Part shown: in pieces, positions 1-64,000 of the stretch | How the letters are laid out: each line of letters starts with the position of its first letter | Numbering within the stretch: the first letter of the stretch is position 1 | DNA from: Streptomyces sp. I6 | Lineage (GTDB): Bacteria > Actinomycetota > Actinomycetes > Streptomycetales > Streptomycetaceae | Assembly: GCA_003725745.1 (NCBI GenBank) | Contig: RHDP01000001.1 | Coordinates: forward strand, 2,381,001-2,445,000 | Direction: 5' to 3' | Length of the DNA stretch: 64,000 bases | Position numbers and translations under genes: made by a program | Notes under the pieces: model-generated | What the model was told of the DNA's origin: nothing | The model's database searches: none | The model's input: only the letters and a program-made list of their open reading frames with translations

Positions 1-2039
1 CACCGGGGTGCCGCTGCGGCGGCGCAGCTCCAGCGTGTTCACCCGGCTGTCGTGCGCCAGTTCCAGCTCCTCCAGCGGTACGCACGGACCGGACCGGCGC
101 GGCGCGGTGGGCCAGTGCAGCGACGTGGGGAGGACACCGCAGCTGTCCCCCTGCAGGGGATTGACCTCGCGGGCCGGGACGAACTCCAGGCACTCGGCGT
201 CCGGATACAGCGTGCGCACCCAGGCGCGGAGCCGTTCGGCGAAGCCCGCCCCGCGCGGGCCCCCGGTGGACTCGTACAACCGGTGGAAGCGGGCGACCAG
301 CCCTCCCGTACCCGACGAGACCTGGTTGACGACGAGGAGCGGGCCGTCGTCGTACTCCTCGCAGTCCTGGTAGACGACGGCGACCGAGGGCAGGCAACTC
401 GACCGCCCCGGACGGGCGGGGCGGGCCGTGCCGGGGGTGGGACCGAAAGCGGCCCCGGGGTCTTCGGTGCCACCGGGAGCACCGCGCCCGGCGGGGCCCC
501 CGGGCTGGCCGGGGATTGCGGGCCCGCCGGGGATTCCGAAAGCGGCCAGCTCCTGAAAGAAGCCGAACACGTCGTCGCAGACACCGTCCGGGCCGAACCG
601 CGCCACGAACGCGTCGGTGAGCGCCTGGTACTCGGGAGACACCCGCAGGCTGTCGCACGCGGCCCCGGCATGGCGCCGCAGAACCGCGGCCCGCTCGTCG
701 TCCCGGGGCGGGCCGGGAGGGTGCCCGCCCGGTCCTCGTAGACCAGGGTCACCTCGCGCAGCGGCCAGTCGTCCGCGGCTCCGAGCGCGTCGAGGGTCTC
801 CTCCAGCGCTTCGCGCAGCCGCGCCAGGCCGGCGGCCCGGGCCGCCGGGCCGCCGCCGGCGATGGTCGCCAGCTCGCCCGTGGCGGTCAGCAGCCGCCCC
901 GCCGCCCGGCGGTCCGACGGATCGGGGGACGCGGCCAGTGCAGCGGCGACCCAGTCCAGGAGCCGGTCCTGCGGACAGGGGTCGTCGATGTCCAGCAGAC
1001 CGGCCTCCAGGTACCGGGCCAGCCGGACGGCGGGCAGTCCCCGCGGATCCCGCAGGGCGGCGAACAGGTCCTCCCTTCCGCCGGCGTCCAGGACCTCGTC
1101 GTCCGACCAGGCCCAGCCGTCGGTCACCGACTGCCGGGGCTCGCTCAGCCGGGCGGTGGGGCCCGCGGCGCGCAGGGAGCCGTTGACCCGCCAGCGGACC
1201 AGGCCGCGCACCCCGTCCCGGACCGCCGCGGCCCGCAGCAGCACCCGGCCGACCAGGGGGTGCAAGGAGACCCGGACCCGTGCGCCGTGGTCCGCTCCCG
1301 GGACGGCGACATGGGTGAGCGACGACAGCGGGCTGGCCTTGAGCGCGGACCGTACGGCGTACCCGTACGCGGTGAGGCGTTCCCCCCGGTCCAGCGGCCG
1401 CCCGCCCGGCTGCCGCACGCGGCGGGAGAACACGGGTGAGACCAGCGCCAGCGCGCCGGACACCGCGGGCAGGCCCATGAGGTGCCGCAGCGTCCGCTCC
1501 TCGGCCGGTTCCGCGGCCCCGGCACGCAGCCGCAGCAGCTGCCGCAGCCCGGCGAGGGCCCCGGCCCGTTCCACCCAGCGTTCCAGTGCCGAGGTGTCCC
1601 TCGGCATCGGCGCGAGTGCCTCGCGGACCAGTGCGAACAGCTCCGGCGCCACGGGGTCCGGCCGTCCGGCGTGCGCCGCCCTCCGCCAGCGCAGCACCGA
1701 CCGGCGCGCGCCGGTGGTCGGCATCAGCGGTACGGCGTCGTACAGCAGTCCGGTCACCGCCGGTGCCAGGGCGGCCAGTTCCCGGCGGGCCGCGGCGATC
1801 CGGTCCAGGACCTCGGCGACCTGCTCGGCCGCCAGGGGTGCCACGTCGGCCGCCGGAAGCCCGGCGACCCTGCTCAGGGCCGGGCCCTCGGCCAGGAGGT
1901 GTCCGGCGGCAGGTGTGTCCACGGCCGGCGTCGCGGTCGGGAGACGCGTGGCGGTCGGGGCCTGCGCCGCCGCGGAGGGCTGCGCCACCGCCGGAACCCG
2001 GGGCGAGGGCGAGGGCTGCCTCTCGGTCGAGGTCGTCAT
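1..2039 (-). CDS. LanB-type lantibiotic dehydratase, partial at window edge, one frameshift
   Basis: Starts at ATG 2039, whose bases overlap the stop of the upstream protease gene (TGATG), and runs off the left edge, so about 679 residues are visible. It resembles the N-terminal domain of lantibiotic/thiopeptide dehydratases, which glutamylate Ser/Thr of a precursor peptide as the first step to dehydroamino acids; typical text is SPVFSRRVR, AYGYAVRSALKASPLSSLTHVAV and LPAVRLARYLEAGLLDIDDP. Near position 704-725 the frame shifts by one lost base in a C/G run; below it the other frame continues sensibly (DDERAAVLRRHAGA, then EYQALTDAFVARFG). The first 60 residues are an Ala/Pro/Thr-rich tail. 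Neighbouring YcaO, E1-like and SagB genes place it in a hybrid azoline/dehydroamino acid pathway. Family is fairly sure; whether the frameshift is real is doubtful. Confidence 0.75.
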
Positions 2040-3178
2040 CACGCGCCCCCGAACAGCACCAGCAGGGAACGTACGCAGAACACCGCGACGAGCAGCGCGT
2101 AGGCCAGGCAGACGACTCCGAACACCTGGTAGCGCAGTTGCCGGGAGCGGCTCCGCACGGCGAGCCAGCTCGGCGGCGGCTCCCGCAGCACCCGGCACCG
2201 CAGCGCGGTGAAGGCGCGCGAGCGCAGGTTCAGTGTGCCCATGGCCGACTCCAGCGCGTGGTATCCGTCGGTGGGGAGCAGCGGGTTCAGGTTCGCCAGC
2301 AGCAGGCCGATCTGCAGCCAGACCATCAGCACGCAGAGCTGCCCGAACTGGCCCTCGGCGTACCTCGACAGTGCCGACCAGCCACCCAGCCACAGCACGT
2401 CCTGGGCCACTCCGGCCAGGGCGATGACCACCCGGGACCCGCGGCCGGGGAGCCGGTGGGCGTCGGTGCGGTCCACATAGGCCACGGGGACCAGGTAGAA
2501 GAGGAGGCCGACGCCGATCTCCCGGACGGGGACGCCGTAGTAGCGGCAGGCCAGTCCGTGGGACAGTTCGTGCAGCCCGGTCTGCAGCAGCATGCTGCAG
2601 ACGACGATCGTCCAGCCCCACACCGGGAGGGACAGGTCCGGCCCGCCGGACGCGAGGGGAGCGGCGAGCACCGACCCCGCACCCCACACGGCAAAGACGG
2701 CGGCGGCCGTCCAGAGGAGGCCGAACGGGAGCGGTGCGCGGCGGAGCAGCGCGGCGGGCGGGTCCAGCACGGCGTTGACCCGGGAGCCCACCAGCGGCCG
2801 GCGAGGCATGTGACTGCGGCGTGCGAAGCGCACGGCCGAGGTGTCCCGGCCGCCGTCCGGGGGCACGCTCAGCAGTCCGGCGGCGCGCAGTTCCCCGAGG
2901 AAGTCCAGCACCACCTGCTGGGTGGAGCCGTCACCGCCTCCCGTGCGCGAGGCGCGGGCGGCGAACTCCCGCCCGGTCATGGAGCCGTCGAGGGCCGTGA
3001 GGATCGCGGCCCCGCTCTTCGACAGCCGGGTGTAGTGGCCGCTGACCGGGTCGTAGGCGAGCGGTTCGTGGTGCAGACCCTCGGTGATCTCGACGTCGGG
3101 GCGCATGGTCGGGCGCTCGGTGTCGAGCCAGGACGGCTCAGCGCTGCCGGAGGCGACGTCGGTGGACGGGGCGGTCAT
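2039..3178 (-). CDS. M50-family membrane metalloprotease with N-terminal PqqD-like domain
   Basis: 379 residues. Residues about 28-105 resemble the PqqD/RiPP-recognition winged helix (EPLAYDPVSGHYTRLSKSG, then a helix-rich tail). Residues 150-375 form several hydrophobic segments with the zinc motif HELSH at 203-207 and a second ligand site NPLLPTDGY at about 298-306, both typical of intramembrane M50 peptidases. The ATG overlaps the stop of the upstream nitroreductase-like gene (TGATG), and its own stop overlaps the LanB start, so it is translationally coupled in the RiPP operon. Inferred role: binding the leader of the modified precursor through the PqqD domain and cutting it at the membrane during export. 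The HExxH motif is seen directly; the substrate is inference. Confidence 0.8.
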   Translation of the reverse strand: MTAPSTDVASGSAEPSWLDTERPTMRPDVEITEGLHHEPLAYDPVSGHYTRLSKSGAAILTALDGSMTGREFAARASRTGGGDGSTQQVVLDFLGELRAAGLLSVPPDGGRDTSAVRFARRSHMPRRPLVGSRVNAVLDPPAALLRRAPLPFGLLWTAAAVFAVWGAGSVLAAPLASGGPDLSLPVWGWTIVVCSMLLQTGLHELSHGLACRYYGVPVREIGVGLLFYLVPVAYVDRTDAHRLPGRGSRVVIALAGVAQDVLWLGGWSALSRYAEGQFGQLCVLMVWLQIGLLLANLNPLLPTDGYHALESAMGTLNLRSRAFTALRCRVLREPPPSWLAVRSRSRQLRYQVFGVVCLAYALLVAVFCVRSLLVLFGGA

Positions 3179-3969
3179 CACCGCTCCCCGGTACGGTCGG
3201 CCGGTGCCGGTGCCGGTGCCGGTGCCGGGGCGGACCGGACCGGACGGGGGGAGCCGAGGGCCAGTCCGATCAGCTGTGCCCGGCCGGACCCGTCGATGCC
3301 CAGATGGGTGCGTCCCGCCGCACCGAGCACACCGGCGAACACGGAGCCGGCGGCTCCGAGGGAGAGGGCCGCGAGCCACGTGGCGTGGGCCAGCGCCGCG
3401 CCGCGCGCCAGCAGCAGCCGGTGGCCCCCCGCCCCGTGCCGTTCGGCGGTCGCCGCCAGGTCGCCGTGGACCACTACCAGGGCCGGGGCATCGCCGAACT
3501 CCAGTTGCAGCACGAGGTCGGCGAGCGGCGGCAGGTCGCGCGGCTCGGGCTCCAGCCGCCGCTCCCCGGGGACATAGTGGTGGCAGCCGTCCGGAACGCC
3601 CAGGAGCCGCTGGACCAGTACGGTCGCGGACGGCGCCGGGAGTGTGGGGAAGGCCGGCCGCCACAGCCGCTCGTCCTGCTCGAAGGCGTAACCGAGGGCC
3701 TGGACGAGGACGTCCCCGTCCAGGGGTTCGGGTGCCCAGTGCCGCTGGGCGGTGCGGCGGCGCAGCGCCTGGACGGGGTCGCCGGGCAGTGGGGGAGCCG
3801 CGCCGGGCCGGAAGCCGGCGGTGGCGGTGGACGCCGTGGCGGCCGTGGCGGTGGACACGGTGGCGGACGCGGTGGCCGTGGTGGCGGACGCGGTGGCCGT
3901 GGTGGCGGACGCGGTGGGCGGTGCGGCCAGCAGCTCCTCGGTGAGGCGGGCCGTGTCGATCAGCGGCAC
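3178..3969 (-). CDS. Degenerate SagB-type nitroreductase-like protein
   Basis: 263 residues from GTG 3969, overlapping the end of the upstream fused gene by 10 bases and coupled to the protease by TGATG. After a 40-residue Ala/Thr/Ser tract encoded by tandem repeats, the body (ALRRRTAQRHWAPEPLDGD..., LLLARGAALAHATWLAALSLGAAG..., IGLALG) follows the nitroreductase/SagB fold. The Lys-Tyr pair seen in active azoline dehydrogenases is replaced (ERHGAGGHR), so it may be a non-catalytic partner of the SagB domain encoded just upstream. It ends in a Pro-Ala repeat. Could be mistaken for a complete dehydrogenase; I think the family is right but activity unlikely. Confidence 0.65.
   Translation of the reverse strand: MPLIDTARLTEELLAAPPTASATTATASATTATASATVSTATAATASTATAGFRPGAAPPLPGDPVQALRRRTAQRHWAPEPLDGDVLVQALGYAFEQDERLWRPAFPTLPAPSATVLVQRLLGVPDGCHHYVPGERRLEPEPRDLPPLADLVLQLEFGDAPALVVVHGDLAATAERHGAGGHRLLLARGAALAHATWLAALSLGAAGSVFAGVLGAAGRTHLGIDGSGRAQLIGLALGSPRPVRSAPAPAPAPAPADRTGER
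3823..3921. repeat. 21-bp in-frame tandem repeat inside nitroreductase-like gene
   Basis: Three near-perfect 21-bp units at 3859-3921, preceded by degenerate copies back to about 3823. They encode the Ala/Thr/Ser-rich N-terminal tract of the SagB-like protein. Because the unit is seven codons, copy-number change would keep the reading frame. Confidence 0.85.
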
Positions 3970-5717
3970 GAGCCGCTCCCTTCGTCGTGGAGCCGAACGG
4001 CGGCGGTGATGAGCGCGGGCCCGGCGGCACCCACGAGGAGTTCCCGGTGCCGTTGCAGGGGGTGGGGGTCGAGCAGGCCGTGCGCCAGCCCGATCGCCCG
4101 GGCCGTGAGAGCGAGCTGGGCCAGCGCGCATCCGGTGTCGAGGTTCCCCACGCGGTAGGCGAAGGGACCGTACTTCCGGGCGACGCGGCCGACGTCCGAG
4201 GCGAGGACCAGGTGCACGCCGGGCCGTGTCCCGCCGTCCTCGGCTTCCCCGCCCAGTGCCGCGAGGAGGGTGCCGAGGTGTTCGGTGTGGGGGTGCATGG
4301 CGGTGAGCGCGTGGTCGGCGGCGTCGTAGTAGTGGACGCCGTCGGGGAGGCCGGGGACGTCCCGGAGCAGCGCGTAGACATGGGGGGAGCCCAGGTTGCC
4401 GCCGGTCGGGGCCCACCGGTTGACCCGGGTGGGGTCGGTGGACTCCCCCTCGTCGCCGGGGCCGCGCAGCCCGGCGGTGAAGCGCATCAGCGCCGCCAGG
4501 GCTTCCGGCCACGGTGGCGGTTCCGCGCCGGCGGTGAGCTTCTCCAGGTCCGCCAGGGAAGCGTCGGGCAGCGGAAGCCGCGGGTTGTTGGGGTACCTCA
4601 GCCGCTCGAACTGGAGCCCGACGTTCTCCGGGCGGAAGTGGTGCTGGTGCGCCTTGGGGTTGACCAGATGCCGGGGAGGGAAGGCCACGGCGTGCTCGTA
4701 GTGCAGCGGCCCGTCCTCCGGGAGGCCGTCGCGACCCGCGGCGGTCGGGTAGCAGGCACGGCAACCGACTTCGGGGGTCAGTTTGTACGTGGTGGTGGAC
4801 AGGTCCGCGAGGTCCACCACGAGCCGCCCGCCGAGGGACTGGACCGGCTCGCCCCGCAGCAGCAGGGCCCGCAGTTCCTCGGCGATCAGTCCGGCCGCGG
4901 TCGCCGCGCCCGGGGTGGGGGCCGCGTCCAGGAACTCCTCGGGTGGCAGGGGCCGGAGCGCGACGGCGCCACGGGCGCAGTGCGCGCAGGCGGTCGCCGA
5001 CGGGTCCACCAGGGGCCCCACGGCGACCCGTCCGTCCCGCTCGTCCGCCAGCAGCAGCCGGCTGCCGCGCCGGGCGCTCTCCTCGACGATCCGGTCGACC
5101 GTCGCGCGGGGCGCCGCGAGGTCGGCCACGACCAGTGCGTCCTCGGGTGCCTCCTCGCCGGGCGCGAGCGGGAGCACATCGGTGATCCCGAGATCGGCCA
5201 GTGCCGTCCGCAGGGGCTGCTGCCAGGACGCCCGTACGCTCAGCCGCACCCGGGCCCGTGCCGCGGCGAGCGCCGCATGGCTGGAATGGGGGTGGACGCG
5301 GGCGCAGTCCAGCGTCCGCGACATCCAGACCGCGGCCGGCTCCGACGGCCCGTCGCCCTCCGGTGGGGGTACGGTCTGTGCCGCGTCCTCCAGCACCCCG
5401 GCGAAGTAGAGGGTGGCGACGGCCTGGTGGACGGCCGAGTCGCTCCAGCCGGTCGCCCGGGCCAGCCCGGCGATGTCCCGGCTGCCGTCCAGGAGGGGCA
5501 GCAGGAGCCGCCGGAGGGCCGAGGCCGAGGCGCCGCGCAGATGCTGGCGTTCGGCGCCTCCGTCGATGACCACGCCGTCCGGTGTGTCGACCACATGGAG
5601 CCCCCGGCAGAGCTGCGGGCGGGCGGGAAGGCGGAACTGGGGATCGGTGCTCACGGCCGCGGCGACGACCGCCGCGGGCGTGCCGCGCTGTCCCGGCTCG
5701 CTGACGAGGGCGCTCAC
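3960..5717 (-). CDS. E1-like/SagB fusion: TOMM leader-binding domain plus azoline dehydrogenase
   Basis: 585 residues from GTG 5717, overlapping the previous stop by 4 bases (GTGA). The N-terminal half is a cyclodehydratase C/ocin-ThiF-like region: a winged-helix peptide-binding part (residues about 25-120), an E1-like alpha/beta part and two CxxC pairs (CAHC, CRAC) expected to bind structural zinc. The C-terminal half is a SagB/McbC FMN dehydrogenase: WAPTGGNLGSPHVYAL, the GVHYYD turn, and KYGPFAYRVGNLDTGCALAQLAL with the Lys-Tyr pair of active enzymes. Predicted to hold the precursor leader and oxidise thiazolines/oxazolines made by the YcaO partner to azoles. The fusion order couples heterocycle formation and oxidation in one chain. 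Confidence 0.82.
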   Translation of the reverse strand: MSALVSEPGQRGTPAAVVAAAVSTDPQFRLPARPQLCRGLHVVDTPDGVVIDGGAERQHLRGASASALRRLLLPLLDGSRDIAGLARATGWSDSAVHQAVATLYFAGVLEDAAQTVPPPEGDGPSEPAAVWMSRTLDCARVHPHSSHAALAAARARVRLSVRASWQQPLRTALADLGITDVLPLAPGEEAPEDALVVADLAAPRATVDRIVEESARRGSRLLLADERDGRVAVGPLVDPSATACAHCARGAVALRPLPPEEFLDAAPTPGAATAAGLIAEELRALLLRGEPVQSLGGRLVVDLADLSTTTYKLTPEVGCRACYPTAAGRDGLPEDGPLHYEHAVAFPPRHLVNPKAHQHHFRPENVGLQFERLRYPNNPRLPLPDASLADLEKLTAGAEPPPWPEALAALMRFTAGLRGPGDEGESTDPTRVNRWAPTGGNLGSPHVYALLRDVPGLPDGVHYYDAADHALTAMHPHTEHLGTLLAALGGEAEDGGTRPGVHLVLASDVGRVARKYGPFAYRVGNLDTGCALAQLALTARAIGLAHGLLDPHPLQRHRELLVGAAGPALITAAVRLHDEGSGSCR

Positions 5718-6373
5718 CGCTCGCCTCCCGCCGCGGTGCCCGTGGCGAGCGGCAGCTCGTCGGCGAGCCACCGCCAGCCGTCGTCCGGGTCCACCGGCGT
5801 GCCGCACTCCTCGCAGCCGTGGACGCCGATGACCGTGTCGGAGAACAGCGACCGGCTCAGCATGTTGTAGAAGGTCACCTGCCCGGGTACGGCACCGTCG
5901 CCGGTGCGGTAGCGGGTGAGGAGGTCCACGGCGAGGCCGGCCGCGATCATGGCCTGCGCGTCGGTGAACCCGGCGATCCCGTGGCCGGGGTCGGCCGCCC
6001 TCGACTCCTGCAGGGCCCGGGAGACCTCGCGCCCCCGCTCGTGCTGGGTCCGGCGCCGGGTGTAGCAGGAGTGGCAGGGGCCCTCGCCCGGCACGACCAG
6101 GGGGCCGATCCTGATGAGGGGGAACTCCTGGACGACCGGGAGCCAGGTCGTGCGGCACGCGCTGTGCAACCGGGCGACCCCCTCCAGGAGTGCGGGTTCG
6201 TCCCGCCAGAGGGCGAGCACGCGGAGCGTGGTGTGGGGCCACTCGGCGGACCGGCTCCCGAGGGCGTCGGCGGTGGCGGAGGGCCAGTCGGTGAGCGCGG
6301 TCAGGTGGTCGGCGACCCTCCTGCCGAACGTCCCGGTCCACAGGATGTGCGCGGGTGCGGTGGTGAACGGCAC
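5714..6373 (-). CDS. Short E1-like TOMM leader-peptide binding protein
   Basis: 219 residues from GTG 6373; the ribosome site AGGAGAG overlaps the YcaO stop 12 bases upstream. It resembles the truncated E1/ThiF-like proteins of thiazole/oxazole-modified peptide clusters: an N-terminal alpha/beta part (HILWTGTFGRRVADHL, TTLRVLALWRDEP) and two zinc-type CxxC pairs (CHSC near residue 101, CEEC near 191). There is no ATP-binding loop of true E1 enzymes, so it probably acts as scaffold and leader receptor for YcaO. It is the second gene of the operon, and a related domain is repeated in the next gene, so the system carries two E1-like modules. Confidence 0.75.
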   Translation of the reverse strand: MPFTTAPAHILWTGTFGRRVADHLTALTDWPSATADALGSRSAEWPHTTLRVLALWRDEPALLEGVARLHSACRTTWLPVVQEFPLIRIGPLVVPGEGPCHSCYTRRRTQHERGREVSRALQESRAADPGHGIAGFTDAQAMIAAGLAVDLLTRYRTGDGAVPGQVTFYNMLSRSLFSDTVIGVHGCEECGTPVDPDDGWRWLADELPLATGTAAGGER

Positions 6374-6385
6374 GGCGGTTCTCTC

Positions 6386-7750
6386 CTAGGCGAAGGGCTG
6401 CGGGTGGGGGTTGAGTGCGTGTTCCGGGTGACTGGTGAGCCCCATCGCGACCGGTGCCCGGTAGAGCCGGGGGTGCGCCAGGTAGCGGTTGCGGTGCACG
6501 AAGGACAGCGGCATCAGCTGGGGTACGACCACCCGTACCGAGCGGAGTCCGGCGCGCCGGGCCTCGTCCGTCGTCAGCTCCACCGCGATCACCTCGGCGT
6601 CCACCGCGGCCAGCCGCTCCACCAGCCAGGACAGCTGCCGTTCCGGAGGGCCGGCCGGTGCCCGCGGGAGGTCCGCGGGCACCCGGGTGGTGCGCTGCCC
6701 GCTCAGCAGGAAGTCGAAGGCGTCACGCCGCTCGGGGCGCCCCATGTGGAGGGCGCCGTGCAGCACACTGGTGAAGTCCCGCGGGTCCTCGGGGACGGTG
6801 TGCGGGGCCTGCAGGGCGATGCGCGAGGAGGCCGCCTCCCGGTAGATCTTGCGGATGACCTCGGCGGGGTCGGTCCCGGTCGCGCACATCACGAGCTGGC
6901 CCAGGGTGTCGTTGTGGTCGCTGAGCACGACCGCGTAGACCGTGGGAACGCCCACGTCCGTGGTGGCGTCGTAGAAGCGGTACTCCACGAAGCCGTCCCT
7001 GACCCGCCGGTGCTGCTCCCGCAGGGACGGCTCGCCGGCGACGTCGATCTCCGGCAGTTCGAGGCGCTGGAGCCAGACCAGCGCGATCGCGTCGCGTTCG
7101 ATCGCCTCGCAGATACCGTTCACCAGCGCCTGGTGCAGATCCGAGTGGATCGCGCAGCCGGTCGAGATGGGGTTGGCGATCCGCTCTCCCATCGCCTCGT
7201 GCGCGGTGAACAGCCAGACGTAGGACGCGGGGATCCAGACCGGGCGGCTGCGGGTGAGCGACCAGCCGCGCACCCAGCGCTGCGGCAGCGAACTGTCGGG
7301 GTGGATCAGCCAGTTCGCCTCGTCGGACAGCTCCGTCTCCGAGCAGCGCGGGAGCGCGTCGAGGTCGACCGCCTCGTCGCCGAGCTCGTCCGCGGTCGCC
7401 CAGCGCACCAGTTGCGGCTGGTAGAAGGAGTTGGTGTAGCGCTCCAGGGCCTCGGCGACACTGATCAGCCGGGCCCGCTCGGGGTCGGTGCCGCCTCCGG
7501 CACCGTCCAGCCCCTGGGGCTGGGCGGGGGTGTCGGACCAGAGGGCGGTGGGGTCGCCGATGGACGAGACGAAGACCGAGTAGGGGGGCTCGCCCGGCAG
7601 GTTGGGAAGGAGCTGGGACCCCCGCACCGGCCGCCCGGCAGGCCCGACGACGGCCTCCAGCCGCCGGAGCCCGGCGAGGTCGTCCTCCGTCGCGCCGTCC
7701 CCCCGGTCCGCGGCGGCGGTCCGGTCGTCCCTCGCACGTGCATCCAGCAC
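6386..7750 (-). CDS. YcaO-domain azoline cyclodehydratase
   Basis: 454 residues. YcaO enzymes use ATP to cyclise Cys, Ser or Thr side chains onto the peptide backbone. Seen here: ARLISVAEALERYTNSFY, PISTGCAIHSDLHQALVNGICEAIERDA with the acidic ATP/Mg ligands, VYAVVLSDHNDTLGQLVMC, and the C-terminal proline-rich tail PHPQPFA that matters for catalysis in this family. The start is GTG 7750, chosen for a perfect AGGAGG six bases upstream; the frame stays open for another 124 codons upstream through a repeat array but without a ribosome site. First enzyme of the operon; the regulator upstream is on the same strand. Confidence 0.88.
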   Translation of the reverse strand: MLDARARDDRTAAADRGDGATEDDLAGLRRLEAVVGPAGRPVRGSQLLPNLPGEPPYSVFVSSIGDPTALWSDTPAQPQGLDGAGGGTDPERARLISVAEALERYTNSFYQPQLVRWATADELGDEAVDLDALPRCSETELSDEANWLIHPDSSLPQRWVRGWSLTRSRPVWIPASYVWLFTAHEAMGERIANPISTGCAIHSDLHQALVNGICEAIERDAIALVWLQRLELPEIDVAGEPSLREQHRRVRDGFVEYRFYDATTDVGVPTVYAVVLSDHNDTLGQLVMCATGTDPAEVIRKIYREAASSRIALQAPHTVPEDPRDFTSVLHGALHMGRPERRDAFDFLLSGQRTTRVPADLPRAPAGPPERQLSWLVERLAAVDAEVIAVELTTDEARRAGLRSVRVVVPQLMPLSFVHRNRYLAHPRLYRAPVAMGLTSHPEHALNPHPQPFA

Positions 7751-7756
7751 TGGCTG

Positions 7757-7762
7757 CCTCCT
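7757..7762 (-). promoter_or_regulatory. Ribosome binding site of the YcaO gene
   Basis: AGGAGG on the minus strand, six bases before GTG 7750. It decides the start, excluding the long upstream in-frame extension through the 36-bp repeats. Confidence 0.8.
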
Positions 7763-8175
7763 GTCATCCGTGCGCAGCGATCGGCTGAAGCCAACCGGTG
7801 GGCCGGTGGAGGAGGCATCACGCGTCGGGGGTGAAACGCGTTCCGGGGGCTGGACGGCGTGAGGGTGACGGAGCATCACCCGTCGTGCGAGGCGACGTGG
7901 CGGGCACTCCCACGCCGGGCGGCACCGCACACCCACCGGACGCCCCCACGCCGGGCAGCACCACACACCCACCGGACGCCCCCACGCCGGGCAGCACCAC
8001 ACACCCACCGGACGCCCACACCCCGGGCAGCACCACACACCCACCGGACACCCACACCCCAGGCAGCACCCCACCGCACACCCACCGGACACCCACACCC
8101 CAGGCAGCACCCCACCGCACACCGGCGTCGGCGACCGGGGAGCGTGGTCCCGGCGCCGGCGGGGGCCGTGCGGGA
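7763..8175. other. Non-coding stretch between regulator and YcaO gene
   Basis: Apart from the 36-bp repeat array (7909-8123) I see no supported gene here. It should hold the promoter of the RiPP operon. A Cys-rich frame crosses it in phase with YcaO but lacks a ribosome site. No plausible precursor peptide gene was found on either strand. Confidence 0.5.
7909..8123. repeat. 36-bp tandem repeat array, about six copies
   Basis: Units of 36 bp (CCCACGCCGGGCAGCACCAC start the second copy) diverge progressively to the right; the fifth is 41 bp and the sixth is cut at 31. On the minus strand, in phase with YcaO, each 36-bp unit reads as 12 residues with a CC pair and two Trp (for example VWCCPAWGRPVG). 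Probably a minisatellite in the operon leader; a coding role cannot be excluded. Confidence 0.85.
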
Positions 8176-8194
8176 TCAGCCCCGGGGGCTGATC
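8174..8194. terminator. Perfect 10-bp inverted repeat overlapping the stop of the LuxR gene
   Basis: GATCAGCCCC, one base, GGGGCTGATC. The stem overlaps the last codons and TGA of the regulator, so it may end its transcript before the YcaO operon. No T run follows, as is common in high-GC actinomycetes. Confidence 0.5.
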
Positions 8195-9720
8195 AGGCCG
8201 CGCTCCGCGGCGACCCGGACCGCGTCGCGTCTGCGGCCGACCTGCAGCTTGCGGTAGACGGCCTGTACCTGCGTCTTGACGGTGTTGAGGGACACGTGGC
8301 GGCGGGCGGCGATCTCGTCCAGCGTCAGGCCGAGCGGCAGCAGCCGCAGGACGTCGAGCTCGCTGCGCGTCAGCGAGTCGGCGGCCGCGTACGGCCCGGG
8401 GCCCGTTGCGGCCGCCTCACCGGGGGACGGCTGAGCGTGTGACAGACGGGGTGACAGGGCGGGTGACAGAGCGGGTGACGGCGCGGGTGACTGGGCGGCG
8501 TCACCCGCGGGCACCCAGAGGGACGCTCCCCCACCGGCGCGCCCCAGTCCCGGCGGGAGGAGGATGCCGCCCCCCGGCGCGGGCCCCGCCGCGTGGGCCT
8601 GGGCGGCTGCCGCGTACCTCCGGGCGGCGGACGCCGCACCCATGTCCTCGTACCAGCGGGCCGCCTTGCCCAGCAGGCGGCTCACCTCGGGCCAGCCGTA
8701 CCGCTCGGCGAGTTCCCTCGAGAGCACCCCGCGCATCAGCGGATTGGGCAGCCGGTAGGTCCACTCGTCGTCGCGCACCAGCAGGTCGTGCTCGGTGGAC
8801 AGCCTGCGCAGCACCCGGTTGAGGTCGGCCCGGCCCGTCAGGGCGCGCAGCAGGGACGCGCTGAACCCGCCGAGCAGACTGGTACGCAGCAGCACGTCCT
8901 GGTCGTCCGTCGGCATCGGGTCGAGCAGTTCCGACAGCAGGAAGTCGGAGCAGTGGCGGATGGCCTGGGACCACCCCTCGAGGCAGGAGCGGGGGTCACT
9001 GCCCCGGACCGGGTTGACCGAGGCGTAGCGGACCGCCAGGGCCCAGCCTCCCGAGCATCGGACCACGGCGGCGACCTGGTCGTCACCGGCCTCCGCTCCG
9101 TGCGCCCGGAACAGCTCGGCCGTCTCCGCGTGGGTGAACGCGAGATCCGCGCCCCTGATCTCGGTGAGTTCGCCGCCCGCGCGGAGCTTGTGGAGCGGCA
9201 GGTCGGGTTCCCTCCGGCTGGCGAGCACCACGCTCAGGCCGCCCGGCGCGTAGCGGGCGAACTGCAGCAGGGCACTGCGCGCCGGCCCGGGCCTCAGCTC
9301 GTGGAAGGCGTCGACGACGAGGACGAGCGGATGCGGATGCCCGGATACCTCGTCCAGCAGGGCCGGCACACTCACCCCGTCGCTGAAGCGGAGCGCCTCG
9401 TCGCCCCGGGAGGCGGTGGCACGGGTCAGGGCCGCGGCGAGATGGGTGAGGAGCCGGGGGGCATGGTTGTCGTCGGCGTCGAGGGTGAGCCACGCCGGCT
9501 CGCCCAGCGGCAGTGATCCGGCCCAGGAGGCCAGGAGCGCGCTCTTGCCCGCCCCTGGCGGACCGACCACGAGGGTGAGCCGTCTCGTCACTCCCCTGTC
9601 GAGCGTCCGGAACAGCCGGGGACGGTCGAGAAGGGGGCCGAGCACGGGCGGTATGAGTCGTGTGTGGAGCACGGAATGGGTGCCTTCTGCGGAGGGCCCG
9701 CTGCGGCTGTGCCCGACCAT
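8176..9720 (-). CDS. MalT-like AAA/LuxR-family transcriptional regulator of the RiPP cluster
   Basis: 514 residues from ATG 9720, preceded by AGGAGAG seven bases away. Residues 53-60 are a Walker A loop (GPPGAGKS) followed by LVLVVDAFHEL as Walker B, in a STAND/AAA module that ends near residue 370. After a Ser/Pro/Ala repeat-rich linker (about 395-435, containing SPALSPALSP) comes a C-terminal LuxR helix-turn-helix, LTRSELDVLRLLPLGLTLDEIAARRHVS and NTVKTQVQAVYRKL. It lacks the long TPR region of large LAL regulators. Same strand and directly upstream of the YcaO operon, so a pathway activator is the likely role; the ligand is unknown. Confidence 0.82.
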   Translation of the reverse strand: MVGHSRSGPSAEGTHSVLHTRLIPPVLGPLLDRPRLFRTLDRGVTRRLTLVVGPPGAGKSALLASWAGSLPLGEPAWLTLDADDNHAPRLLTHLAAALTRATASRGDEALRFSDGVSVPALLDEVSGHPHPLVLVVDAFHELRPGPARSALLQFARYAPGGLSVVLASRREPDLPLHKLRAGGELTEIRGADLAFTHAETAELFRAHGAEAGDDQVAAVVRCSGGWALAVRYASVNPVRGSDPRSCLEGWSQAIRHCSDFLLSELLDPMPTDDQDVLLRTSLLGGFSASLLRALTGRADLNRVLRRLSTEHDLLVRDDEWTYRLPNPLMRGVLSRELAERYGWPEVSRLLGKAARWYEDMGAASAARRYAAAAQAHAAGPAPGGGILLPPGLGRAGGGASLWVPAGDAAQSPAPSPALSPALSPRLSHAQPSPGEAAATGPGPYAAADSLTRSELDVLRLLPLGLTLDEIAARRHVSLNTVKTQVQAVYRKLQVGRRRDAVRVAAERGLISPRG

Positions 9721-11068
9721 CCTTGCCTCTCCTGCGAATCGTGGCAGTGCTTGGCGGAACGTCCGTCGTCAACTGCTTCCGGTCGCCCATGGGTGGGGGT
9801 GGCGACCCGATGACGCCGCTGCCGCACAAACAATAAGCAAAACTTCCCTCCGTGGCGGCATTTCCTGAACTTCTCTTTGTCAACCGGAGAGACTTCGCTT
9901 AAGGAACCATGCCACCGGTTTAGGATTCATCCATTTCCTGTTCCACGTAAGTTCGGGCATGCCGCATTCACACCCGCCGGTGCCCCTTGATCCGATTCGA
10001 CCCCCGGACCGGAGACACTACGGATAGTGTTCACCTGGAAGCACCGCGTGCCACACGGGGGCCACGCAGGCCCGATTCACCCCGAATGAGCGGGCGCCGT
10101 TATGCATTCCCTGTGAATCTATCAATTCCTCGGACACTACGACGCCCACCCAATACCATCCGGTTCCCCACCGTAGGCGATGAGATCCCGGTCGGCGACC
10201 GCGACGTTCAGGTCGAAGCGATCACCCTTCGGGGGATCGCATCAGCAAATCCCTTGCGCGATGCCCTATATGACGGCCCGGCAGGCCCGGCCATACGACG
10301 CCAGGGGGACGGTTGAGAACGATTCCGGCTTCATGCGCATCCCGGAATGCCGCATAGCGGTACGGTGAAAGGGCTGCCGAACGCATAAGTGACGGCGGGC
10401 ACACAGGGCGGATAAGGAAGCGGATGCCGCGCACCCGTCGCTGCCGGCGCGACCGCGCGGGGGCGCCGATCGTCGCGAGCACCTCTGTGTGAAGAGATGC
10501 GGACGTGCAGCCCCGGCGCAGTCGGCCCACGGTCGCACCAACGGCTTGCGCCCGGATTCGAGAATCTATCCGTGAGCGTTTGTCCGCGCATGGTGAACTC
10601 GGCTTCCTTGAGGAGGAATTGAGTTTGCGCAAGCGGCTTGCCGGATGAACCGCCTGCGATGGGGACAGCCGCAGCGCCTGCGACGGCACGGGGGCGGGGC
10701 GGTGACGTGGAGGGGCAGCGCGGCGACGGCGACGGCGCGGGGCGGGCACGGGGCACGGGCTCACGCGGAAGCCGGAGCGCGAGGCCCGGGCCCGGGCCTC
10801 GGGCGGGAGCCGGAGCAGCGGGTGTGTGTACGGCGCCGCCGCCGCGGGCGCCCCGTGACGACTCGGTGGGGAGCGCACCGACGGCCGGAAGAGTGCTGTG
10901 CCGGGCGGGAGCCTGGCCGGCGGGCAGTCCCGGCCGGTCCCTCACCCGAGGCCGGGAGGGACCCGGGCCGGTGCGGATCCGGACCGGCCCCGCGCCGAAG
11001 CCGGGCCGGATCACCGGTCCGGCGCCGTCATCAGGGCCTTCGGACGGCGCGCCCGCCGGGACCGAAAC
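9721..11068. other. 1.35-kb stretch without a convincing gene
   Basis: Positions 9740-10640 are clearly lower in GC than the surroundings, and short frames on both strands lack ribosome sites and family resemblance. Positions 10640-11060 are GC-rich low-complexity sequence. It lies between the RiPP regulator and prfB and may be the joint left by insertion of the cluster or a decayed gene. The promoter of the LuxR gene should be in its left end. Confidence 0.5.
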
Positions 11069-11136
11069 CGCGAACGGGACCGCGAACGGCCGTGCCTCCC
11101 CTTGGGGAGGCACGGCCGTTCGCGGTCCCGTTCGCG
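11069..11136. terminator. 33-bp perfect inverted repeat after prfB
   Basis: Two perfect 33-base arms (11069-11101 and 11104-11136) separated by TT form an exceptionally long hairpin starting 14 bases after the prfB stop. Position and structure fit a transcription terminator for prfB; no T tail is present on the minus strand. Confidence 0.8.
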
Positions 11137-11150
11137 TACGGTTGCTGCCG

Positions 11151-12257
11151 CTACTTCTCGCGCTGCTTCCGCCAGCGGATGCCCGCCTCCAGGAAGCCGT
11201 CGATCTCGCCGTCGAGCACCGACTGCGGGTTGCCGACCTCGAACTCCGTGCGCAGGTCCTTGACCATCTGGTACGGGTGCAGGACGTACGACCTCATCTG
11301 GTTGCCCCAGGAGTTGCCGCCGTCGCCCTTGAGGGCGTCCATCTTGGCCTGCTCCTCCTGGCGGCGACGCTCGAGGAGCTTCGCCTGGAGGACGTTCATC
11401 GCGCTCGCCTTGTTCTGGATCTGGGAGCGCTCGTTCTGGCAGGAGACGACGATGCCGGTCGGGATGTGGGTGATGCGGACCGCCGAGTCCGTCGTGTTGA
11501 CGCCCTGGCCGCCCGGACCGGAGGCGCGGTAGACGTCGACGCGCAGGTCGGACTCGTCGATGTCGACGTGGTCGGACTGCTCGACGACGGGGAGGACCTC
11601 GACACCGGCGAAGGACGTCTGGCGCCGGCCCTGGTTGTCGAACGGGGAGATGCGGACCAGGCGGTGCGTGCCCTGCTCCACCGACAGCGTGCCGTAGGCG
11701 TACGGCGCCTTCACGACGAAGGTGGTCGACTTGATGCCGGCCTCCTCCGCGTAGGAGGTCTCGTAGACCTCCGTGCCGTAGCCGTGGCGCTCGGCCCAGC
11801 GCAGATACATGCGCTGGAGCTGCTCGGCGAAGTCGGCGGCGTCGACCCCGCCGGCCTCGGCCCGGATGTTGACCAGCGCCTCACGCTCGTCGTACTCGCC
11901 GGAGAGGAGGGTGCGGACCTCCATCTCGTCCAGCGCCTTACGGACGGCTTCGAGCTCGGCCTCGGCCTCCACGCGGGTGTCCGGGTCGTCCTCGGCCTCG
12001 GCGAGCTCGAAGAGCACTTCGAGGTCGTCGATCCGCCCGCGGAGCGCCTCCGTCTTGCGGACCTCGGCCTGCAGGTGCGAGAGCCTGCTGGTGATCTTCT
12101 GCGCCGCCTCGGGATCGTCCCAGAGGGACGGCGCCGCCGCCTGCTCCTCGAGCACGGCGATGTCTGCCCTCATCCTGTCGAGGTCCAAGACGGCCTCGAT
12201 CGACCCCATGGTCGAGGAGAGGGACTTCAGCTCTTCGGATACATCGACGACTGCCAC
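11151..12257 (-). CDS. prfB: Peptide chain release factor 2
   Basis: 368 residues from GTG 12257. Recognises UGA/UAA and releases the finished peptide from the ribosome. The anticodon-like tripeptide SPF (in [11 protein letters not shown]) identifies it as RF2, and [10 protein letters not shown] carries the catalytic GGQ. Length is normal and no programmed frameshift is present, as expected in actinobacteria. In S. coelicolor and mycobacteria prfB lies close upstream of ftsE-ftsX-smpB; here the genes downstream on that strand are instead the RiPP cluster. Confidence 0.97.
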
Positions 12258-12413
12258 GCGTCCAAGGGTAACGGCATCGCGCGACACGCCAGTCGCGCCT
12301 GTGGACAACGGGCCCCCGGCACTGGGCTCCGGCACCGGCCCCCGGCCACGGGGAAGAGGTTCCGACCTGGCCTCCAGCTCCGTACCCCGCCCCGGACTCG
12401 GCCTCCGTCCCCA

Positions 12414-12480
12414 GTCCCAGGCCCAGGCCCAGGCCCCGGCTCCGGCTCCGGCTCCGGCTCCAGTCTCCGGCCCGGCTCCG
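12414..12480. repeat. Hexamer repeats between prfB and pkaB
   Basis: Runs of CCAGGC (three copies) followed by GGCTCC (four copies) in the 240-bp gap between prfB and the kinase. No gene is supported in this gap. Confidence 0.75.
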
Positions 12481-12498
12481 AGCGGGGCCGGGAGCCGG

Positions 12499-13727
12499 TC
12501 AGGGCTGCGCCGGGGCCGACTGCTCGGAGTCCACGGGCGGCGCGTGGCCGTCGCCACCGCCCGCCGCCAGCCAGCCGCCGACGCCGGCCGCAGCGGCCAG
12601 CACCAGGCCCGCGACGCCGAGCGTGATCCGGCGCCTGCGGACGGCCCGGTGCCGGGCGGAGCCGGGGCGGCGCTGGCCGGGTGTGCGCGGGGCGCGGGCC
12701 GTGCCGCGGGCACCGCCCGCCAGTTCGTCGGGGCCGGGGACGCGCATCGAGGTGTGGGTGTCGCGGTTGGAGTCCGTGGCCGAACCGCGGACCAGCGGGA
12801 CGGCCCCGCGACGGCGCGGTTCGGCCGGCCGCGCCGCGTACTCGGCCTCCTCGTACGGTTCGCCGGGCCCGGCGTCCGGCTCGTCCACGTCGAGCGGCGG
12901 CATCCCGGCCAGCATCGGCAGCAGCTCGTGCAGCCGCGCGGCCAGCTCGGAGGCACGCAGACGGGATGCGGGCGCCTTGGCCAGACACTGGACGACCAAC
13001 TGCCACAGCTCGTCCGGGACACCGGGAAGCGGGACGACGGTCTCCGTGACATGGCGGCGCAGTACGGCGCCCGGGTGCCCGCCGCCGAACGGGGTGAAGC
13101 CGGCGAGCAGCTCGTACAGCACGGTGGCGAGGGCGTAGATGTCCACGGCGGCGCGCGGGGCAGGCCCTCGACGATCTCCGGGGCCAGGTAGTCCGGCGTA
13201 CCGATGATCTTGGTGGCCTTGGTCCGGCGCGGCGTGTCGATGAGCTTGGCGACGCCGAAGTCGGTGAGCAGGGCGGGATGGGCGCCGCCGGGACCGAGCG
13301 GGCCCTCCATGTCCAGCAGGATGTTCTCCGGTTTGACGTCGCGGTGGACGACGCCGGCGGCATGCGCCGCGGCCAGTCCCTCGGCGACGTCCGCCGCGAT
13401 CGCGACGGCGGCCGCGGGAGCGAGCCTGCGCTCCCGGTCGAGCCTGGTCCGCAGGTCGGTGCCGCGGACGAGGTCCATGACGAGGGCCAGGTCGCTGCCG
13501 TCCACGACGAGGTCGCGCACGCCGACGACGCGGGGGTGGTCGAGTCCGAGGAGGGCCGTGCGCTCCCGTACGAACCGCCCGACCAGCTCCTGGTCGGAGG
13601 CGAGGTCCTCGCGCAGCAGCTTGATGGCGACGGGGCCCTCGGGCCCTTCGCCGAGCCACACCGTGCCCGCACTGCCCCGGCCCAGGATCTGATGGGCCGC
13701 GTACCGGCTGCCGATATTCCGTGCCAA
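12499..13727 (-). CDS. pkaB: Serine/threonine protein kinase, one frameshift
   Basis: About 409 residues once one missing C near 13155-13160 is restored; the raw frame breaks after [11 protein letters not shown] and continues one frame over as [25 protein letters not shown]. Hanks motifs: glycine loop GRGSAGTVW, Lys in [24 protein letters not shown] Pro/Arg-rich linker leads to one membrane helix ([21 protein letters not shown]) and a short outer tail without PASTA repeats. Start is TTG 13727 with GGGAG five bases upstream; an in-frame TGA lies just before it. Order and length match pkaB of S. coelicolor, beside pkaA and prfB. Confidence 0.85.
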
Positions 13728-13811
13728 GACTGCTCCCTCAGCGGCTGGCGTTGCCCATCAAACTACGCGGATGTCGGGGGGCCTCGTGCCCCGGAGGCGC
13801 CAACCGTCACC

Positions 13812-13836
13812 TCTGCGGGGCTTTTTCCCCCGCAGA
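13812..13836. terminator. Hairpin between the two kinase genes
   Basis: TCTGCGGGG and CCCCGCAGA pair around a seven-base loop, 48 bases past the pkaA stop and upstream of the pkaB start. Probably ends the pkaA transcript. Confidence 0.65.
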
Positions 13837-13884
13837 AGTCGACATGGCGACAGAGGGCACGGCGGGGAGATCGTGCGCAGCCGG

Positions 13885-15656
13885 CTAGTGGCCCGCGCCG
13901 AGGCCCGTTCCGGCACCGGGCCCGGACGTGCCGCCGGTCAGCTCCGAGATCCAGTCGGTCACGCCCGACACGGCGTCACCGATGGCCTGCCAGTAGCTCT
14001 TGCCCTGGGCGATCCAGTCCTGGAGCGGTGTCAGCTCCCAGATCAGCCAGCCCGCCACGAAGAGCAGCAGCAGGGTGAACAGGCAGCCCTTGAGGCAGCC
14101 GAGGCCCGGGATGCGCATCGGGTTGGCGCTCCGCTGCCGGGGCGGCCGCGGCTCGCGCGGCGGCCGTTGGGGCGCCTGGCGGGGCGGCTGCTGCCTCGGC
14201 GCGCTGCGGCGCTGCGGCTGCGGCTGCGGCTGCGGCGGGTGACCCTGCTGCGGGGGCGGGGCGTACGGCTGCGGCTGCTGTTGCTGCTGCTGCTGCGCCT
14301 GCTGGGGACGGCGGCCCTGCTGCTGGTACGGCTGCTGCTGGTACGGCTGCTGCTGCGGGGCCGGGCGGCGCTGCGGACGGCGGCGCAGGGGGTCCTCGCT
14401 GGGGTCCAGGTACTGGACCTGGGTCTGCTCGTTGCGGTCCCGGGCCGCCTGCAGCTGGGACTGCCAGGGGTGCGGTCCGTCGTTCTGCGGCGGGCCGTCG
14501 GGGTGCGGGGGCACGGGCGGCATGACCGCGGTCCGGTCCCCCGCGCCGCCGCGCGGCGGCGCACCGGCCCGGTCCGCGGCGCCGGCGGGGCCCGACTGCG
14601 GAAGGACGCTGGTCGCGGCGTTCGGGTCGTACGGGCCGTCGCCGCCCTGGTGGAACGAGGCGGCGTTGTGCGGCAGCACCTGGGTGGGGTCGGCCGCGCC
14701 CGGCATCCCGGGGACGGTGGCCGGCGACGGGTCGGGCGCGAGCAGGGCCCCGACGCCCTCGGCAGCCTCGATCTGCGCGGGCGTGGAGTGCACCCCTACA
14801 CCGGCGGCGACGACCCGCAGGCCCCGGGCCAGGTTCGCGGCGCTCGGCCGCTCGGCCGGCTCCTTGCGCAGACAGCGCTCGATGACCGTCCACAGCGGGC
14901 CGGGAACGGTGGAGGGACGCCGGGGCTCCTCGCTGAGGTGGCGGTGGAGCACCTCCAGCGCCGTGCCCCCACCGAACGGCGGGCGGCCCGTGACCAGCTC
15001 GTACAGCATGATCCCGGCGCCGTAGACGTCCACGGCGGACGTCTGCGGGCGGCCCTCGGCGGACTCGGGCGCGACATAGGCGGGGGTGCCGACGAACTCG
15101 TGCGTACGGGTCAGACCCGGGGAGTCGGCGAGGCGCGCGATCCCGAAGTCGGTGAGCATCGGGTGCATCTCGCCGTCCCGTTCCGCGAGCAGCACATTGG
15201 CCGGCTTGAGGTCGCGGTGGACCACACCGTCGTCGTGGCTGGAGGCGAGCGCGTCCGCGATCTGGGCGGTGAGCAGAGCGGCCGCGACCGGGCTGAACGG
15301 CCCGTTGTCGCGGATGTAGCGGTGCAGGTCGGGGCCGTCGACGAGATCCATGACCAGGGCCAGCACATCGCCCTCCACGACCAGGTCGCGGGTGCGCACG
15401 ATGTTCGGGTGGGTCAGCCGGAGGAGGACGGACCGCTCGCGCAGGAAGCGCATCACGACGTCCGGGTCGTTGGCGAGCTCCTCCTTGAGGACCTTGATCG
15501 CAACCGTCTCGCCGGGCACGGCCGGATCGGCGCCCGCGATCTCACCCCTGAGCGCCGCCGCGCCGGGGGAGCCCCCATGCGGGCCCGCCAGACGGTGCCC
15601 GTGGCGCCGCGGCCGAGCGGCTCCTCGAGCACATATTTGCTCCCTACCGGCCGCAC
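13885..15656 (-). CDS. pkaA: Serine/threonine protein kinase with Gln/Pro-rich linker, one frameshift
   Basis: About 590 residues from GTG 15656 (AGGGAG eight bases upstream). The frame breaks near 15575-15580 where a run of five G should be six: MGGSPGAAALRGEIAGADPA then joins GETVAIKVLKEE. Motifs: GRGATGTVW, VAIKVL, HRDLKPANVLL, DFGIARL, GTPAYVAPE. Residues about 380-480 are a Gln/Pro-rich low-complexity linker (PQQQPYQQQPYQQQ), then one membrane helix (CLFTLLLLFVAGWLIW) and a short extracytoplasmic tail. Matches pkaA of S. coelicolor. Divergent from the FHA-domain gene, a likely phospho-binding partner. Confidence 0.85.
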
Positions 15657-16068
15657 GTCATGCGCTCCCTGCTGATCGTCGATGGAACGTCGTTCCTCGT
15701 GGTTCCGTCTCCCCGGTCCATGGTTGGTTCCGTCCGGGTGTCGGACCCACTGTAGTGCCGCCGATCGGGTCACCGGAGTGATCAGCGGATCGGCGACTAA
15801 GACGCCGGGAACGCCCTGCCGGTTGCCGAACGGCCGCCCGCCGGACGGCAGAGACGATCCCAACCAGGCACTTTTGGGTCCAGAGCAGACCAATCAAGAT
15901 CACTTACGGGTGGGGCCCGGGCGCGTTGTCCGTGGCGGATGCGAGGATGCCTCCAGCACGGAGCCGTTGGGGCCGGGAGAGCCCCCGGCCGTGCCGACCT
16001 GCCGGGTGGGGGAATCACAGGGCGGCTCCCCTGCCGGGCACCCCGCGCAGAAGGGACCGCTGACGGCG
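15657..16068. other. Divergent intergenic region pkaA / FHA gene
   Basis: 412 bases holding the promoters of both genes by position. The only structure I see is a small hairpin GGCCGGG/CCCGGCC at 15971-15990. No gene is supported. Confidence 0.5.
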
Positions 16069-19000
16069 ATGCAGATCCGGCTGACCGTCCTCGCGCCGCG
16101 CAGCGGCCAGTCCTCGCAGGGCGCCACGCGCGCAAGCGACGTGCTCGTCACCGCCCCCGCGGGTACGGCGCTGGCGGCGGTCGCCTCGGCGCTGGCCGCG
16201 GCCGCCTCGGGACCTGAGGCACCGTCGTCCGGGACGGTCGTGCTCTACGCGGGCCGGGAGCGGCTCGACTCCCAGCGCTGCGCGCTCGGCGAACCGCCGC
16301 TCGTCGACGGGGCGGTGCTGTCGCTGCACACCCCGGGCGAGGACGAGGCGGCGGACGACGAGGGTGCGGCGGAGCGGACGCAGCTCCATGTGGTCGGGGG
16401 GCCGGACGCGGGCGGGGTCCATCTGCTGCACGAGGGCCGTATCCGGATCGGGCGCGCGGCGGAGGCGGACGTGCCGCTGGACGACCCGGACGTCTCGCGG
16501 CTGCACTGCGAGGTCACGGTCGCCGGGGACGGCGGTGTCACGGTCGCGGACCTCGGCTCCACGAACGGCACGACGCTGGACGGCGCGGAGGTCGGGCGGC
16601 GGCCGGTCCGGCTGGGACCGGGCGCGCTGCTGCGCATCGGCGAGTCCACGCTCCGCCTGGCGGCTTCCCAGGGTTCGGCCGTTCCCCCGGCGCCGGGTCC
16701 TGCCTTCCCGCCGGCGCCGGGTTCCGGTGCCGGCGCGTCGGCTCCCGGTACCCCGGCACCGGACTCGTCCACCCACGGAGGCCGTCCGGTGATCGCTCCG
16801 GACGGCGAGGGGCATCTGCGGGTGCGCCGCCCCGCATCGCGTCCCGCACCTGCCGGAGACCTCCCGGACCGGGTCCCGTCCTGGGCGCGCGAACGGGATG
16901 CGGCCGAACGGGCGGCGGACTTCGGGGAGGCCTCGCCACCGGCCTCGCTCCGGGGCGACGGCGGCCCGTTCCACGGGCGGGCGGACGCATGGGGTCCGGA
17001 GCTCGCGGCCGGGGTGCGGGGCGGTCACGGCGCCGCACCGGCCGCCGGCGCCGGTGGGCAACCGGGGCAACCGGGGGAAGGGGGCTCGGACCGGGCGGAC
17101 GCCGGTGGGCAACCGGGACAGGTGGGCGCGGAGCGGGCCGCGCGGCGCGGCCCCCGTCTTCCGGGCGGCTCCTCCACCGCCCCGGGGACCGGCCCCGGCA
17201 GCACCGGCCGGGGCACCCCCACCGCGACCGCTCGCCTCGCGGGTGTCCCTTACGGCGAGGAGCGGGCGCCGGGCGGGGGGATCGCGTACGGCGAGGACCG
17301 GGGTCCGGACCCGGCGGGGCACGGCGGGCACGGCCGGGACGGCGGGCACGGGGCGGGCGCCTCCGACGCCGGACCGGCGGGGAGGGCCCCGTACGGCGAC
17401 CAGCCCGGCATCGCGGCGCGCATCGCACCCGGACTCGCCACCCGGGGCGCGCTCCCGGCCACGGACGGCGTCCCCTACGGCGGAGACCTCGCGCCTGGCA
17501 CCGGTGCCCCGTACGGCAGGGGCTCCGACGCGGCCCCCGGCGGGCACGGCGGCCACCATGCGGGCGCGTCCGCCACCCGCGCAGCGGCGCGGACCCCGTA
17601 CGGCACCGCGCCCGACCGTACGCCCGCGTCCGGCGCCACCACACACGGCACGGGAGTGGCGGACGGCCTCGGCGCGGGCGGGGGCGGCCCGGCGGGCCCG
17701 GACACCGGACGCGGCGGTCGGCGCAGGCGCGGCATAGGCGCCTGGGCGCGGCGCCTCGCCGGGGGCCGCGACGAGCCCGGGCTCCCGGGGGCGGGCGGCG
17801 CGAGCCCGCCCGGCGCCGCGGAGCCCACCGCCGAGATCTGGCCCGATCCCGCCGCCGTGCTGCTCACCGCGCTCGGTCCGGGGCCGCGGCTGTGGGAGCG
17901 CGACGCCCGCCATCCCGAGTCCCTCGTCGTCCGCCTCGGCACGGCCGACCGCGCGGACACCCCTGCCGTGCCCGTCACCGTCGGTCTCCGGGAGTCGGGT
18001 TCCCTGGGCCTGGCCGGGCCCCGGTGCCGGCTCATGGGGCTGGCCCGCTCCGTCATCGCCCAGGCCGCCGCGCTCCACTCGCCGGCGGACCTGGAGATCG
18101 TGCTGATCAGCACCGACCGCGCCCGGCCGCTGGAGGAGCGCAAGGAGGCGTGGGGCTGGCTCGGCTGGCTGCCGCATCTGCGGCCGGCCCACGGCCAGGA
18201 GTGCCGGCTGCTCCTCGCCTACGACCGCGACCAGGCCACCGCGAGGACGGCCGAGCTGACCCGGCGGCTGGACGACGGGCCGCTCGGCCCGGGCTGGCCG
18301 AGCGCGGAGCGCCGCGCCGTCGAGATGGCCGCGGCGCGCCACACCGGGCCGCGCACGCTCGTGGTCCTGGACGGCGACCCCGGTTCCGCCGCGCTGCGCG
18401 AGACCACGGCACGCCTCGCCGAGGGCGGGGCGGCCGCCGGTATCCATCTGGTCTGCCTCGCCGAGACCCCGCCCGCCTCGCCGCTCTCCCCGGTGGCGGC
18501 GACATACGAGGAAGCCTGCGCGGCGTCACCGGCATTCCGGGAGTGCGGCGCCGTCGGACTGCTCAGCGGCGATGTGGCCACGGCACTGCGGCTGCTGCGC
18601 ACCGCCGCGGGGCACCCGGCGGGCCATGGCACGGTCGCGGCGGTGGACGGGGTGTCGGCGGCGTGGGCCGAGCGGTTCGGCCGTGCCCTGGCGCCGCTGC
18701 GGGCCGACGGGGAGGCCCCGGCGCCGGGCAGGGCGGCGGCCCCGCTTCCGCGGTCGGCGCGGCTGCTGGACGAGCTGGGCCTCGCCCGGGCCACCCCGGC
18801 GTCGTTGATGGCCCGCTGGGCGTCGTCGGGTCCCGGCACGGCCGTGCTGGGAGCCGGCCCCGGGGGACCGGTCGCCGTGGACCTCACCTCCGAGGACCCG
18901 CACCTGCTCATCGAGGGCCCGGCGGGCAGCGGCCGTACGGAACTGCTCCGTACGATCGCGGCCTCGCTGGCGGCCGGAGGCCGGCCGGACCGGCTCGGGC

Positions 19001-19986
19001 TGCTGCTCGTGGACGGTGCCGGAGGCGAGCGCGGTGAGGGCCTGTCGGCGCTGACGGAACTCCCCCACGTCGCCGAGCTTCTGGTCGCCTCCGACCCCCT
19101 GCGGATGCGCGAGTTCGCCCAGGCGCTCGGCGCGGAGCTCAAGCGGCGGGCGGAACTACTGGGCCGGGAGGCGTTCGAGGAGTGGCACACGCGCCGAGAG
19201 GTCGCCGAGCGGCTGATCGGTCAGCGCCCGCCCAGCGCCGCGGAGGCCCGAACCGAGGCGACGGCGGAAGCAAGGGCGGAGGCGAGGGCAGAGTCAGGAG
19301 CGGACGTGAGGGCGGAGACCCGGGCGGACGCGCGCGGTGATCTGGAGTCGCCGCCCAGCCGCACGCTCAGACTCCGCCCGGCGGGCGGCCGTTCGCGGGT
19401 GGAAGCGACGCAGGCGGCAGAGGCGGCACAGACGGAGGCGGCGGGCAGACCCGGGCCGCTGCCCCGGCTCGTCGTCCTCGTCGACGACTACGACGCACTG
19501 GTCGCACCGGCACTCGGCAGTCCGGGCCGCCCCGCTGCGGGTTCCGTGGTCAGGGCCCTGGAGGCGGTCGCCAGGGACGGGCGGCGACTCGGCGTCCACC
19601 TGGTGGCGACGTCCGCCCGACCGGACCGCACGGCGGACGGCGAACTGGCCCACGGCACCCGGCTGAGGGTGGTGCTGGAAGCGCCGCCCGTGGCACCCGG
19701 CCCGGGGGTTCCCGCGCCCGGGCGCGGCAGGCTCGCCCGCCCGGACGGAAGCGTGACACCGTTCCAGGGCGGCCGGGTGACGGGCCGTATCCCGAGGACG
19801 GCGACCCTGCGCCCCACGGTCGTGGAGCTGGCATGGGAGCGGATGGGCGACCCGCCGGCCCGCCGGCCCGTGCGCGAACTGGGCAACGGGCCCACGGACC
19901 TTGCCCTGCTCGCCAGTGCCCTGGACCGTGCCGCCCGCTCCGTCGACGCCGCACCGGTCCCGCCGCTGACCCCCACCCGCCCCTGA
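16069..19986 (+). CDS. FHA-domain FtsK/SpoIIIE-like ATPase
   Basis: 1305 residues. The N-terminus (1-95) is a ubiquitin-like/FHA-associated region; residues about 105-195 are an FHA phosphothreonine-binding domain (GRIRIGRAAEADVPL, DVSRLHCEV, DLGSTNGTTLDG). A 380-residue Gly/Ala/Pro linker with repeated PYG motifs follows. From about 590 the protein resembles FtsK-type motor ATPases, with the Walker A variant GPAGSGRTELL near residue 948 and LLVDGAGGERGEGLSAL; another segment (VVLVDDYDALV) looks like a second Walker B. An Ala/Glu/Arg/Thr heptad-like tract lies near 1060. Divergent from two kinases, so phosphorylation-dependent assembly is a reasonable inference. Substrate unknown; not one of the standard EccC or FtsK architectures. 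Confidence 0.75.
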   Translation: MQIRLTVLAPRSGQSSQGATRASDVLVTAPAGTALAAVASALAAAASGPEAPSSGTVVLYAGRERLDSQRCALGEPPLVDGAVLSLHTPGEDEAADDEGAAERTQLHVVGGPDAGGVHLLHEGRIRIGRAAEADVPLDDPDVSRLHCEVTVAGDGGVTVADLGSTNGTTLDGAEVGRRPVRLGPGALLRIGESTLRLAASQGSAVPPAPGPAFPPAPGSGAGASAPGTPAPDSSTHGGRPVIAPDGEGHLRVRRPASRPAPAGDLPDRVPSWARERDAAERAADFGEASPPASLRGDGGPFHGRADAWGPELAAGVRGGHGAAPAAGAGGQPGQPGEGGSDRADAGGQPGQVGAERAARRGPRLPGGSSTAPGTGPGSTGRGTPTATARLAGVPYGEERAPGGGIAYGEDRGPDPAGHGGHGRDGGHGAGASDAGPAGRAPYGDQPGIAARIAPGLATRGALPATDGVPYGGDLAPGTGAPYGRGSDAAPGGHGGHHAGASATRAAARTPYGTAPDRTPASGATTHGTGVADGLGAGGGGPAGPDTGRGGRRRRGIGAWARRLAGGRDEPGLPGAGGASPPGAAEPTAEIWPDPAAVLLTALGPGPRLWERDARHPESLVVRLGTADRADTPAVPVTVGLRESGSLGLAGPRCRLMGLARSVIAQAAALHSPADLEIVLISTDRARPLEERKEAWGWLGWLPHLRPAHGQECRLLLAYDRDQATARTAELTRRLDDGPLGPGWPSAERRAVEMAAARHTGPRTLVVLDGDPGSAALRETTARLAEGGAAAGIHLVCLAETPPASPLSPVAATYEEACAASPAFRECGAVGLLSGDVATALRLLRTAAGHPAGHGTVAAVDGVSAAWAERFGRALAPLRADGEAPAPGRAAAPLPRSARLLDELGLARATPASLMARWASSGPGTAVLGAGPGGPVAVDLTSEDPHLLIEGPAGSGRTELLRTIAASLAAGGRPDRLGLLLVDGAGGERGEGLSALTELPHVAELLVASDPLRMREFAQALGAELKRRAELLGREAFEEWHTRREVAERLIGQRPPSAAEARTEATAEARAEARAESGADVRAETRADARGDLESPPSRTLRLRPAGGRSRVEATQAAEAAQTEAAGRPGPLPRLVVLVDDYDALVAPALGSPGRPAAGSVVRALEAVARDGRRLGVHLVATSARPDRTADGELAHGTRLRVVLEAPPVAPGPGVPAPGRGRLARPDGSVTPFQGGRVTGRIPRTATLRPTVVELAWERMGDPPARRPVRELGNGPTDLALLASALDRAARSVDAAPVPPLTPTRP

Positions 19987-20023
19987 GTCCGGTCGCCGCG
20001 CGTCCCTGAGTCCGGTCGCCGCG
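19983..20023. repeat. Short direct repeat after the FHA gene
   Basis: CTGAGTCCGGTCGCCGCG occurs twice, the first copy overlapping the TGA of the FHA-ATPase gene. Another example of a duplicated gene end in this window. Confidence 0.7.
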
Positions 20024-20213
20024 GCGGCTCGTCGTACGGGACACCGCGGTGGACGGTGACAGCACGTCACGAGCCCATCACGATCACCCGGTTGGCGGCG
20101 AAGGCGGTATTGCCCCATCCCTCCCCGGGCGTAGACCTGAGCGCAGGGACGGATAGGGCGTGGCCTGCGTCACAGCTGCGCCCCTTCGCAGGCGCGCGAG
20201 AGACGGGGCAGTG

Positions 20214-21659
20214 ATGCGCACAACTCGCAAAGCTCTGACGACGCAGACGACGCAGACGGCTCGAACGAGGCGGACGGCTCGAACGGGGCGGACGGCTCGA
20301 ACGAGGCGGACGGCGCGCGGCTCCACCGTGGTGGCCCTGGCCGCACTGGGCGCACTGACCCTGGCCGGCTGCGGCGGCGGCGAGGACGGCGACGGGGGCG
20401 CGGCGGACGCGACCAAGGGCTCCGACTCCCCGGCGACCGTCGAGCTGCCGAAGCTGGACGGCCAGAAGATCCAGGTAGCGGCGGTCTGGACGGGGCCGGA
20501 GCAGGAGAACTTCACCAAGGTTTTGAAGGAGTTCGAGAAGCGCACCGGGGCGGCGGTCACCTTCGTGCCGGCCCAGGACCCGATCGTGAACTTCCTCGGC
20601 ACGAAGATCGCCGGCGGCAGCCCGCCGGACGTCGCGATGCTCCCCCAGGTCGGCGCCGTCAAGCAGGCCGTGGACCAGAAGTGGGCCAAGCCTCTGGGAC
20701 CGGAGGCCAGGGCCGAGCTGGCCGAGAACTACACCAAGGGCTGGCAGGACCTCGGCTCCGTGGACGGCACTCCGTACGGCGTGTACTTCAAGGCCGCCAA
20801 CAAGTCGCTGGTCTGGTACAACAACGCGGTCTTCGAGAACGCCGGCGCCTCCGTGCCGAAGACCTGGAAGGACTTCCTGACGACGGCCGAGACCATCTCC
20901 GCGTCCGGTGTCACCCCGGTGTCGGTCGGAGGTGCGGACGGCTGGACGCTCACCGACTGGTTCGAGAACGTCTACCTCTCGCAGGCCGGCCCGGAGAAGT
21001 ACGACCAACTGGCCAGGCATGAGATCAAGTGGACCGACCCGTCCGTCGCACAGGCCCTGACGACGCTCGGTGAGCTGTTCGGCAAGCCGCAGCTGATCGC
21101 GGGCGGAGCGGACGGCGCGCTGCAGACGGAGTTCCCCACGTCGGTCACCCAGACCTTCACCGGCGGTGACCAGCCCAAGGGGGCGATGGTGTTCGAGGGC
21201 GACTTCGTGGCCGTCAACATCGCCCAGACGGACGCGGAGATCGGCACGGACGCCAAGGTCTTCCCGTTCCCGGCGGTCGGCGCCCAGCCGCCGGTGGTGA
21301 CGGGCGGCGACGCGGCGGTGGCCCTGAAGGACACCGCGGGCGCCCAGGCGCTGCTGACGTTCCTGGCCTCCCCCGACGCGGCGCGGATCTGGGCCGGGTC
21401 CGGCGGCTTCATCTCGCCGAACAAGTCGCTGGACGCCGCCGCGTACCCCGACGACGTGCAGCGGGGCATCGCCGAGGCGCTCATCGCGGCGGGTGACGAC
21501 TTCCGCTTCGACATGTCGGACCAGATGCCGCAGTCGTTCGGCGGGACACCCGGCAAGGGCGAGTGGAAGGCCCTCCAGGACTTCCTGAAGAACCCGGAGG
21601 ACGTCGCCGGCACGCAGGCGCGGCTGGAGGCCGACGCGGCCAAGGCGTACCGGAACTGA
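20214..21659 (+). CDS. Sugar ABC transporter substrate-binding lipoprotein
   Basis: 481 residues from ATG 20214 (GTG one codon earlier is possible). The signal peptide has an unusually long Arg/Thr n-region encoded by 18-bp repeats, then VVALAALGALTLAGC with lipobox LAGC. The mature protein is an extracellular family-1 solute-binding protein: IQVAAVWTGPEQENFTKVLKEFEKRTG, KIAGGSPPDVAMLPQ, VWYNNAVFENAG. It captures a (probably oligomeric) sugar and delivers it to the two permeases downstream, seven bases away. No ATPase gene is nearby; Streptomyces importers of this family commonly share MsiK. Confidence 0.9.
   Translation: MRTTRKALTTQTTQTARTRRTARTGRTARTRRTARGSTVVALAALGALTLAGCGGGEDGDGGAADATKGSDSPATVELPKLDGQKIQVAAVWTGPEQENFTKVLKEFEKRTGAAVTFVPAQDPIVNFLGTKIAGGSPPDVAMLPQVGAVKQAVDQKWAKPLGPEARAELAENYTKGWQDLGSVDGTPYGVYFKAANKSLVWYNNAVFENAGASVPKTWKDFLTTAETISASGVTPVSVGGADGWTLTDWFENVYLSQAGPEKYDQLARHEIKWTDPSVAQALTTLGELFGKPQLIAGGADGALQTEFPTSVTQTFTGGDQPKGAMVFEGDFVAVNIAQTDAEIGTDAKVFPFPAVGAQPPVVTGGDAAVALKDTAGAQALLTFLASPDAARIWAGSGGFISPNKSLDAAAYPDDVQRGIAEALIAAGDDFRFDMSDQMPQSFGGTPGKGEWKALQDFLKNPEDVAGTQARLEADAAKAYRN
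20238..20309. repeat. 18-bp tandem repeat in the lipoprotein signal sequence
   Basis: Two 9-bp units (20238-20255) followed by three 18-bp units ACGGCTCGAACG(A/G)GGCGG at 20256-20309, differing by one base. They expand the positively charged n-region in frame. Confidence 0.9.
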
Positions 21660-21666
21660 CACCGCG

Positions 21667-23031
21667 ATGCCGTCCCCCGACTCGTCCGCCGGGAAGGCGG
21701 CGGGCACTGTGCCCGCCGCCGCCGGGGGCGCTGTGCGCAGGAGCGTGACCGGCACCAGGGGCCTCGCCGCGGCCGGCTTCCTGCTGCCCGCGCTGGTGCT
21801 GCTCGGCGCGCTCGTGGTCTACCCGATCGGGTACTCGCTGTACCGGTCCTTCCTCGACCGGTCCGGCGACGCCTTCGCCGGCCTCGGCAACTACGTGGAG
21901 ATCTTCACCGACGACACCATCCTCACCGCCGTCCGGAACAACGCGATCTGGGTCGTCGTGGCGCCGACCGCGGCGACCGCCCTCGGCCTGATGTTCGCGG
22001 TGCTGACCGAGCGGGTCCGCTGGGGCACGGCGTTCAAACTGGTCGTCTTCATGCCGATGGCGATCTCGATGCTGGCCGCGGGCATCATCTTCCGGCTGGT
22101 GTACGAGCAGGACCCGGAGCGCGGCGTCGCCAACGCGGTCTGGGTGGGGGTGCACGACACCTTCACCGAGTCGGCGACCTTCCCCAAGGCCCGCCCGAGA
22201 CCGGGCCACGAGCTGAAGCCCGCCGCCGGCGGGGCGTTCGTCACCGAGCGGCCGGTACGCGCGGGCAGTCCGGTCGAACTGCCGCTGGTCGGCGTCCCGG
22301 CGGACGGGATGCCGTCCGGCGCCCGTCCGGCGAAGCAGGCACCGGCCCCGGACGACGGCCGGATCACCGGGACCGCCTGGCTCGACTTCACCCGGGGCGG
22401 CGGCGGCACGGTGAACGCCGTCGACGCCGGCGAACCGGGCCTGAAGGGCATCGTGATCGAGGCGGTCGACGACGGCAGGGTCGTCGCCACCACCACCGCG
22501 GCGGCCGACGGCACGTTCTCGCTGCCGAAGGAGGCGGACGGCTCCTTCCTCCGGCTCCCCGCGAGCAATTTCCGGGCGCCGTACAACGGCGTGGACTGGC
22601 TGGGCCCGTCCCTCGTCACCCCGGCCATCATCGGCAGCTACCTGTGGATGTGGGCGGGATTCGCCATGGTGCTCATCGCCGCGGGGCTGGCGGCGGTGCC
22701 GCGTGAACTCCTGGAGGCGGCACGGGTGGACGGCGCCAACGAGTGGCAGGTCTTCCGGCGGGTGACCGTACCGCTGCTCGCGCCGGTCCTGGCGGTCGTC
22801 CTCGTCACTCTGATGATCAACGTGCTGAAGATCTTCGACCTGGTGTTCATCATCGCGCCCGGCTCGGCGCAGGACGACGCCAACGTGCTGGCGCTGCAGC
22901 TGTACCGCTCCTCGTTCGGCACGGACGCGCACCTGGGCGTCGGCAGCGCCATCGCCGTGCTGCTCCTGCTGCTGGTGATCCCGGTGATGGCCTTCAACAT
23001 CCGCCGGATCCGGAGGGAGACGCGCCGATGA
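21667..23031 (+). CDS. Sugar ABC transporter permease with large inserted extracytoplasmic domain
   Basis: 454 residues, about 150 more than usual for this MalF-like family. Membrane helices begin at residue 34; after helix 3/4 (RLVYEQDPERGVANAVW, near 143) comes an insertion spanning about 155-305 with a beta-sandwich look (GTAWLDFTRGGGG, GLKGIVIEAVDDGRVVATTTAAADGTFSLP), resembling SdrD-B/carboxypeptidase-regulatory-like repeats. The permease resumes with VDWLGPSLVTPAIIG and the EAA coupling loop ELLEAARVDGANEWQVFRRVTVP. Starts seven bases after the binding-protein gene; its TGA overlaps the next ATG (ATGA). The insertion is likely extracytoplasmic and could dock the binding protein or cell wall. 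Confidence 0.88.
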   Translation: MPSPDSSAGKAAGTVPAAAGGAVRRSVTGTRGLAAAGFLLPALVLLGALVVYPIGYSLYRSFLDRSGDAFAGLGNYVEIFTDDTILTAVRNNAIWVVVAPTAATALGLMFAVLTERVRWGTAFKLVVFMPMAISMLAAGIIFRLVYEQDPERGVANAVWVGVHDTFTESATFPKARPRPGHELKPAAGGAFVTERPVRAGSPVELPLVGVPADGMPSGARPAKQAPAPDDGRITGTAWLDFTRGGGGTVNAVDAGEPGLKGIVIEAVDDGRVVATTTAAADGTFSLPKEADGSFLRLPASNFRAPYNGVDWLGPSLVTPAIIGSYLWMWAGFAMVLIAAGLAAVPRELLEAARVDGANEWQVFRRVTVPLLAPVLAVVLVTLMINVLKIFDLVFIIAPGSAQDDANVLALQLYRSSFGTDAHLGVGSAIAVLLLLLVIPVMAFNIRRIRRETRR

Positions 23032-24117
23032 GCACCGACAGCGCCAACGGCCCCGACCGCCCCGTCACTCCGGACCGCCCCGCGACTCCCGGCGGGCCCG
23101 CTACTCCGGCCGTACCCGCCCTCCCGGCGGGCCCGCGAGCGCGGTCGGCCCGGCGGGCCGCGGTCTTGCGGACGGCCGGGCCGCCGCGACCGGGGTGGGC
23201 TCCATGAGTGAGGCCGGCACCGCGGGTGCACCCGGGGCCGCCGGGGACGCGGCACCTCGGGGGCGCGGCCGCCGCTCGCCTCCAGGATCGCCGCCCGGAC
23301 GGGTGGCGGGGTGCTGCGGGTCGTCCTCGTCCTGGTGGGCCTGTTCTGGCTGATGCCGACCGTGGGGTTGCTGCTCTCCTCACTGCGCTCGCCCACCGAC
23401 ATCAACGCGAGCGGCTGGTGGGAGGTGTTCACGGCACCGGCGCAGCTCACCACCGACAACTACGCACGGCTGCTGCAGAACGAGACCATCACCGGCTCGC
23501 TGCTGTCCACGATCACGATCACCGTGCCCGCGACGGTGCTGGTCGTCGTGATCGGCTCGCTCGCCGGGTACGCGTTCGCCTGGATGGAGTTCCCGGGCCG
23601 CGACTGGTGGTTCCTCGCGGTGGTCGGGCTGCTCGTCGTCCCCGTGCAGGTGGCGCTCGTCCCCGTGTCGAAGCTGTTCGGCACGATCGGCATCTTCGAG
23701 ACGACGACGGGTGTGGTGCTCTTCCACGTCGCCTTCGGGCTGCCGTTCGCGATCTTCCTGCTGAGGAACTTCTTCGCGGAGATCCCGAGGGAGCTGCTGG
23801 AGGCGGCGCGGCTGGACGGCGCCGGTGAGATACGGCTGTTCACCCGGGTCGTCCTGCCGCTCGGCGGGCCGGCCATCGCGTCCCTCGGCATCTTCCAGTT
23901 CCTCTGGGTGTGGAACGACATGCTGGTCGCGCTGATCTTCGCGGACTCCGAGTCGCCCCCGATCACGGTAGCCCTCCAGCAGCAGGTTCGGCAGTTCGGC
24001 AACAACATCGACGTCCTGGCACCGGGGGCTTTCGTGTCCATGCTCGTTCCGCTCGCGGTGTTCTTCGCCTTCCAGCGCCAGTTCGTCTCGGGGGTGATGG
24101 CGGGCGCGGTGAAGTGA
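23028..24117 (+). CDS. Sugar ABC transporter permease (MalG-like), N-terminus frameshifted
   Basis: The body from 23311 is intact: VVLVLVGLFWLMPTVGLLL, six helices, and the EAA loop RELLEAARLDGAGEIRLFTRVVLP. ATG 23028 overlaps the previous stop (ATGA) and has GGAGGGAG upstream, so it is the best start. From there the frame must shift twice, each time by one lost base (between about 23110-23160 and 23255-23280), passing through MSEAGTAGAPGAAG; a start at ATG 23204 with only one shift is possible. The N-terminal 90 residues are Pro/Ala-rich and cytoplasmic. Partner of the preceding permease. Confidence 0.8.
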
Positions 24118-24444
24118 CCGCACGCACCCGACCGCCCAGAAAGACCCTGAACCGCACCGCCATGCACCGAACTGCCCTAAATCACTCAAAATTGCCTTAA
24201 ATCCCTACGAAGACCGGGTGACAGCCCGAAATCAGCAAAGGGCGCAGCTCGCAGAAGGGCTGCACATCGACCTCCTCCTCAAGAAGGGTCCGCACATCCG
24301 GTCGACGCCCCGAGCGGATGTGCGGGCCCTCTCGCACGGGCCGCCCGCCCCACAACCGCCCCACACCTGCCCGCAAGCGCCCCGACACCTTCGGCCACTA
24401 TGACCGGGGTGGCAGCCTTCGTCGTTCCGGGAGAGAAGACATCC
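24118..24444. other. Intergenic region after the sugar importer
   Basis: No gene supported. It contains one strong hairpin (24286-24329) and the upstream region of the methyltransferase gene. Confidence 0.5.
24286..24329. terminator. 15-bp inverted repeat with 14-base loop
   Basis: GGGTCCGCACATCCG pairs with CGGATGTGCGGGCCC (one G-T pair). It lies 170 bases after the permease stop and 115 before the methyltransferase start; a terminator is most likely, an operator is possible. Confidence 0.5.
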
Positions 24445-25437
24445 ATGCCACAGACGAGCGCACAGGTGCAGTTCCCCGACCGGTCCGCGGCACCGGCAGG
24501 GAACGGCCTGCCCCGGCCCACCCGGCTCGATGATGTGAAGGGGTGGTTCCGGCCCGTCGACCAGCTGCTGTTCGACTGGTTCCTGACCCACCGGCGGGAC
24601 CGGGAGCACGCGGGCGATCTGCTGGAACTCGGTGCCTATCTGGGGAAGAGCGCCATCTTCCTGGGCTCCTACCTGCGCCCCGGCGAGGAGTTCACGGTCT
24701 GCGACCTGTGGGACTCGCCGGCGCCGGACTCCTCCAACAGCGCCGAGATGGACCGCTCGTACGCCACTCTCACCCGCCGGGCGTTCGAAGCCAACTACCT
24801 CTCCTTCCACGACGAGTTGCCGAGCCTCGTCCAGGCGCCCACCTCGGTGATCACCTCAAGGGTGCGCCCGGCCAGCTGCCGCTTCGTCCATATCGACGCC
24901 TCGCACCTGTACGAGCACGTCCACGGCGACATCCAGGCGGCCGAGCGGCTCCTCACCCCCGAGGGCGTCGTCGTCTTCGACGACTTCCGTGCCGAGCACT
25001 GCCCCGGGGTCGCGGCCGCCGTCTGGGGCGCCGTGGCGACCGCCGGGCTGACGCCGCTCTGCATCACCGGGACCAAGCTGTACGGCACCTGGGGCGACGC
25101 CGAGCAGCTACGCGGGGAACTGCTCGGCTGGCTGGGCACCCGCACGGACCTCTGGCACGGGGTGGAGGAGGTCGCCGGCGCTCCACTGATCCGCATCGAC
25201 GGCCGCAAGGCCCAGGCACCGTCCCATCCGCGCTCCCGCCACCGGGCAGAACCGGCCGCCGACGGGCAGGCGGACCGGCCGTCGCCGGCAACCGCGGCGA
25301 GCCCCGCTCCCACTTCCCCGGCTCCCACTCCCCCGGCCCGCCGCAGCGGCTCGCCGGGCCTCCGCAGGCTCGTCCGCGATCTGCTGCCACCGCTGCTGAC
25401 CCGCGCGTTGGTACGGACCTTCCGCCGGCTCGCCTAG
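24445..25437 (+). CDS. Class I SAM-dependent methyltransferase
   Basis: 330 residues from ATG 24445 (GGGAGAG nine bases upstream); an ATG at 24400 in frame is less likely. Residues about 50-65 hold the SAM motif I (LLELGAYLGKSAIFLG), then EEFTVCDLWDSP, and VHIDASHLYEHVHGDIQAAERLLTPEGVVVFDDF typical of the Methyltransf_24 group that acts on sugars or small molecules. The C-terminal 80 residues are Ala/Pro/Arg-rich. Beside a GT2 glycosyltransferase and a polysaccharide exporter, so a role in cell-surface glycan or metabolite decoration is inferred. Confidence 0.8.
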   Translation: MPQTSAQVQFPDRSAAPAGNGLPRPTRLDDVKGWFRPVDQLLFDWFLTHRRDREHAGDLLELGAYLGKSAIFLGSYLRPGEEFTVCDLWDSPAPDSSNSAEMDRSYATLTRRAFEANYLSFHDELPSLVQAPTSVITSRVRPASCRFVHIDASHLYEHVHGDIQAAERLLTPEGVVVFDDFRAEHCPGVAAAVWGAVATAGLTPLCITGTKLYGTWGDAEQLRGELLGWLGTRTDLWHGVEEVAGAPLIRIDGRKAQAPSHPRSRHRAEPAADGQADRPSPATAASPAPTSPAPTPPARRSGSPGLRRLVRDLLPPLLTRALVRTFRRLA

Positions 25438-25576
25438 GACCGCCCATCGAAGACCGCTGAGCGACAAGGGCCGCGCACCGACGGGGCTCGGCGTGCGCAG
25501 GACCGCGCACCGAAGGACGCTTCCGGCCGGCACGGCGAGGGTGCGTCACGTGACGCGCGACAGAGCAGCGCCCGCC

Positions 25577-25657
25577 GCGGGCCTCAGGCACGCTCTGCGC
25601 GGCGCGGGCCTCAGGCACGCTCCGCCCGTCGCGGGCCTCAGGCACGCTCCGCGCGGC
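25577..25657. repeat. 27-bp tandem repeat at the end of the glycosyltransferase gene
   Basis: GCGGGCCTCAGGCACGCTC recurs at 25577, 25604 and 25631, exactly 27 bp apart. The copy at 25631 contains the TGA of the gene; the others lie beyond it, so each repeats the gene terminus including a stop codon. Confidence 0.9.
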
Positions 25658-27419
25658 GAGGCCCGACCGGCAGTCCAACCGGCAGTCCGACCGGCACGAC
25701 GGCCACGACCAGTCCGTCGCCGCCGTCGGGACTCACGTCCAGCCGGTACGGGCGCAGCCCCCGCAGGGCGTGGGCCTGCCGGGGCGCGGTTCCGGGCGCC
25801 ACGGCGGCGGTGTGCTCGGTGCCGAGGAGCGCCGTGCTCAGCCCGATCCGGGTACGGCCCGCCGGGAACGCCTCGGCGGGGATCCGCACCTCGATCTCCG
25901 TACCGGCTCCTGCGGCGGCCGGCCGCAGCAGCACGCGGCCTGCCTCCGGGCAGCCGGTGAGCCGGACCGGCCCGGTGCCGAGGGCCCCGAGGTGCGGCAG
26001 CGGGGTACGGGCGGTGACGACGAGGGTGTGACGGGCGGGCCCGGTGCGCCGCCAGTCCGCGGAGACGAGATCGGTGCGCAGCGGCGGGGCGCCGTGCCCG
26101 GCCTCGTACCGCAGCACCGAGACCAGCCCGGCCTCGTCACCGGCGCGTACATAGGAGAGCCGGAGCCTGAGCCCGGGCCGCAGCCCGGCGAGTACGGAGT
26201 CCCCGAGGTGGTCGGCGACCAGCCTCCGTACCCCGGCGAACACCCGGCGGCGCACCGGTTCCGGTGCCCTGAGGAAGGCGGGGCCGGTCAGGACGTCGCC
26301 CTCGTGGGCGAAGTGCCGCAGACGGTAGCCGTCGCCCAGCGGGCCGGGTCCGGTGAAGCGGGCGGTGACGGCCATCGCCGCGGCCGTCCCGCGCAGCAGG
26401 TCCTCCAGGCCGCCCGGCTCCGCAGCGGCCGCAGCCAGGGCCGCCGGGGAGTTCCGCGCCTCGGGGCCCGACCGGCGCCCCCGGTCCGGCACCGCGTCCC
26501 CGGCGAAGCGGTAGTCGTAGTCGGCCAGCACGGCGACACGGCGCGCCCGGAAGAGCGCTTCGAGGGTGAACGCCTGCTCGGCGAGGCCGGCCGGCACGTC
26601 CTCGGCGAACCGCAGTCCGTGGCGCACCAGCGACTCGCGGCGGAACAGCTTGGCGGCGGACAGCTCCCAGGCCAGCCCGGGCTCGTCGAGGGCTACGCCG
26701 TGGCGGGTGCGGGCGAAGACGGCGGCCCCCGAGGCCGCGGTCTTGGCGTAGACGACGTCGTGGCCCCGGCTGTCGGCCGCGTCGACCAGCCGGGCGAGCG
26801 ACTCCCGGCCGAGGAGGTCACCCGCGTCGAGGAAGAAGAGGTAGCGGCCGCGCGCAGACGCCAGGGCCTGGTTGACGGTGTCGGTGCGCCCGGCCTCGCA
26901 CAGGTCCGCAGCCGACGACGACGGCCACCGGGCGGCGCACAGGTCCGCAGCCGACGACGACGGCCACCGGGCGGCGCCGGTCGAGGTCCACAGCGGCTCG
27001 TGCGGCTCGTGCGACGGCGCCGGTCCGGCGTCGCCCGGCGCCGGCCGGAACGGGGCCGGGCGAGCGGGCCGCGGCGGCATCGCGGCGGGCGGCGGCTGCG
27101 CACCGCCCGCCGGCTGCCGGTATCGGCCACCGGCAGAATGCCCGTACGGCGCGGGCCGGTTCGGATCGTCTGCCGCACGCCCGTACCGGCCCTCCGCAGA
27201 CGGCCCGGTGCCACCGGCCGGCGGCCGCTCCGGCGCGCCCGCGACCAGCACCTCGATCCGGGCCGCTCCGATGGTCTGGCCCGCGAGGGAAGCCAGGCAG
27301 CGGCCGAGGCGCGGCCGCCCGTCGTCACGGACCGCGACCACGACGGTGACGTCGGGCGCCTCCGTACCGTCCGGAACCTCGGGGACGACCGGCACCCCGG
27401 CCGTGCTCGATGAGTTCAT
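25638..27419 (-). CDS. Glycosyltransferase family 2 protein
   Basis: 593 residues from ATG 27419 with GGAGG five bases upstream. The N-terminus is GT-A-like (DVTVVVAVRDDGRPRLGRCLASLAGQ), interrupted by an 80-100-residue Gly/Pro/Arg insertion (about 65-160) that includes a 13-residue duplication, then DTVNQALASARGRYLFFLDAGDLLGRESL where FLDAGD takes the place of the DxD metal motif. The C-terminal half is a beta-rich TarS/TagF-associated-like region. Probably transfers a sugar to a surface polymer or teichoic acid-like chain. Acceptor unknown. Confidence 0.75.
   Translation of the reverse strand: MNSSSTAGVPVVPEVPDGTEAPDVTVVVAVRDDGRPRLGRCLASLAGQTIGAARIEVLVAGAPERPPAGGTGPSAEGRYGRAADDPNRPAPYGHSAGGRYRQPAGGAQPPPAAMPPRPARPAPFRPAPGDAGPAPSHEPHEPLWTSTGAARWPSSSAADLCAARWPSSSAADLCEAGRTDTVNQALASARGRYLFFLDAGDLLGRESLARLVDAADSRGHDVVYAKTAASGAAVFARTRHGVALDEPGLAWELSAAKLFRRESLVRHGLRFAEDVPAGLAEQAFTLEALFRARRVAVLADYDYRFAGDAVPDRGRRSGPEARNSPAALAAAAAEPGGLEDLLRGTAAAMAVTARFTGPGPLGDGYRLRHFAHEGDVLTGPAFLRAPEPVRRRVFAGVRRLVADHLGDSVLAGLRPGLRLRLSYVRAGDEAGLVSVLRYEAGHGAPPLRTDLVSADWRRTGPARHTLVVTARTPLPHLGALGTGPVRLTGCPEAGRVLLRPAAAGAGTEIEVRIPAEAFPAGRTRIGLSTALLGTEHTAAVAPGTAPRQAHALRGLRPYRLDVSPDGGDGLVVAVVPVGLPVGLPVGPRRAERA
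26898..26975. repeat. 39-bp in-frame duplication in the glycosyltransferase gene
   Basis: Two perfect 39-bp copies starting at 26898 and 26937 add 13 residues (each containing WPSSSAADLC) to the insertion of the GT2 protein. Confidence 0.9.
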
Positions 27420-27943
27420 GGCGACCTCCACACCCGCGGGCGCCTCCGCGCCCGCCCGCCACAGCAACGACCCGTTCACGGGGGAGCTACGCGCCGAGCG
27501 GCCGATCACCCACCCGGTGGAGCGCGACTCGGGCGCGACTCGGGGCGCGGCGGGCGCGAACCGAAGCGGGCACGCCGGTCACGGTGCGCGGTTGCGCCGC
27601 AGCGGGCACGACGTACCCCAGCGCCCAGCGCCCGCCCAGCCACAGTGCAGATACAGGTACAGGTACAGGTACAGATGGCGATGGCGATGAGATGCAGAGC
27701 AGATGCAGGTCCACGCGCTCGACGGCAGCCCCGCCACACCCGGCACGCACGACCGGCATCTGGGTCACGGACGGCTGCGCGGGCTGATCGCCGGGCCTCC
27801 GTGCTCCGGCCGTGCGGAGGCGGTTCCCCCGGACACACCCGCCGGACCCGCGCGCCCGCCCCGCGGCCCAGCCGCGGGTGCAGGGTCACCCCGGACACAC
27901 CCGCCGGACTCGCGCCCGGCCGCGGTCGCGCCGGATCCGCGCG
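27420..27943. other. 524-bp gap between glycosyltransferase and TetR genes
   Basis: No gene supported. It contains four overlapping ACAGGT-type hexamers (27652-27675), ATGGCG repeats, and two copies of a CGGACACACCCGCCGGAC element near 27831 and 27893. Confidence 0.5.
27652..27675. repeat. ACAGGT hexamer tandem repeat
   Basis: Three and a half copies of ACAGGT, followed by GATGGC repeats. Simple sequence upstream of the GT2 gene. Confidence 0.8.
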
Positions 27944-28548
27944 TCAGCCGCGGGTGAGCGCCGCGACCACCGATGCGGCGAGATCGTCCAGGTACCCCTG
28001 GGGCAGCTCACCGCGCACGACGACGAGCCGCCAGTACAGCGGGCCGAGGATCAGGTCCATGGCGCGGTCCGGGTCGGCCGTCTCCGGGAGCTCTCCCCGC
28101 CCGACGGCGTCCCGGACGACGAGCGCGGCGACTCCCTGCCGGCCGTCCAGCAGCGCGGCCCTGATCGTCTCCGCGATCTCCGGGTTGCGGGCGGCCTCGA
28201 CCAGCAGATCGGGGATGACCTGGGAGGCGACGGGGTGGCGCAGCGCGTGCGCGGCCACTTCGAGGAGTGCGCGGACGTCCCCGTACAGCGAGCCGGTGGC
28301 CGGAGCGGGCAGGCCCTGGGCGGCGACGGCCGAGACCAGGTCGAGGACGAGGGAGAGCTTGGACTTCCAGCGCCGGTAGACGGCGGTCTTGCCGACACCG
28401 GCCCGGCGGGCGATGCCCTCGATCGACATGCGGGCGAAGCCGACCGCGGCGAGTTCCTCGAAGACGGCGGCGCGGATCGCCTCGGTCACGTCCTCCCGGA
28501 GCACTGCGGCTCCCGCGGGGCGCGTCGGGTGCGGGGGTCCGTGGTCAT
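27944..28548 (-). CDS. TetR-family transcriptional regulator, one frameshift near the start
   Basis: About 200 residues. The intact frame carries a classic TetR helix-turn-helix, EAIRAAVFEELAAVGFARMSIEGIARRAGVGKTAVYRRWKSKL, and a ligand/dimer domain. The natural start MTTDPRTRR (ATG 28548) is one frame off; adding one C to the CCCC run near 28515 gives RRAPAGAAVLREDVT and joins both parts. Divergent from the polysaccharide exporter genes, which it may repress. Confidence 0.82.
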
Positions 28549-28863
28549 GGCCAGGAGCATACCCGTGACGACGAGACGGTTGCGTTGCGACGTCGATCGG
28601 CCCTACTCTCGCGGTAGCGACGATACGGGTCCGTCCCAACGTATGCGTATCGGCCCGATGCGTCCGTCGGTCCCTGTGCGCACGTCGGTCCCTGTGCACA
28701 CGTCGGCCAACGGCTGTGCGTCACCGACGTGCACCCGTCGACCGACGGGCACGCATCGGCCCGATGTCCGTGCAGCGCGGCCCGGCCCTCGCGCCCCGGC
28801 CGCAGCCCGGACTCCGGGGCCTCCGTATCGGCCGCACCTCCCGACCTCGGCGAAGGCGAGCGA
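28549..28863. promoter_or_regulatory. Divergent TetR / exporter promoter region with inverted repeat
   Basis: CGATACG (28621-28627) and CGTATCG (28646-28652) are perfect inverted half-sites 18 bases apart, and GGTCCCTGTGC elements repeat at 28669 and 28687. By position this is the promoter and likely TetR operator region; the exact operator is a guess. No gene is supported. Confidence 0.4.
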
Positions 28864-29786
28864 GTGACCAGCGTGATCAGTCCGGCGGCCAGGCCGTCGA
28901 AACCACCGGCGACAGACTCCCCGGCCTCGGCGAACTCGCCGCCCGGCACGGTCTGACCGTGAGCGGTGCGCGGCCACCGCTCGGCACCTACATCGCCCAG
29001 CTCTGGTCCCGGCGGCACTTCATCACCGCCTTCGCCACCGCGCGGCTCACATCCCAGTACAGCCAGGCGAAACTCGGCCAGGTCTGGCAGCTGATGACCC
29101 CGCTGCTCAACGCGGCCGTGTACTACTTCGTCTTCGGCATGCTCATGGGCACCGCGAGACGCATCCCGGACTTCGTGCCGTTCCTGGTCACGGGCGTGTT
29201 CGTATGGACCTTCACGGCCAACTCCATCACCGCCGGCACCCGTGCCGTCTCGGGCAACATCGGCCTCGTCCAGGCCCTGCACTTCCCCCGCGCCGTGCTG
29301 CCCATCGGGCTCGCCCTGCAGCAGCTCCAGCAGCTGGTGTTCTCGATGGGCGCGCTGGCCGTGATCCTGATGTGCTTCGGCGAGTTCCCGAAGCCCTCCT
29401 GGCTGCTGGCAGTACCCGCCCTCGCGCTCCAGGCCCTGTTCAGCACCGGTATCGCGATGGTGGTCGCACGACTCGCCGCCCGCACCCCCGACATCGCGCA
29501 GCTGATGCCCTTCCTGCTGCGCACCTGGATGTACGTGTCCGGTGTGATGTGGAGCATCCCCATGGTGCTCAAGCGCCTGGACCTGCCCGAGCCCGTGGTC
29601 CTGGCCCTGCGGTGCAACCCCGTGGCCGTCTACATCGACCTCGTGCGCTTCGCGCTCATCGACAGCTACACCAAGGCCCAGTTGCCGCCGCACGTGTGGG
29701 CGCTCGCCCTCGGCTGGGCCGTACTCCTCGGAGTGGGCGGCTTCGTGTACTTCTGGAAGGCGGAGGAGGAGTACGGCCGTGGCTGA
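28864..29786 (+). CDS. Polysaccharide/teichoic acid ABC exporter, permease (Wzm/TagG-like)
   Basis: About 307 residues. Six membrane helices in the ABC-2 fold with typical text: RHFITAFATARLTSQYSQAKLGQVWQLMTPLLNAAVYYFVFG, PFLVTGVFVWTF, LMPFLLRTWMYVSGVMW, and the end FVYFWKAEEEYGRG. The start is probably GTG 28864 after GAAGG, with one lost base before position 28945 (VTSVISPAG then QAVETTGDRLPGLGELAARHG); without a shift the frame would open at ATG 28764. Overlaps the ATPase gene by 8 bases. Exports a lipid-linked glycan across the membrane. Confidence 0.85.
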
Positions 29787-30612
29787 GACGACGACCGACC
29801 GGCCGGCGGGTCCGGCGGACACGACCCCGGCCCGGGAAACCCCGGCCGGCAGGACCCCGACCGTCGTGGTGGACGACGTCCACATCACCTACCGGGTCAA
29901 CGGCGCGAAGACCGGCCGCGGCGCCGCCACCGCCGCGCTGAGCCGTATCCTCACCCGCCGCCCAGGCCGGGACGGCAGCCGCGAGGTCCACGCCGTCAAG
30001 GGCGTCAGCTTCGCCGCGTACCGGGGCGAGGCGATCGGGCTGATCGGCTCCAACGGCTCGGGCAAGTCCACCCTGCTGAAGGCGATCGCCGGCCTGCTGC
30101 CGACGGCCGGGGGCCGGATCTACACCCGCGGCCAGCCCTCACTGCTCGGGGTCAACGCGGCGCTGATGGGCGATCTGACCGGCGAGCGCAACGTCATCCT
30201 CGGCGGCCTCGCGATGGGCATGACCCGCGACGAGATACACGCCCGCTACCAGGACATCGTGGACTTCTCCGGGATCAACGACAAGGGCGACTTCATCTCG
30301 CTGCCCATGCGGACGTACTCCTCCGGCATGGGTGCCCGGCTGCGCTTCTCCATCGCCGCCGCCAAGAGCCACGACGTCCTGCTGATCGACGAGGCGCTGG
30401 CGACGGGCGACGCCGCTTTCCAGCAGCGCAGCCGGCAGCGGATCGCCGAACTGCGCGAGGAGGCAGGGACGGTCTTCCTCGTCAGCCACAGCAACTCCGC
30501 GATCACCACCACCTGCGACCGGGCACTGTGGCTGGAGTCCGGGACACTGCGGATGGACGGCCCGGCGGAGGAAGTCGTCGCGGCGTACGAGGCCTTCACC
30601 GGGAAGAGGTAG
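29779..30612 (+). CDS. Polysaccharide/teichoic acid ABC exporter, ATPase (Wzt/TagH-like)
   Basis: 277 residues from GTG 29779. Walker A GLIGSNGSGKSTLLK, signature YSSGMGARLRFS, Walker B VLLIDEALATGD and H-loop FLVSHS are all intact. The variant signature and the DEALATGD sequence are hallmarks of the TagH/Wzt subgroup. There is no C-terminal glycan-binding extension as in O9a-type Wzt. Powers the permease encoded by the overlapping upstream gene. Confidence 0.92.
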   Translation: MAETTTDRPAGPADTTPARETPAGRTPTVVVDDVHITYRVNGAKTGRGAATAALSRILTRRPGRDGSREVHAVKGVSFAAYRGEAIGLIGSNGSGKSTLLKAIAGLLPTAGGRIYTRGQPSLLGVNAALMGDLTGERNVILGGLAMGMTRDEIHARYQDIVDFSGINDKGDFISLPMRTYSSGMGARLRFSIAAAKSHDVLLIDEALATGDAAFQQRSRQRIAELREEAGTVFLVSHSNSAITTTCDRALWLESGTLRMDGPAEEVVAAYEAFTGKR

Positions 30613-30756
30613 CGGGACACCCGGGCAGGCCCGGGGACGGGTCCGGCCGCCACGGCCCCGGAGCGGGGCCCGGCGGCCCGCGCCACCGGCGGAACGGCCG
30701 GAACCCGGGAACGCCCGACCGGGAAAACCCGACACAGCAGACCAGGGTGCCGGTCG

Positions 30757-31510
30757 ATGACGACCCAGCAGGCTCCCTCCCTCGCCCCGGCGGGCCCCAG
30801 GGCCGCCACCGTGCCCCTCATCGCGCTCTGCGGAGCCTGGGCCGCGACCCGGCTCGGGACGACCGTCCTGCTCGTGACCGACGGCGTCGGCATCAGCGGC
30901 GTCTCCACCGGGTCTACGTCCTCTACGCACGCTGGTACGGCCTGCTCCTCGGCGGCGGTTTCCCGCCCGCCGACCCGACCTGGCAGTACCCGCCCGGCGC
31001 CGGGGCGGTGATCGGGGCCGCCGCCCTGTCCCCGTGGCTGACCTACTTCCAGGCCCTGGCCTGCCGGCCCTGCTCGCCGACGCCGTGGTCACCGTGGCGC
31101 TGGCCCGGGCGGGCGGCACCGCGGGCGGCGGCGCCTGGCTGCTGGCGGGCGGACTGCCGCTGCTGCTCTGGCGGCTGCGGGCCACACGCCGGCCGGAGGC
31201 CACGCCCTTCGACGCGGCGCTGTGCGCCGTCCTCCTCTCCACCGTCACCAGCCGGGTCATCAGCCCGCAGTACCTGATCCGGCTGCTCGGTCCGGCCGCG
31301 GTCTGCCTCACCTCCCGGCACACCAGCCAGCGCCCCGTCGCGTTACTGCTGCTGCCCGCGACGGCGTTGAGCACCCTCGCGTACCCCGTGCTGTACCAGG
31401 ACGTCATCGACGTCACCCCGCTCGGCAGCGGGGCCGTCCTCGTCCGCAACGGCCTGCTGCTCGCCGCCGCCGTGCTGTCGGCCCGCAGGCCGTGGTCGGC
31501 CACGGTATGA
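30757..31510 (+). pseudogene. Remnant of a multi-spanning glycosyltransferase (GT87-like)
   Basis: Three frames must be joined to read it: MTTQQAPSLAPAGPRAATVP..., then VYVLYARWYGLLLGGGFPPADP with WQYPPGAG, then LADAVVTVALARAGG to SARRPWSATV. The first shift is near 30912 and the second near 31062, each a one-base loss. The joined product is only about 250 residues, while GT87/DUF2029 membrane mannosyltransferases are about 400; helices expected between GLPLLL and WRLRATRRPEATPFDAAL are missing, so there is also an internal deletion. Ends at TGA 31510, just before a bidirectional terminator. Confidence 0.65.
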
Positions 31511-31514
31511 CGCG

Positions 31515-31551
31515 GAAGGGGGCGCCCACCACGACGGTGGACGCCCCCTTC
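31515..31551. terminator. Bidirectional terminator between the GT87 remnant and gdh
   Basis: GAAGGGGGCG...CACC pairs with GGTG...CGCCCCCTTC around a five-base loop with a two-base internal bulge. Sits between converging genes. Confidence 0.8.
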
Positions 31552-31594
31552 ACCCGCTGGGGAAGCCGGTCGGCTGACCCGCCGGGGAAGCCGG

Positions 31595-34500
31595 TCAGCT
31601 GGGCGTGCGCAGCAGCTGCCGCATCGTGCGCATGGCGACCGAGAGGTTCGCCAGGTCGAACGTGTCCGATCCCTGGATCTCCTCCAGTGTCATCCGGGCA
31701 CGGCCCAGGATCGACGCGTTCTTCCCCTCCCACGCCTTGAAGCGCTGCTCCGGCGTCGCGGCCCCGTTGCCCACGGCGAGGACGTCGGCGGTCAGCGCGG
31801 CGTGCGCGGCGTACAGGTCCTCGCGGATGGAGGCACGGGCCATGGACTGCCAGCGGTCGGCCCGCGGCAGCTCGATGATCCGGTCCATCAGCTCGGTGAT
31901 CCGCAGCCGGTCGGCCAGGTCGTAGTAGACCTCGGCGACGGCGAGCGGGTCCTTGTCCGTACGGTCGGCGATGGCCACGATGTCGAGCGTCGGGAACGCG
32001 GACGAGAATCCGGCGACCCGCGTGGCCAGCTCCTGGGGGACACCCGCGACGGTGAACTCCTCCAGCAGCCCCTCGTACCACTCCCGGTCGGCGCCGCTGA
32101 GCATCTTCGGCAGCTCGGCCCACACCCGCTCGACCCGGGACGCGAAGAAGTCGATGGTCTCCGTCAGCTCCAGCGGCTGCGGCCGGTTGCCCAGCAGCCA
32201 GCGGGTGCCGCGCTCGACGAGACGGCGCGAGTGCAGCCGCATCCGGATCTGGACGTCGGCGGCGACCCTGGTGTCCAGCGCCTCCACGGCGTCCCACACC
32301 TCACCGAGGCCGAAGATCGCACGGGCCGCTGTCTGCGCCCGGACGATCTCCTCGATCGACGCCCCCGTCTCCTCGCGCAGGCGGTGCAGGAAGGTCGAAC
32401 CACCCGTGTTGACGGTGTCGTTGACCAGCACGGTCGTGACGATCTCGCGGCGCAGCGCATGTCCGTCGACGGCCTCGGGGAACCTCTCCCGCAGCGGCTT
32501 CGGGAAGTACGCGTGCAGCAGTCCCCGCAGATACGGGTCGTCCGGCAGCGAGGTGCCGATCAGCTCCTCGGCCACCGTGATCTTGGTGTAGGCGAGCAGG
32601 ACCGCGAGTTCGGGCTGCGAGAGGCCGTGCCGGTTGTTGAGCAGCTCGCGGATCTGCCGGTCGTTGGGGAGGAACTCCAGCGCGCGGTCCAGCGCGCCCT
32701 CACGGCCCAGTCGGCGCATGAAGCGCTGGTGGGCGTGGAGCAGGCTCGGCGACTGCGTCACGGCGTTGGCCAGGGCCACGTTCTGCGCGTAGTTGTTGCG
32801 CAGCACCAGCCCGCCGACCTCGTCGGTCATCTCCGCGAGCAGCCTGTTGCGCTGCTTGACGGTCATGTCGCCCTCGGCGACCAGGCCGTTCAGCAGGATC
32901 TTGATGTTCACCTCGTGGTCGGAGGTGTCCACGCCGGCGCTGTTGTCGATGGCGTCGGTGTTGACCCGGCCGCCGCCGCGTGCGAACTCGATACGGCCGA
33001 GCTGGGTCAGGCCCAGGTTGCCGCCCTCGCCGACGACCTTGACCCGCAGCTCCTCGCCGTCGACGCGGATGGCGTCGTTCGCCTTGTCGCCGACGTCGGC
33101 GTTGGACTCGCTCGACGCCTTCACATAGGTGCCGATGCCGCCGTTCCACAGCAGGTCCACCGGCGCCTGGAGGATCGCCTTCATCAACTCGGCGGGCGTC
33201 AGCTTGGCCACCCCGGGTTCGATGCCGAGGGCCTCCCGGACCTTGGCGTTGACCGGGATCGACTTGGCGGTCCTGGGGTGGATGCCGCCGCCCGGTGACA
33301 GCAGCCCGGTGTCGTAGTCGGCCCACGAGGAGCGGGGCAGCTCGAACAGCCGGCGGCGCTCGGCGTACGAGACGGCCGCGTCCGGGTCGGGGTCGATGAA
33401 GATGTGGCGGTGGTCGAAGGCCGCGACCAGCCGGATGTGCTCGGAGAGGAGCATGCCGTTGCCGAACACGTCACCCGACATGTCGCCGACGCCGACCACG
33501 GTGAAGTCCTGCGTCTGGGTGTCGTGCCCGAGCTCCCGGAAGTGCCGCTTCACCGACTCCCAGGCACCGCGGGCCGTGATGCCCATGCCCTTGTGGTCGT
33601 AGCCGGCCGAGCCGCCGGAGGCGAAGGCGTCACCGAGCCAGAAGTTGTAGGCGATCGCGACCTCGTTGGCGATGTCGGAGAACGTCGCCGTGCCCTTGTC
33701 GGCCGCGACGACCAGGTAGGTGTCGTCGCCGTCGTGGCGCACCACGTCGTGCGGCGGCACGACCTCCCCGCCGACCATGTTGTCGGTGATGTCGAGCAGC
33801 GCCGAGATGAACGTCCGGTACGAGGCGATGCCCTCCGCGAGCCACGCCTCGCGGTCCACGGACGGGTCCGGGAGCTGCTTGGCGACGAACCCGCCCTTGG
33901 CGCCCACCGGCACGATGACGGTGTTCTTCACCATCTGCGCCTTGACCAGGCCCAGGATCTCGGTGCGGAAGTCCTCGCGCCGGTCGGACCAGCGCAGGCC
34001 CCCACGGGCGACCTTGCCGTAACGCAGGTGCACGCCCTCGACCCGGGGCGAGTACACCCAGATCTCGTACGCCGGGCGCGGCGCCGGCAGGTCCGGGATG
34101 GCCTGCGGATCGAACTTCATCGACACATAGCCGTGCCAGGAGCCGCCCGCCGCCTCCTGGAAGAAGTTGGTGCGCAGCGTGGCCTTGATGAGGGTGAGGA
34201 AGGAGCGCAGGATCCGGTCCTCGTCGAGCGAGGCGACCTGGTCCAGCGCGGCGTCCAGCTCCTCCAGCAGGGCGTCCGTCAGCTCGGTGCCGGCCCGCTG
34301 GCGGTCCGGGGCCATCCGGGCCTCGAACAGGTTGATCAGCAGCCGGGTGGTGTGGACGTTGTTGAGGAGGGTGTCCTCCATGTAGTCCTGGCTGAAGGTG
34401 GACCCGGCCTGGCGCAGGTACTTGGCGTACGCGCGCAGCACCATCGCCTCGCGCCAGGTGAGCCCGGCCCGCAGCACCAGCGAGTTGAACGTGTCGTTCT

Positions 34501-36538
34501 CGGCGGCCCCGGTCCACACGGCCGAGAAGGCGTCCTGGAACCGCTCACGGGCGTCGTCGCCCAGGAACTCCCCGCTGTTGCCCGGCACGGTCGGCATGCG
34601 CAGACCGAAGTCGTAGACCCAGCCGGTGGTGCGGTCCGCGCACCGCAGCTCGTACGGGCGCTCGTCGATGACCTCGACGCCGAGGCGGTTGAGGACCGGC
34701 AGCACCGACGACAGCGAGACCTGCTCGCCGAACCGGTAGATCTTGAAGCGGCGCTCGCCGGGCGCGGCGCCCACCGGCTCGTACAGCGACAGCGAGAAGT
34801 CGTTGCCGGACCGGGTGAGCTGGTCCAGGTGCACCAGGTCGGCGACGGCGGCGCGGGGCGAGTGGTCGGCCTTGTACCCCTCGGGGAAGGCGCCGGCGTA
34901 CTTGCGCGCCAGTTCGGCCGCGCGCTCCTCGCCCAGTTCCGCGTTCAGCGCCTCGGTGAACCCGTCGGCCCAGGAGCGGGCCGCCTCGGCCAGCCGGGCC
35001 TCCAGACGCTCCTTGTCGGCGTCGGTGAGGTGCGTCAGCTCCGTGCCGGACGGAACGCGGACGACGAAGTGGAGCCGGGTGAGCACCGACTCGGTGCTCA
35101 TCAGGGTGAAGTCGGCGCTGGTGCCGCCGAGCTCCTCCATCAGGATCCCGGTCAGCCGCTCGCGGACGGTGGTGTTGAAGCGGTCGCGCGGCAGGTAGAC
35201 GAGGGCCGAGTAGTACCGGCCGTACTCCTCCTGGCGCAGGTACAGCCGCAGCCGGCGGCGCTCCTGCAGGTACAGCACGGAGGTGACGATGGAGCGCAGT
35301 TCGTCGACGGGCGTCTGGAACAGCTCGTCACGCGGGTACGTCTCCAGGATCTGCAGCAGATCGCGGCCGTCGTGGCTGTGCGGAGAGAACCCGGCCCCGT
35401 CGAGGACCTCGGCCACCTTGCGGCGGATGACCGGGACGCGGCGCACCGACTCGGTGTAGGCGGCCGACGAGAAGAGGCCGAGGAAGCGGCGCTCGCCGAT
35501 GACGTTGCCCTCGGCGTCGAACTTCTTCACACCGACGTAGTCGAGGTAGCTGGGGCGGTGCACGGTGGCGCGGCTGTTGGCCTTGGTGAGGATCAGCAGC
35601 TTGTGCTCGCGGGCCTTGGCCCGGGCGTCGGCGGGCAGCCGGTTGAACGAGGGGCTCACGGGGTGCCCGTGGGAGTCGGCGCCGGCGTGGTGCGGGTCGG
35701 AGCGGAGGATACCGAGTCCGGTACCGGGCACCGCGGACAGCGCGTCGCCGTCGACCAGGTTGTACTCGCGGTAGCCGAGGAACGTGAAGTGGTCGTCGGA
35801 GAGCCAGCGCAGCAGCTCCCGCGCCTCGTCGACCTCCTCCTCGCGCAGATCGCCCGGGATGGGCTCCTGCGGGAGCTCCTCGGAGAGGCGCAGCGCCGCC
35901 TCGCGCATCTTCTCCCAGTCCTCGACGGCCTCGCGGACGTCGGACAGGACCCGCAGCAGGTCGGCGGTGATCTGCTTGAGGTCGGCCCGGTCGGTCTCCC
36001 GGTCGATCTCGACGTGGATCCAGGACTCGACGAGGGCGTCGTGGGGCAGTGCGGCACCGTTCGGCTCGCCGCCGAGGACCTCGATCATCCTGCCGGTGAC
36101 ATCGCGGCGGACCACGACCTGCGGGTGGATCACCACATGGATGCCGCGGCCCTGACGGGACAGCTCGTTGGTGACCGAGTCCACCAGGAAGGGCATGTCG
36201 TCGGTGACGACCTCGACGACCGAGTGGCTGGACGTCCAGCCGTTCTCCTCGACGGTCGGGGTGTGCACCCGGACGTTGGCCGTGCCCTGCGGGCGGTTCT
36301 CCGCGAGGCGGTAGTGCGAGACGGCTGCTCCGAAGACGTCGACGGGGTCGCGGTCGGTGAGGTCCTCGGGTGCGGTGTGCAGGTAGTAGCGCTGGAGGAA
36401 CGCGAGGAGGTGGTCCCGGTCAGGGCGCTCCCCGCTGTCGGCCCCGGTCGGAAGTCGCCCCCCGCCCGGGCTGTGCTCAGCTACCCGGGCCGCCCTTTCG
36501 AGCAGCTCGGCCTTGGCTTCGTCCAGCTTGGTCTGCAT
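31595..36538 (-). CDS. gdh: NAD-specific glutamate dehydrogenase, large type
   Basis: 1647 residues from ATG 36538 (AGGAG and GAGGAC upstream). The size and whole-length text match the 180-kDa NAD-GDH first described in S. clavuligerus: long N-terminal regulatory part with ACT-like segments (MPFLVDSVTNELSRQGRGIHVVIHPQ), catalytic region (YGKVARGGLRWSDRREDFRTEILGLVKAQMVKN, VGAKGGFVAKQLPDP, VGDMSGDVFGNGMLLS) and a C-terminal helical part. Oxidatively deaminates glutamate to 2-oxoglutarate and ammonium, mainly for catabolism. The frame is open throughout, unlike many neighbours. Confidence 0.97.
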   Translation of the reverse strand: MQTKLDEAKAELLERAARVAEHSPGGGRLPTGADSGERPDRDHLLAFLQRYYLHTAPEDLTDRDPVDVFGAAVSHYRLAENRPQGTANVRVHTPTVEENGWTSSHSVVEVVTDDMPFLVDSVTNELSRQGRGIHVVIHPQVVVRRDVTGRMIEVLGGEPNGAALPHDALVESWIHVEIDRETDRADLKQITADLLRVLSDVREAVEDWEKMREAALRLSEELPQEPIPGDLREEEVDEARELLRWLSDDHFTFLGYREYNLVDGDALSAVPGTGLGILRSDPHHAGADSHGHPVSPSFNRLPADARAKAREHKLLILTKANSRATVHRPSYLDYVGVKKFDAEGNVIGERRFLGLFSSAAYTESVRRVPVIRRKVAEVLDGAGFSPHSHDGRDLLQILETYPRDELFQTPVDELRSIVTSVLYLQERRRLRLYLRQEEYGRYYSALVYLPRDRFNTTVRERLTGILMEELGGTSADFTLMSTESVLTRLHFVVRVPSGTELTHLTDADKERLEARLAEAARSWADGFTEALNAELGEERAAELARKYAGAFPEGYKADHSPRAAVADLVHLDQLTRSGNDFSLSLYEPVGAAPGERRFKIYRFGEQVSLSSVLPVLNRLGVEVIDERPYELRCADRTTGWVYDFGLRMPTVPGNSGEFLGDDARERFQDAFSAVWTGAAENDTFNSLVLRAGLTWREAMVLRAYAKYLRQAGSTFSQDYMEDTLLNNVHTTRLLINLFEARMAPDRQRAGTELTDALLEELDAALDQVASLDEDRILRSFLTLIKATLRTNFFQEAAGGSWHGYVSMKFDPQAIPDLPAPRPAYEIWVYSPRVEGVHLRYGKVARGGLRWSDRREDFRTEILGLVKAQMVKNTVIVPVGAKGGFVAKQLPDPSVDREAWLAEGIASYRTFISALLDITDNMVGGEVVPPHDVVRHDGDDTYLVVAADKGTATFSDIANEVAIAYNFWLGDAFASGGSAGYDHKGMGITARGAWESVKRHFRELGHDTQTQDFTVVGVGDMSGDVFGNGMLLSEHIRLVAAFDHRHIFIDPDPDAAVSYAERRRLFELPRSSWADYDTGLLSPGGGIHPRTAKSIPVNAKVREALGIEPGVAKLTPAELMKAILQAPVDLLWNGGIGTYVKASSESNADVGDKANDAIRVDGEELRVKVVGEGGNLGLTQLGRIEFARGGGRVNTDAIDNSAGVDTSDHEVNIKILLNGLVAEGDMTVKQRNRLLAEMTDEVGGLVLRNNYAQNVALANAVTQSPSLLHAHQRFMRRLGREGALDRALEFLPNDRQIRELLNNRHGLSQPELAVLLAYTKITVAEELIGTSLPDDPYLRGLLHAYFPKPLRERFPEAVDGHALRREIVTTVLVNDTVNTGGSTFLHRLREETGASIEEIVRAQTAARAIFGLGEVWDAVEALDTRVAADVQIRMRLHSRRLVERGTRWLLGNRPQPLELTETIDFFASRVERVWAELPKMLSGADREWYEGLLEEFTVAGVPQELATRVAGFSSAFPTLDIVAIADRTDKDPLAVAEVYYDLADRLRITELMDRIIELPRADRWQSMARASIREDLYAAHAALTADVLAVGNGAATPEQRFKAWEGKNASILGRARMTLEEIQGSDTFDLANLSVAMRTMRQLLRTPS

Positions 36539-37017
36539 GTCCTCTGGCTCCTGTCGCGCGCCGTTGCGTGACGTAGGTGGAAAAGATGGCACAACGCCGC
36601 GACACGGGGTCTCCGCTCGGTGTCGGCGCCGCGCCGGAATGAGAGATGTCCGGACCCTGACCGGCCCGTGTGGGCGTCCGGTCCGAGAGATAATCGCGCG
36701 GGCCCCGGCCGAACCCGGGCGCGCAGGGAAGATCAGCTCGCACCCGGCCGCTGTGGCGTCCCGGGCGCGGCCCCCCAGCTACCGCTGGGCGCTGCCTCCA
36801 GGGGGCTTCGCTGCCCCTCGGCGTATCGCGCTGATCACGCGTCCAAGGCTATCGCCCCCACCCCCGACCCGTCATGAGCCGTATGTGTACAAAAGCGGGG
36901 CCGGAAGTTTGACACTCTGGACAGCGACACGCGCCCTCTTGGCAAACAGCCGCGTGCGCGGCAGGTTGGCCCTGGAAGGGCCCAAGGCCGACAAATCCAT
37001 ACAGGGGAGCAGAAGCC
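36539..37017. other. Divergent region gdh / DJ-1 gene
   Basis: 479 bases with no supported gene. Must hold both promoters. A TTGACA at 36909 has no matching -10 box at normal spacing. Confidence 0.5.
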
Positions 37018-37584
37018 ATGAGCGTGAAGATCCTGATCGTCACCGGCGACGCGGCAGAGTCCCTGGAGGTCCTCTACCCCTACCAGCGGCTGCGCGAGGA
37101 GGGCTACGAGGTCCACGTGGCGGCCCCCGCACGCAAGAAGCTCCGGTTCGTCGTCCACGACTTCGAACCGGGTTTCGACACCTACACCGAGAAGCCGGGC
37201 TACACCTGGCCGGCCGACCTGGCGTTCTCGGAGGTCGACCCGGGGGACTACGCCGCGATCGTCATCCCGGGCGGACGGGCTCCCGAGTACCTCCGCAACG
37301 ACCCGGAGCTGCGCAAGATCCTCAAGTCCTTCTTCGACGCGGACAAGCCGGTCGCGCAGATCTGCCACGGCCCGCTGCTGACCGCGGCCACGGGCAGCCT
37401 CACCGGCCGCAGGGTGACGTCGTACCCTGCGCTGGAACTCGACATGCAGGCGGCCGGCGCGTCCTTCCAGGACACCGAGGCGGTGGTGGACGGCACCCTG
37501 GTCTCCTCCCGGGCATGGCCCGACCACCCGGCCTGGATGCGCGAGTTCCTCCGGGTGCTGAGGGCGAAGGCGCCACTGAGCTGA
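37018..37584 (+). CDS. DJ-1/PfpI family protein
   Basis: 188 residues from ATG 37018 with GGGGAG eight bases upstream. Fold signs: KILIVTGDAAESLEVLYPYQRL, VIPGGRAPEYLR and the nucleophile elbow AQICHGP with Cys116. The family includes glyoxalase/deglycase-like enzymes, proteases and chaperones; the substrate here cannot be told. Single gene; a repeated GAGCTGACGTCGC overlaps its end. Confidence 0.9.
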   Translation: MSVKILIVTGDAAESLEVLYPYQRLREEGYEVHVAAPARKKLRFVVHDFEPGFDTYTEKPGYTWPADLAFSEVDPGDYAAIVIPGGRAPEYLRNDPELRKILKSFFDADKPVAQICHGPLLTAATGSLTGRRVTSYPALELDMQAAGASFQDTEAVVDGTLVSSRAWPDHPAWMREFLRVLRAKAPLS

Positions 37585-38070
37585 CGTCGCCCCCGAGCTG
37601 ACGTCGCCACTGGACAAAGAGCGCAGCCGGGCCGGGACGCAGGGCTCCCGTCGGGCCGGGGCGCGGGGGCCGGGTGGCTCCGCGCGGACGTGCGGGGGCG
37701 GGTGGCTCGGCGCGGACGTGCGGGGGCGGGTGCGGCCCCGCACCGGGGCGTCACGGGGGCACTGTGCGGCAGCCCGCACGGGACGCGGTGCGCGCCGGGT
37801 ACGGCGAGTACGGACGGGTGCCGCACACCGCCGGGGGACGGACGCGGCGGTGCACGGGTGGGGCGGTGCACCGGTGGGGAGTCCGCGGGCGGGGGTGCAG
37901 GTGCGTGGCGCGCGCGAGACCGGCGGGGCGGCCTGTGCCGCCACGGCCAGGGGACGGACGCGAGGGCGGGCAAGCGGCGTGGGCGGGTGCCCGGTGCCGA
38001 AGGGCGGGAACTCGCGGCGCGGTGCCCGGTGCGCGAGGGGGGACGGCGCGGAACCGCCCGGCCGCCCCGG
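37585..38070. repeat. Intergenic low-complexity region with direct repeats
   Basis: 486 bases without a supported gene. GAGCTGACGTCGC is doubled at 37576 and 37593, and a roughly 31-bp element beginning GGGTGGCTC is doubled at 37672-37733. The rest is GC-rich simple sequence between converging genes. Confidence 0.6.
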
Positions 38071-38733
38071 CTACCCCACCAGCTCCTCGGCCACCTCGAC
38101 CGCCTCCGCGAGGCTGTCGACGACCGGAACCCCCGAGGCCCGCAGGCTCGCCCTGCTGTGCGAGCCCCCGGTGTACAGCACCGCCTTCGCTCCGACGTGC
38201 GCCGCCGCGAGCGCGTCGTCCGCCGCGTCGCCGACGACCACGATCCGCTCCGTCGGCACGTTCTCCAACGCGGCCAGATGCCGCACCATGTGCTCCGCCT
38301 TGCCCGCGTGGGAGGCGCCGACACGTCCGTCGACCCGGACGAAGCGCTCCTCGATGCCATGGCGCCGCACGATCGGGACCAGGTGCTCGTGCGGGGCGAG
38401 GGACAGCAGCGACTGCGTGCGCCCGGACGCCTGGCGCGCGGCGAGCAGTTCCGCGGCCCCGGCCGTGAGCAGGCAGGCCTCGGCAAGCCGCCAGTAGTGG
38501 CGGTGGAACACCGCGTCCATGGCCGCCCACTCCTCGTCCGTGGGCAGGCGGCCCATGAGCCGCTCGTAGAACCGCGGCACTGGCACGCAGTACAGCTCGC
38601 GATAGCGCTCCAGCGTGATCGGTCCGAGCCCGATCTCCGCGAACGACGCGTTCGTCGCCTCGATGACCGTGTGGATGTCGTCGAGGAGTGTGCCGTTCCA
38701 GTCCCAGACCACGTGCGCGCTGTGCTTCCCCAT
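38071..38733 (-). CDS. HAD-superfamily hydrolase (Gph-like)
   Basis: 220 residues from ATG 38733. HAD motif I VVWDWNGTLLDD with nucleophile Asp11, a helical cap domain (residues about 20-85), motif III Lys near GKAEHMVRHL and motif IV VVGDAADDALAA. Resembles phosphoglycolate phosphatase-like enzymes that remove phosphate from small metabolites. The frame is open further upstream into repeat sequence, but no better start exists. Confidence 0.88.
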   Translation of the reverse strand: MGKHSAHVVWDWNGTLLDDIHTVIEATNASFAEIGLGPITLERYRELYCVPVPRFYERLMGRLPTDEEWAAMDAVFHRHYWRLAEACLLTAGAAELLAARQASGRTQSLLSLAPHEHLVPIVRRHGIEERFVRVDGRVGASHAGKAEHMVRHLAALENVPTERIVVVGDAADDALAAAHVGAKAVLYTGGSHSRASLRASGVPVVDSLAEAVEVAEELVG

Positions 38734-38848
38734 GACAGGCAACGGTACCGTCCGGGGCCGGCACGCGGCCGCCCGCGCGGGCGGCACGGAGAGGCCGGAG
38801 CCCGGTGGGGTACCGGGCACGCCGGCCGGCCTGGAGACCAGCGGATCG

Positions 38849-39373
38849 GGCGCATGAACCCCGGGGTGCCGGGTGCCGGGTGCCGCGTGCCGGGGGCCGG
38901 ACACCGGGTGCCGCGTGTCGCGTGTCGCGTGCCGGACGCGGCTCGCCGGACGCCGCATGCCGGGGGCCGGACACCGGACACCAGGTGCCGCACGCCGCAC
39001 ACCAGGTGCCGGCACGCCGCACACCGGGTGCCGCGTGCCGGACGCCGGTCCGGTCTCAGTCGACGAGGCCGGGGATCTCCTGCACCCCGTACCAGAGCAG
39101 TTCGTGGTCCTCCGCCCCGTCCACAATGAACTGCGCGTCGTCGCAGCATGAACCCCGGGGTGCCGCGTGCCGGGGGCCGGGGGCCGGACACCGGGTGCCG
39201 CGTGTCGCGTGTCGCGTGTCGCGTGCCGGACGCCGCATGCCGCACGCCGGACACCGGGTGCCGCGTGCCGGACGCCGGTCCGGTCTCAGTCGACGAGGCC
39301 GGGGATCTCCTGCACCCCGTACCAGAGCAGTTCGTGGTCCTCCGCCCCGTCCACGATGAACTGCGCGTCGTCG
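38849..39373. repeat. Segmental duplication of the DUF6912 gene tail plus 7-15-bp repeats
   Basis: The last 85 bases of the DUF6912 gene (39289-39373) are repeated almost exactly at 39061-39145 (one base differs), about 228 bp away. Each copy is preceded by a patchwork of CCGGGTGCCGCGTG, GTGTCGC and CCGGACACC-type elements, so a block of roughly 230 bp has been duplicated in tandem. The gap 38734-39285 holds no other gene; on the minus strand the outer copy is a stray C-terminus with its own stop. Confidence 0.88.
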
Positions 39374-39792
39374 TCACCGTGGTCCGCCGCCCCCAGCGCG
39401 TCCGCCGCGGCGGCCACGTCCCCCTCCGCCTCCTCGGAGTCGACGTGCACCGACGCCGCCTTCTCCAGCGGTACCGCGGTCGCGATCCGCACCTCGCCCA
39501 GGGAGGCCGATCCCAGGCCTGCCGCGGGATCCGCGGTCGCGACGCCGCCCGGGACGTCGACGGCCACCACCACCCGGCGCCGCGGCACATCGGGGTCCCC
39601 TGCCAGCGACCGCAGCGACGCCGCCGCGGCCCGGTTCAGCGCGGCGTACTCGAGTTCCTCGAGATCGTCGGAGACGTACCACTCGCGCAGTGCGGGCGTC
39701 ACCGCGTAGGCGGTCAGCGGGCCGGGGCCGATCTCGCCCGCCTTGTGCGCCTCTGCGAGACCGGGGAGGGTCAGGGGAACGTAGACGCGCAT
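39286..39792 (-). CDS. DUF6912-type small conserved protein
   Basis: 168 residues from ATG 39792. Begins MRVYVPLTLPGLAEAHKAGE and ends FIVDGAEDHELLWYGVQEIPGLVD, as in a small actinobacterial family of unknown function usually found near secA. The middle is acidic (EAEGDVAAAADALGAADHGDDD). No catalytic motif, signal peptide or membrane segment is visible. Its 3' end is duplicated downstream. Confidence 0.75.
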   Translation of the reverse strand: MRVYVPLTLPGLAEAHKAGEIGPGPLTAYAVTPALREWYVSDDLEELEYAALNRAAAASLRSLAGDPDVPRRRVVVAVDVPGGVATADPAAGLGSASLGEVRIATAVPLEKAASVHVDSEEAEGDVAAAADALGAADHGDDDAQFIVDGAEDHELLWYGVQEIPGLVD

Positions 39793-40062
39793 GGTGGCCG
39801 CTTTCGTCGTCGGGTGAGCACCCAAGGATACGTGCGAACTACTCTTTCGGGCTGCCTCGCGACCCCTTCACGGCGTCGTCCCCGGATGACGGCGAGTGCC
39901 TCCGAGCCGCGCCGTTCCGGGCCCCGGAGCCCGTCCCTCACCCTGATAGGTGAATCCGGTCGCCCCCGGCGCGGAACGTGGAGGCCGTTGCGGCCGCCGC
40001 CCACCGGCCCGTACAAGGTCCCCAGCAAGAAGTTACTTGTGAGTACCGAAGGGGCGACCGCG

Positions 40063-40520
40063 ATGCAGCACACCTCGGCGAGGACGGGGACGAGGCCCGG
40101 GAACCGTCATGACAGCCGCGCCCCGGGCCGAGCCCCGCGCCGGCCCGAGGCCGAGCGCGGCCCGGGTGCCTCCAGCGGCAGCCGCTCCCGGCTTCCCCGC
40201 TACTGGTTCGCGGAACGGCTGCTCTCGGTCCTCAGCGGCCATCGGCCCGTCCACTGGATGCTCGGCCACACCATCGGCCACGCCTACGAGCAGCTCGTCC
40301 GCCTGGCCCCGGCGCCCCGCTCAGCACGAACGGACTGCGCCCCGTCCTCCGCCACTGCGACGAGTACGTGCCCCAGCCGGGCGTCATCGAGGCCTTCGCC
40401 CGGATCACCGCGGGCGAGCAGGTACGCGCCATGGCCTTCCGCCTGGAACAGGGGCCCGACCTCCGCTGGCGCTGCGCGGCCGTGGAACTCGGCGGCGAGC
40501 GGCTGATGGCCGGGGCCTGA
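40063..40520 (+). CDS. Rv3235-family protein, one frameshift
   Basis: About 152 residues. ATG 40063 has GAAGGGG upstream; GTG 40039 in frame is an alternative. First frame: YWFAERLLSVLSGHRPVHWMLGHTIGHAYEQLVRLAP. Adding one G/C near 40305 joins it to GAPLSTNGLRPVLRHCDEYVP and PGVIEAFARITAGEQVRAMAFRLEQ, with the end WRCAAVELGGERLMAGA. This matches the mycobacterial Rv3235 family found beside secA. Function unknown. Confidence 0.78.
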
Positions 40521-40950
40521 CCGGCGGCCGGCCCCGACCGCCGCACAGCCCCGGCCGACGGCGCCCACCCACGGCCCGGGACCGGGGTTGTGCGGCGGAC
40601 CGGCTCCCAGGACCCCGCGCGGGCCGCCAGGGGGCTCGCGCGATCCACGTGCCGGGGTGTTCCGGCAGGGACGGGCTCCGCGGACCTCGTACGGCCGCCA
40701 CGGCACCGGCCCACCCCGGCAGCCGGGGCCCTGACCGGATCCCGACCGGTCCCGGTCCGTACCGGCGGCCCCCACTGCGGGCCGAGGCTGCCCCGGTGCG
40801 GTCGGCACCCCCAACGGCCCTCGACGCCAGTCGGCGCACCCCGTGCCCGCCCGTGCCCGCCCGTGCCCTCGGGACCAGCGGGACCAGCAGGCCGAGCCCG
40901 TGCCCGGTTGCCGCCGGTACCCGCCCTACGCCGTCACGCCCGGCGAACGA

Positions 40951-40988
40951 CCGTGGGGCCGGACGCCATCCGGCGTCCGGCCCCACGG
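40951..40988. terminator. 17-bp perfect hairpin, secA terminator
   Basis: CCGTGGGGCCGGACGCC and its exact complement flank the loop ATCC, 62 bases past the secA stop on the minus strand. Confidence 0.8.
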
Positions 40989-41046
40989 CCTCAGTCCCAC
41001 GGGCCTCAGTCCCACGGGCCTCAGTCCCACGGGCCTCAGTCCCGCG
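40987..41046. repeat. 15-bp tandem repeat between secA and its terminator
   Basis: Four units of GGCCTCAGTCCCACG (last one with one change), directly adjoining the hairpin and ending three bases before the secA stop codon. Confidence 0.92.
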
Positions 41047-41049
41047 GTG

Positions 41050-43866
41050 TCACTTCTTGCGGCGGCGTCCCGCGCCCTTCTGGGCCTTGCGGCGCTCCGC
41101 CCTCGTCATGCCGTCGGGTCCGGAGCGGGCCGCCTCGCCGTGGGCGAAGTCGCCTTCGACGATGCCGCCCTCGCCGTCGACCGTCGGCGCCGAGAAGTGC
41201 AGCCGGTCCGGACGCTGCGGGGCGTCCAGGCCCTTGGCCCGGATCTCGGGGCGGCCGGCGGCGGCGGGCACCGCGTCCTCCTTGGCCAGCGAGGTCCTCT
41301 CCGCGGAGTCCTGGACGGGGATCTCCTCGACCTGCTGCTCGACCTGGACCTCCAGGTTGAACAGGTAGCCGACGGACTCCTCCTTGATGCCGTCCATCAT
41401 CGCGGTGAACATGTCGAAGCCCTCGCGCTGGTACTCCACGAGCGGGTCCTTCTGCGCCATCGCGCGCAGGCCGATGCCCTCCTGGAGGTAGTCCATCTCG
41501 TAGAGGTGCTCACGCCACTTGCGGTCCAGGACGGACAGCACCACGCGCCGCTCCAGTTCGCGCATGATGTCCGAGCCGAGCTGCTTCTCGCGCTCGTCGT
41601 ACTGCTCGTGGATGTCGTCCTTGATCGTCTCGGCGATGAACTCGGCGGTGATGCCGGCCCGGTCGCCCGCGGCGTCCTCCAGCTCCTCCACGGTCGCCTT
41701 CACCGGGTAGAGCTGCTTGAAGGCACCCCACAGCCGGTCGAGGTCCCACTCCTCGGCGAAGCCCTCGACGGTCTCCGCCTGGATGTACGCGTCGATCGTG
41801 TCGTCCATGAAGTGGCGGATCTGCTCGTGCAGGTCCTCTCCCTCCAGGACGCGGCGGCGCTCGGCGTAGATGACCTTGCGCTGCCGGTTGAGCACGTCGT
41901 CGTACTTCAGGACGTTCTTACGCGTCTCGAAGTTCTGCTGCTCGACCTGGGACTGGGCGGACGCGATGGCGCGCGTGACCATCTTGTTCTCGATCGGGAC
42001 GTCGTCCGGGACGTTGGCCATCGCCATGACGCGCTCGACCATCTGCGCCTTGAACAGCCGCATCAGGTCGTCGCCGAGGGACAGGTAGAAGCGGGACTCG
42101 CCCGGGTCTCCCTGACGGCCGGAACGACCGCGCAGCTGGTTGTCGATGCGCCGGGACTCGTGCCGCTCGGTACCGAGGACGTACAGCCCGCCGAGGGACT
42201 TGACCTCCTCGAACTCCTCCCTGACCTCCAGCTCGGCCTTCTCCAGGGCGGCCGGAAGCGCCGCGGCCCACTCCTCGACGTGCTCGCCGGGGTCCAGGCC
42301 CTGCCTGCGCAGCTCCGCCTCGGCGAGATCGTCCGGGTTGCCGCCGAGCTTGATGTCCGTACCGCGGCCGGCCATGTTCGTGGCGACCGTCACGGAGCCC
42401 TTGCGGCCGGCCTGGGCCACGATCGCGGCCTCGCGCTCGTGGTGCTTGGCGTTGAGGACCTCGTGCTGGATGCCGCGCTTGAGCAGTTGCTGCGAGAGGT
42501 ACTCGGACTTCTCGACCGACGTGGTGCCGACGAGGATCGGCTGCCCCTTGCCGTGCTTCTCCTCGATGTCGTCGACCACGGCGGCGAACTTGGCCACCTC
42601 GGTGCGGTAGATCAGGTCCGACTGGTCCTTGCGGACCATGGGCCGGTTCGTCGGGATCGGCACGACGCCGAGCTTGTAGATCTGCTGGAACTCCGCGGCC
42701 TCGGTCATGGCCGTACCGGTCATGCCGGAGAGCTTGTTGTAGAGGAGGAAGAAGTTCTGCAGGGTGATCGTGGCGAGCGTCTGGTTCTCGTCCTTGATGT
42801 CCACCCCTTCCTTCGCCTCGATCGCCTGGTGCATGCCCTCGTTGTAGCGGCGGCCGGCCAGGATACGGCCGGTGTGCTCGTCGACGATCATGACTTCGCC
42901 GTCGATGACGACGTAGTCCTTGTCCTTCTTGAACAGCTCCTTGGCCTTGATGGCGTTGTTCAGATAGCCGACCAGCGGGGTGTTCACCGACTCGTAGAGG
43001 TTGTCGATGCCCAGCCAGTCCTCGACCTTCGCGACACCGGACTCGTGGATGCCGACGGTCCGCTTCTTCTCGTCGACCTCGTAGTCGCCGGTCTCCTCGA
43101 TACCCTTCAGCGGGTTGCCCGGCTCGCCCCGGTCCAGGCGCTTCACCAGCTTGGCGAAGTCGCCGTACCACTTGGTGGCCTGGTCGGCGGGACCGGAGAT
43201 GATCAGCGGCGTACGGGCCTCGTCGACCAGGATGGAGTCGACCTCGTCGACGATCGCGAAGTTGTGGCCGCGCTGGACGAGCTCCTCCTTGGACCACGCC
43301 ATGTTGTCGCGGAGGTAGTCGAAGCCGAACTCGTTGTTCGTGCCGTAGGTGATGTCGCACGCGTACTGCTCGCGGCGCTGCGCGGGCGTCATGTTGGCGA
43401 GGATGCAGCCGACGCTCAGACCGAGGAACCGGTGGACGCGGCCCATCATCTCGGAGTCGCGCTCGGCCAGGTAGTCGTTGACCGTGATCAGGTGCACGCC
43501 CTTGCCGGACAGCGCGTTCAGATACGCCGGGAGGGTGCCGACAAGGGTCTTGCCCTCACCGGTCTTCATCTCCGCGACATAGCCGAGGTGCAGCGCGGCC
43601 CCGCCCATAAGCTGGACGTCGTAGTGGCGCTGGCCGAGAACCCGCTTGGCCGCCTCACGGACGGTGGCGAACGCCTCGGGAAGCAGGTCGTCGAGGCTCT
43701 CGCCGTCGGCGAAGCGCTCCTTGTACTCGTCGGTGAGGGCCCGCAACTCGGCGTCGGAGAGGTTGACGAAGTCTTCCTCGATGGAGTTGACCTGGTCCGC
43801 GATGCGGTGCAGTTTGCGCAGGATCTTGCCTTCGCCTGCACGCATGAGCTTGTTGAAGACGGACAC
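41050..43866 (-). CDS. secA: Preprotein translocase ATPase SecA
   Basis: 938 residues from GTG 43866 with AAGGAG ten bases upstream. Drives export of unfolded proteins through SecYEG. Walker [15 protein letters not shown]-like [21 protein letters not shown], the preprotein cross-linking domain and the second motor domain ([33 protein letters not shown]) are all present. The C-terminus ends in a basic tail ([19 protein letters not shown]) without the cysteine zinc motif, as in other Streptomyces SecA. Confidence 0.98.
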
Positions 43867-44103
43867 TGAGGTTGGTCTCCTTGCCGGTCGGGGCCTGGCA
43901 CTGGGTCGTGTGGACACGGGCACGGGCACGGCAGGTGGACCCCACCGCATCGGCCATCGTAAGCGAGGACGGCCCGGGCCGGGAGAGCCGCAGTACGGCG
44001 GGGGCGACTGCCGCGTGTCAGGAGAACGCGCCGAGGACCCGGAAAGTGCCGCCGAACCCGAAAAGTGTTCGCCCCACCGACGCAGAGTGACCAGAATTCG
44101 GTC

Positions 44104-44676
44104 ATGGAGCCCATCACCCTCACCACGGACCGGCTGCGGCTGAGCCCGTTCGCCCCGGGCGACGCAGAAGAGGTCCGCGCCGCGTGCCAGGACCCCGACA
44201 TCCAGCGCTGGATCCCGGTCCCCGCGCCGTACGAATTGCGGCACGCCGAGGAGTTCGTCGAGGTCACCGTGCCCGCCGGCTGGCGCGACGACACGGAGTA
44301 CACCCTCTCCGCGCGTCCGCGTGGCGGAGGCGCGCTCATCGCCTCCGCGAGCCTGCACCACCCCCGCTCGGGCTGCTGGGAGATCGGCTTCTGGACGGCG
44401 AAGGAGCAGCGGGGCCGGGGCTACGCGACCGAGGTGACGCTCGCCATGGCGCGCTGGGCGTTCACACGGCTGGACTGCGCCCGGCTGGAGTGGCGCGCCG
44501 AGGTGGGCAACACGGGCTCGCTCGCCGTCGCCGAGAAGGCCGGATTCACCGTCGAGGGCGTCCAGCGCTCCGGCTTCCACCACCGGGGCACCCTGCGGGA
44601 CTGCCGGGTCGCCTCGCTGCTCCCCTCGGACCTGGGGCTGCCGAGTCCGGTTCCCTATCTCCCGGCGAAGGTGTGA
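44104..44676 (+). CDS. GNAT-family N-acetyltransferase (RimJ/RimL-like)
   Basis: 190 residues from ATG 44104. Begins [21 protein letters not shown] and has the acetyl-CoA loop [22 protein letters not shown] and the RimJ-type segment [25 protein letters not shown]. Transfers acetyl groups to a protein N-terminus or small amine; the target is unknown. Divergent from secA. Confidence 0.9.
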
Positions 44677-44888
44677 CGCCCGGCCGTCGGGACCTGGCGT
44701 ACGCCACTCGGCCGCGGCCCCGGTGCCGTACCCGGGGGCTTCCCGCCCGCTCCGGGGCACCCCGCCGGAGCCGGCGGCCGGTGGCCCGGCCACGACCGGT
44801 CCCGCCGGCCGCGACCGTCCACCGTCGGCGACCGTCGGCGACCCGGCGGCCGGTATCGATGTCGGTGCCGCACTCTAGGGTGCGGAGC

Positions 44889-46052
44889 ATGAACACCGCG
44901 CCGCCCGCCGCAGCCGAACTGTCCGCCGACGAGGCCCGCCGTATGGCCCTGCGTGCCCAGGGGTTCCTCGGCGCTCCCGACCGCAGGGGCGGAGCGCGGG
45001 GAGTCCTGCGCCACCTCGGTGCCGTGCAGTTGGACACGATCTCCGTACTGGCCCGCTCGCACGAGCTGATCCCCTATGCCCGGCTGGGGGCCGTCGGCCG
45101 CAAGGCGGTCGAGAGCGCGTACTGGGCCGAGGGGCACGCCTTTGAGTACTGGTCCCACGCGGCCTGCATACTCCCCGTCGAGGAGTGGCCCCACTTCGCC
45201 TTCCGCCGCCGTGCCTACCGCGCGCGTCCGCAGTGGTACCACGACCTGCCGGACGGGGCGTACGAGCGGGTGCTCGCCCGGTTGCGCGCCGAGGGCCCGC
45301 TGACCGCCACCGAGCTGGGCGGGGCGAAGAACGGCGGCGTCTGGTGGGACTGGTCGGAGGCCAAGGTCGCCGTCGAGCGGGCACTGATGTACGGCGAGGT
45401 GGTGTGCACGGAGCGGCGCGGCTGGAAGCGGGTGTACGACCTCGCCGAGCGCGCCATCCCCGACGCCCTGCTCCATGACGGCCTGGACGACCGGGAGTGC
45501 CTGCGCCGGCTGGTGCGGCTGGCCGGGCGGTCGCTGGGCGTGGGCACCCGAGCGGACATCGCGGACTACCACCGGCTGAAGGGCGAGCAGTTCGACGCCG
45601 TGGTCGAGGACTCCGGACTGGTGCCGGTCCGCGTCGAGGGCTGGGAGAAGCCGGCCTGGGCCGATCCGGGCGCACTCGGGACGGAGCCGCGCGGCCGGCA
45701 CCGCACGACGCTGCTCTCGCCGTTCGACTCACTGATCTGGGAGCGGGCCCGGACCGAGCGGATCTTCGGCTTCAGCCATCGCCTGGAGGCGTACGTGCCG
45801 AAGCCGAAGCGTGTGCACGGCTATTTCGCGATGCCGCTGCTGTCCGGCGGGCGCCTGCTGGGGCGGGTCGACCCCGCGCGGGAGGGGACTGTCCTGGTCG
45901 CCAGGCAGGTCTCCCTGGAGACGCCGAAGGCGGTCCGGCCGATGGCTCAGGCGCTGCTGGAGGCGGCGCAGTGGGTCGGCTGCGACACGGTCCGCGTGGA
46001 GCGGGTCGACCGCCCGGAGCTGGCGGCGCCGCTGATCGCCGCCCTCGGCTGA
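44889..46052 (+). CDS. Winged helix DNA-binding domain protein (YcaQ-like)
   Basis: 387 residues from ATG 44889. Text such as ARRMALRAQGFLG, LDTISVLARSHELIPYARLG, FEYWSHAACILPVEEWPHFAFRRRA and LLSPFDSLIWERARTERIFGFSHRLEAYVPKPKRVHGYFAMPLL places it in the family of E. coli YcaQ, a DNA glycosylase that unhooks interstrand crosslinks. The glutamine pair reported for related glycosylases was not checked. Faces the response regulator gene with a 24-base gap. Confidence 0.85.
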   Translation: MNTAPPAAAELSADEARRMALRAQGFLGAPDRRGGARGVLRHLGAVQLDTISVLARSHELIPYARLGAVGRKAVESAYWAEGHAFEYWSHAACILPVEEWPHFAFRRRAYRARPQWYHDLPDGAYERVLARLRAEGPLTATELGGAKNGGVWWDWSEAKVAVERALMYGEVVCTERRGWKRVYDLAERAIPDALLHDGLDDRECLRRLVRLAGRSLGVGTRADIADYHRLKGEQFDAVVEDSGLVPVRVEGWEKPAWADPGALGTEPRGRHRTTLLSPFDSLIWERARTERIFGFSHRLEAYVPKPKRVHGYFAMPLLSGGRLLGRVDPAREGTVLVARQVSLETPKAVRPMAQALLEAAQWVGCDTVRVERVDRPELAAPLIAALG

Positions 46053-46076
46053 CAGCCATAGGAGCATCCGCCGCGG

Positions 46077-46814
46077 TCAGCGGATCTCGAGGATCTTCTC
46101 GCGCATGGCATAGACCACCGCTTCCATCCTGGAGTGCAGCTGGAGCTTCTCCAGGATGTTGCGGACGTGGTTCTTCACCGTGTTCTCGGAGATGAACAGC
46201 TCCTTGGCGATGTCACGGTTGTTCATGCCGGTGGCCACCAGCTTGAGGACCTCCAGCTCCCGGTCGGTCAGCCGGGGCGCGGGCACCAGCCGGCGCTCGT
46301 CGGTGCGCTGGATCATCGACTTGAACTCGGTGAGCAGCTTGGACGCCATCGAGGGGCTGATCTGCGACTGCCCGTCAGCCACCGCGCGGATCGCGGTCGC
46401 CACCTCGTCGGTGGAGATCTCCTTGAGGAGGTATCCGGTGGCTCCGGCCTTGATCGCCTCGTAGAGGTCCGCCTCCTCGTCGCTGATCGTCAGCATGATG
46501 ATCTTCGCGCTCGGGGCGACCTCCTTGATGGAGGTGCAAGCCTCGATGCCGCCGCGCTTCGGCATGCGTACGTCCATCAGGACGATGTCGGGCAGCAGGT
46601 CTGCCGCCTTGTCGACGGCCTCCGCACCGTCTCCGGCCTCACCGACGACCTGGATGTCCTCCTCCTGGGCGAGGACGATCTCCAGTCCGCGGCGGAAGAG
46701 GGCGTGGTCGTCCACGACGAGCACCCGGATCGGCTCCTCGCGGCGCCCGTCCTGGGTGCCGTCCTCGCCGCCGGCGGCTCCCGCCTGGTGCACCGGGCCG
46801 AAGCTGTCCGCCAT
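46077..46814 (-). CDS. NarL/FixJ-type response regulator
   Basis: 245 residues from ATG 46814 with GGGGGAGGA upstream. Receiver domain residues about 28-145 with VLVVDDHALF and the phospho-acceptor Asp81 in VLMDVRMP; LuxR helix-turn-helix at the end (LTDRELEVLKLVATGMNNRDIAKELFIS, ENTVKNHVRNILEKL). No histidine kinase gene lies beside it, so it is an orphan here. It sits next to hpf on the same strand but a terminator separates them. Confidence 0.92.
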   Translation of the reverse strand: MADSFGPVHQAGAAGGEDGTQDGRREEPIRVLVVDDHALFRRGLEIVLAQEEDIQVVGEAGDGAEAVDKAADLLPDIVLMDVRMPKRGGIEACTSIKEVAPSAKIIMLTISDEEADLYEAIKAGATGYLLKEISTDEVATAIRAVADGQSQISPSMASKLLTEFKSMIQRTDERRLVPAPRLTDRELEVLKLVATGMNNRDIAKELFISENTVKNHVRNILEKLQLHSRMEAVVYAMREKILEIR

Positions 46815-46950
46815 CGTTCCTCCCCCTGAGGCCGTGGCCTGCGTTGGTCTGCGTTCTCACCAACCGCGGTCCACAGCGCACCGGTTGGCTCGGATGGCCA
46901 TGATTCCATGCCGAGGCGACGGTGGGGCGATCCTGCGGCGACACAAGGAC

Positions 46951-46982
46951 GCCCCTGGGGGCGCACAGGCGCTCCCAGGGGC
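46951..46982. terminator. Terminator after hpf
   Basis: GCCCCTGGGGGCGC and GCGCTCCCAGGGGC (one G-T pair) around ACAG, 18 bases past the hpf stop. Confidence 0.8.
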
Positions 46983-46999
46983 ACCGCGGAATGGCGGGG

Positions 47000-47689
47000 T
47001 CAGCCGCCGAGCGCACCACCGGCGCCACTCGACTCGCCTCCGGCGAGGGGGTCGGTCCTCAGGTGGATGACGCCGTAGTCATAGGCGTGCCGCCGGTAGA
47101 CGACACTGGGCTCCTTGGTCTCGGAGTCGACGAAGAGATAGAAGTCGTGCCCGACCAGCTCCATTTCGTAGAGCGCCTGGTCGAGCGTCATCGGAGCGGC
47201 GACGTGGGTCTTCTCCCGGACCACCAGGGGCCCTTCGCCCCGCACCTCGAGCGGGCCCATCCGGGTCGTGGGGATCGCTTCCGGCGATTCCTCGGTGACG
47301 GGCTCACCGCTCCCGTTCAACCGGGCCACGCCCGGCACGACATCGGCGACCTCCGCTGCCGACAGCCGCCCGTTGCCCCTGCGCGTGTGGCGCTTGTCGT
47401 GCTGCTTGCGCAGCCGAGCCTCCAGCTTCGCCGTGGCCAGGTCGAGCGCTGCGTACGGGTCGCCTGCCGCCGCCTCCGCCCGGATCACCGGGCCGCGTGA
47501 AAGCAGTGTGATCTCCACGCGGTCGGAACGGTCGGCCTGCCGCGGGTTGTGCTCCTTGGACACCTCGACGTCGAGGCTGATCACCTTGCCGTCGAGCTTC
47601 TGGATCTTGTCCAGCTTCAGCTTCTCGGCCACGTGCTTGCGGAACCGCTCGGGCACCTCGGTCTTGCGGCCCTTGACGACGATGTCCAC
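47000..47689 (-). CDS. hpf: Long-form ribosome hibernation promoting factor
   Basis: 229 residues from GTG 47689, GGAG upstream. N-terminal S30AE domain (MDIVVKGRKTEVPERFRKHVAEKL, DRVEITLLSRGPVIRAEAAAGDPYAALD) binds the decoding region of idle ribosomes; after a linker the C-terminal dimerisation domain (APMTLDQALYEMELVGHDFYLFVDSETKEPSVVYRRHAYDYGVI) pairs two 70S particles into 100S dimers. Normal length. Neighbourhood with comF and mtrAB-lpqB is conserved in actinobacteria. Confidence 0.96.
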   Translation of the reverse strand: MDIVVKGRKTEVPERFRKHVAEKLKLDKIQKLDGKVISLDVEVSKEHNPRQADRSDRVEITLLSRGPVIRAEAAAGDPYAALDLATAKLEARLRKQHDKRHTRRGNGRLSAAEVADVVPGVARLNGSGEPVTEESPEAIPTTRMGPLEVRGEGPLVVREKTHVAAPMTLDQALYEMELVGHDFYLFVDSETKEPSVVYRRHAYDYGVIHLRTDPLAGGESSGAGGALGG

Positions 47690-47994
47690 GCAGAACTCCG
47701 TTCCCGGATCACTCCGCCGTTCAGTTGCGGAGCATCTCCCTTTTGCACCAGGCCCCGGTGAGCACCGGAGCCTCGGACTTGGCGACTTTCACCTCCTCCT
47801 CCCCATGGGCAAGATCGCCACCCCACCCGATATCAAAGATCTGGGTTACTTCAGAGAACACCTGACCGCAACTCGGCCATGTATTCGGCGAAGGAGAGCG
47901 TTCACCGGCCCTCACCACCGAACATAGCTCGCCGGGACCCCTGTCGGCACCCGCTACCAGCGCGTACGTCCATTCGTCGCCCTTCCCTCTCTCA
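47690..47994. other. hpf upstream region
   Basis: 305 bases between hpf and comF. It contains a possible 23-codon frame with a very strong ribosome site (47721-47792) and, by position, the hpf promoter. Confidence 0.5.
47721..47792 (-). CDS. Possible 23-residue small ORF upstream of hpf
   Basis: GTG 47792 is preceded directly by GGGGAGGAGGAG; the frame reads VKVAKSEAPVLTGAWCKREM then LRN and stops 31 bases before hpf. The ribosome site is stronger than that of hpf itself, so it might be a leader peptide or coupled small protein. No family is recognised, and a purine-rich chance match is possible. Confidence 0.3.
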   Translation of the reverse strand: MKVAKSEAPVLTGAWCKREMLRN

Positions 47995-48810
47995 CTAGCT
48001 GCAACGTTGAAACGGCCCTGTCAGTTCCGGCTGATGGCCGGCTGGCGTCCGACTGCTGTCCGGCTCCTGTCGCGGCGGGTATCCGCCTTGTATCCGGCCG
48101 GTCTCCCACGGCAGAGGCGGCGCGGCGACCACGGCGGCACACATCCGGGTGAATTCGAAGACGTGTCCCGGGAATACGGCACGCAGTGCCCTCGCCGCCT
48201 CCGCCAGCGAGGCTCCCGTCGTCATCACATCGTCCACCAGCACGGTCCTGCAGGCGTCGAGAGACCGCCCGCCCCACGGGACCGCCTCCAGCGCCCCGGC
48301 CATGTTGTCCAGCCGCTCCCGGGCCGTGAGACCCGACTGGTCGGCCACCCGCCGGCTGTGGCGCAGCGCCGGGACGGCTCTGGCGTATGTCCCCGCGTGC
48401 CGCAGCGCCAGGGCCGCCGCGACGGCGATCCGCCGCACCGGGTCATGCCCACGCGCCCGTACCGATCGCCGCGCCGACGGCACCGGTACGAGCAGCAGTG
48501 GTTCCCGCGCCCCACCCCCGTGCAGCGACGCGGCAACGGCAGCCCCCGCCAGCGCCGCGCCCAGCGGACGGGCCAGCGCCAGCGCGCCACGCTCCTTGTG
48601 GGCGAGCAGCACGGACCGCACCGCTCCCTCGTACCGCGCGGCGGAATACACCACGGGAAGATCCGCAGGCTCGGGACACGGCCGCGCCCGCGCCGGCGGC
48701 CCCGCCAGCTCTTCCGCACAGTCCTCGCACAGCGGCGTACGGGACCGTCCGCAGCCCGCGCACACCGCGGGGAGCACCAGTCCCGAGATCTCGCCCCACC
48801 ACCACCTCAT
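47995..48810 (-). CDS. comF: ComF family phosphoribosyltransferase-like protein
   Basis: 271 residues from ATG 48810 (the nearby GTG 48816 is also possible). N-terminal zinc-type CAGCGRSRTPLCEDC, then the amidophosphoribosyltransferase fold: AHKERGALALARPLG, LVPVPSARRSVRARGHDPV and the PRPP loop RTVLVDDVMTTGASLAEAA. In naturally competent bacteria ComF takes part in DNA uptake; its role in Streptomyces is unclear. The last 40 residues are Pro/Arg-rich. Confidence 0.9.
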   Translation of the reverse strand: MRWWWGEISGLVLPAVCAGCGRSRTPLCEDCAEELAGPPARARPCPEPADLPVVYSAARYEGAVRSVLLAHKERGALALARPLGAALAGAAVAASLHGGGAREPLLLVPVPSARRSVRARGHDPVRRIAVAAALALRHAGTYARAVPALRHSRRVADQSGLTARERLDNMAGALEAVPWGGRSLDACRTVLVDDVMTTGASLAEAARALRAVFPGHVFEFTRMCAAVVAAPPLPWETGRIQGGYPPRQEPDSSRTPAGHQPELTGPFQRCS

Positions 48811-49063
48811 GGCCACCACTGTGCCCGGCCGGGGGAGGGTAGGGGCCAAGGCTGTGGACAGCCCGGAAGGACCTGTGGAAATCCCGGCGTGGGAGGAGTC
48901 CGCACCGGGCCTCGCCGACAGCGGTCGCAGTCAGCCCTCCGTCACCGACCTGCACCGTCCGGCACTCATCGGCACCGCGCGGGCACTGAACGGCGCCGAC
49001 CGGCACTCATCAACGCTGATCGGCACTGATCGGCACTGATCGGCCCCGGCCGAGTACGGTCCC

Positions 49064-50901
49064 TCAGCCCGGATAGACCGGCCACGTCCCCTTCTCGACC
49101 ATCGTCTGCCAGTTCGCGTTCGGCATCAGCCGCACCAGCCCGTCGTCCGACACCGCGACCAGGAGCTGCTCCTCGTCCTGCGTGGCGGCCACCGCCGACA
49201 CCTTGTTCAGGCCCGGAAGCCCGCCCGCCGGTGTGAGGGAGCCGTCCGTCTGGACGTAGCGCACCTGCTGCACACCGCCGGTCTCCTTGCCGACCACCAC
49301 AAGACGGCTCGGTCCCGCCCAGGACAGGGCGGTCACCGACTCCAGGCGCGGCGCCGCAGCCCGGAGTTCCACCACGGACACGGCCGTCGTGCCGTCGGCG
49401 TCCGTGCGCCGCTCGACCCGCCCGATCTCCAGGGTGCTCCTGCCGTCCTTGGACAGGAGCAGCGCCATGCGCACCCCGTCGGCGGAGACCCGCAGCGACT
49501 CGATCCGCGCGCCGTCGAGCCCCTCGACCGCGACCGGCTGCGCCGGACCCTTGCCGCCCGCGAAGCGCAGCAACCGGGGATCGGCGGGGTCGCGGTCCGC
49601 GACCCACAGGTCGTTCCGGTCCCAGCTCGGCGCCGAGAACCGGTCCGTCGCCCGGGGGGCGTCGCTCTGCGCCAGCGGCGCGGCCAGGGGCTCGTCCGAG
49701 ACGATCGACGCGGCGTACAGGGACCTGCCGTCCTGCGAGACCGCCGCCGCCCGGTGCAGACCCCGTGCCACGGCCACCGTGCCGATCTTCACCTGGCCGT
49801 CGCCGAACGGGCCGCGGACCTCGGTCTCGTCGACGGTCTTCGGCTTCGTCCCGACCACGGCCATCCGGTGGTCGCTGTCGACGAAGTACACGTTGGAGCT
49901 CGGCGACAGCCTCCCCAGGGCGTACGCGTCCGCCTGATCGGCGGTGAGCACGCACAGCGGGGAGCCGTCGGCCCGCTGGAGCCTCACCTGCTCGACGCGG
50001 GGTGCCGCCAGCTCGCGCAGTGTGAGGAGCATCTGCGTCGCCATCCGCTTGCACAGCGTCCCGCCGACGTTCGACGCCCTGTCGTTGAGCGGCACCCTCA
50101 GTTCGCCCTGGTCGTCGGGCGTCAGGGACGTGGTCCCCTTCTTCAGTCCGGCGCCCGCGGGGAACGGTGAGTCCACCACCGGCCCCAGCCAGTGCGCGGG
50201 GCCCTCGAACAGCGCCGAGATCGCCTGGGCGACCGGATCCATCCGGGTCATCGGGTCCTGCCGCTGCCGGATGTACACCGGGTCCGCGACCACCGTGTTC
50301 TGGCCCGACACCCAGTAGTACTTGTTGACGGACAGGTGGTTGCGCAGAAAGTCGCTCTCGCCGAGCACAAGCCCCTGGGGTGCCGCGTCGATGCGCCACT
50401 CCTTGCCCTTTCCGTCCGCCGTGTTCTGCCGGACCAGCCGCAGCGCGCCGCCGTACTGCGCGGGCACGACCGACTTGTACTCGTGCCGGTCGACCGTCGC
50501 GATCAGCTCGCCGGACAGCGCGTAGGTCAGCTCGTCGCCCTCCTCACGCCCGGGCGGGGCCGACGACTCGGGGGCCTCGGTCAGCACGGTCGTGAGCGAC
50601 TCGGGACGCCACTTCCTGGTCCACTGCTTCGTGAGGTACTTCCTCGCCGTCGCATAGCTCGGATCGTCACTGGTCATGGCCTCCAGGAAACCGTCGACGA
50701 TCTCCTGCGGCCGGGCTCCGTCACGCGGGGGACGGCGTACACCCGCACCTGCGAGTCCGCGCCCTTCGTGGCCCTCACCTGCTCCACATCGCCGCTGTCC
50801 GGCATCGACGCGCACCCGGCCAGCACGAATCCGGCGCAGACGAGCAGCGCCATAACCCGTGTGGCGCGTCCGTGTCCGAGCCGACGCCCCTCAGCGCCCA
50901 C
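49064..50901 (-). CDS. lpqB: MtrAB-associated lipoprotein LpqB, one frameshift
   Basis: About 612 residues. GTG 50901 overlaps the restored mtrB stop by 11 bases. Signal peptide VMALLVCAGFVLAGC with lipobox LAGC, then SMPDSGDVEQVRATKGADSQVRVYAVP; here one C is missing from a run of five near 50729-50733, and the next frame continues PRDGARPQEIVDGFLEAMTSDDPSYATARKYLT. GerMN-like and beta-propeller (YVQTDGSLTPAG, LSWAGPSRLVVVG) segments follow to the end. LpqB binds the extracellular part of MtrB and tunes its signalling. Confidence 0.9.
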
Positions 50902-52926
50902 GAGTGGTGTCCTCCCGCTCCGAAACCAGTCCCGGGACGGATTCCGCCGCCCCGCCCTCCCCTGCCGCTGCGACACCGGGCGGGCCACCACACGGGCGCC
51001 GCTGCCGGGCAGCGCCGCCGGGTCCACCGCCGCCGACGGCGGGGTGTGCGGCGGCACCGCGGACCGGGCCGGAATGGCCAGACCCGGCCGCTGCGCACCG
51101 GCCTGCGACGGCACCGTCGACAGCCGCAGCGCACGGTCGTTCGCCGCGTCGGCGGCGGCACGCTCGCGCGCACGCCGGGAGTCCTCCGGCTCCAGGGGTA
51201 TCGGCGATCCCCGCAGCGGCTCGTCCGCCGTGCGCGGCAGGGTCAGCCGGAACTGCGAGCCGCCGCCCGGCTCCCCCCACGCCTGCAGCCAACCGCCGTG
51301 GAGCCGCGCGTCCTCCACCGCGATGGACAGGCCGAGACCCGTGCCGCCCGTGGTGCGCGCCCGCGCCGGATCGGCCCGCCAGAAGCGGTTGAACACCCGG
51401 GTCGCCTCGCCTGGCTTCAGCCCGACGCCGTAGTCGCGCACGGCCACCGCGACCGCGCCGCCCGCGGATGCCATCCGCACCACCACGTCGCGGCCCTCGC
51501 CGTGCTCCACCGCGTTCACCACGAGGTTGCGCAGTACCCGCTCGATCCGCCGGGCGTCGGCCTCGGCCACCACCGGCTGCTCGTCTCCGACGACCCGGAT
51601 CCGGCTGCCCTTGCGCTCCGCCAGCGGCTCGGCGCCGCCGATCACCCGGTGCACCACCTCGCGCAGGTCTATCGCCTCGGCCTCGAGAGCCGCCGCGCCC
51701 GCGTCGAACCTGCTGATCTCCAGCAGATCGGCCAGCAGCGACTCGAACCGGTCCAGCTGGTCGGCAAGCAACTCCGCGGAGCGTGCCGTCGCCGGGTCGA
51801 AGTCACTCCGTGCCTCGTGGATGAGGTCCGCCGCCATCCGCACCGTCGTCAGCGGCGTACGCAGCTCGTGCGAGACGTCGGAGACGAAGCGGCGCTGCAT
51901 CCGCGACAGCTCCTCCAGCTGCTGGATCTTGTGCTGCAGGTTCTGCGCCATCTTGTTGAACGCCTCGCCGAGGCGGGCGATGTCGTCCTCACCGGTGACC
52001 TTCATACGTTCCTGGAGCCGCCCGGCGGACAGGCGCTCGGCGATGCCCGCGGCCATCCGGACGGGCGTGACGACCTGCCGCACCACCAGCCACGCGATGG
52101 CCCCGAGCAGGACGACGACGAACAGCCCCGCCGTCGCCAGCGTGCCCTTGACCAGACTCAGCGACTCCTCTTCCTGCGTGAGCGGGAAGAAGTAGTACAG
52201 CTCGTACGAGTAGCCCGCGACATCGCTGAGCCGCTTGCCGACGACCAGACCGGCCTCGGGCTCCTTGGGAACCGAGTACTTGATCTTGACGTAGGTCTGG
52301 AACGTGCCCGTCCCCTGCGCGACCGAGTTGCGCAGCGCCTGGGGGACGCTCGTCACGTCCACGTCCCCGGACGCCCGCGGGGCCCGGCTCATCCCCGCGT
52401 CGTCGGAGTCCGGGCTCAGGGCCACCACGTGGTACGCGCCCTGTCCACCGCTGGCGAGCTGCTTCACCAGCTCGGAACGCCAGTTCACGGAGCCGCGGCT
52501 GGGCCTGCCGTCCGTGGCGTCGCCGTCCTGGCCGTCGAGCGCGGAAACCCCGCTCGCCTTCTCCTGCGCGGCCGCGAAACCACCCGCGGCCTGGCTCAGG
52601 GCGGCCTGCTCCTTGGCGTCCAGCAAACCGTTGCGGACCTGGCCGATGACGACGAGACCGAGCAGCAGCACCACGCCCAGTGACATCAGCAGCGTGCCGG
52701 CGACCACGCGCAACTGGATGTTCCGCCGCCACAGCCGGACGGCCGGCAGAAGCGGACGCCTGACCCAGCGCACGACGAGCCGGAGCACCGGCGCGCCCGG
52801 CGCCCCGTCCGGCAGCAGCCGGCCGCCGGGGAACCGCCGGCCGAGACGTGAGGACCCGTTCCCGGCAGCCCGCCCCGTACGGACTCCCGGCCCCCCGGGT
52901 TTCGGAGCAGCGCTGCCCACGGTCAT
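50891..52926 (-). CDS. mtrB: Sensor histidine kinase MtrB, one frameshift near the C-terminus
   Basis: About 678 residues from ATG 52926, one base after the mtrA stop. Two membrane helices (LLMSLGVVLLLGLVVIG and LATAGLFVVVLLGAIAWLVV) flank an extracytoplasmic sensor; HAMP, then H-box SHELRTPLTTVRMAADL and ATP-binding NLVVNAVEHGEG, GVGLKPGE, GTGLGLSIAVED. The raw frame fuses into lpqB because one G is lost from GGGG near 50962-50965; restoring it gives GEGGAAESVPGLVSEREDTT and a stop at 50891, the expected MtrB end. Partner kinase of MtrA in cell-wall and development control. Confidence 0.93.
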
Positions 52927-52927
52927 G

Positions 52928-53617
52928 TCAGCCCGGTCCCGCCTTGTAACCGACTCCCCGAACGGTCACGACGATCTCCGGCCGCTCCGGATCCTTCTCG
53001 ACCTTGGAGCGCAGCCGCTGGACGTGCACGTTCACCAGACGGGTGTCCGCCGCGTGCCGGTAGCCCCACACCTGCTCGAGCAGCACCTCGCGCGTGAACA
53101 CCTGCCACGGCTTGCGGGCGAGCGCCACCAGCAGATCGAACTCCAGCGGAGTGAGCGCGATCGACTGGCCGTCGCGCTTCACGGAGTGCCCGGCCACATC
53201 GATGACCAGGTCCCCGATGGCCAGCTGCTCCGGTGCGGGCTCCTCGGACCTCCGCAGCCGCGCGCGGATGCGGGCCACCAGTTCCTTGGGCTTGAACGGC
53301 TTCACGATGTAGTCGTCGGCACCGGACTCCAGCCCCACCACCACGTCGACGGTGTCGCTCTTGGCCGTGAGCATCACGATCGGCACACCCGACTCCGCCC
53401 GGATGAGCCGGCACACCTCGATGCCGTCCCGGCCGGGCAACATGAGATCAAGCAGCACCAGGTCCGGCTTGCTCTCCCGGAAGGCGGCGAGCGCCTTGTC
53501 GCCGTCCGCGACGAACGACGGCTCGAACCCTTCACCACGAAGCACGATGCCGAGCATCTCGGCCAGTGCGGTGTCGTCATCGACGACAAGGACGCGTCCC
53601 TTCATAATCGACATCAT
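52928..53617 (-). CDS. mtrA: Response regulator MtrA
   Basis: 229 residues from ATG 53617 (an ATG two codons on, or at MKGRV, is also possible). OmpR/PhoB type: receiver with phospho-acceptor Asp57 in LVLLDLMLPGRDG, then winged helix EFDLLVALARKPWQVFTREVLLEQVWG and VNVHVQRLRSKVEKDP. The sequence is very close to Streptomyces MtrA, a global regulator of development, antibiotic production and nutrient genes. First gene of mtrA-mtrB-lpqB; a perfect palindrome ATTAGCTAAT lies at 53621-53630, just upstream and over the mtnA stop. Confidence 0.97.
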   Translation of the reverse strand: MMSIMKGRVLVVDDDTALAEMLGIVLRGEGFEPSFVADGDKALAAFRESKPDLVLLDLMLPGRDGIEVCRLIRAESGVPIVMLTAKSDTVDVVVGLESGADDYIVKPFKPKELVARIRARLRRSEEPAPEQLAIGDLVIDVAGHSVKRDGQSIALTPLEFDLLVALARKPWQVFTREVLLEQVWGYRHAADTRLVNVHVQRLRSKVEKDPERPEIVVTVRGVGYKAGPG

Positions 53618-53621
53618 CCCA

Positions 53622-54811
53622 TTAGCTAATCGTTACCTGGCGTGACCTGGCACACAGCTCGGCGATCCCTGCCCCGGTGACCGGGGAGACGACCCCCTCC
53701 TCCGTGACGACGGCGGTCACGAGTTCCGGCGGCGTCACGTCGAAAGCGGGGTTGTAAGCCCGGGTGCCCACCGGCGCCACCAGCGCCCCCGAGACACCGG
53801 AAGCAGCCCCGGGCGCGCGCGGAACGGACCTCGCCGTGACACCGGTCACGGTCACCGGTGCGGGCGGTGCCGGCAACTCCGTCACCTCCCGTCCGGACCG
53901 CTGCTCCACCTCGATCGACGCGCCGTCGCGCGTCGCCGGGTCCACGGTCGTGATCGGCGCCACCACGATGAACGGCACATGGTGATACCGGGCGAGCACG
54001 GCGAGCGGATAGCTGCCCACCTTGTTCGCCACGGAGCCGTCCGCCGCGATCCGGTCGGCCCCGATCAGCACGGCGTCGACCTCTCCCGACGCGAACAGCG
54101 ATCCGGCCGCGTTGTCGGTGAGCAGGGTGTGCGCCATCCCGTTCCGGGCCGCCTCGTACGCCGTCAGCCGCGCGCCCTGCAGCAGCGGCCGGGTCTCGTC
54201 CACCCACAGATGGCGGAGCCGGCCCACCCGGTGCGCGGCGAGCGCCACGGCGAACGCGGTCCCCTCCCCGCCCGAGATCAGCCGCCCGGTGTTGCAGTGC
54301 GTAAGGATCCGGTGACTGCCTCCGGGCAGCAGCTCGTCGAGCAGCGCGAGCCCGTGCCGTGCCATCCGCTCACTCGCCTGGGCGTCCTCGCGGTGCAGCC
54401 GGCGTGCCTCGGCGAGCACGGCGACGGCCGCCTGCTGCACGTCCGCACCCCTGCCGACCGCCGTCCCGTACGCCTCCGCGGCCCGCCGCACCCCGTAGCC
54501 GAGATTCACGGCGGTGGGCCGCGCTCCCTCCAGCAGAGACGCCGCCTCTGCGACGTCGTAGCCCCGTGCCGCGGCGAGCGCGACCCCGTAGGCCCCGGCG
54601 ATCCCGAGCAGTGGCGCACCGCGCACGGCGAGCGTCCGGATCGCGTCGACCAGTGCCGGGACGTCGGTGCACACCAGCTCGGCCTCTTCGGCGGGCAGTC
54701 TGCGCTGGTCCAGGACAACCACCACCGGACCTTCCGGAGGCTCCTCCCAGCGGAGCGGGCCGGGTGCGGGGGCTGTTCGCCGTCGAGGGTTTGTGCGTAC
54801 TGATCAGCCAT
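53622..54811 (-). CDS. mtnA: Methylthioribose-1-phosphate isomerase, one frameshift
   Basis: About 396 residues. Converts 5-methylthioribose-1-phosphate to the ribulose form in methionine salvage. Active-site text HCNTGRLISGG (Cys) and GADRIAADGSVANKVGSY (Asp) is intact, as is RGAPLLGIAGAYGVALAA. The natural start MADQYAQTLDGEQPP (ATG 54811) is joined to LRWEEPPEGPVVVVLDQRRLP only if one C is added to CCCCC near 54767-54771. Ends 4 bases before the mtrA start. Confidence 0.9.
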
Positions 54812-54993
54812 CCGACCAGTCTGCCCGCTGGCGCCCGGACAATGAAGGCGAGAACGAGATCCACCGCCCGGCCCACCGACAGCCGGCGCGTGGCACGATG
54901 GCAGCCAGCCTGCCGCTCTGACGTGCGGACAGGCGCCCTGACCCAGCCGGCTCGCCGAGCCGGCCACGCGACACATCCACGAGGTGGACGACC

Positions 54994-56208
54994 GTGAACG
55001 ACACTCCGGGCTGGGCCTCGCCCGGGTCCTCCCCGTCCGACGACCGGGGTGCCGGAGCGCCCGGTCCGGCCGGTACTCCCGATACCCCCTCGAAGTGGTC
55101 CAAGGAGCAGCCGCCCGCAGGCCGGTGGGCGCCGCCGACCGGCCAGGGCGGCGGCGCCGTGCCTCCGCAGGCCGGCGGACCGGGCTGGGGCGGCGGACCC
55201 CGGCAAGGCGGCTGGGGCCAGCCGCCCGCAGCGAAGCCCGGAGTGATCCCGCTGCGCCCGCTCGGAGTCGGCGAGATCCTCGACGGGGCGGTGTCGACAC
55301 TGCGCGCCCACTGGCGCACCGTCCTGGGCATCACGGTCACCGTCTCGGTGATCACCCAGATCCTCGACGTCCTCGTCCAGCGCTATCTCGCCCCGCAACC
55401 GCCCGAGCTGGACCCGAACGCCACCCCCGAAGAGGTCCTCAACCAGCTGGGGGACCAGCTCAACGCGACGCTCGTGGGCACGGCACCGGTCACGGCGATC
55501 GCCCTGATCGCCACGCTCTTCACCACCGCGCTGCTGACCGTGGTCATCAGCCGCTCGGTACTCGGCCGCGAGGTCACGCTGTCCGACGCGTGGCGCGAGG
55601 CCCGGCCGCGACTGCCCCAACTCCTCGGCCTCACCCTGCTGCTGCCGCTGATCGCGGGGGCGGTACTCGTGGTGGGTCTGCTGCCCGGGCTGCTCCTCGG
55701 TTCCGCGGGCGGCGCCGTCCTGGCCGTCCTCGGCGGGACCGCCGGCATGGTCGTCGCCGTCTGGCTGATGATCCGGTTCGCCCTCGCCTCGCCAGCCCTG
55801 ATGCTCGAACGGCAGGGCGTCATCCAGTCGATGCGGCGCTCGGCGAAGCTGGTGCGCGGAGCCTGGTGGCGCGTCTTCGGCATCCTGCTGCTCACGATGC
55901 TGCTGATCTTCATCGTCTCCCTGATCATCGCGATTCCCTTCGGCCTGATCGCCCTCGCCGTCGACGGCGGGGGACTCGGCGGGATGTTCTCCGGAGGCAC
56001 GCCCGAGTTCGGCTGGCCGTTCCTGATCATCACTGGCATCGGAGCGGTGATCGCGTCGTCCCTCACCTATCCGATCTCGGCGGGCGTCACCGTCCTCCTC
56101 TACGTGGACCAGCGCATCCGCCGCGAGGCCCTGGACCTGGAACTGGCCAGGGCGGCGGGTGTCAGCGGCCACGGCGCGGTACCGGGCGACGACACCCCCA
56201 GGAGCTGA
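54994..56208 (+). CDS. Multi-spanning membrane protein, GPDPase membrane-domain type
   Basis: 404 residues from GTG 54994 (GAGGTGG upstream). About 80 residues of Gly/Pro-rich cytoplasmic tail precede IPLRPLGVGEILDGAVSTLRAHW, a signature of the glycerophosphoryl diester phosphodiesterase membrane-domain family, then six or more helices (LLGLTLLLPLIAGAVLVVGLL, VFGILLLTMLLIFIVSLII). No phosphodiesterase catalytic domain is attached, so enzymatic activity is unlikely. First gene of the conserved DUF4129-DUF4350-MoxR-DUF58 operon. Confidence 0.88.
   Translation: MNDTPGWASPGSSPSDDRGAGAPGPAGTPDTPSKWSKEQPPAGRWAPPTGQGGGAVPPQAGGPGWGGGPRQGGWGQPPAAKPGVIPLRPLGVGEILDGAVSTLRAHWRTVLGITVTVSVITQILDVLVQRYLAPQPPELDPNATPEEVLNQLGDQLNATLVGTAPVTAIALIATLFTTALLTVVISRSVLGREVTLSDAWREARPRLPQLLGLTLLLPLIAGAVLVVGLLPGLLLGSAGGAVLAVLGGTAGMVVAVWLMIRFALASPALMLERQGVIQSMRRSAKLVRGAWWRVFGILLLTMLLIFIVSLIIAIPFGLIALAVDGGGLGGMFSGGTPEFGWPFLIITGIGAVIASSLTYPISAGVTVLLYVDQRIRREALDLELARAAGVSGHGAVPGDDTPRS
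56200..56204 (+). promoter_or_regulatory. Ribosome binding site for the DUF4129 gene
   Basis: AGGAG overlapping the end of the upstream gene, eight bases before GTG 56213. It argues for GTG 56213, rather than GTG 56269, as the true start. Confidence 0.65.
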
Positions 56209-56212
56209 TGCC

Positions 56213-56901
56213 GTGTCCTTCCCGGGGGATCGACCGGGGCGTGGCTGACGATCCGCGCCGATGACGAGGTGCCCGTGGACATCCCTCGCGTCCCCGCGAG
56301 GGACGCGGCCGAACGCGAGCTGTCGAAGCCGATGTACCACGAGAACGACCCCAACGTGCTCGAACGCGCCCTCGACCGCTTCTGGGAGTGGCTCGCCGGC
56401 GTCCTCGACTCCGCGGCGGGAGCCTCGCCCGGCGGCCCGCTCGGGCTCGTCGTCATCGCCCTGTTCGTCATGGCACTGATCGCCGCACTGTGGTGGCGGC
56501 TCGGCACACCGCACCGCACCGCCGTGGTCGGGGACGCGCTCTTCCATGACCGCCCCCTCAGCGCCACCGAGCACCGCGCGGCCGCAGAGGCCCACGCCAG
56601 GGCCGGACGCTGGAACCAGGCGGTCCAGGAACGGATGCGCGCTCTCGTCCGCTCACTGGAGGAGCGCGCCCTGCTCGAGCCCCGTCCCGGCCGCACCGCC
56701 GACGAAGCCGCCGCGGAGGCCGGGCGCCCCCTGCCCGGCCACGCCGAAGCGCTGCGCTCGGCTGCCCGCGCCTTCGACGACGTCACATACGGCGGGCGTA
56801 CCGCCGACCAGCAGGCATACACGCGCCTGCGGGACCTCGACACCGAAGTGGGGCGGACCAAGCCCGATCTGACCACCACGGCGCGGGGAGCCACCGGATG
56901 A
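56213..56901 (+). CDS. DUF4129 domain membrane protein, one frameshift near the start
   Basis: About 229 residues from GTG 56213; the first 12 codons run into a stop unless one G is added to the GGGGG at 56224-56228, after which STGAWLTIRADDEVPVDIPRVPARDAAERELSKP reads through. One membrane helix (LGLVVIALFVMALIAALWW) precedes the cytoplasmic DUF4129 region (AGRWNQAVQERMRALVRSLEERALLEPRPGRTADEAAAEAG). Related domains occur at the C-terminus of transglutaminase-like proteins in MoxR operons. Ends overlapping the next ATG. Confidence 0.82.
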
Positions 56902-58096
56902 CCGGGGCCATGTCCGGCACCACCGCGGTGTCCCCCACCTCCCGTCAGATCTGGACCCGCAGCCGGGGAATCCTGCTCGTGGTCCTGATCCTGGTCGTGG
57001 CCGGCTTCGTCATCGCGGTCATTCGCTCCGGCGGTGGACACGGCCGCCTCGACCCCCGCTCCACCGACCCGTCCGGCAGCCGCGCAGTCGCCGAACTGCT
57101 CAAGGAACGGGGCGTCACCACCCGTGTGGTGACCACGCTCGACGAGGCCAGCACCGCCACCGGCGCCGACACCACCCTGCTGGTCGCCGGGCCGGACCTG
57201 CTGACCGGCCGCCAACAGGAAGTCCTGCGCACGGCGATGGACACCTCCGGCGGCCGCACCGTCCTCGTCGCCCCGGGCGGGAACTCCGTCGGCGCCCTTG
57301 CTCCCGGAGCCTCGGCCGACACGACGGCCCCGGTCTCCGCCCGCGAGCCGCAGTGCACCTTCCCGGCGGCCCGGCGCGCCGGGAACGCCGACCTCGGCGG
57401 CCGGCGCTACACCACCGATATCACCCTCGGCAGCGACTCCTGCTACCTCGTCGACGGCCTGCCCACCCTCCTCCGGATCGGCACCCAGGGGGCGGGCGAC
57501 ACCGTCCTCCTCGGCGCCCCGGACATGCTCTACAACGAACGCCTCGGCCACCACGGCAACGCGTCGCTCGCCCTCCAACTTCTCGGTTCCCGCCCGCATC
57601 TGGTCTGGTACCTGCCTTCCCTCTCCGATGGATCGGCGGCCGGCGACGCCCGTGGGGAGGGCGGGACCGGTATCGGCCGGCTCATCCCCTCCGGATGGCT
57701 CTGGGGCACCCTCCAACTCGCCGTTGCGGCCGTACTCGCCGCCGTCTGGCGCGCCCGTCGGATGGGACCGCTCGTCAGCGAGCGCCTTCCGGTGGCCGTT
57801 CGCGCCTCCGAGTCGAGCGAGGGACGCGCCCGCCTCTATCGCAAGGCGAACGCCCGCGACAGCGCCGCCTCGGCCCTCCGCCAGGCCGCACGGTCCCGGC
57901 TCGCCCCCTCCTGGGCATCAACGTCGCGGACGCCCACTCCCCCGAGGTCCTCCTTCCGGCCGTCTCGGCGCAACTGAGCGACGGCGACCGCGATCTCCGG
58001 ACTCTGCTCTTCGGACCGGCCCCTGCCGACGACGCCGCACTCATCCGCCTGGCTGACCAACTGGACGCCCTCGAAAGAGAGGTACGCACTTCATGA
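56898..58096 (+). CDS. DUF4350 domain membrane protein, one frameshift
   Basis: About 400 residues. N-terminal helix GILLVVLILVVAGFVIAVI, then the DUF4350 body (STDPSGSRAVAELLKERGVTTRVV, LLVAGPDLL) and a second helix LAVAAVLAAVWRARRMGPLVSERLPVAVRASESSEGRARLY. The frame breaks near 57902-57907 (CCCCC should be six): RLAPLLGINVADAHSPEVLLPA then continues. Its TGA overlaps the MoxR ATG. Function unknown; consistently next to MoxR ATPases in actinobacteria. Confidence 0.85.
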
Positions 58097-59075
58097 GCGC
58101 CCCGACCCCCGAGACCGCCGAGAACTCGGACGGCGCACGCGCCTCTCTGGAGGCCCTGCGCACCGAGATCGCGAAGGCCGTGGTGGGCCAGGACTCCGCA
58201 GTCACCGGACTGGTCGTCGCCCTGCTCTGCCGTGGCCACGTCCTGCTCGAGGGAGTCCCCGGCGTGGCCAAGACCCTGCTGGTAAGGGCTCTGGCGGCGT
58301 CCCTCGAACTGGACACCAAGCGGGTCCAGTTCACCCCTGATCTCATGCCCAGCGATGTCACCGGCTCCCTGGTCTATGACGCCCGGACCGCGGAGTTCTC
58401 CTTCCAGCCGGGCCCCGTCTTCACCAATCTCCTGCTTGCCGACGAGATCAACAGAACGCCCCCCAAGACCCAGTCGTCGCTTCTTGAAGCCATGGAAGAG
58501 CGCCAGGTCACCGTCGACGGCACACCTCGCCCCTTCCCGATCCGTTTCTGGTTGCCGCGACTCAGAACCCGGTCGAGTACGAGGGCACCTACCCTCTGCC
58601 CGAAGCTCAGCTCGACCGCTTCCTGCTCAAGCTGACCGTGTCGCTGCCGTCCCGCGACGACGAGATCGACGTCCTCGCCAAGCATGCGGGAGGCTTCAAC
58701 CCACGCGACCTACAGGCCGCCGGCCTCCGCCCCGTCGCCACAGCCGCCGACCTGGAAGCCGCCCGTGCGGCCGTCGCCGGCACCTCGGTCTCCAGCGAGA
58801 TCGCGGGCTACGTCGTCGATATCTGCCGTGCCACCCGTGACTCCCCCTCACTCACTCTCGGCGTCTCTCCCCGAGGCGCCACCGCTCTGCTCTCCACCGC
58901 GCGGGCCTGGGCCTGGCTGACCGGCCGTGACTACGTCATCCCCGACGATGTGAAGGCCCTTGCCCTGCCCACCCTCCGCCACCGCATCCAGCTGCGCCCC
59001 GAGGCCGAAATGGAAGGCGTCACCGCCGACTCCGTCATCTCCGCGATCCTCGCCCACGTCCCCGTCCCCCGCTGA
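58093..59075 (+). CDS. MoxR-family AAA+ ATPase, one frameshift
   Basis: About 327 residues. Walker A LLEGVPGVAKTLLVRALA, Walker B LLLADEINRTPPKTQSSLLEAMEERQVTVDG, sensor 1 FLVAATQNPVEYEGTYPLPEAQLDRF and the C-terminal helical domain. At about 58543-58546 one C is missing (PRPFPD/PFLVAATQNP); without it the raw frame ends at 58635. MoxR ATPases act as chaperones for the assembly of partner complexes, often the DUF58/VWA protein encoded next. ATG overlaps the upstream stop. Confidence 0.92.
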
Positions 59076-59086
59076 GGCAGGACGCC

Positions 59087-60397
59087 ATGGCCCTCACCGG
59101 ACGAGCTGCTCTCCTCGCAGCACTCGGCTGTCTCCCCGTCGGATTCCTCGAACCCAGCTGGACGGGAATCCTCGCCGTCAATGCATCACTCTCCGTAGCA
59201 ATTGTGTGCGACTACGCCCTGGCTGCACCAGTCCGCACCCTGCGGTTCACCCGAACCGGTGATACTTCGGTTCGGCTCGGCGAGAGCGCGGAAGTGCAGC
59301 TCACGGTCGCCAACACCTCCTCCCGGAAGCTGCGTGCCCGTCTGCGGGACGCCTGGCCCCCGAGCAGTTGGCCTTCCGGGACCGAGCAAGCCGTGTCACG
59401 ACACACGGTGACGGTTCCGGCGGGCGAGCGTCGCCTGGTGACAACGGTCCTCCGCCCCACCCGCCGCGGTGACCGGCGCGCGGAACTCATCACGGTCCGC
59501 TCCTACGGGCCGCTGGGCCTCGCGGCCCGTCAGGGAAACCATCGGGTTCCCTGGACGGTCCGCGTGCTGCCGCCGTTCACGAGCCGCAAGCACCTGCCGT
59601 CCCGGCTGGCCCGCCTGCGTGAACTCGACGGCAGGACCAGCGTCCTGACCCGCGGGGAAGGCACCGAGTTCGACAGCCTCCGAGACTACGTTCCGGGGGA
59701 CGACACCCGCTCCATCGACTGGCGCGCCACCGCCCGCCGGAACACGGTCGCGATGCGCACCTGGCGCCCGGAGCGGGACCGTCACATCCTGATCGTGCTG
59801 GACACCGGCCGCACCGCCGCCGGTCGAGTGGGGGACGTCCCACGTCTGGACGCTTCCATGGACGCCGCCCTTCTCCTCGCCGCGCTGGCCTCTCGTGCGG
59901 GTGACCGGGTGGACCTCCTGGCCTATGACCGCCGCGTCCGTGCCCAGGTCCAGGGCAGAGCGGCCGGGGAGATCCTGCCTTCCATGGTCAACGCCATGGC
60001 GCCCCTCGAGCCGGAGTTGGTGGAGACGGACGCCCGCGGCCTGAGTGCGGCGACCCTCAAGCATGCTCCCCGGCGATCCCTCGTGGTGCTGCTGACCAGC
60101 CTGGACGCCGCCCCGATCGAGGAGGGCCTCCTGCCGGTGCTGCCACAGCTCACCCGGCGCCATACGGTGGTGGTCGCCTCGGTAGCGGACCCGCACATCG
60201 AGAGGATGGCAGGCGGACGCGGCAGCCTGGACGCGGTGTACGAGGCCGCTGCCGGCACGCAGGCCCAGCTCCAGCGAGGCCGTACTGCGGAACAGCTCCA
60301 GCGCCATGGCGTCACCGTCGTGGACGCCACTCCCGAGAACCTCGCCCCGGCAGTGGCGGACGCGTATCTGGCACTCAAGGCCGCGGGACGCCTGTGA
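59087..60397 (+). CDS. DUF58 domain protein
   Basis: 436 residues from ATG 59087, 11 bases after MoxR. Two membrane segments in the first 50 residues, a beta-rich region (VQLTVANTSSRKLRARLRDAWP), then the DUF58 signature EFDSLRDYVPGDDTRSIDWRATARRNTVAMRTW and a von Willebrand A-like fold (HILIVLDTGRTAAG). Presumed client or partner of the MoxR ATPase in envelope functions. The operon ends here, converging on the rRNA operon. Confidence 0.93.
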   Translation: MALTGRAALLAALGCLPVGFLEPSWTGILAVNASLSVAIVCDYALAAPVRTLRFTRTGDTSVRLGESAEVQLTVANTSSRKLRARLRDAWPPSSWPSGTEQAVSRHTVTVPAGERRLVTTVLRPTRRGDRRAELITVRSYGPLGLAARQGNHRVPWTVRVLPPFTSRKHLPSRLARLRELDGRTSVLTRGEGTEFDSLRDYVPGDDTRSIDWRATARRNTVAMRTWRPERDRHILIVLDTGRTAAGRVGDVPRLDASMDAALLLAALASRAGDRVDLLAYDRRVRAQVQGRAAGEILPSMVNAMAPLEPELVETDARGLSAATLKHAPRRSLVVLLTSLDAAPIEEGLLPVLPQLTRRHTVVVASVADPHIERMAGGRGSLDAVYEAAAGTQAQLQRGRTAEQLQRHGVTVVDATPENLAPAVADAYLALKAAGRL

Positions 60398-60575
60398 GGG
60401 CCGTCCGGTTCCTCCTCCGGTCTGTGTGGGCCCGGCCCCGCCGACCGGGAAACCTCCCCGGGACACCACACCCCGAAACAGCGCACCGGACTCCCGCGAC
60501 CACACCACCAACCGCCCCGCCCCGCAGCACACCGAACCCCGGAACACTCCGAGGAATTCTCCCCGGAACGCGGAA

Positions 60576-60603
60576 AAGCCCCGGGCCGCAAGGCCCGGGG
60601 CTT
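60576..60603. terminator. Terminator of the rRNA operon
   Basis: AAGCCCCGGGCC and GGCCCGGGGCTT around a four-base loop, 13 bases past the 5S end; the minus-strand transcript ends in TTTT. It can also stop the converging DUF58 operon. Confidence 0.88.
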
Positions 60604-60615
60604 CCCCTCAACAAT

Positions 60616-60735
60616 CGTTCGGCGGTGTCCTACTCTCCCACAGGGTCCCCCCTGCAGTACCATCGGCGCTGAAAGGCTTAGCTTCCGGGTTCGAAATGTA
60701 ACCGGGCGTTTCCCTAACGCTATGACCACCGAAAC
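60616..60735 (-). rRNA. rrf: 5S ribosomal RNA
   Basis: About 120 bases. On the minus strand it starts GTTTCGGTGGTCATAGCG, contains CGAACCCGGAAGCTAAGCC and ends near CACCGCCGAAC, all typical of Streptomyces 5S. Ends are placed by comparison with the family, to within a few bases. Confidence 0.95.
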
Positions 60736-60790
60736 TCTATGAAAATATCGAACCAGCCCACCACCACAGTAGCGGCATGTTCGTTACTTC

Positions 60791-60816
60791 AGAACTAACA
60801 CAGTGGACGCGAGCAA
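60791..60816 (-). other. 23S 3' processing stem arm
   Basis: The sequence containing ACAGTGGACGCGAGCA pairs with its near-exact complement at 63950-63974 on the other side of the 23S gene. Such flanking complements form the long stem cut by RNase III to release pre-23S RNA. Confidence 0.8.
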
Positions 60817-60820
60817 CTGA

Positions 60821-63943
<3,123 letters not shown>

Positions 63944-64000
63944 CACAGATGCTCGCGTCCACTGTGCAGTTCTCAAACAACGACCAGCCACCCACCACCC
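63944..64000 (-). other. Start of the 16S-23S spacer
   Basis: Contains the 5' arm of the 23S processing stem (63950-63974). No tRNA gene is visible in this part, in line with Streptomyces rRNA operons, which lack spacer tRNAs. The 16S gene should lie beyond the window. Confidence 0.8.

Follow-up and report, generated by a model that had tools for sequence, protein, structure and literature searches.

A minus-strand operon that begins within a 64,000-nucleotide window of the Streptomyces sp. I6 genome and extends past its left edge very probably encodes a pathway of the goadsporin type, the products of which would be linear azole peptides resembling spongiicolazolicin, as judged by its predicted genes and precursors. 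The proposed pathway is built on gene content, conservation, the residue register of the cores and sequence relationships, and from these we infer the chemical steps, the cleavage site and export.

Operon organization

Open-reading-frame and profile scans identify all of the named operon genes, transcribed leftwards throughout. The left end of the operon lies approximately 2.7 kb outside of the window and contains an elimination protein gene and four tandem precursor genes; coordinates below are window positions, with negative values to the left of the window (genome position = 2381000 + window position).

8176..9720, minus strand: predicted STAND ATPase/LuxR-type regulator (PF00196, 39.5 bits; AAA_16, 35.8 bits; both above cut-off)
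6386..7750, minus strand: predicted YcaO cyclodehydratase, SagD family, 454 aa (TIGR03604, PF02624)
5714..6373, minus strand: predicted E1-like leader-binding protein (TIGR03882)
3960..5717, minus strand: E1-like/SagB fusion (TIGR03882, TIGR03605, Pfam nitroreductase)
3178..3969, minus strand: second SagB-like protein (Pfam nitroreductase; profile match to 3eo7)
2039..3178, minus strand: PqqD-like domain plus M50 protease (PF02163, PF05402)
2039 to ~690, then 642 to -548 (two frames), minus strand: predicted LanB-type glutamylation enzyme (assigned through intact relatives)
-550 to -1569, minus strand: predicted elimination protein (PF14028, TIGR03891)
-1655 to -1816, minus strand: predicted precursor A1 (NF033482, 56.3 bits)
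-1905 to -2063, minus strand: predicted precursor A2 (NF033482, 63.9 bits)
-2162 to -2341, minus strand: predicted precursor A3 (NF033482, 57.8 bits)
-2499 to -2684, minus strand: predicted precursor A4 (NF033482, 54.6 bits)

The gene list of the initial annotation (a YcaO, two E1-like modules, two SagB-like proteins, a PqqD-M50 protease and a LanB) is borne out by the profile scans, with the LanB recognized through its relatives, and the tight packing that it described is seen in the six enzyme genes, which either overlap or are separated by no more than 12 bases. Its reading of the locus as a RiPP operon for an azole/dehydroamino acid peptide, akin to those of goadsporin and the thiopeptides, is supported by the gene set, and the separate LanB elimination protein and Ser/Thr/Cys-rich precursors that it proposed to look for are found to the left of position 1. 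The order of the seven enzyme genes is conserved in all six close relatives, so that the operon is more than a chance arrangement. In a search of 72,556 plasmid records five have partial matches, and none reaches 80% coverage.

Predicted azole-forming enzymes

The YcaO protein, scanned as its longer reading (7876-6386), matches TIGR03604 (302.7 bits) and PF02624 (226 bits), and its start is placed at the GTG at 7750 by comparison with relatives. A frame change near the N-terminus was suspected and rejected, as the relatives begin at the later codon. The E1-like protein scores 55.6 bits to TIGR03882 (cut-off 36.9) and has no match in the Pfam scan. The E1-like/SagB fusion also matches TIGR03882 (38.6 bits) and the Pfam nitroreductase model (28.9 bits; cut-off 23.5), and is marginally below the cut-off for TIGR03605 (78.0 versus 78.4 bits); its profile finds McbC, CyaGox, TruD, LynD and MusD, and the residues K515-Y516 are invariant in 18 of 18 proteins. 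A structure model of the fusion, built from four sequences, failed with a mean pLDDT of 45.5, which we count against the preferred reading. The fusion is probably the catalytic FMN dehydrogenase.

The second SagB-like protein, profile-scanned as a longer reading (4017-3178), is above the cut-off of 23.5 for the Pfam nitroreductase model (25.5 bits) and far below cut-off for TIGR04511 (18.8 bits) and TIGR03605 (11.0 bits). The Lys-Tyr pair is absent from 16 of 16 proteins, with the Tyr alone retained in two of them. Its profile aligns to residues 326-493 of the nitroreductase 3eo7 (E 2e-10), which is also the top fold match of the structure model (TM-score 0.50); the model is of moderate quality (mean pLDDT 61.6) so the fold match is taken as backing for the sequence match. 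We consider this protein to be a probable non-catalytic partner.

Protease, regulator and flanking genes

The PqqD-M50 protein matches PF02163 (M50; 39.6 bits, cut-off 27.2) and falls marginally short for PF05402 (PqqD; 22.6 bits, cut-off 23.4), and residues H203, E204, H207 and D304 are invariant in 14 of 14 proteins. It is an M50 intramembrane protease and probably the leader peptidase. Intramembrane HExxH proteases are also present in the RiPP operons of daptides and epipeptides, but these are different pathways and the corresponding models score below their cut-offs (NF041824, 138.6 versus 300 bits; NF058609, 34.7 versus 225 bits). The regulator is MalT-like by profile and adjoins the operon in five of six close relatives, the stretch from the sixth beginning at a contig end; it is a probable pathway activator.

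A transporter had been expected nearby, but none was found beside the operon: FtsE is the single ABC ATPase among the scanned flanking proteins, and the gene for an MFS transporter is situated approximately 8 kb past the last precursor on the opposite strand. Pfam scans of the operon and of the flanking proteins covered reveal no GodB-like transporter-peptidase or GodH-like acetyltransferase, a point against the preferred reading, and a LanC cyclase, as used in class I lanthipeptide clusters, is absent from the scanned operon and flanking proteins.

Predicted glutamylation and elimination proteins

The reading frame of the LanB gene shifts at positions ~640-710 in the Streptomyces sp. I6 assembly, and neither of its two pieces has a Pfam or NCBIfam match, so its identity is assigned via intact relatives. 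The gene is a single open frame in all six close relatives, and a profile of the intact homologues matches 9jhq ('Goadsporin biosynthetic protein'; E 6.6e-105) and 6ec7 (E 7.4e-36); PF04738, the usual LanB model, matches just one of eight intact homologues, which we count against the preferred reading. The frame change, if real, would mean that Streptomyces sp. I6 may make no dehydroalanine (Dha), and the operon could be decayed, giving azole peptides lacking Dha or no product at all. We regard this as unlikely. In favor of decay, the change is internal to the gene and is not seen in three aligned relatives, but every other gene of the operon has an open frame and the precursor sequences are conserved. 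Assembly errors are indicated by a listed completeness of 87.42% and by a protein kinase gene at ~13.16 kb that is also broken into two frames in this assembly and intact in Streptomyces pacificus CWH03; the other-frame piece of the kinase gene has no match in a Pfam scan.

The elimination protein matches PF14028 (120 bits) and TIGR03891 (82.2 bits). Its role bears on whether this could be a thiopeptide cluster, in which the TIGR03891 protein would act as pyridine synthase and the peptide would be macrocyclic. Thiopeptide clusters such as those of thiocillin and thiomuracin share the YcaO, E1, SagB and split LanB components, the NCBI 'thiocillin family' model NF033482 recognizes all four precursors above its cut-off of 25, and weak matches to the pyridine synthase model are seen for eight sequences of the 14-member alignment of the TIGR03891 protein, that protein being one of the eight. 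Among the operon proteins, however, the pyridine synthase model NF045556 scores 26.9 bits (cut-off 325), and the solved structure closest in sequence to the elimination protein is 5ehk (E 7.8e-20), from a lantibiotic dehydratase, at its C-terminal region. One TIGR03891-type protein is found in the operon and elimination still needs to be served, and spongiicolazolicins are described as linear in passages of PMC8838263. We rejected the thiopeptide reading, which we consider highly improbable, on the pyridine synthase score and because the operon has one protein of the C-terminal LanB type.

Precursors and the core register

The A1-A4 precursors share a leader with the approximate sequence LDLRLDQExPELEVLP, followed by cores of 28-29 residues. 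If the count starts at a conserved Gly, A1, A2, A3 and A4 have core lengths of 29, 28, 29 and 29 residues, which depend on the assumed cut site. None of six exact precursor strings occurs in the papers searched.

A scan for frames of 48-70 residues with a Ser/Thr/Cys-rich tail and a ribosome-binding-like site yielded 63 precursor frames at 16 loci (L052 and L054 were left out of the set, having no precursor in an earlier scan), and the exclusion of one frame lacking the central Pro and the merging of 16 repeats leave 46 distinct cores. The scan favors Ser/Thr/Cys-rich peptides and not the register in which these residues fall. Across the 46 cores, register positions at every third residue are Ser, Thr or Cys in 412 of 414 cases, and every Cys within the core span (92 of 92) is in register. 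All of these Cys residues are at predicted azole positions. In the four cores of this operon 35 of 36 register positions are Ser, Thr or Cys, which is matched by none of 20,000 shuffles with free phase; the comparison table has 24 hand-picked cores, and the statistics come from these four cores alone. The excluded frame, at locus L045, is a poor match to the register and a point against the preferred reading: seven of its nine register positions conform, and 293 of 5,000 shuffles score equally. Each of A1-A4 is predicted to acquire 8-9 azoles. If every register position is an azole, each preceding Ser is Dha and both termini are free, the calculated neutral monoisotopic masses are 2214.745 (A1), 2381.948 (A2), 2237.797 (A3) and 2237.786 (A4).

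Relationship to the reported spongiicolazolicin producer

Streptomyces pacificus CWH03 is the reported spongiicolazolicin producer, according to passages of PMC8838263 and a reference title. It has an orthologous gene set in matching order and near-identical precursors: the E1-like/SagB fusions are 94% identical, the A1 and A2 cores are identical, A4 is identical over its full length, and A3 differs at two core residues, which together with the LanB frame in the Streptomyces sp. I6 assembly distinguishes the two pathways. The initial annotation suggested that the product may be undescribed. This is not supported, and CWH03 comes close to supplying the same gene set in a characterized cluster. 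Passages of PMC8838263 describe spongiicolazolicins as linear peptides of 29 and 28 residues, in agreement with the A1-A4 core lengths. The pattern described for spongiicolazolicin B is one of blocks in which the third residue is left unmodified. The link between the operon and the spongiicolazolicins is strong but indirect.

The chemistry could be equal and yet the spongiicolazolicins derive from elsewhere in CWH03, leaving the product of this cluster unreported. One other YcaO region was found in that genome, with a dehydrogenase gene and, by reading, LanB-like genes, and its likely precursor, too, ends in what may be counted as a 29-residue stretch, a point against the preferred reading. 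That precursor ends in 21 residues that are all Ser, Thr or Cys but for one Ala, however, and so cannot yield blocks with an unmodified third residue, whereas A1-A4 account for both 29 and 28 residues from one conserved cut. A source in the other region is accordingly unlikely.

Comparison with other azole peptide systems

Assignment to the goadsporin type is favored by the YcaO, the SagB dehydrogenase with its Lys-Tyr pair, the X1-(S/T/C)-X2 core motif and the split LanB of the GodF/GodG type, the glutamylation part of which is recognized through intact relatives and has a disrupted frame here. In passages on goadsporin, the god cluster likewise has a YcaO, an FMN dehydrogenase and a split LanB (GodF/GodG); its enzymes require X1-(S/T/C)-X2 and form azoles at residues that include 2, 5, 8 and 15, while S4 and S14, directly before azoles, become Dha. 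The cores here fit this azole rule, and Dha is predicted on Ser before an azole. Goadsporin has one precursor, the core of which is 19 residues long with six azoles, whereas this cluster has four precursors, each with the larger number of predicted azoles; it also has the extra SagB-like protein and the PqqD-M50 protease, and differs in having no GodB- or GodH-like gene among the scanned flanking proteins.

Coryneazolisins, as described in PMC4603692, are also encoded by YcaO clusters that have lanthipeptide-like dehydratases and lack a [4+2] enzyme, but are corynebacterial with two YcaO proteins and other precursors, and are set apart by that description. Dehydrazoles and nostatin A have Dha or Dhb adjoining azoles, with tripeptide blocks described for nostatin A (PMC10676384 among the sources), but use a LanM-type dehydratase where a LanB type is predicted here. 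A dehydrazole reading was rejected, with DUF4135 absent by Pfam from the operon, LanB-homologue and scanned flanking proteins. Further background comes from passages of PMC11583998, PMC5303826, PMC10885120, PMC7616364 and PMC11767043.

Proposed pathway and implications

In the proposed goadsporin-type pathway the leader would be bound by the E1-like modules, and YcaO would convert Ser, Thr or Cys at every third core residue to azolines, up to five of them with the last directly before a central Pro and then, once the register has slipped by one residue, four more. Oxidation of the azolines to azoles would fall to the SagB domain of the fusion, with the second SagB, which is catalytically empty, as its probable partner. 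The LanB protein, kin of the goadsporin glutamylation enzyme, would glutamylate Ser directly before an azole, the separate elimination protein would convert the glutamylated Ser to Dha, and the PqqD-M50 membrane protease would remove the leader near a conserved Ser/Ala-Ala/Pro-Gly.

The kind of peptide is already known; it is the strict three-residue core pattern and the four parallel precursor genes that deserve specialist attention. We tentatively suggest, with a little less than even confidence, that these clusters form a family in actinomycetes in which one fixed scaffold serves for several products made in parallel, with nine azole sites in a rigid three-residue register, one slip at the central Pro (mostly Cys-Pro), and free exchange of Ser, Thr and Cys. 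There would normally be four precursors per cluster, fifth precursors elsewhere in some genomes would be modified in trans, and the active and inactive SagB pair and the M50 protease would replace the one dehydrogenase and the transporter-peptidase of the goadsporin pathway. Joint action of the four peptides is conceivable, and the question is raised of why four precursors are kept in nearly every cluster examined. An operon that seemed novel is thereby linked with a type of peptide that has been reported but is little known, and the 46 distinct natural cores provide a testable core code, with a ring at each third residue and Dha on the Ser preceding a ring, that would make this family useful for the prediction and design of azole peptides.

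Organization of the gene cluster

The window spans genome positions 2381001-2445000, in a two-contig assembly totalling 7.05 Mb. Its operon is transcribed from right to left and crosses the left edge, and the analysis included a further 19 kb to the left, where positions are given as negative numbers; adding 2381000 to a window position gives the genome position. The genes are as follows, in order of transcription.

Genes of the cluster (window positions)
9720-8176, minus strand, regulator, first in transcription order
7750-6386, minus strand, YcaO
6373-5714, minus strand, E1-like protein (E1a)
5717-3960, minus strand, E1-like/SagB fusion
3969-3178, minus strand, second SagB-like protein (SagB2)
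3178-2039, minus strand, PqqD-M50 protease
2039 to -548, minus strand, LanB, in two frames in the assembly
-550 to -1569, minus strand, elimination protein
-1655 to -1816, minus strand, precursor A1, core GNCAGSASTAGSFSCPGGTIGSAGSASST
-1905 to -2063, minus strand, precursor A2, core GNVSSAATVGSGSCPAMTWGTASTLSSK
-2162 to -2341, minus strand, precursor A3, core GSTVGSAGSISCASCPAASVSSASTASSH
-2499 to -2684, minus strand, precursor A4, core GSTVGCAATGSSISTPSGCFSSAGTASSA

This is a real cluster of the spongiicolazolicin/goadsporin type, complete apart from LanB, whose frame is interrupted in this assembly. Inspection by eye finds a ribosome-binding-like site before each of the four precursors. A tandem array (5.6 copies of a 36-base unit; 7911-8115) lies between the regulator and YcaO genes. 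The fusion scores 0.4 bits below the TIGR03605 cut-off and the PqqD domain 0.8 bits below its own, and SagB2 passes only the cut-off for Pfam nitroreductase. Pfam Lant_dehydr_N matched just one of eight intact LanB homologues, and identification of LanB therefore rests on profile matches to 9jhq ('Goadsporin biosynthetic protein'; E 6.6e-105) and 6ec7 (E 7.4e-36).

The LanB piece extending down to about 690 and that starting at 642 are in different frames here; a single open frame spans both in all six close relatives (loci L038-L043), and DNA alignment with three relatives reveals that the lengths differ by one base within a G+C run. An assembly error is likely, because the listed completeness is 87.42% and a protein kinase gene near 13158 is likewise split, occupying two frames here and one in Streptomyces pacificus CWH03 (pieces 97% and 95% identical), which suggests indel errors in this assembly.

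Flanking genes were assigned by Pfam, with some small frames outside the scan. To the left are an HTH/DUF5753 and DUF397 pair, FtsE/FtsX, a PDZ/S41 protease and SmpB, with a PIN protein, an MFS transporter and a LysR regulator more distant; to the right is a release factor. The cluster likewise lies between release-factor and ftsE matches in L038, L039 and L040; within the stretches examined, L041-L043 have neither flank match and no match to an FtsE-like ABC ATPase. Comparison of such ATPases covered L038-L043 and 11 distant loci: FtsE itself is the only match in L038-L040, and an ATPase 28-34% identical to it is present in the stretches examined of eight of the 11 distant loci.

Core peptides follow a three-residue code

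Sixteen loci yielded 63 precursor frames (four per locus in 15 of them, three in L045), and after leaving out one without Pro and merging repeats, 46 distinct cores were numbered from the central Pro. Ser, Thr or Cys occupies positions -13, -10, -7, -4, -1, +3, +6, +9 and +12 in 412 of 414 instances, whereas the residue directly following is rarely Ser, Thr or Cys (14 of 414), and every one of the 92 Cys residues between -14 and +13 is in register. Because these 46 sequences are related and non-independent, shuffling of the window's four cores is a fairer test, though the paralogues share ancestry as well: 35 of their 36 register positions fit, which none of 20000 shuffles with free phase reaches. 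For goadsporin, PMC5303826 describes an X1-(S/T/C)-X2 rule; the core positions that become azoles include 2, 5, 8 and 15, and Dha forms at S4 and S14 only when 5 and 15 are azoles. The central segment may range in length from one to three. The pattern seen in the window-type cores is the one expected under this rule when the core is longer.

Predicted enzyme functions

The fusion and SagB2 profiles match separate parts of 3eo7 (residues 17-238 and 326-493, respectively), which suggests that the two proteins may constitute a split tandem or a heterodimer. A Lys-Tyr pair is catalytic in McbC; it is invariant in the fusion (residues 515-516; 18/18 proteins) and absent from all 16 SagB2 proteins, two of which keep the Tyr without the Lys in the matching motif as aligned by eye. 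The PqqD-M50 protease retains HExxH and the Asp of the DG motif in 14 of 14 proteins, and as M50 proteases occur in epipeptide and pearlin pathways, according to a review (PMC10885120), it may plausibly remove the leader.

Distribution among relatives

Matches to the fusion enzyme (E <= 1e-10) are present in 37 of 392 Streptomyces genomes, this one counted, and the best 17 of these besides its own locus, all from the same genus as the window, were compared as six close and 11 distant loci. All six close loci contain the seven enzyme genes and four precursors each. Nine of the 11 distant loci match the fusion, SagB2, M50 protease and LanB_C, with precursors between SagB2 and the protease; the LanB N-terminal piece found no match in L045, L046 and L051, nor the elimination protein in L048, and L047, which starts at a contig end, has no YcaO or E1a match. 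L052 and L054 have just YcaO, E1a and the fusion in order, short SagB2 matches falling within the fusion gene, and L054 adds a weak elimination-like match on the opposite strand. At class level, 10 of 394 genomes match (E <= 1e-30, this one counted), representing six of 137 genera.

NF033482 precursors occur in 28 of the 392 genus genomes (E <= 0.001), 21 above the curated cut-off. Genome G038 encodes a divergent precursor set (L091 9069-10278, minus strand, reverse-complement coordinates) whose leaders read, for example, IAIEEL or ISIEDL and whose cores contain Cys-Pro and resemble the core pattern of the window precursors.

Relationship to spongiicolazolicin

A named relative with the cluster is S. 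pacificus CWH03 (contig NZ_BLLG01000001.1), of a species termed spongiicolazolicin-producing in a reference title in PMC11767043. Its fusion enzyme is 94% identical to that in the window, A4 is identical over 61/61 residues, the A1 and A2 cores are identical and the A3 core differs at two residues. A review (PMC8838263) reports spongiicolazolicins A and B of CWH03 as 29 and 28 amino acids, deduced from the gene cluster together with NMR and MS/MS; antibacterial activity was absent in the assays. PMC11583998 describes nostatin A as tripeptide blocks of Dha, azole and unmodified residue, and the spongiicolazolicins as having a pattern much like it with fewer dehydrated residues, B giving near-identical fragmentation.

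In genome G359, taken to be that of CWH03, YcaO matches number four and fall at two sites. The second site appears on reading to contain E1/YcaO, dehydrogenase and LanB-like genes, with a likely precursor on the opposite strand, chosen by eye from nine candidates, that ends in STSCSSTSTCSSTTSTTSCSA; its last 21 residues are Ser, Thr or Cys apart from a single Ala. Such a tail misfits Dha/azole/unmodified blocks, and this precursor is an unlikely source of the spongiicolazolicins. This genome also has a second YcaO region (contig 1, C1:6465733-6479984; L065 and L066), which presumably corresponds to L063-L064 in CWH03.

Orphan precursors

A fifth NF033482 peptide is encoded outside the cluster in three of seven genomes: this one, CWH03 and G272.

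Orphan precursor and regions
6915031-6915165, NF033482 orphan precursor, this genome
L067:10020-10172 (genome C1:6915019-6915171), region of this same orphan precursor
L088:6068-6220, orphan precursor region
L089:6240-6392, orphan precursor region

Their leaders are of the same type as those of the cluster precursors, and the cores, near-identical among the three genomes, read STVGTGSSVST[I/A]GGTAGTIGTVGCG and lack Pro. With one slip they fit the three-residue register at 8/9, 8/8 and 8/8 positions, equalled by 7, 19 and 9 of 5000 shuffles, and we infer that they would be modified in trans. In this genome, about 20 kb separates the orphan precursor from the contig end, and the genes around it look transposase-like by eye.

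The initial annotation had suggested an undescribed peptide; the cluster is instead a further representative of an already known peptide type, and its more interesting sides are the unusually strict core code, the four precursors and the orphan precursors.
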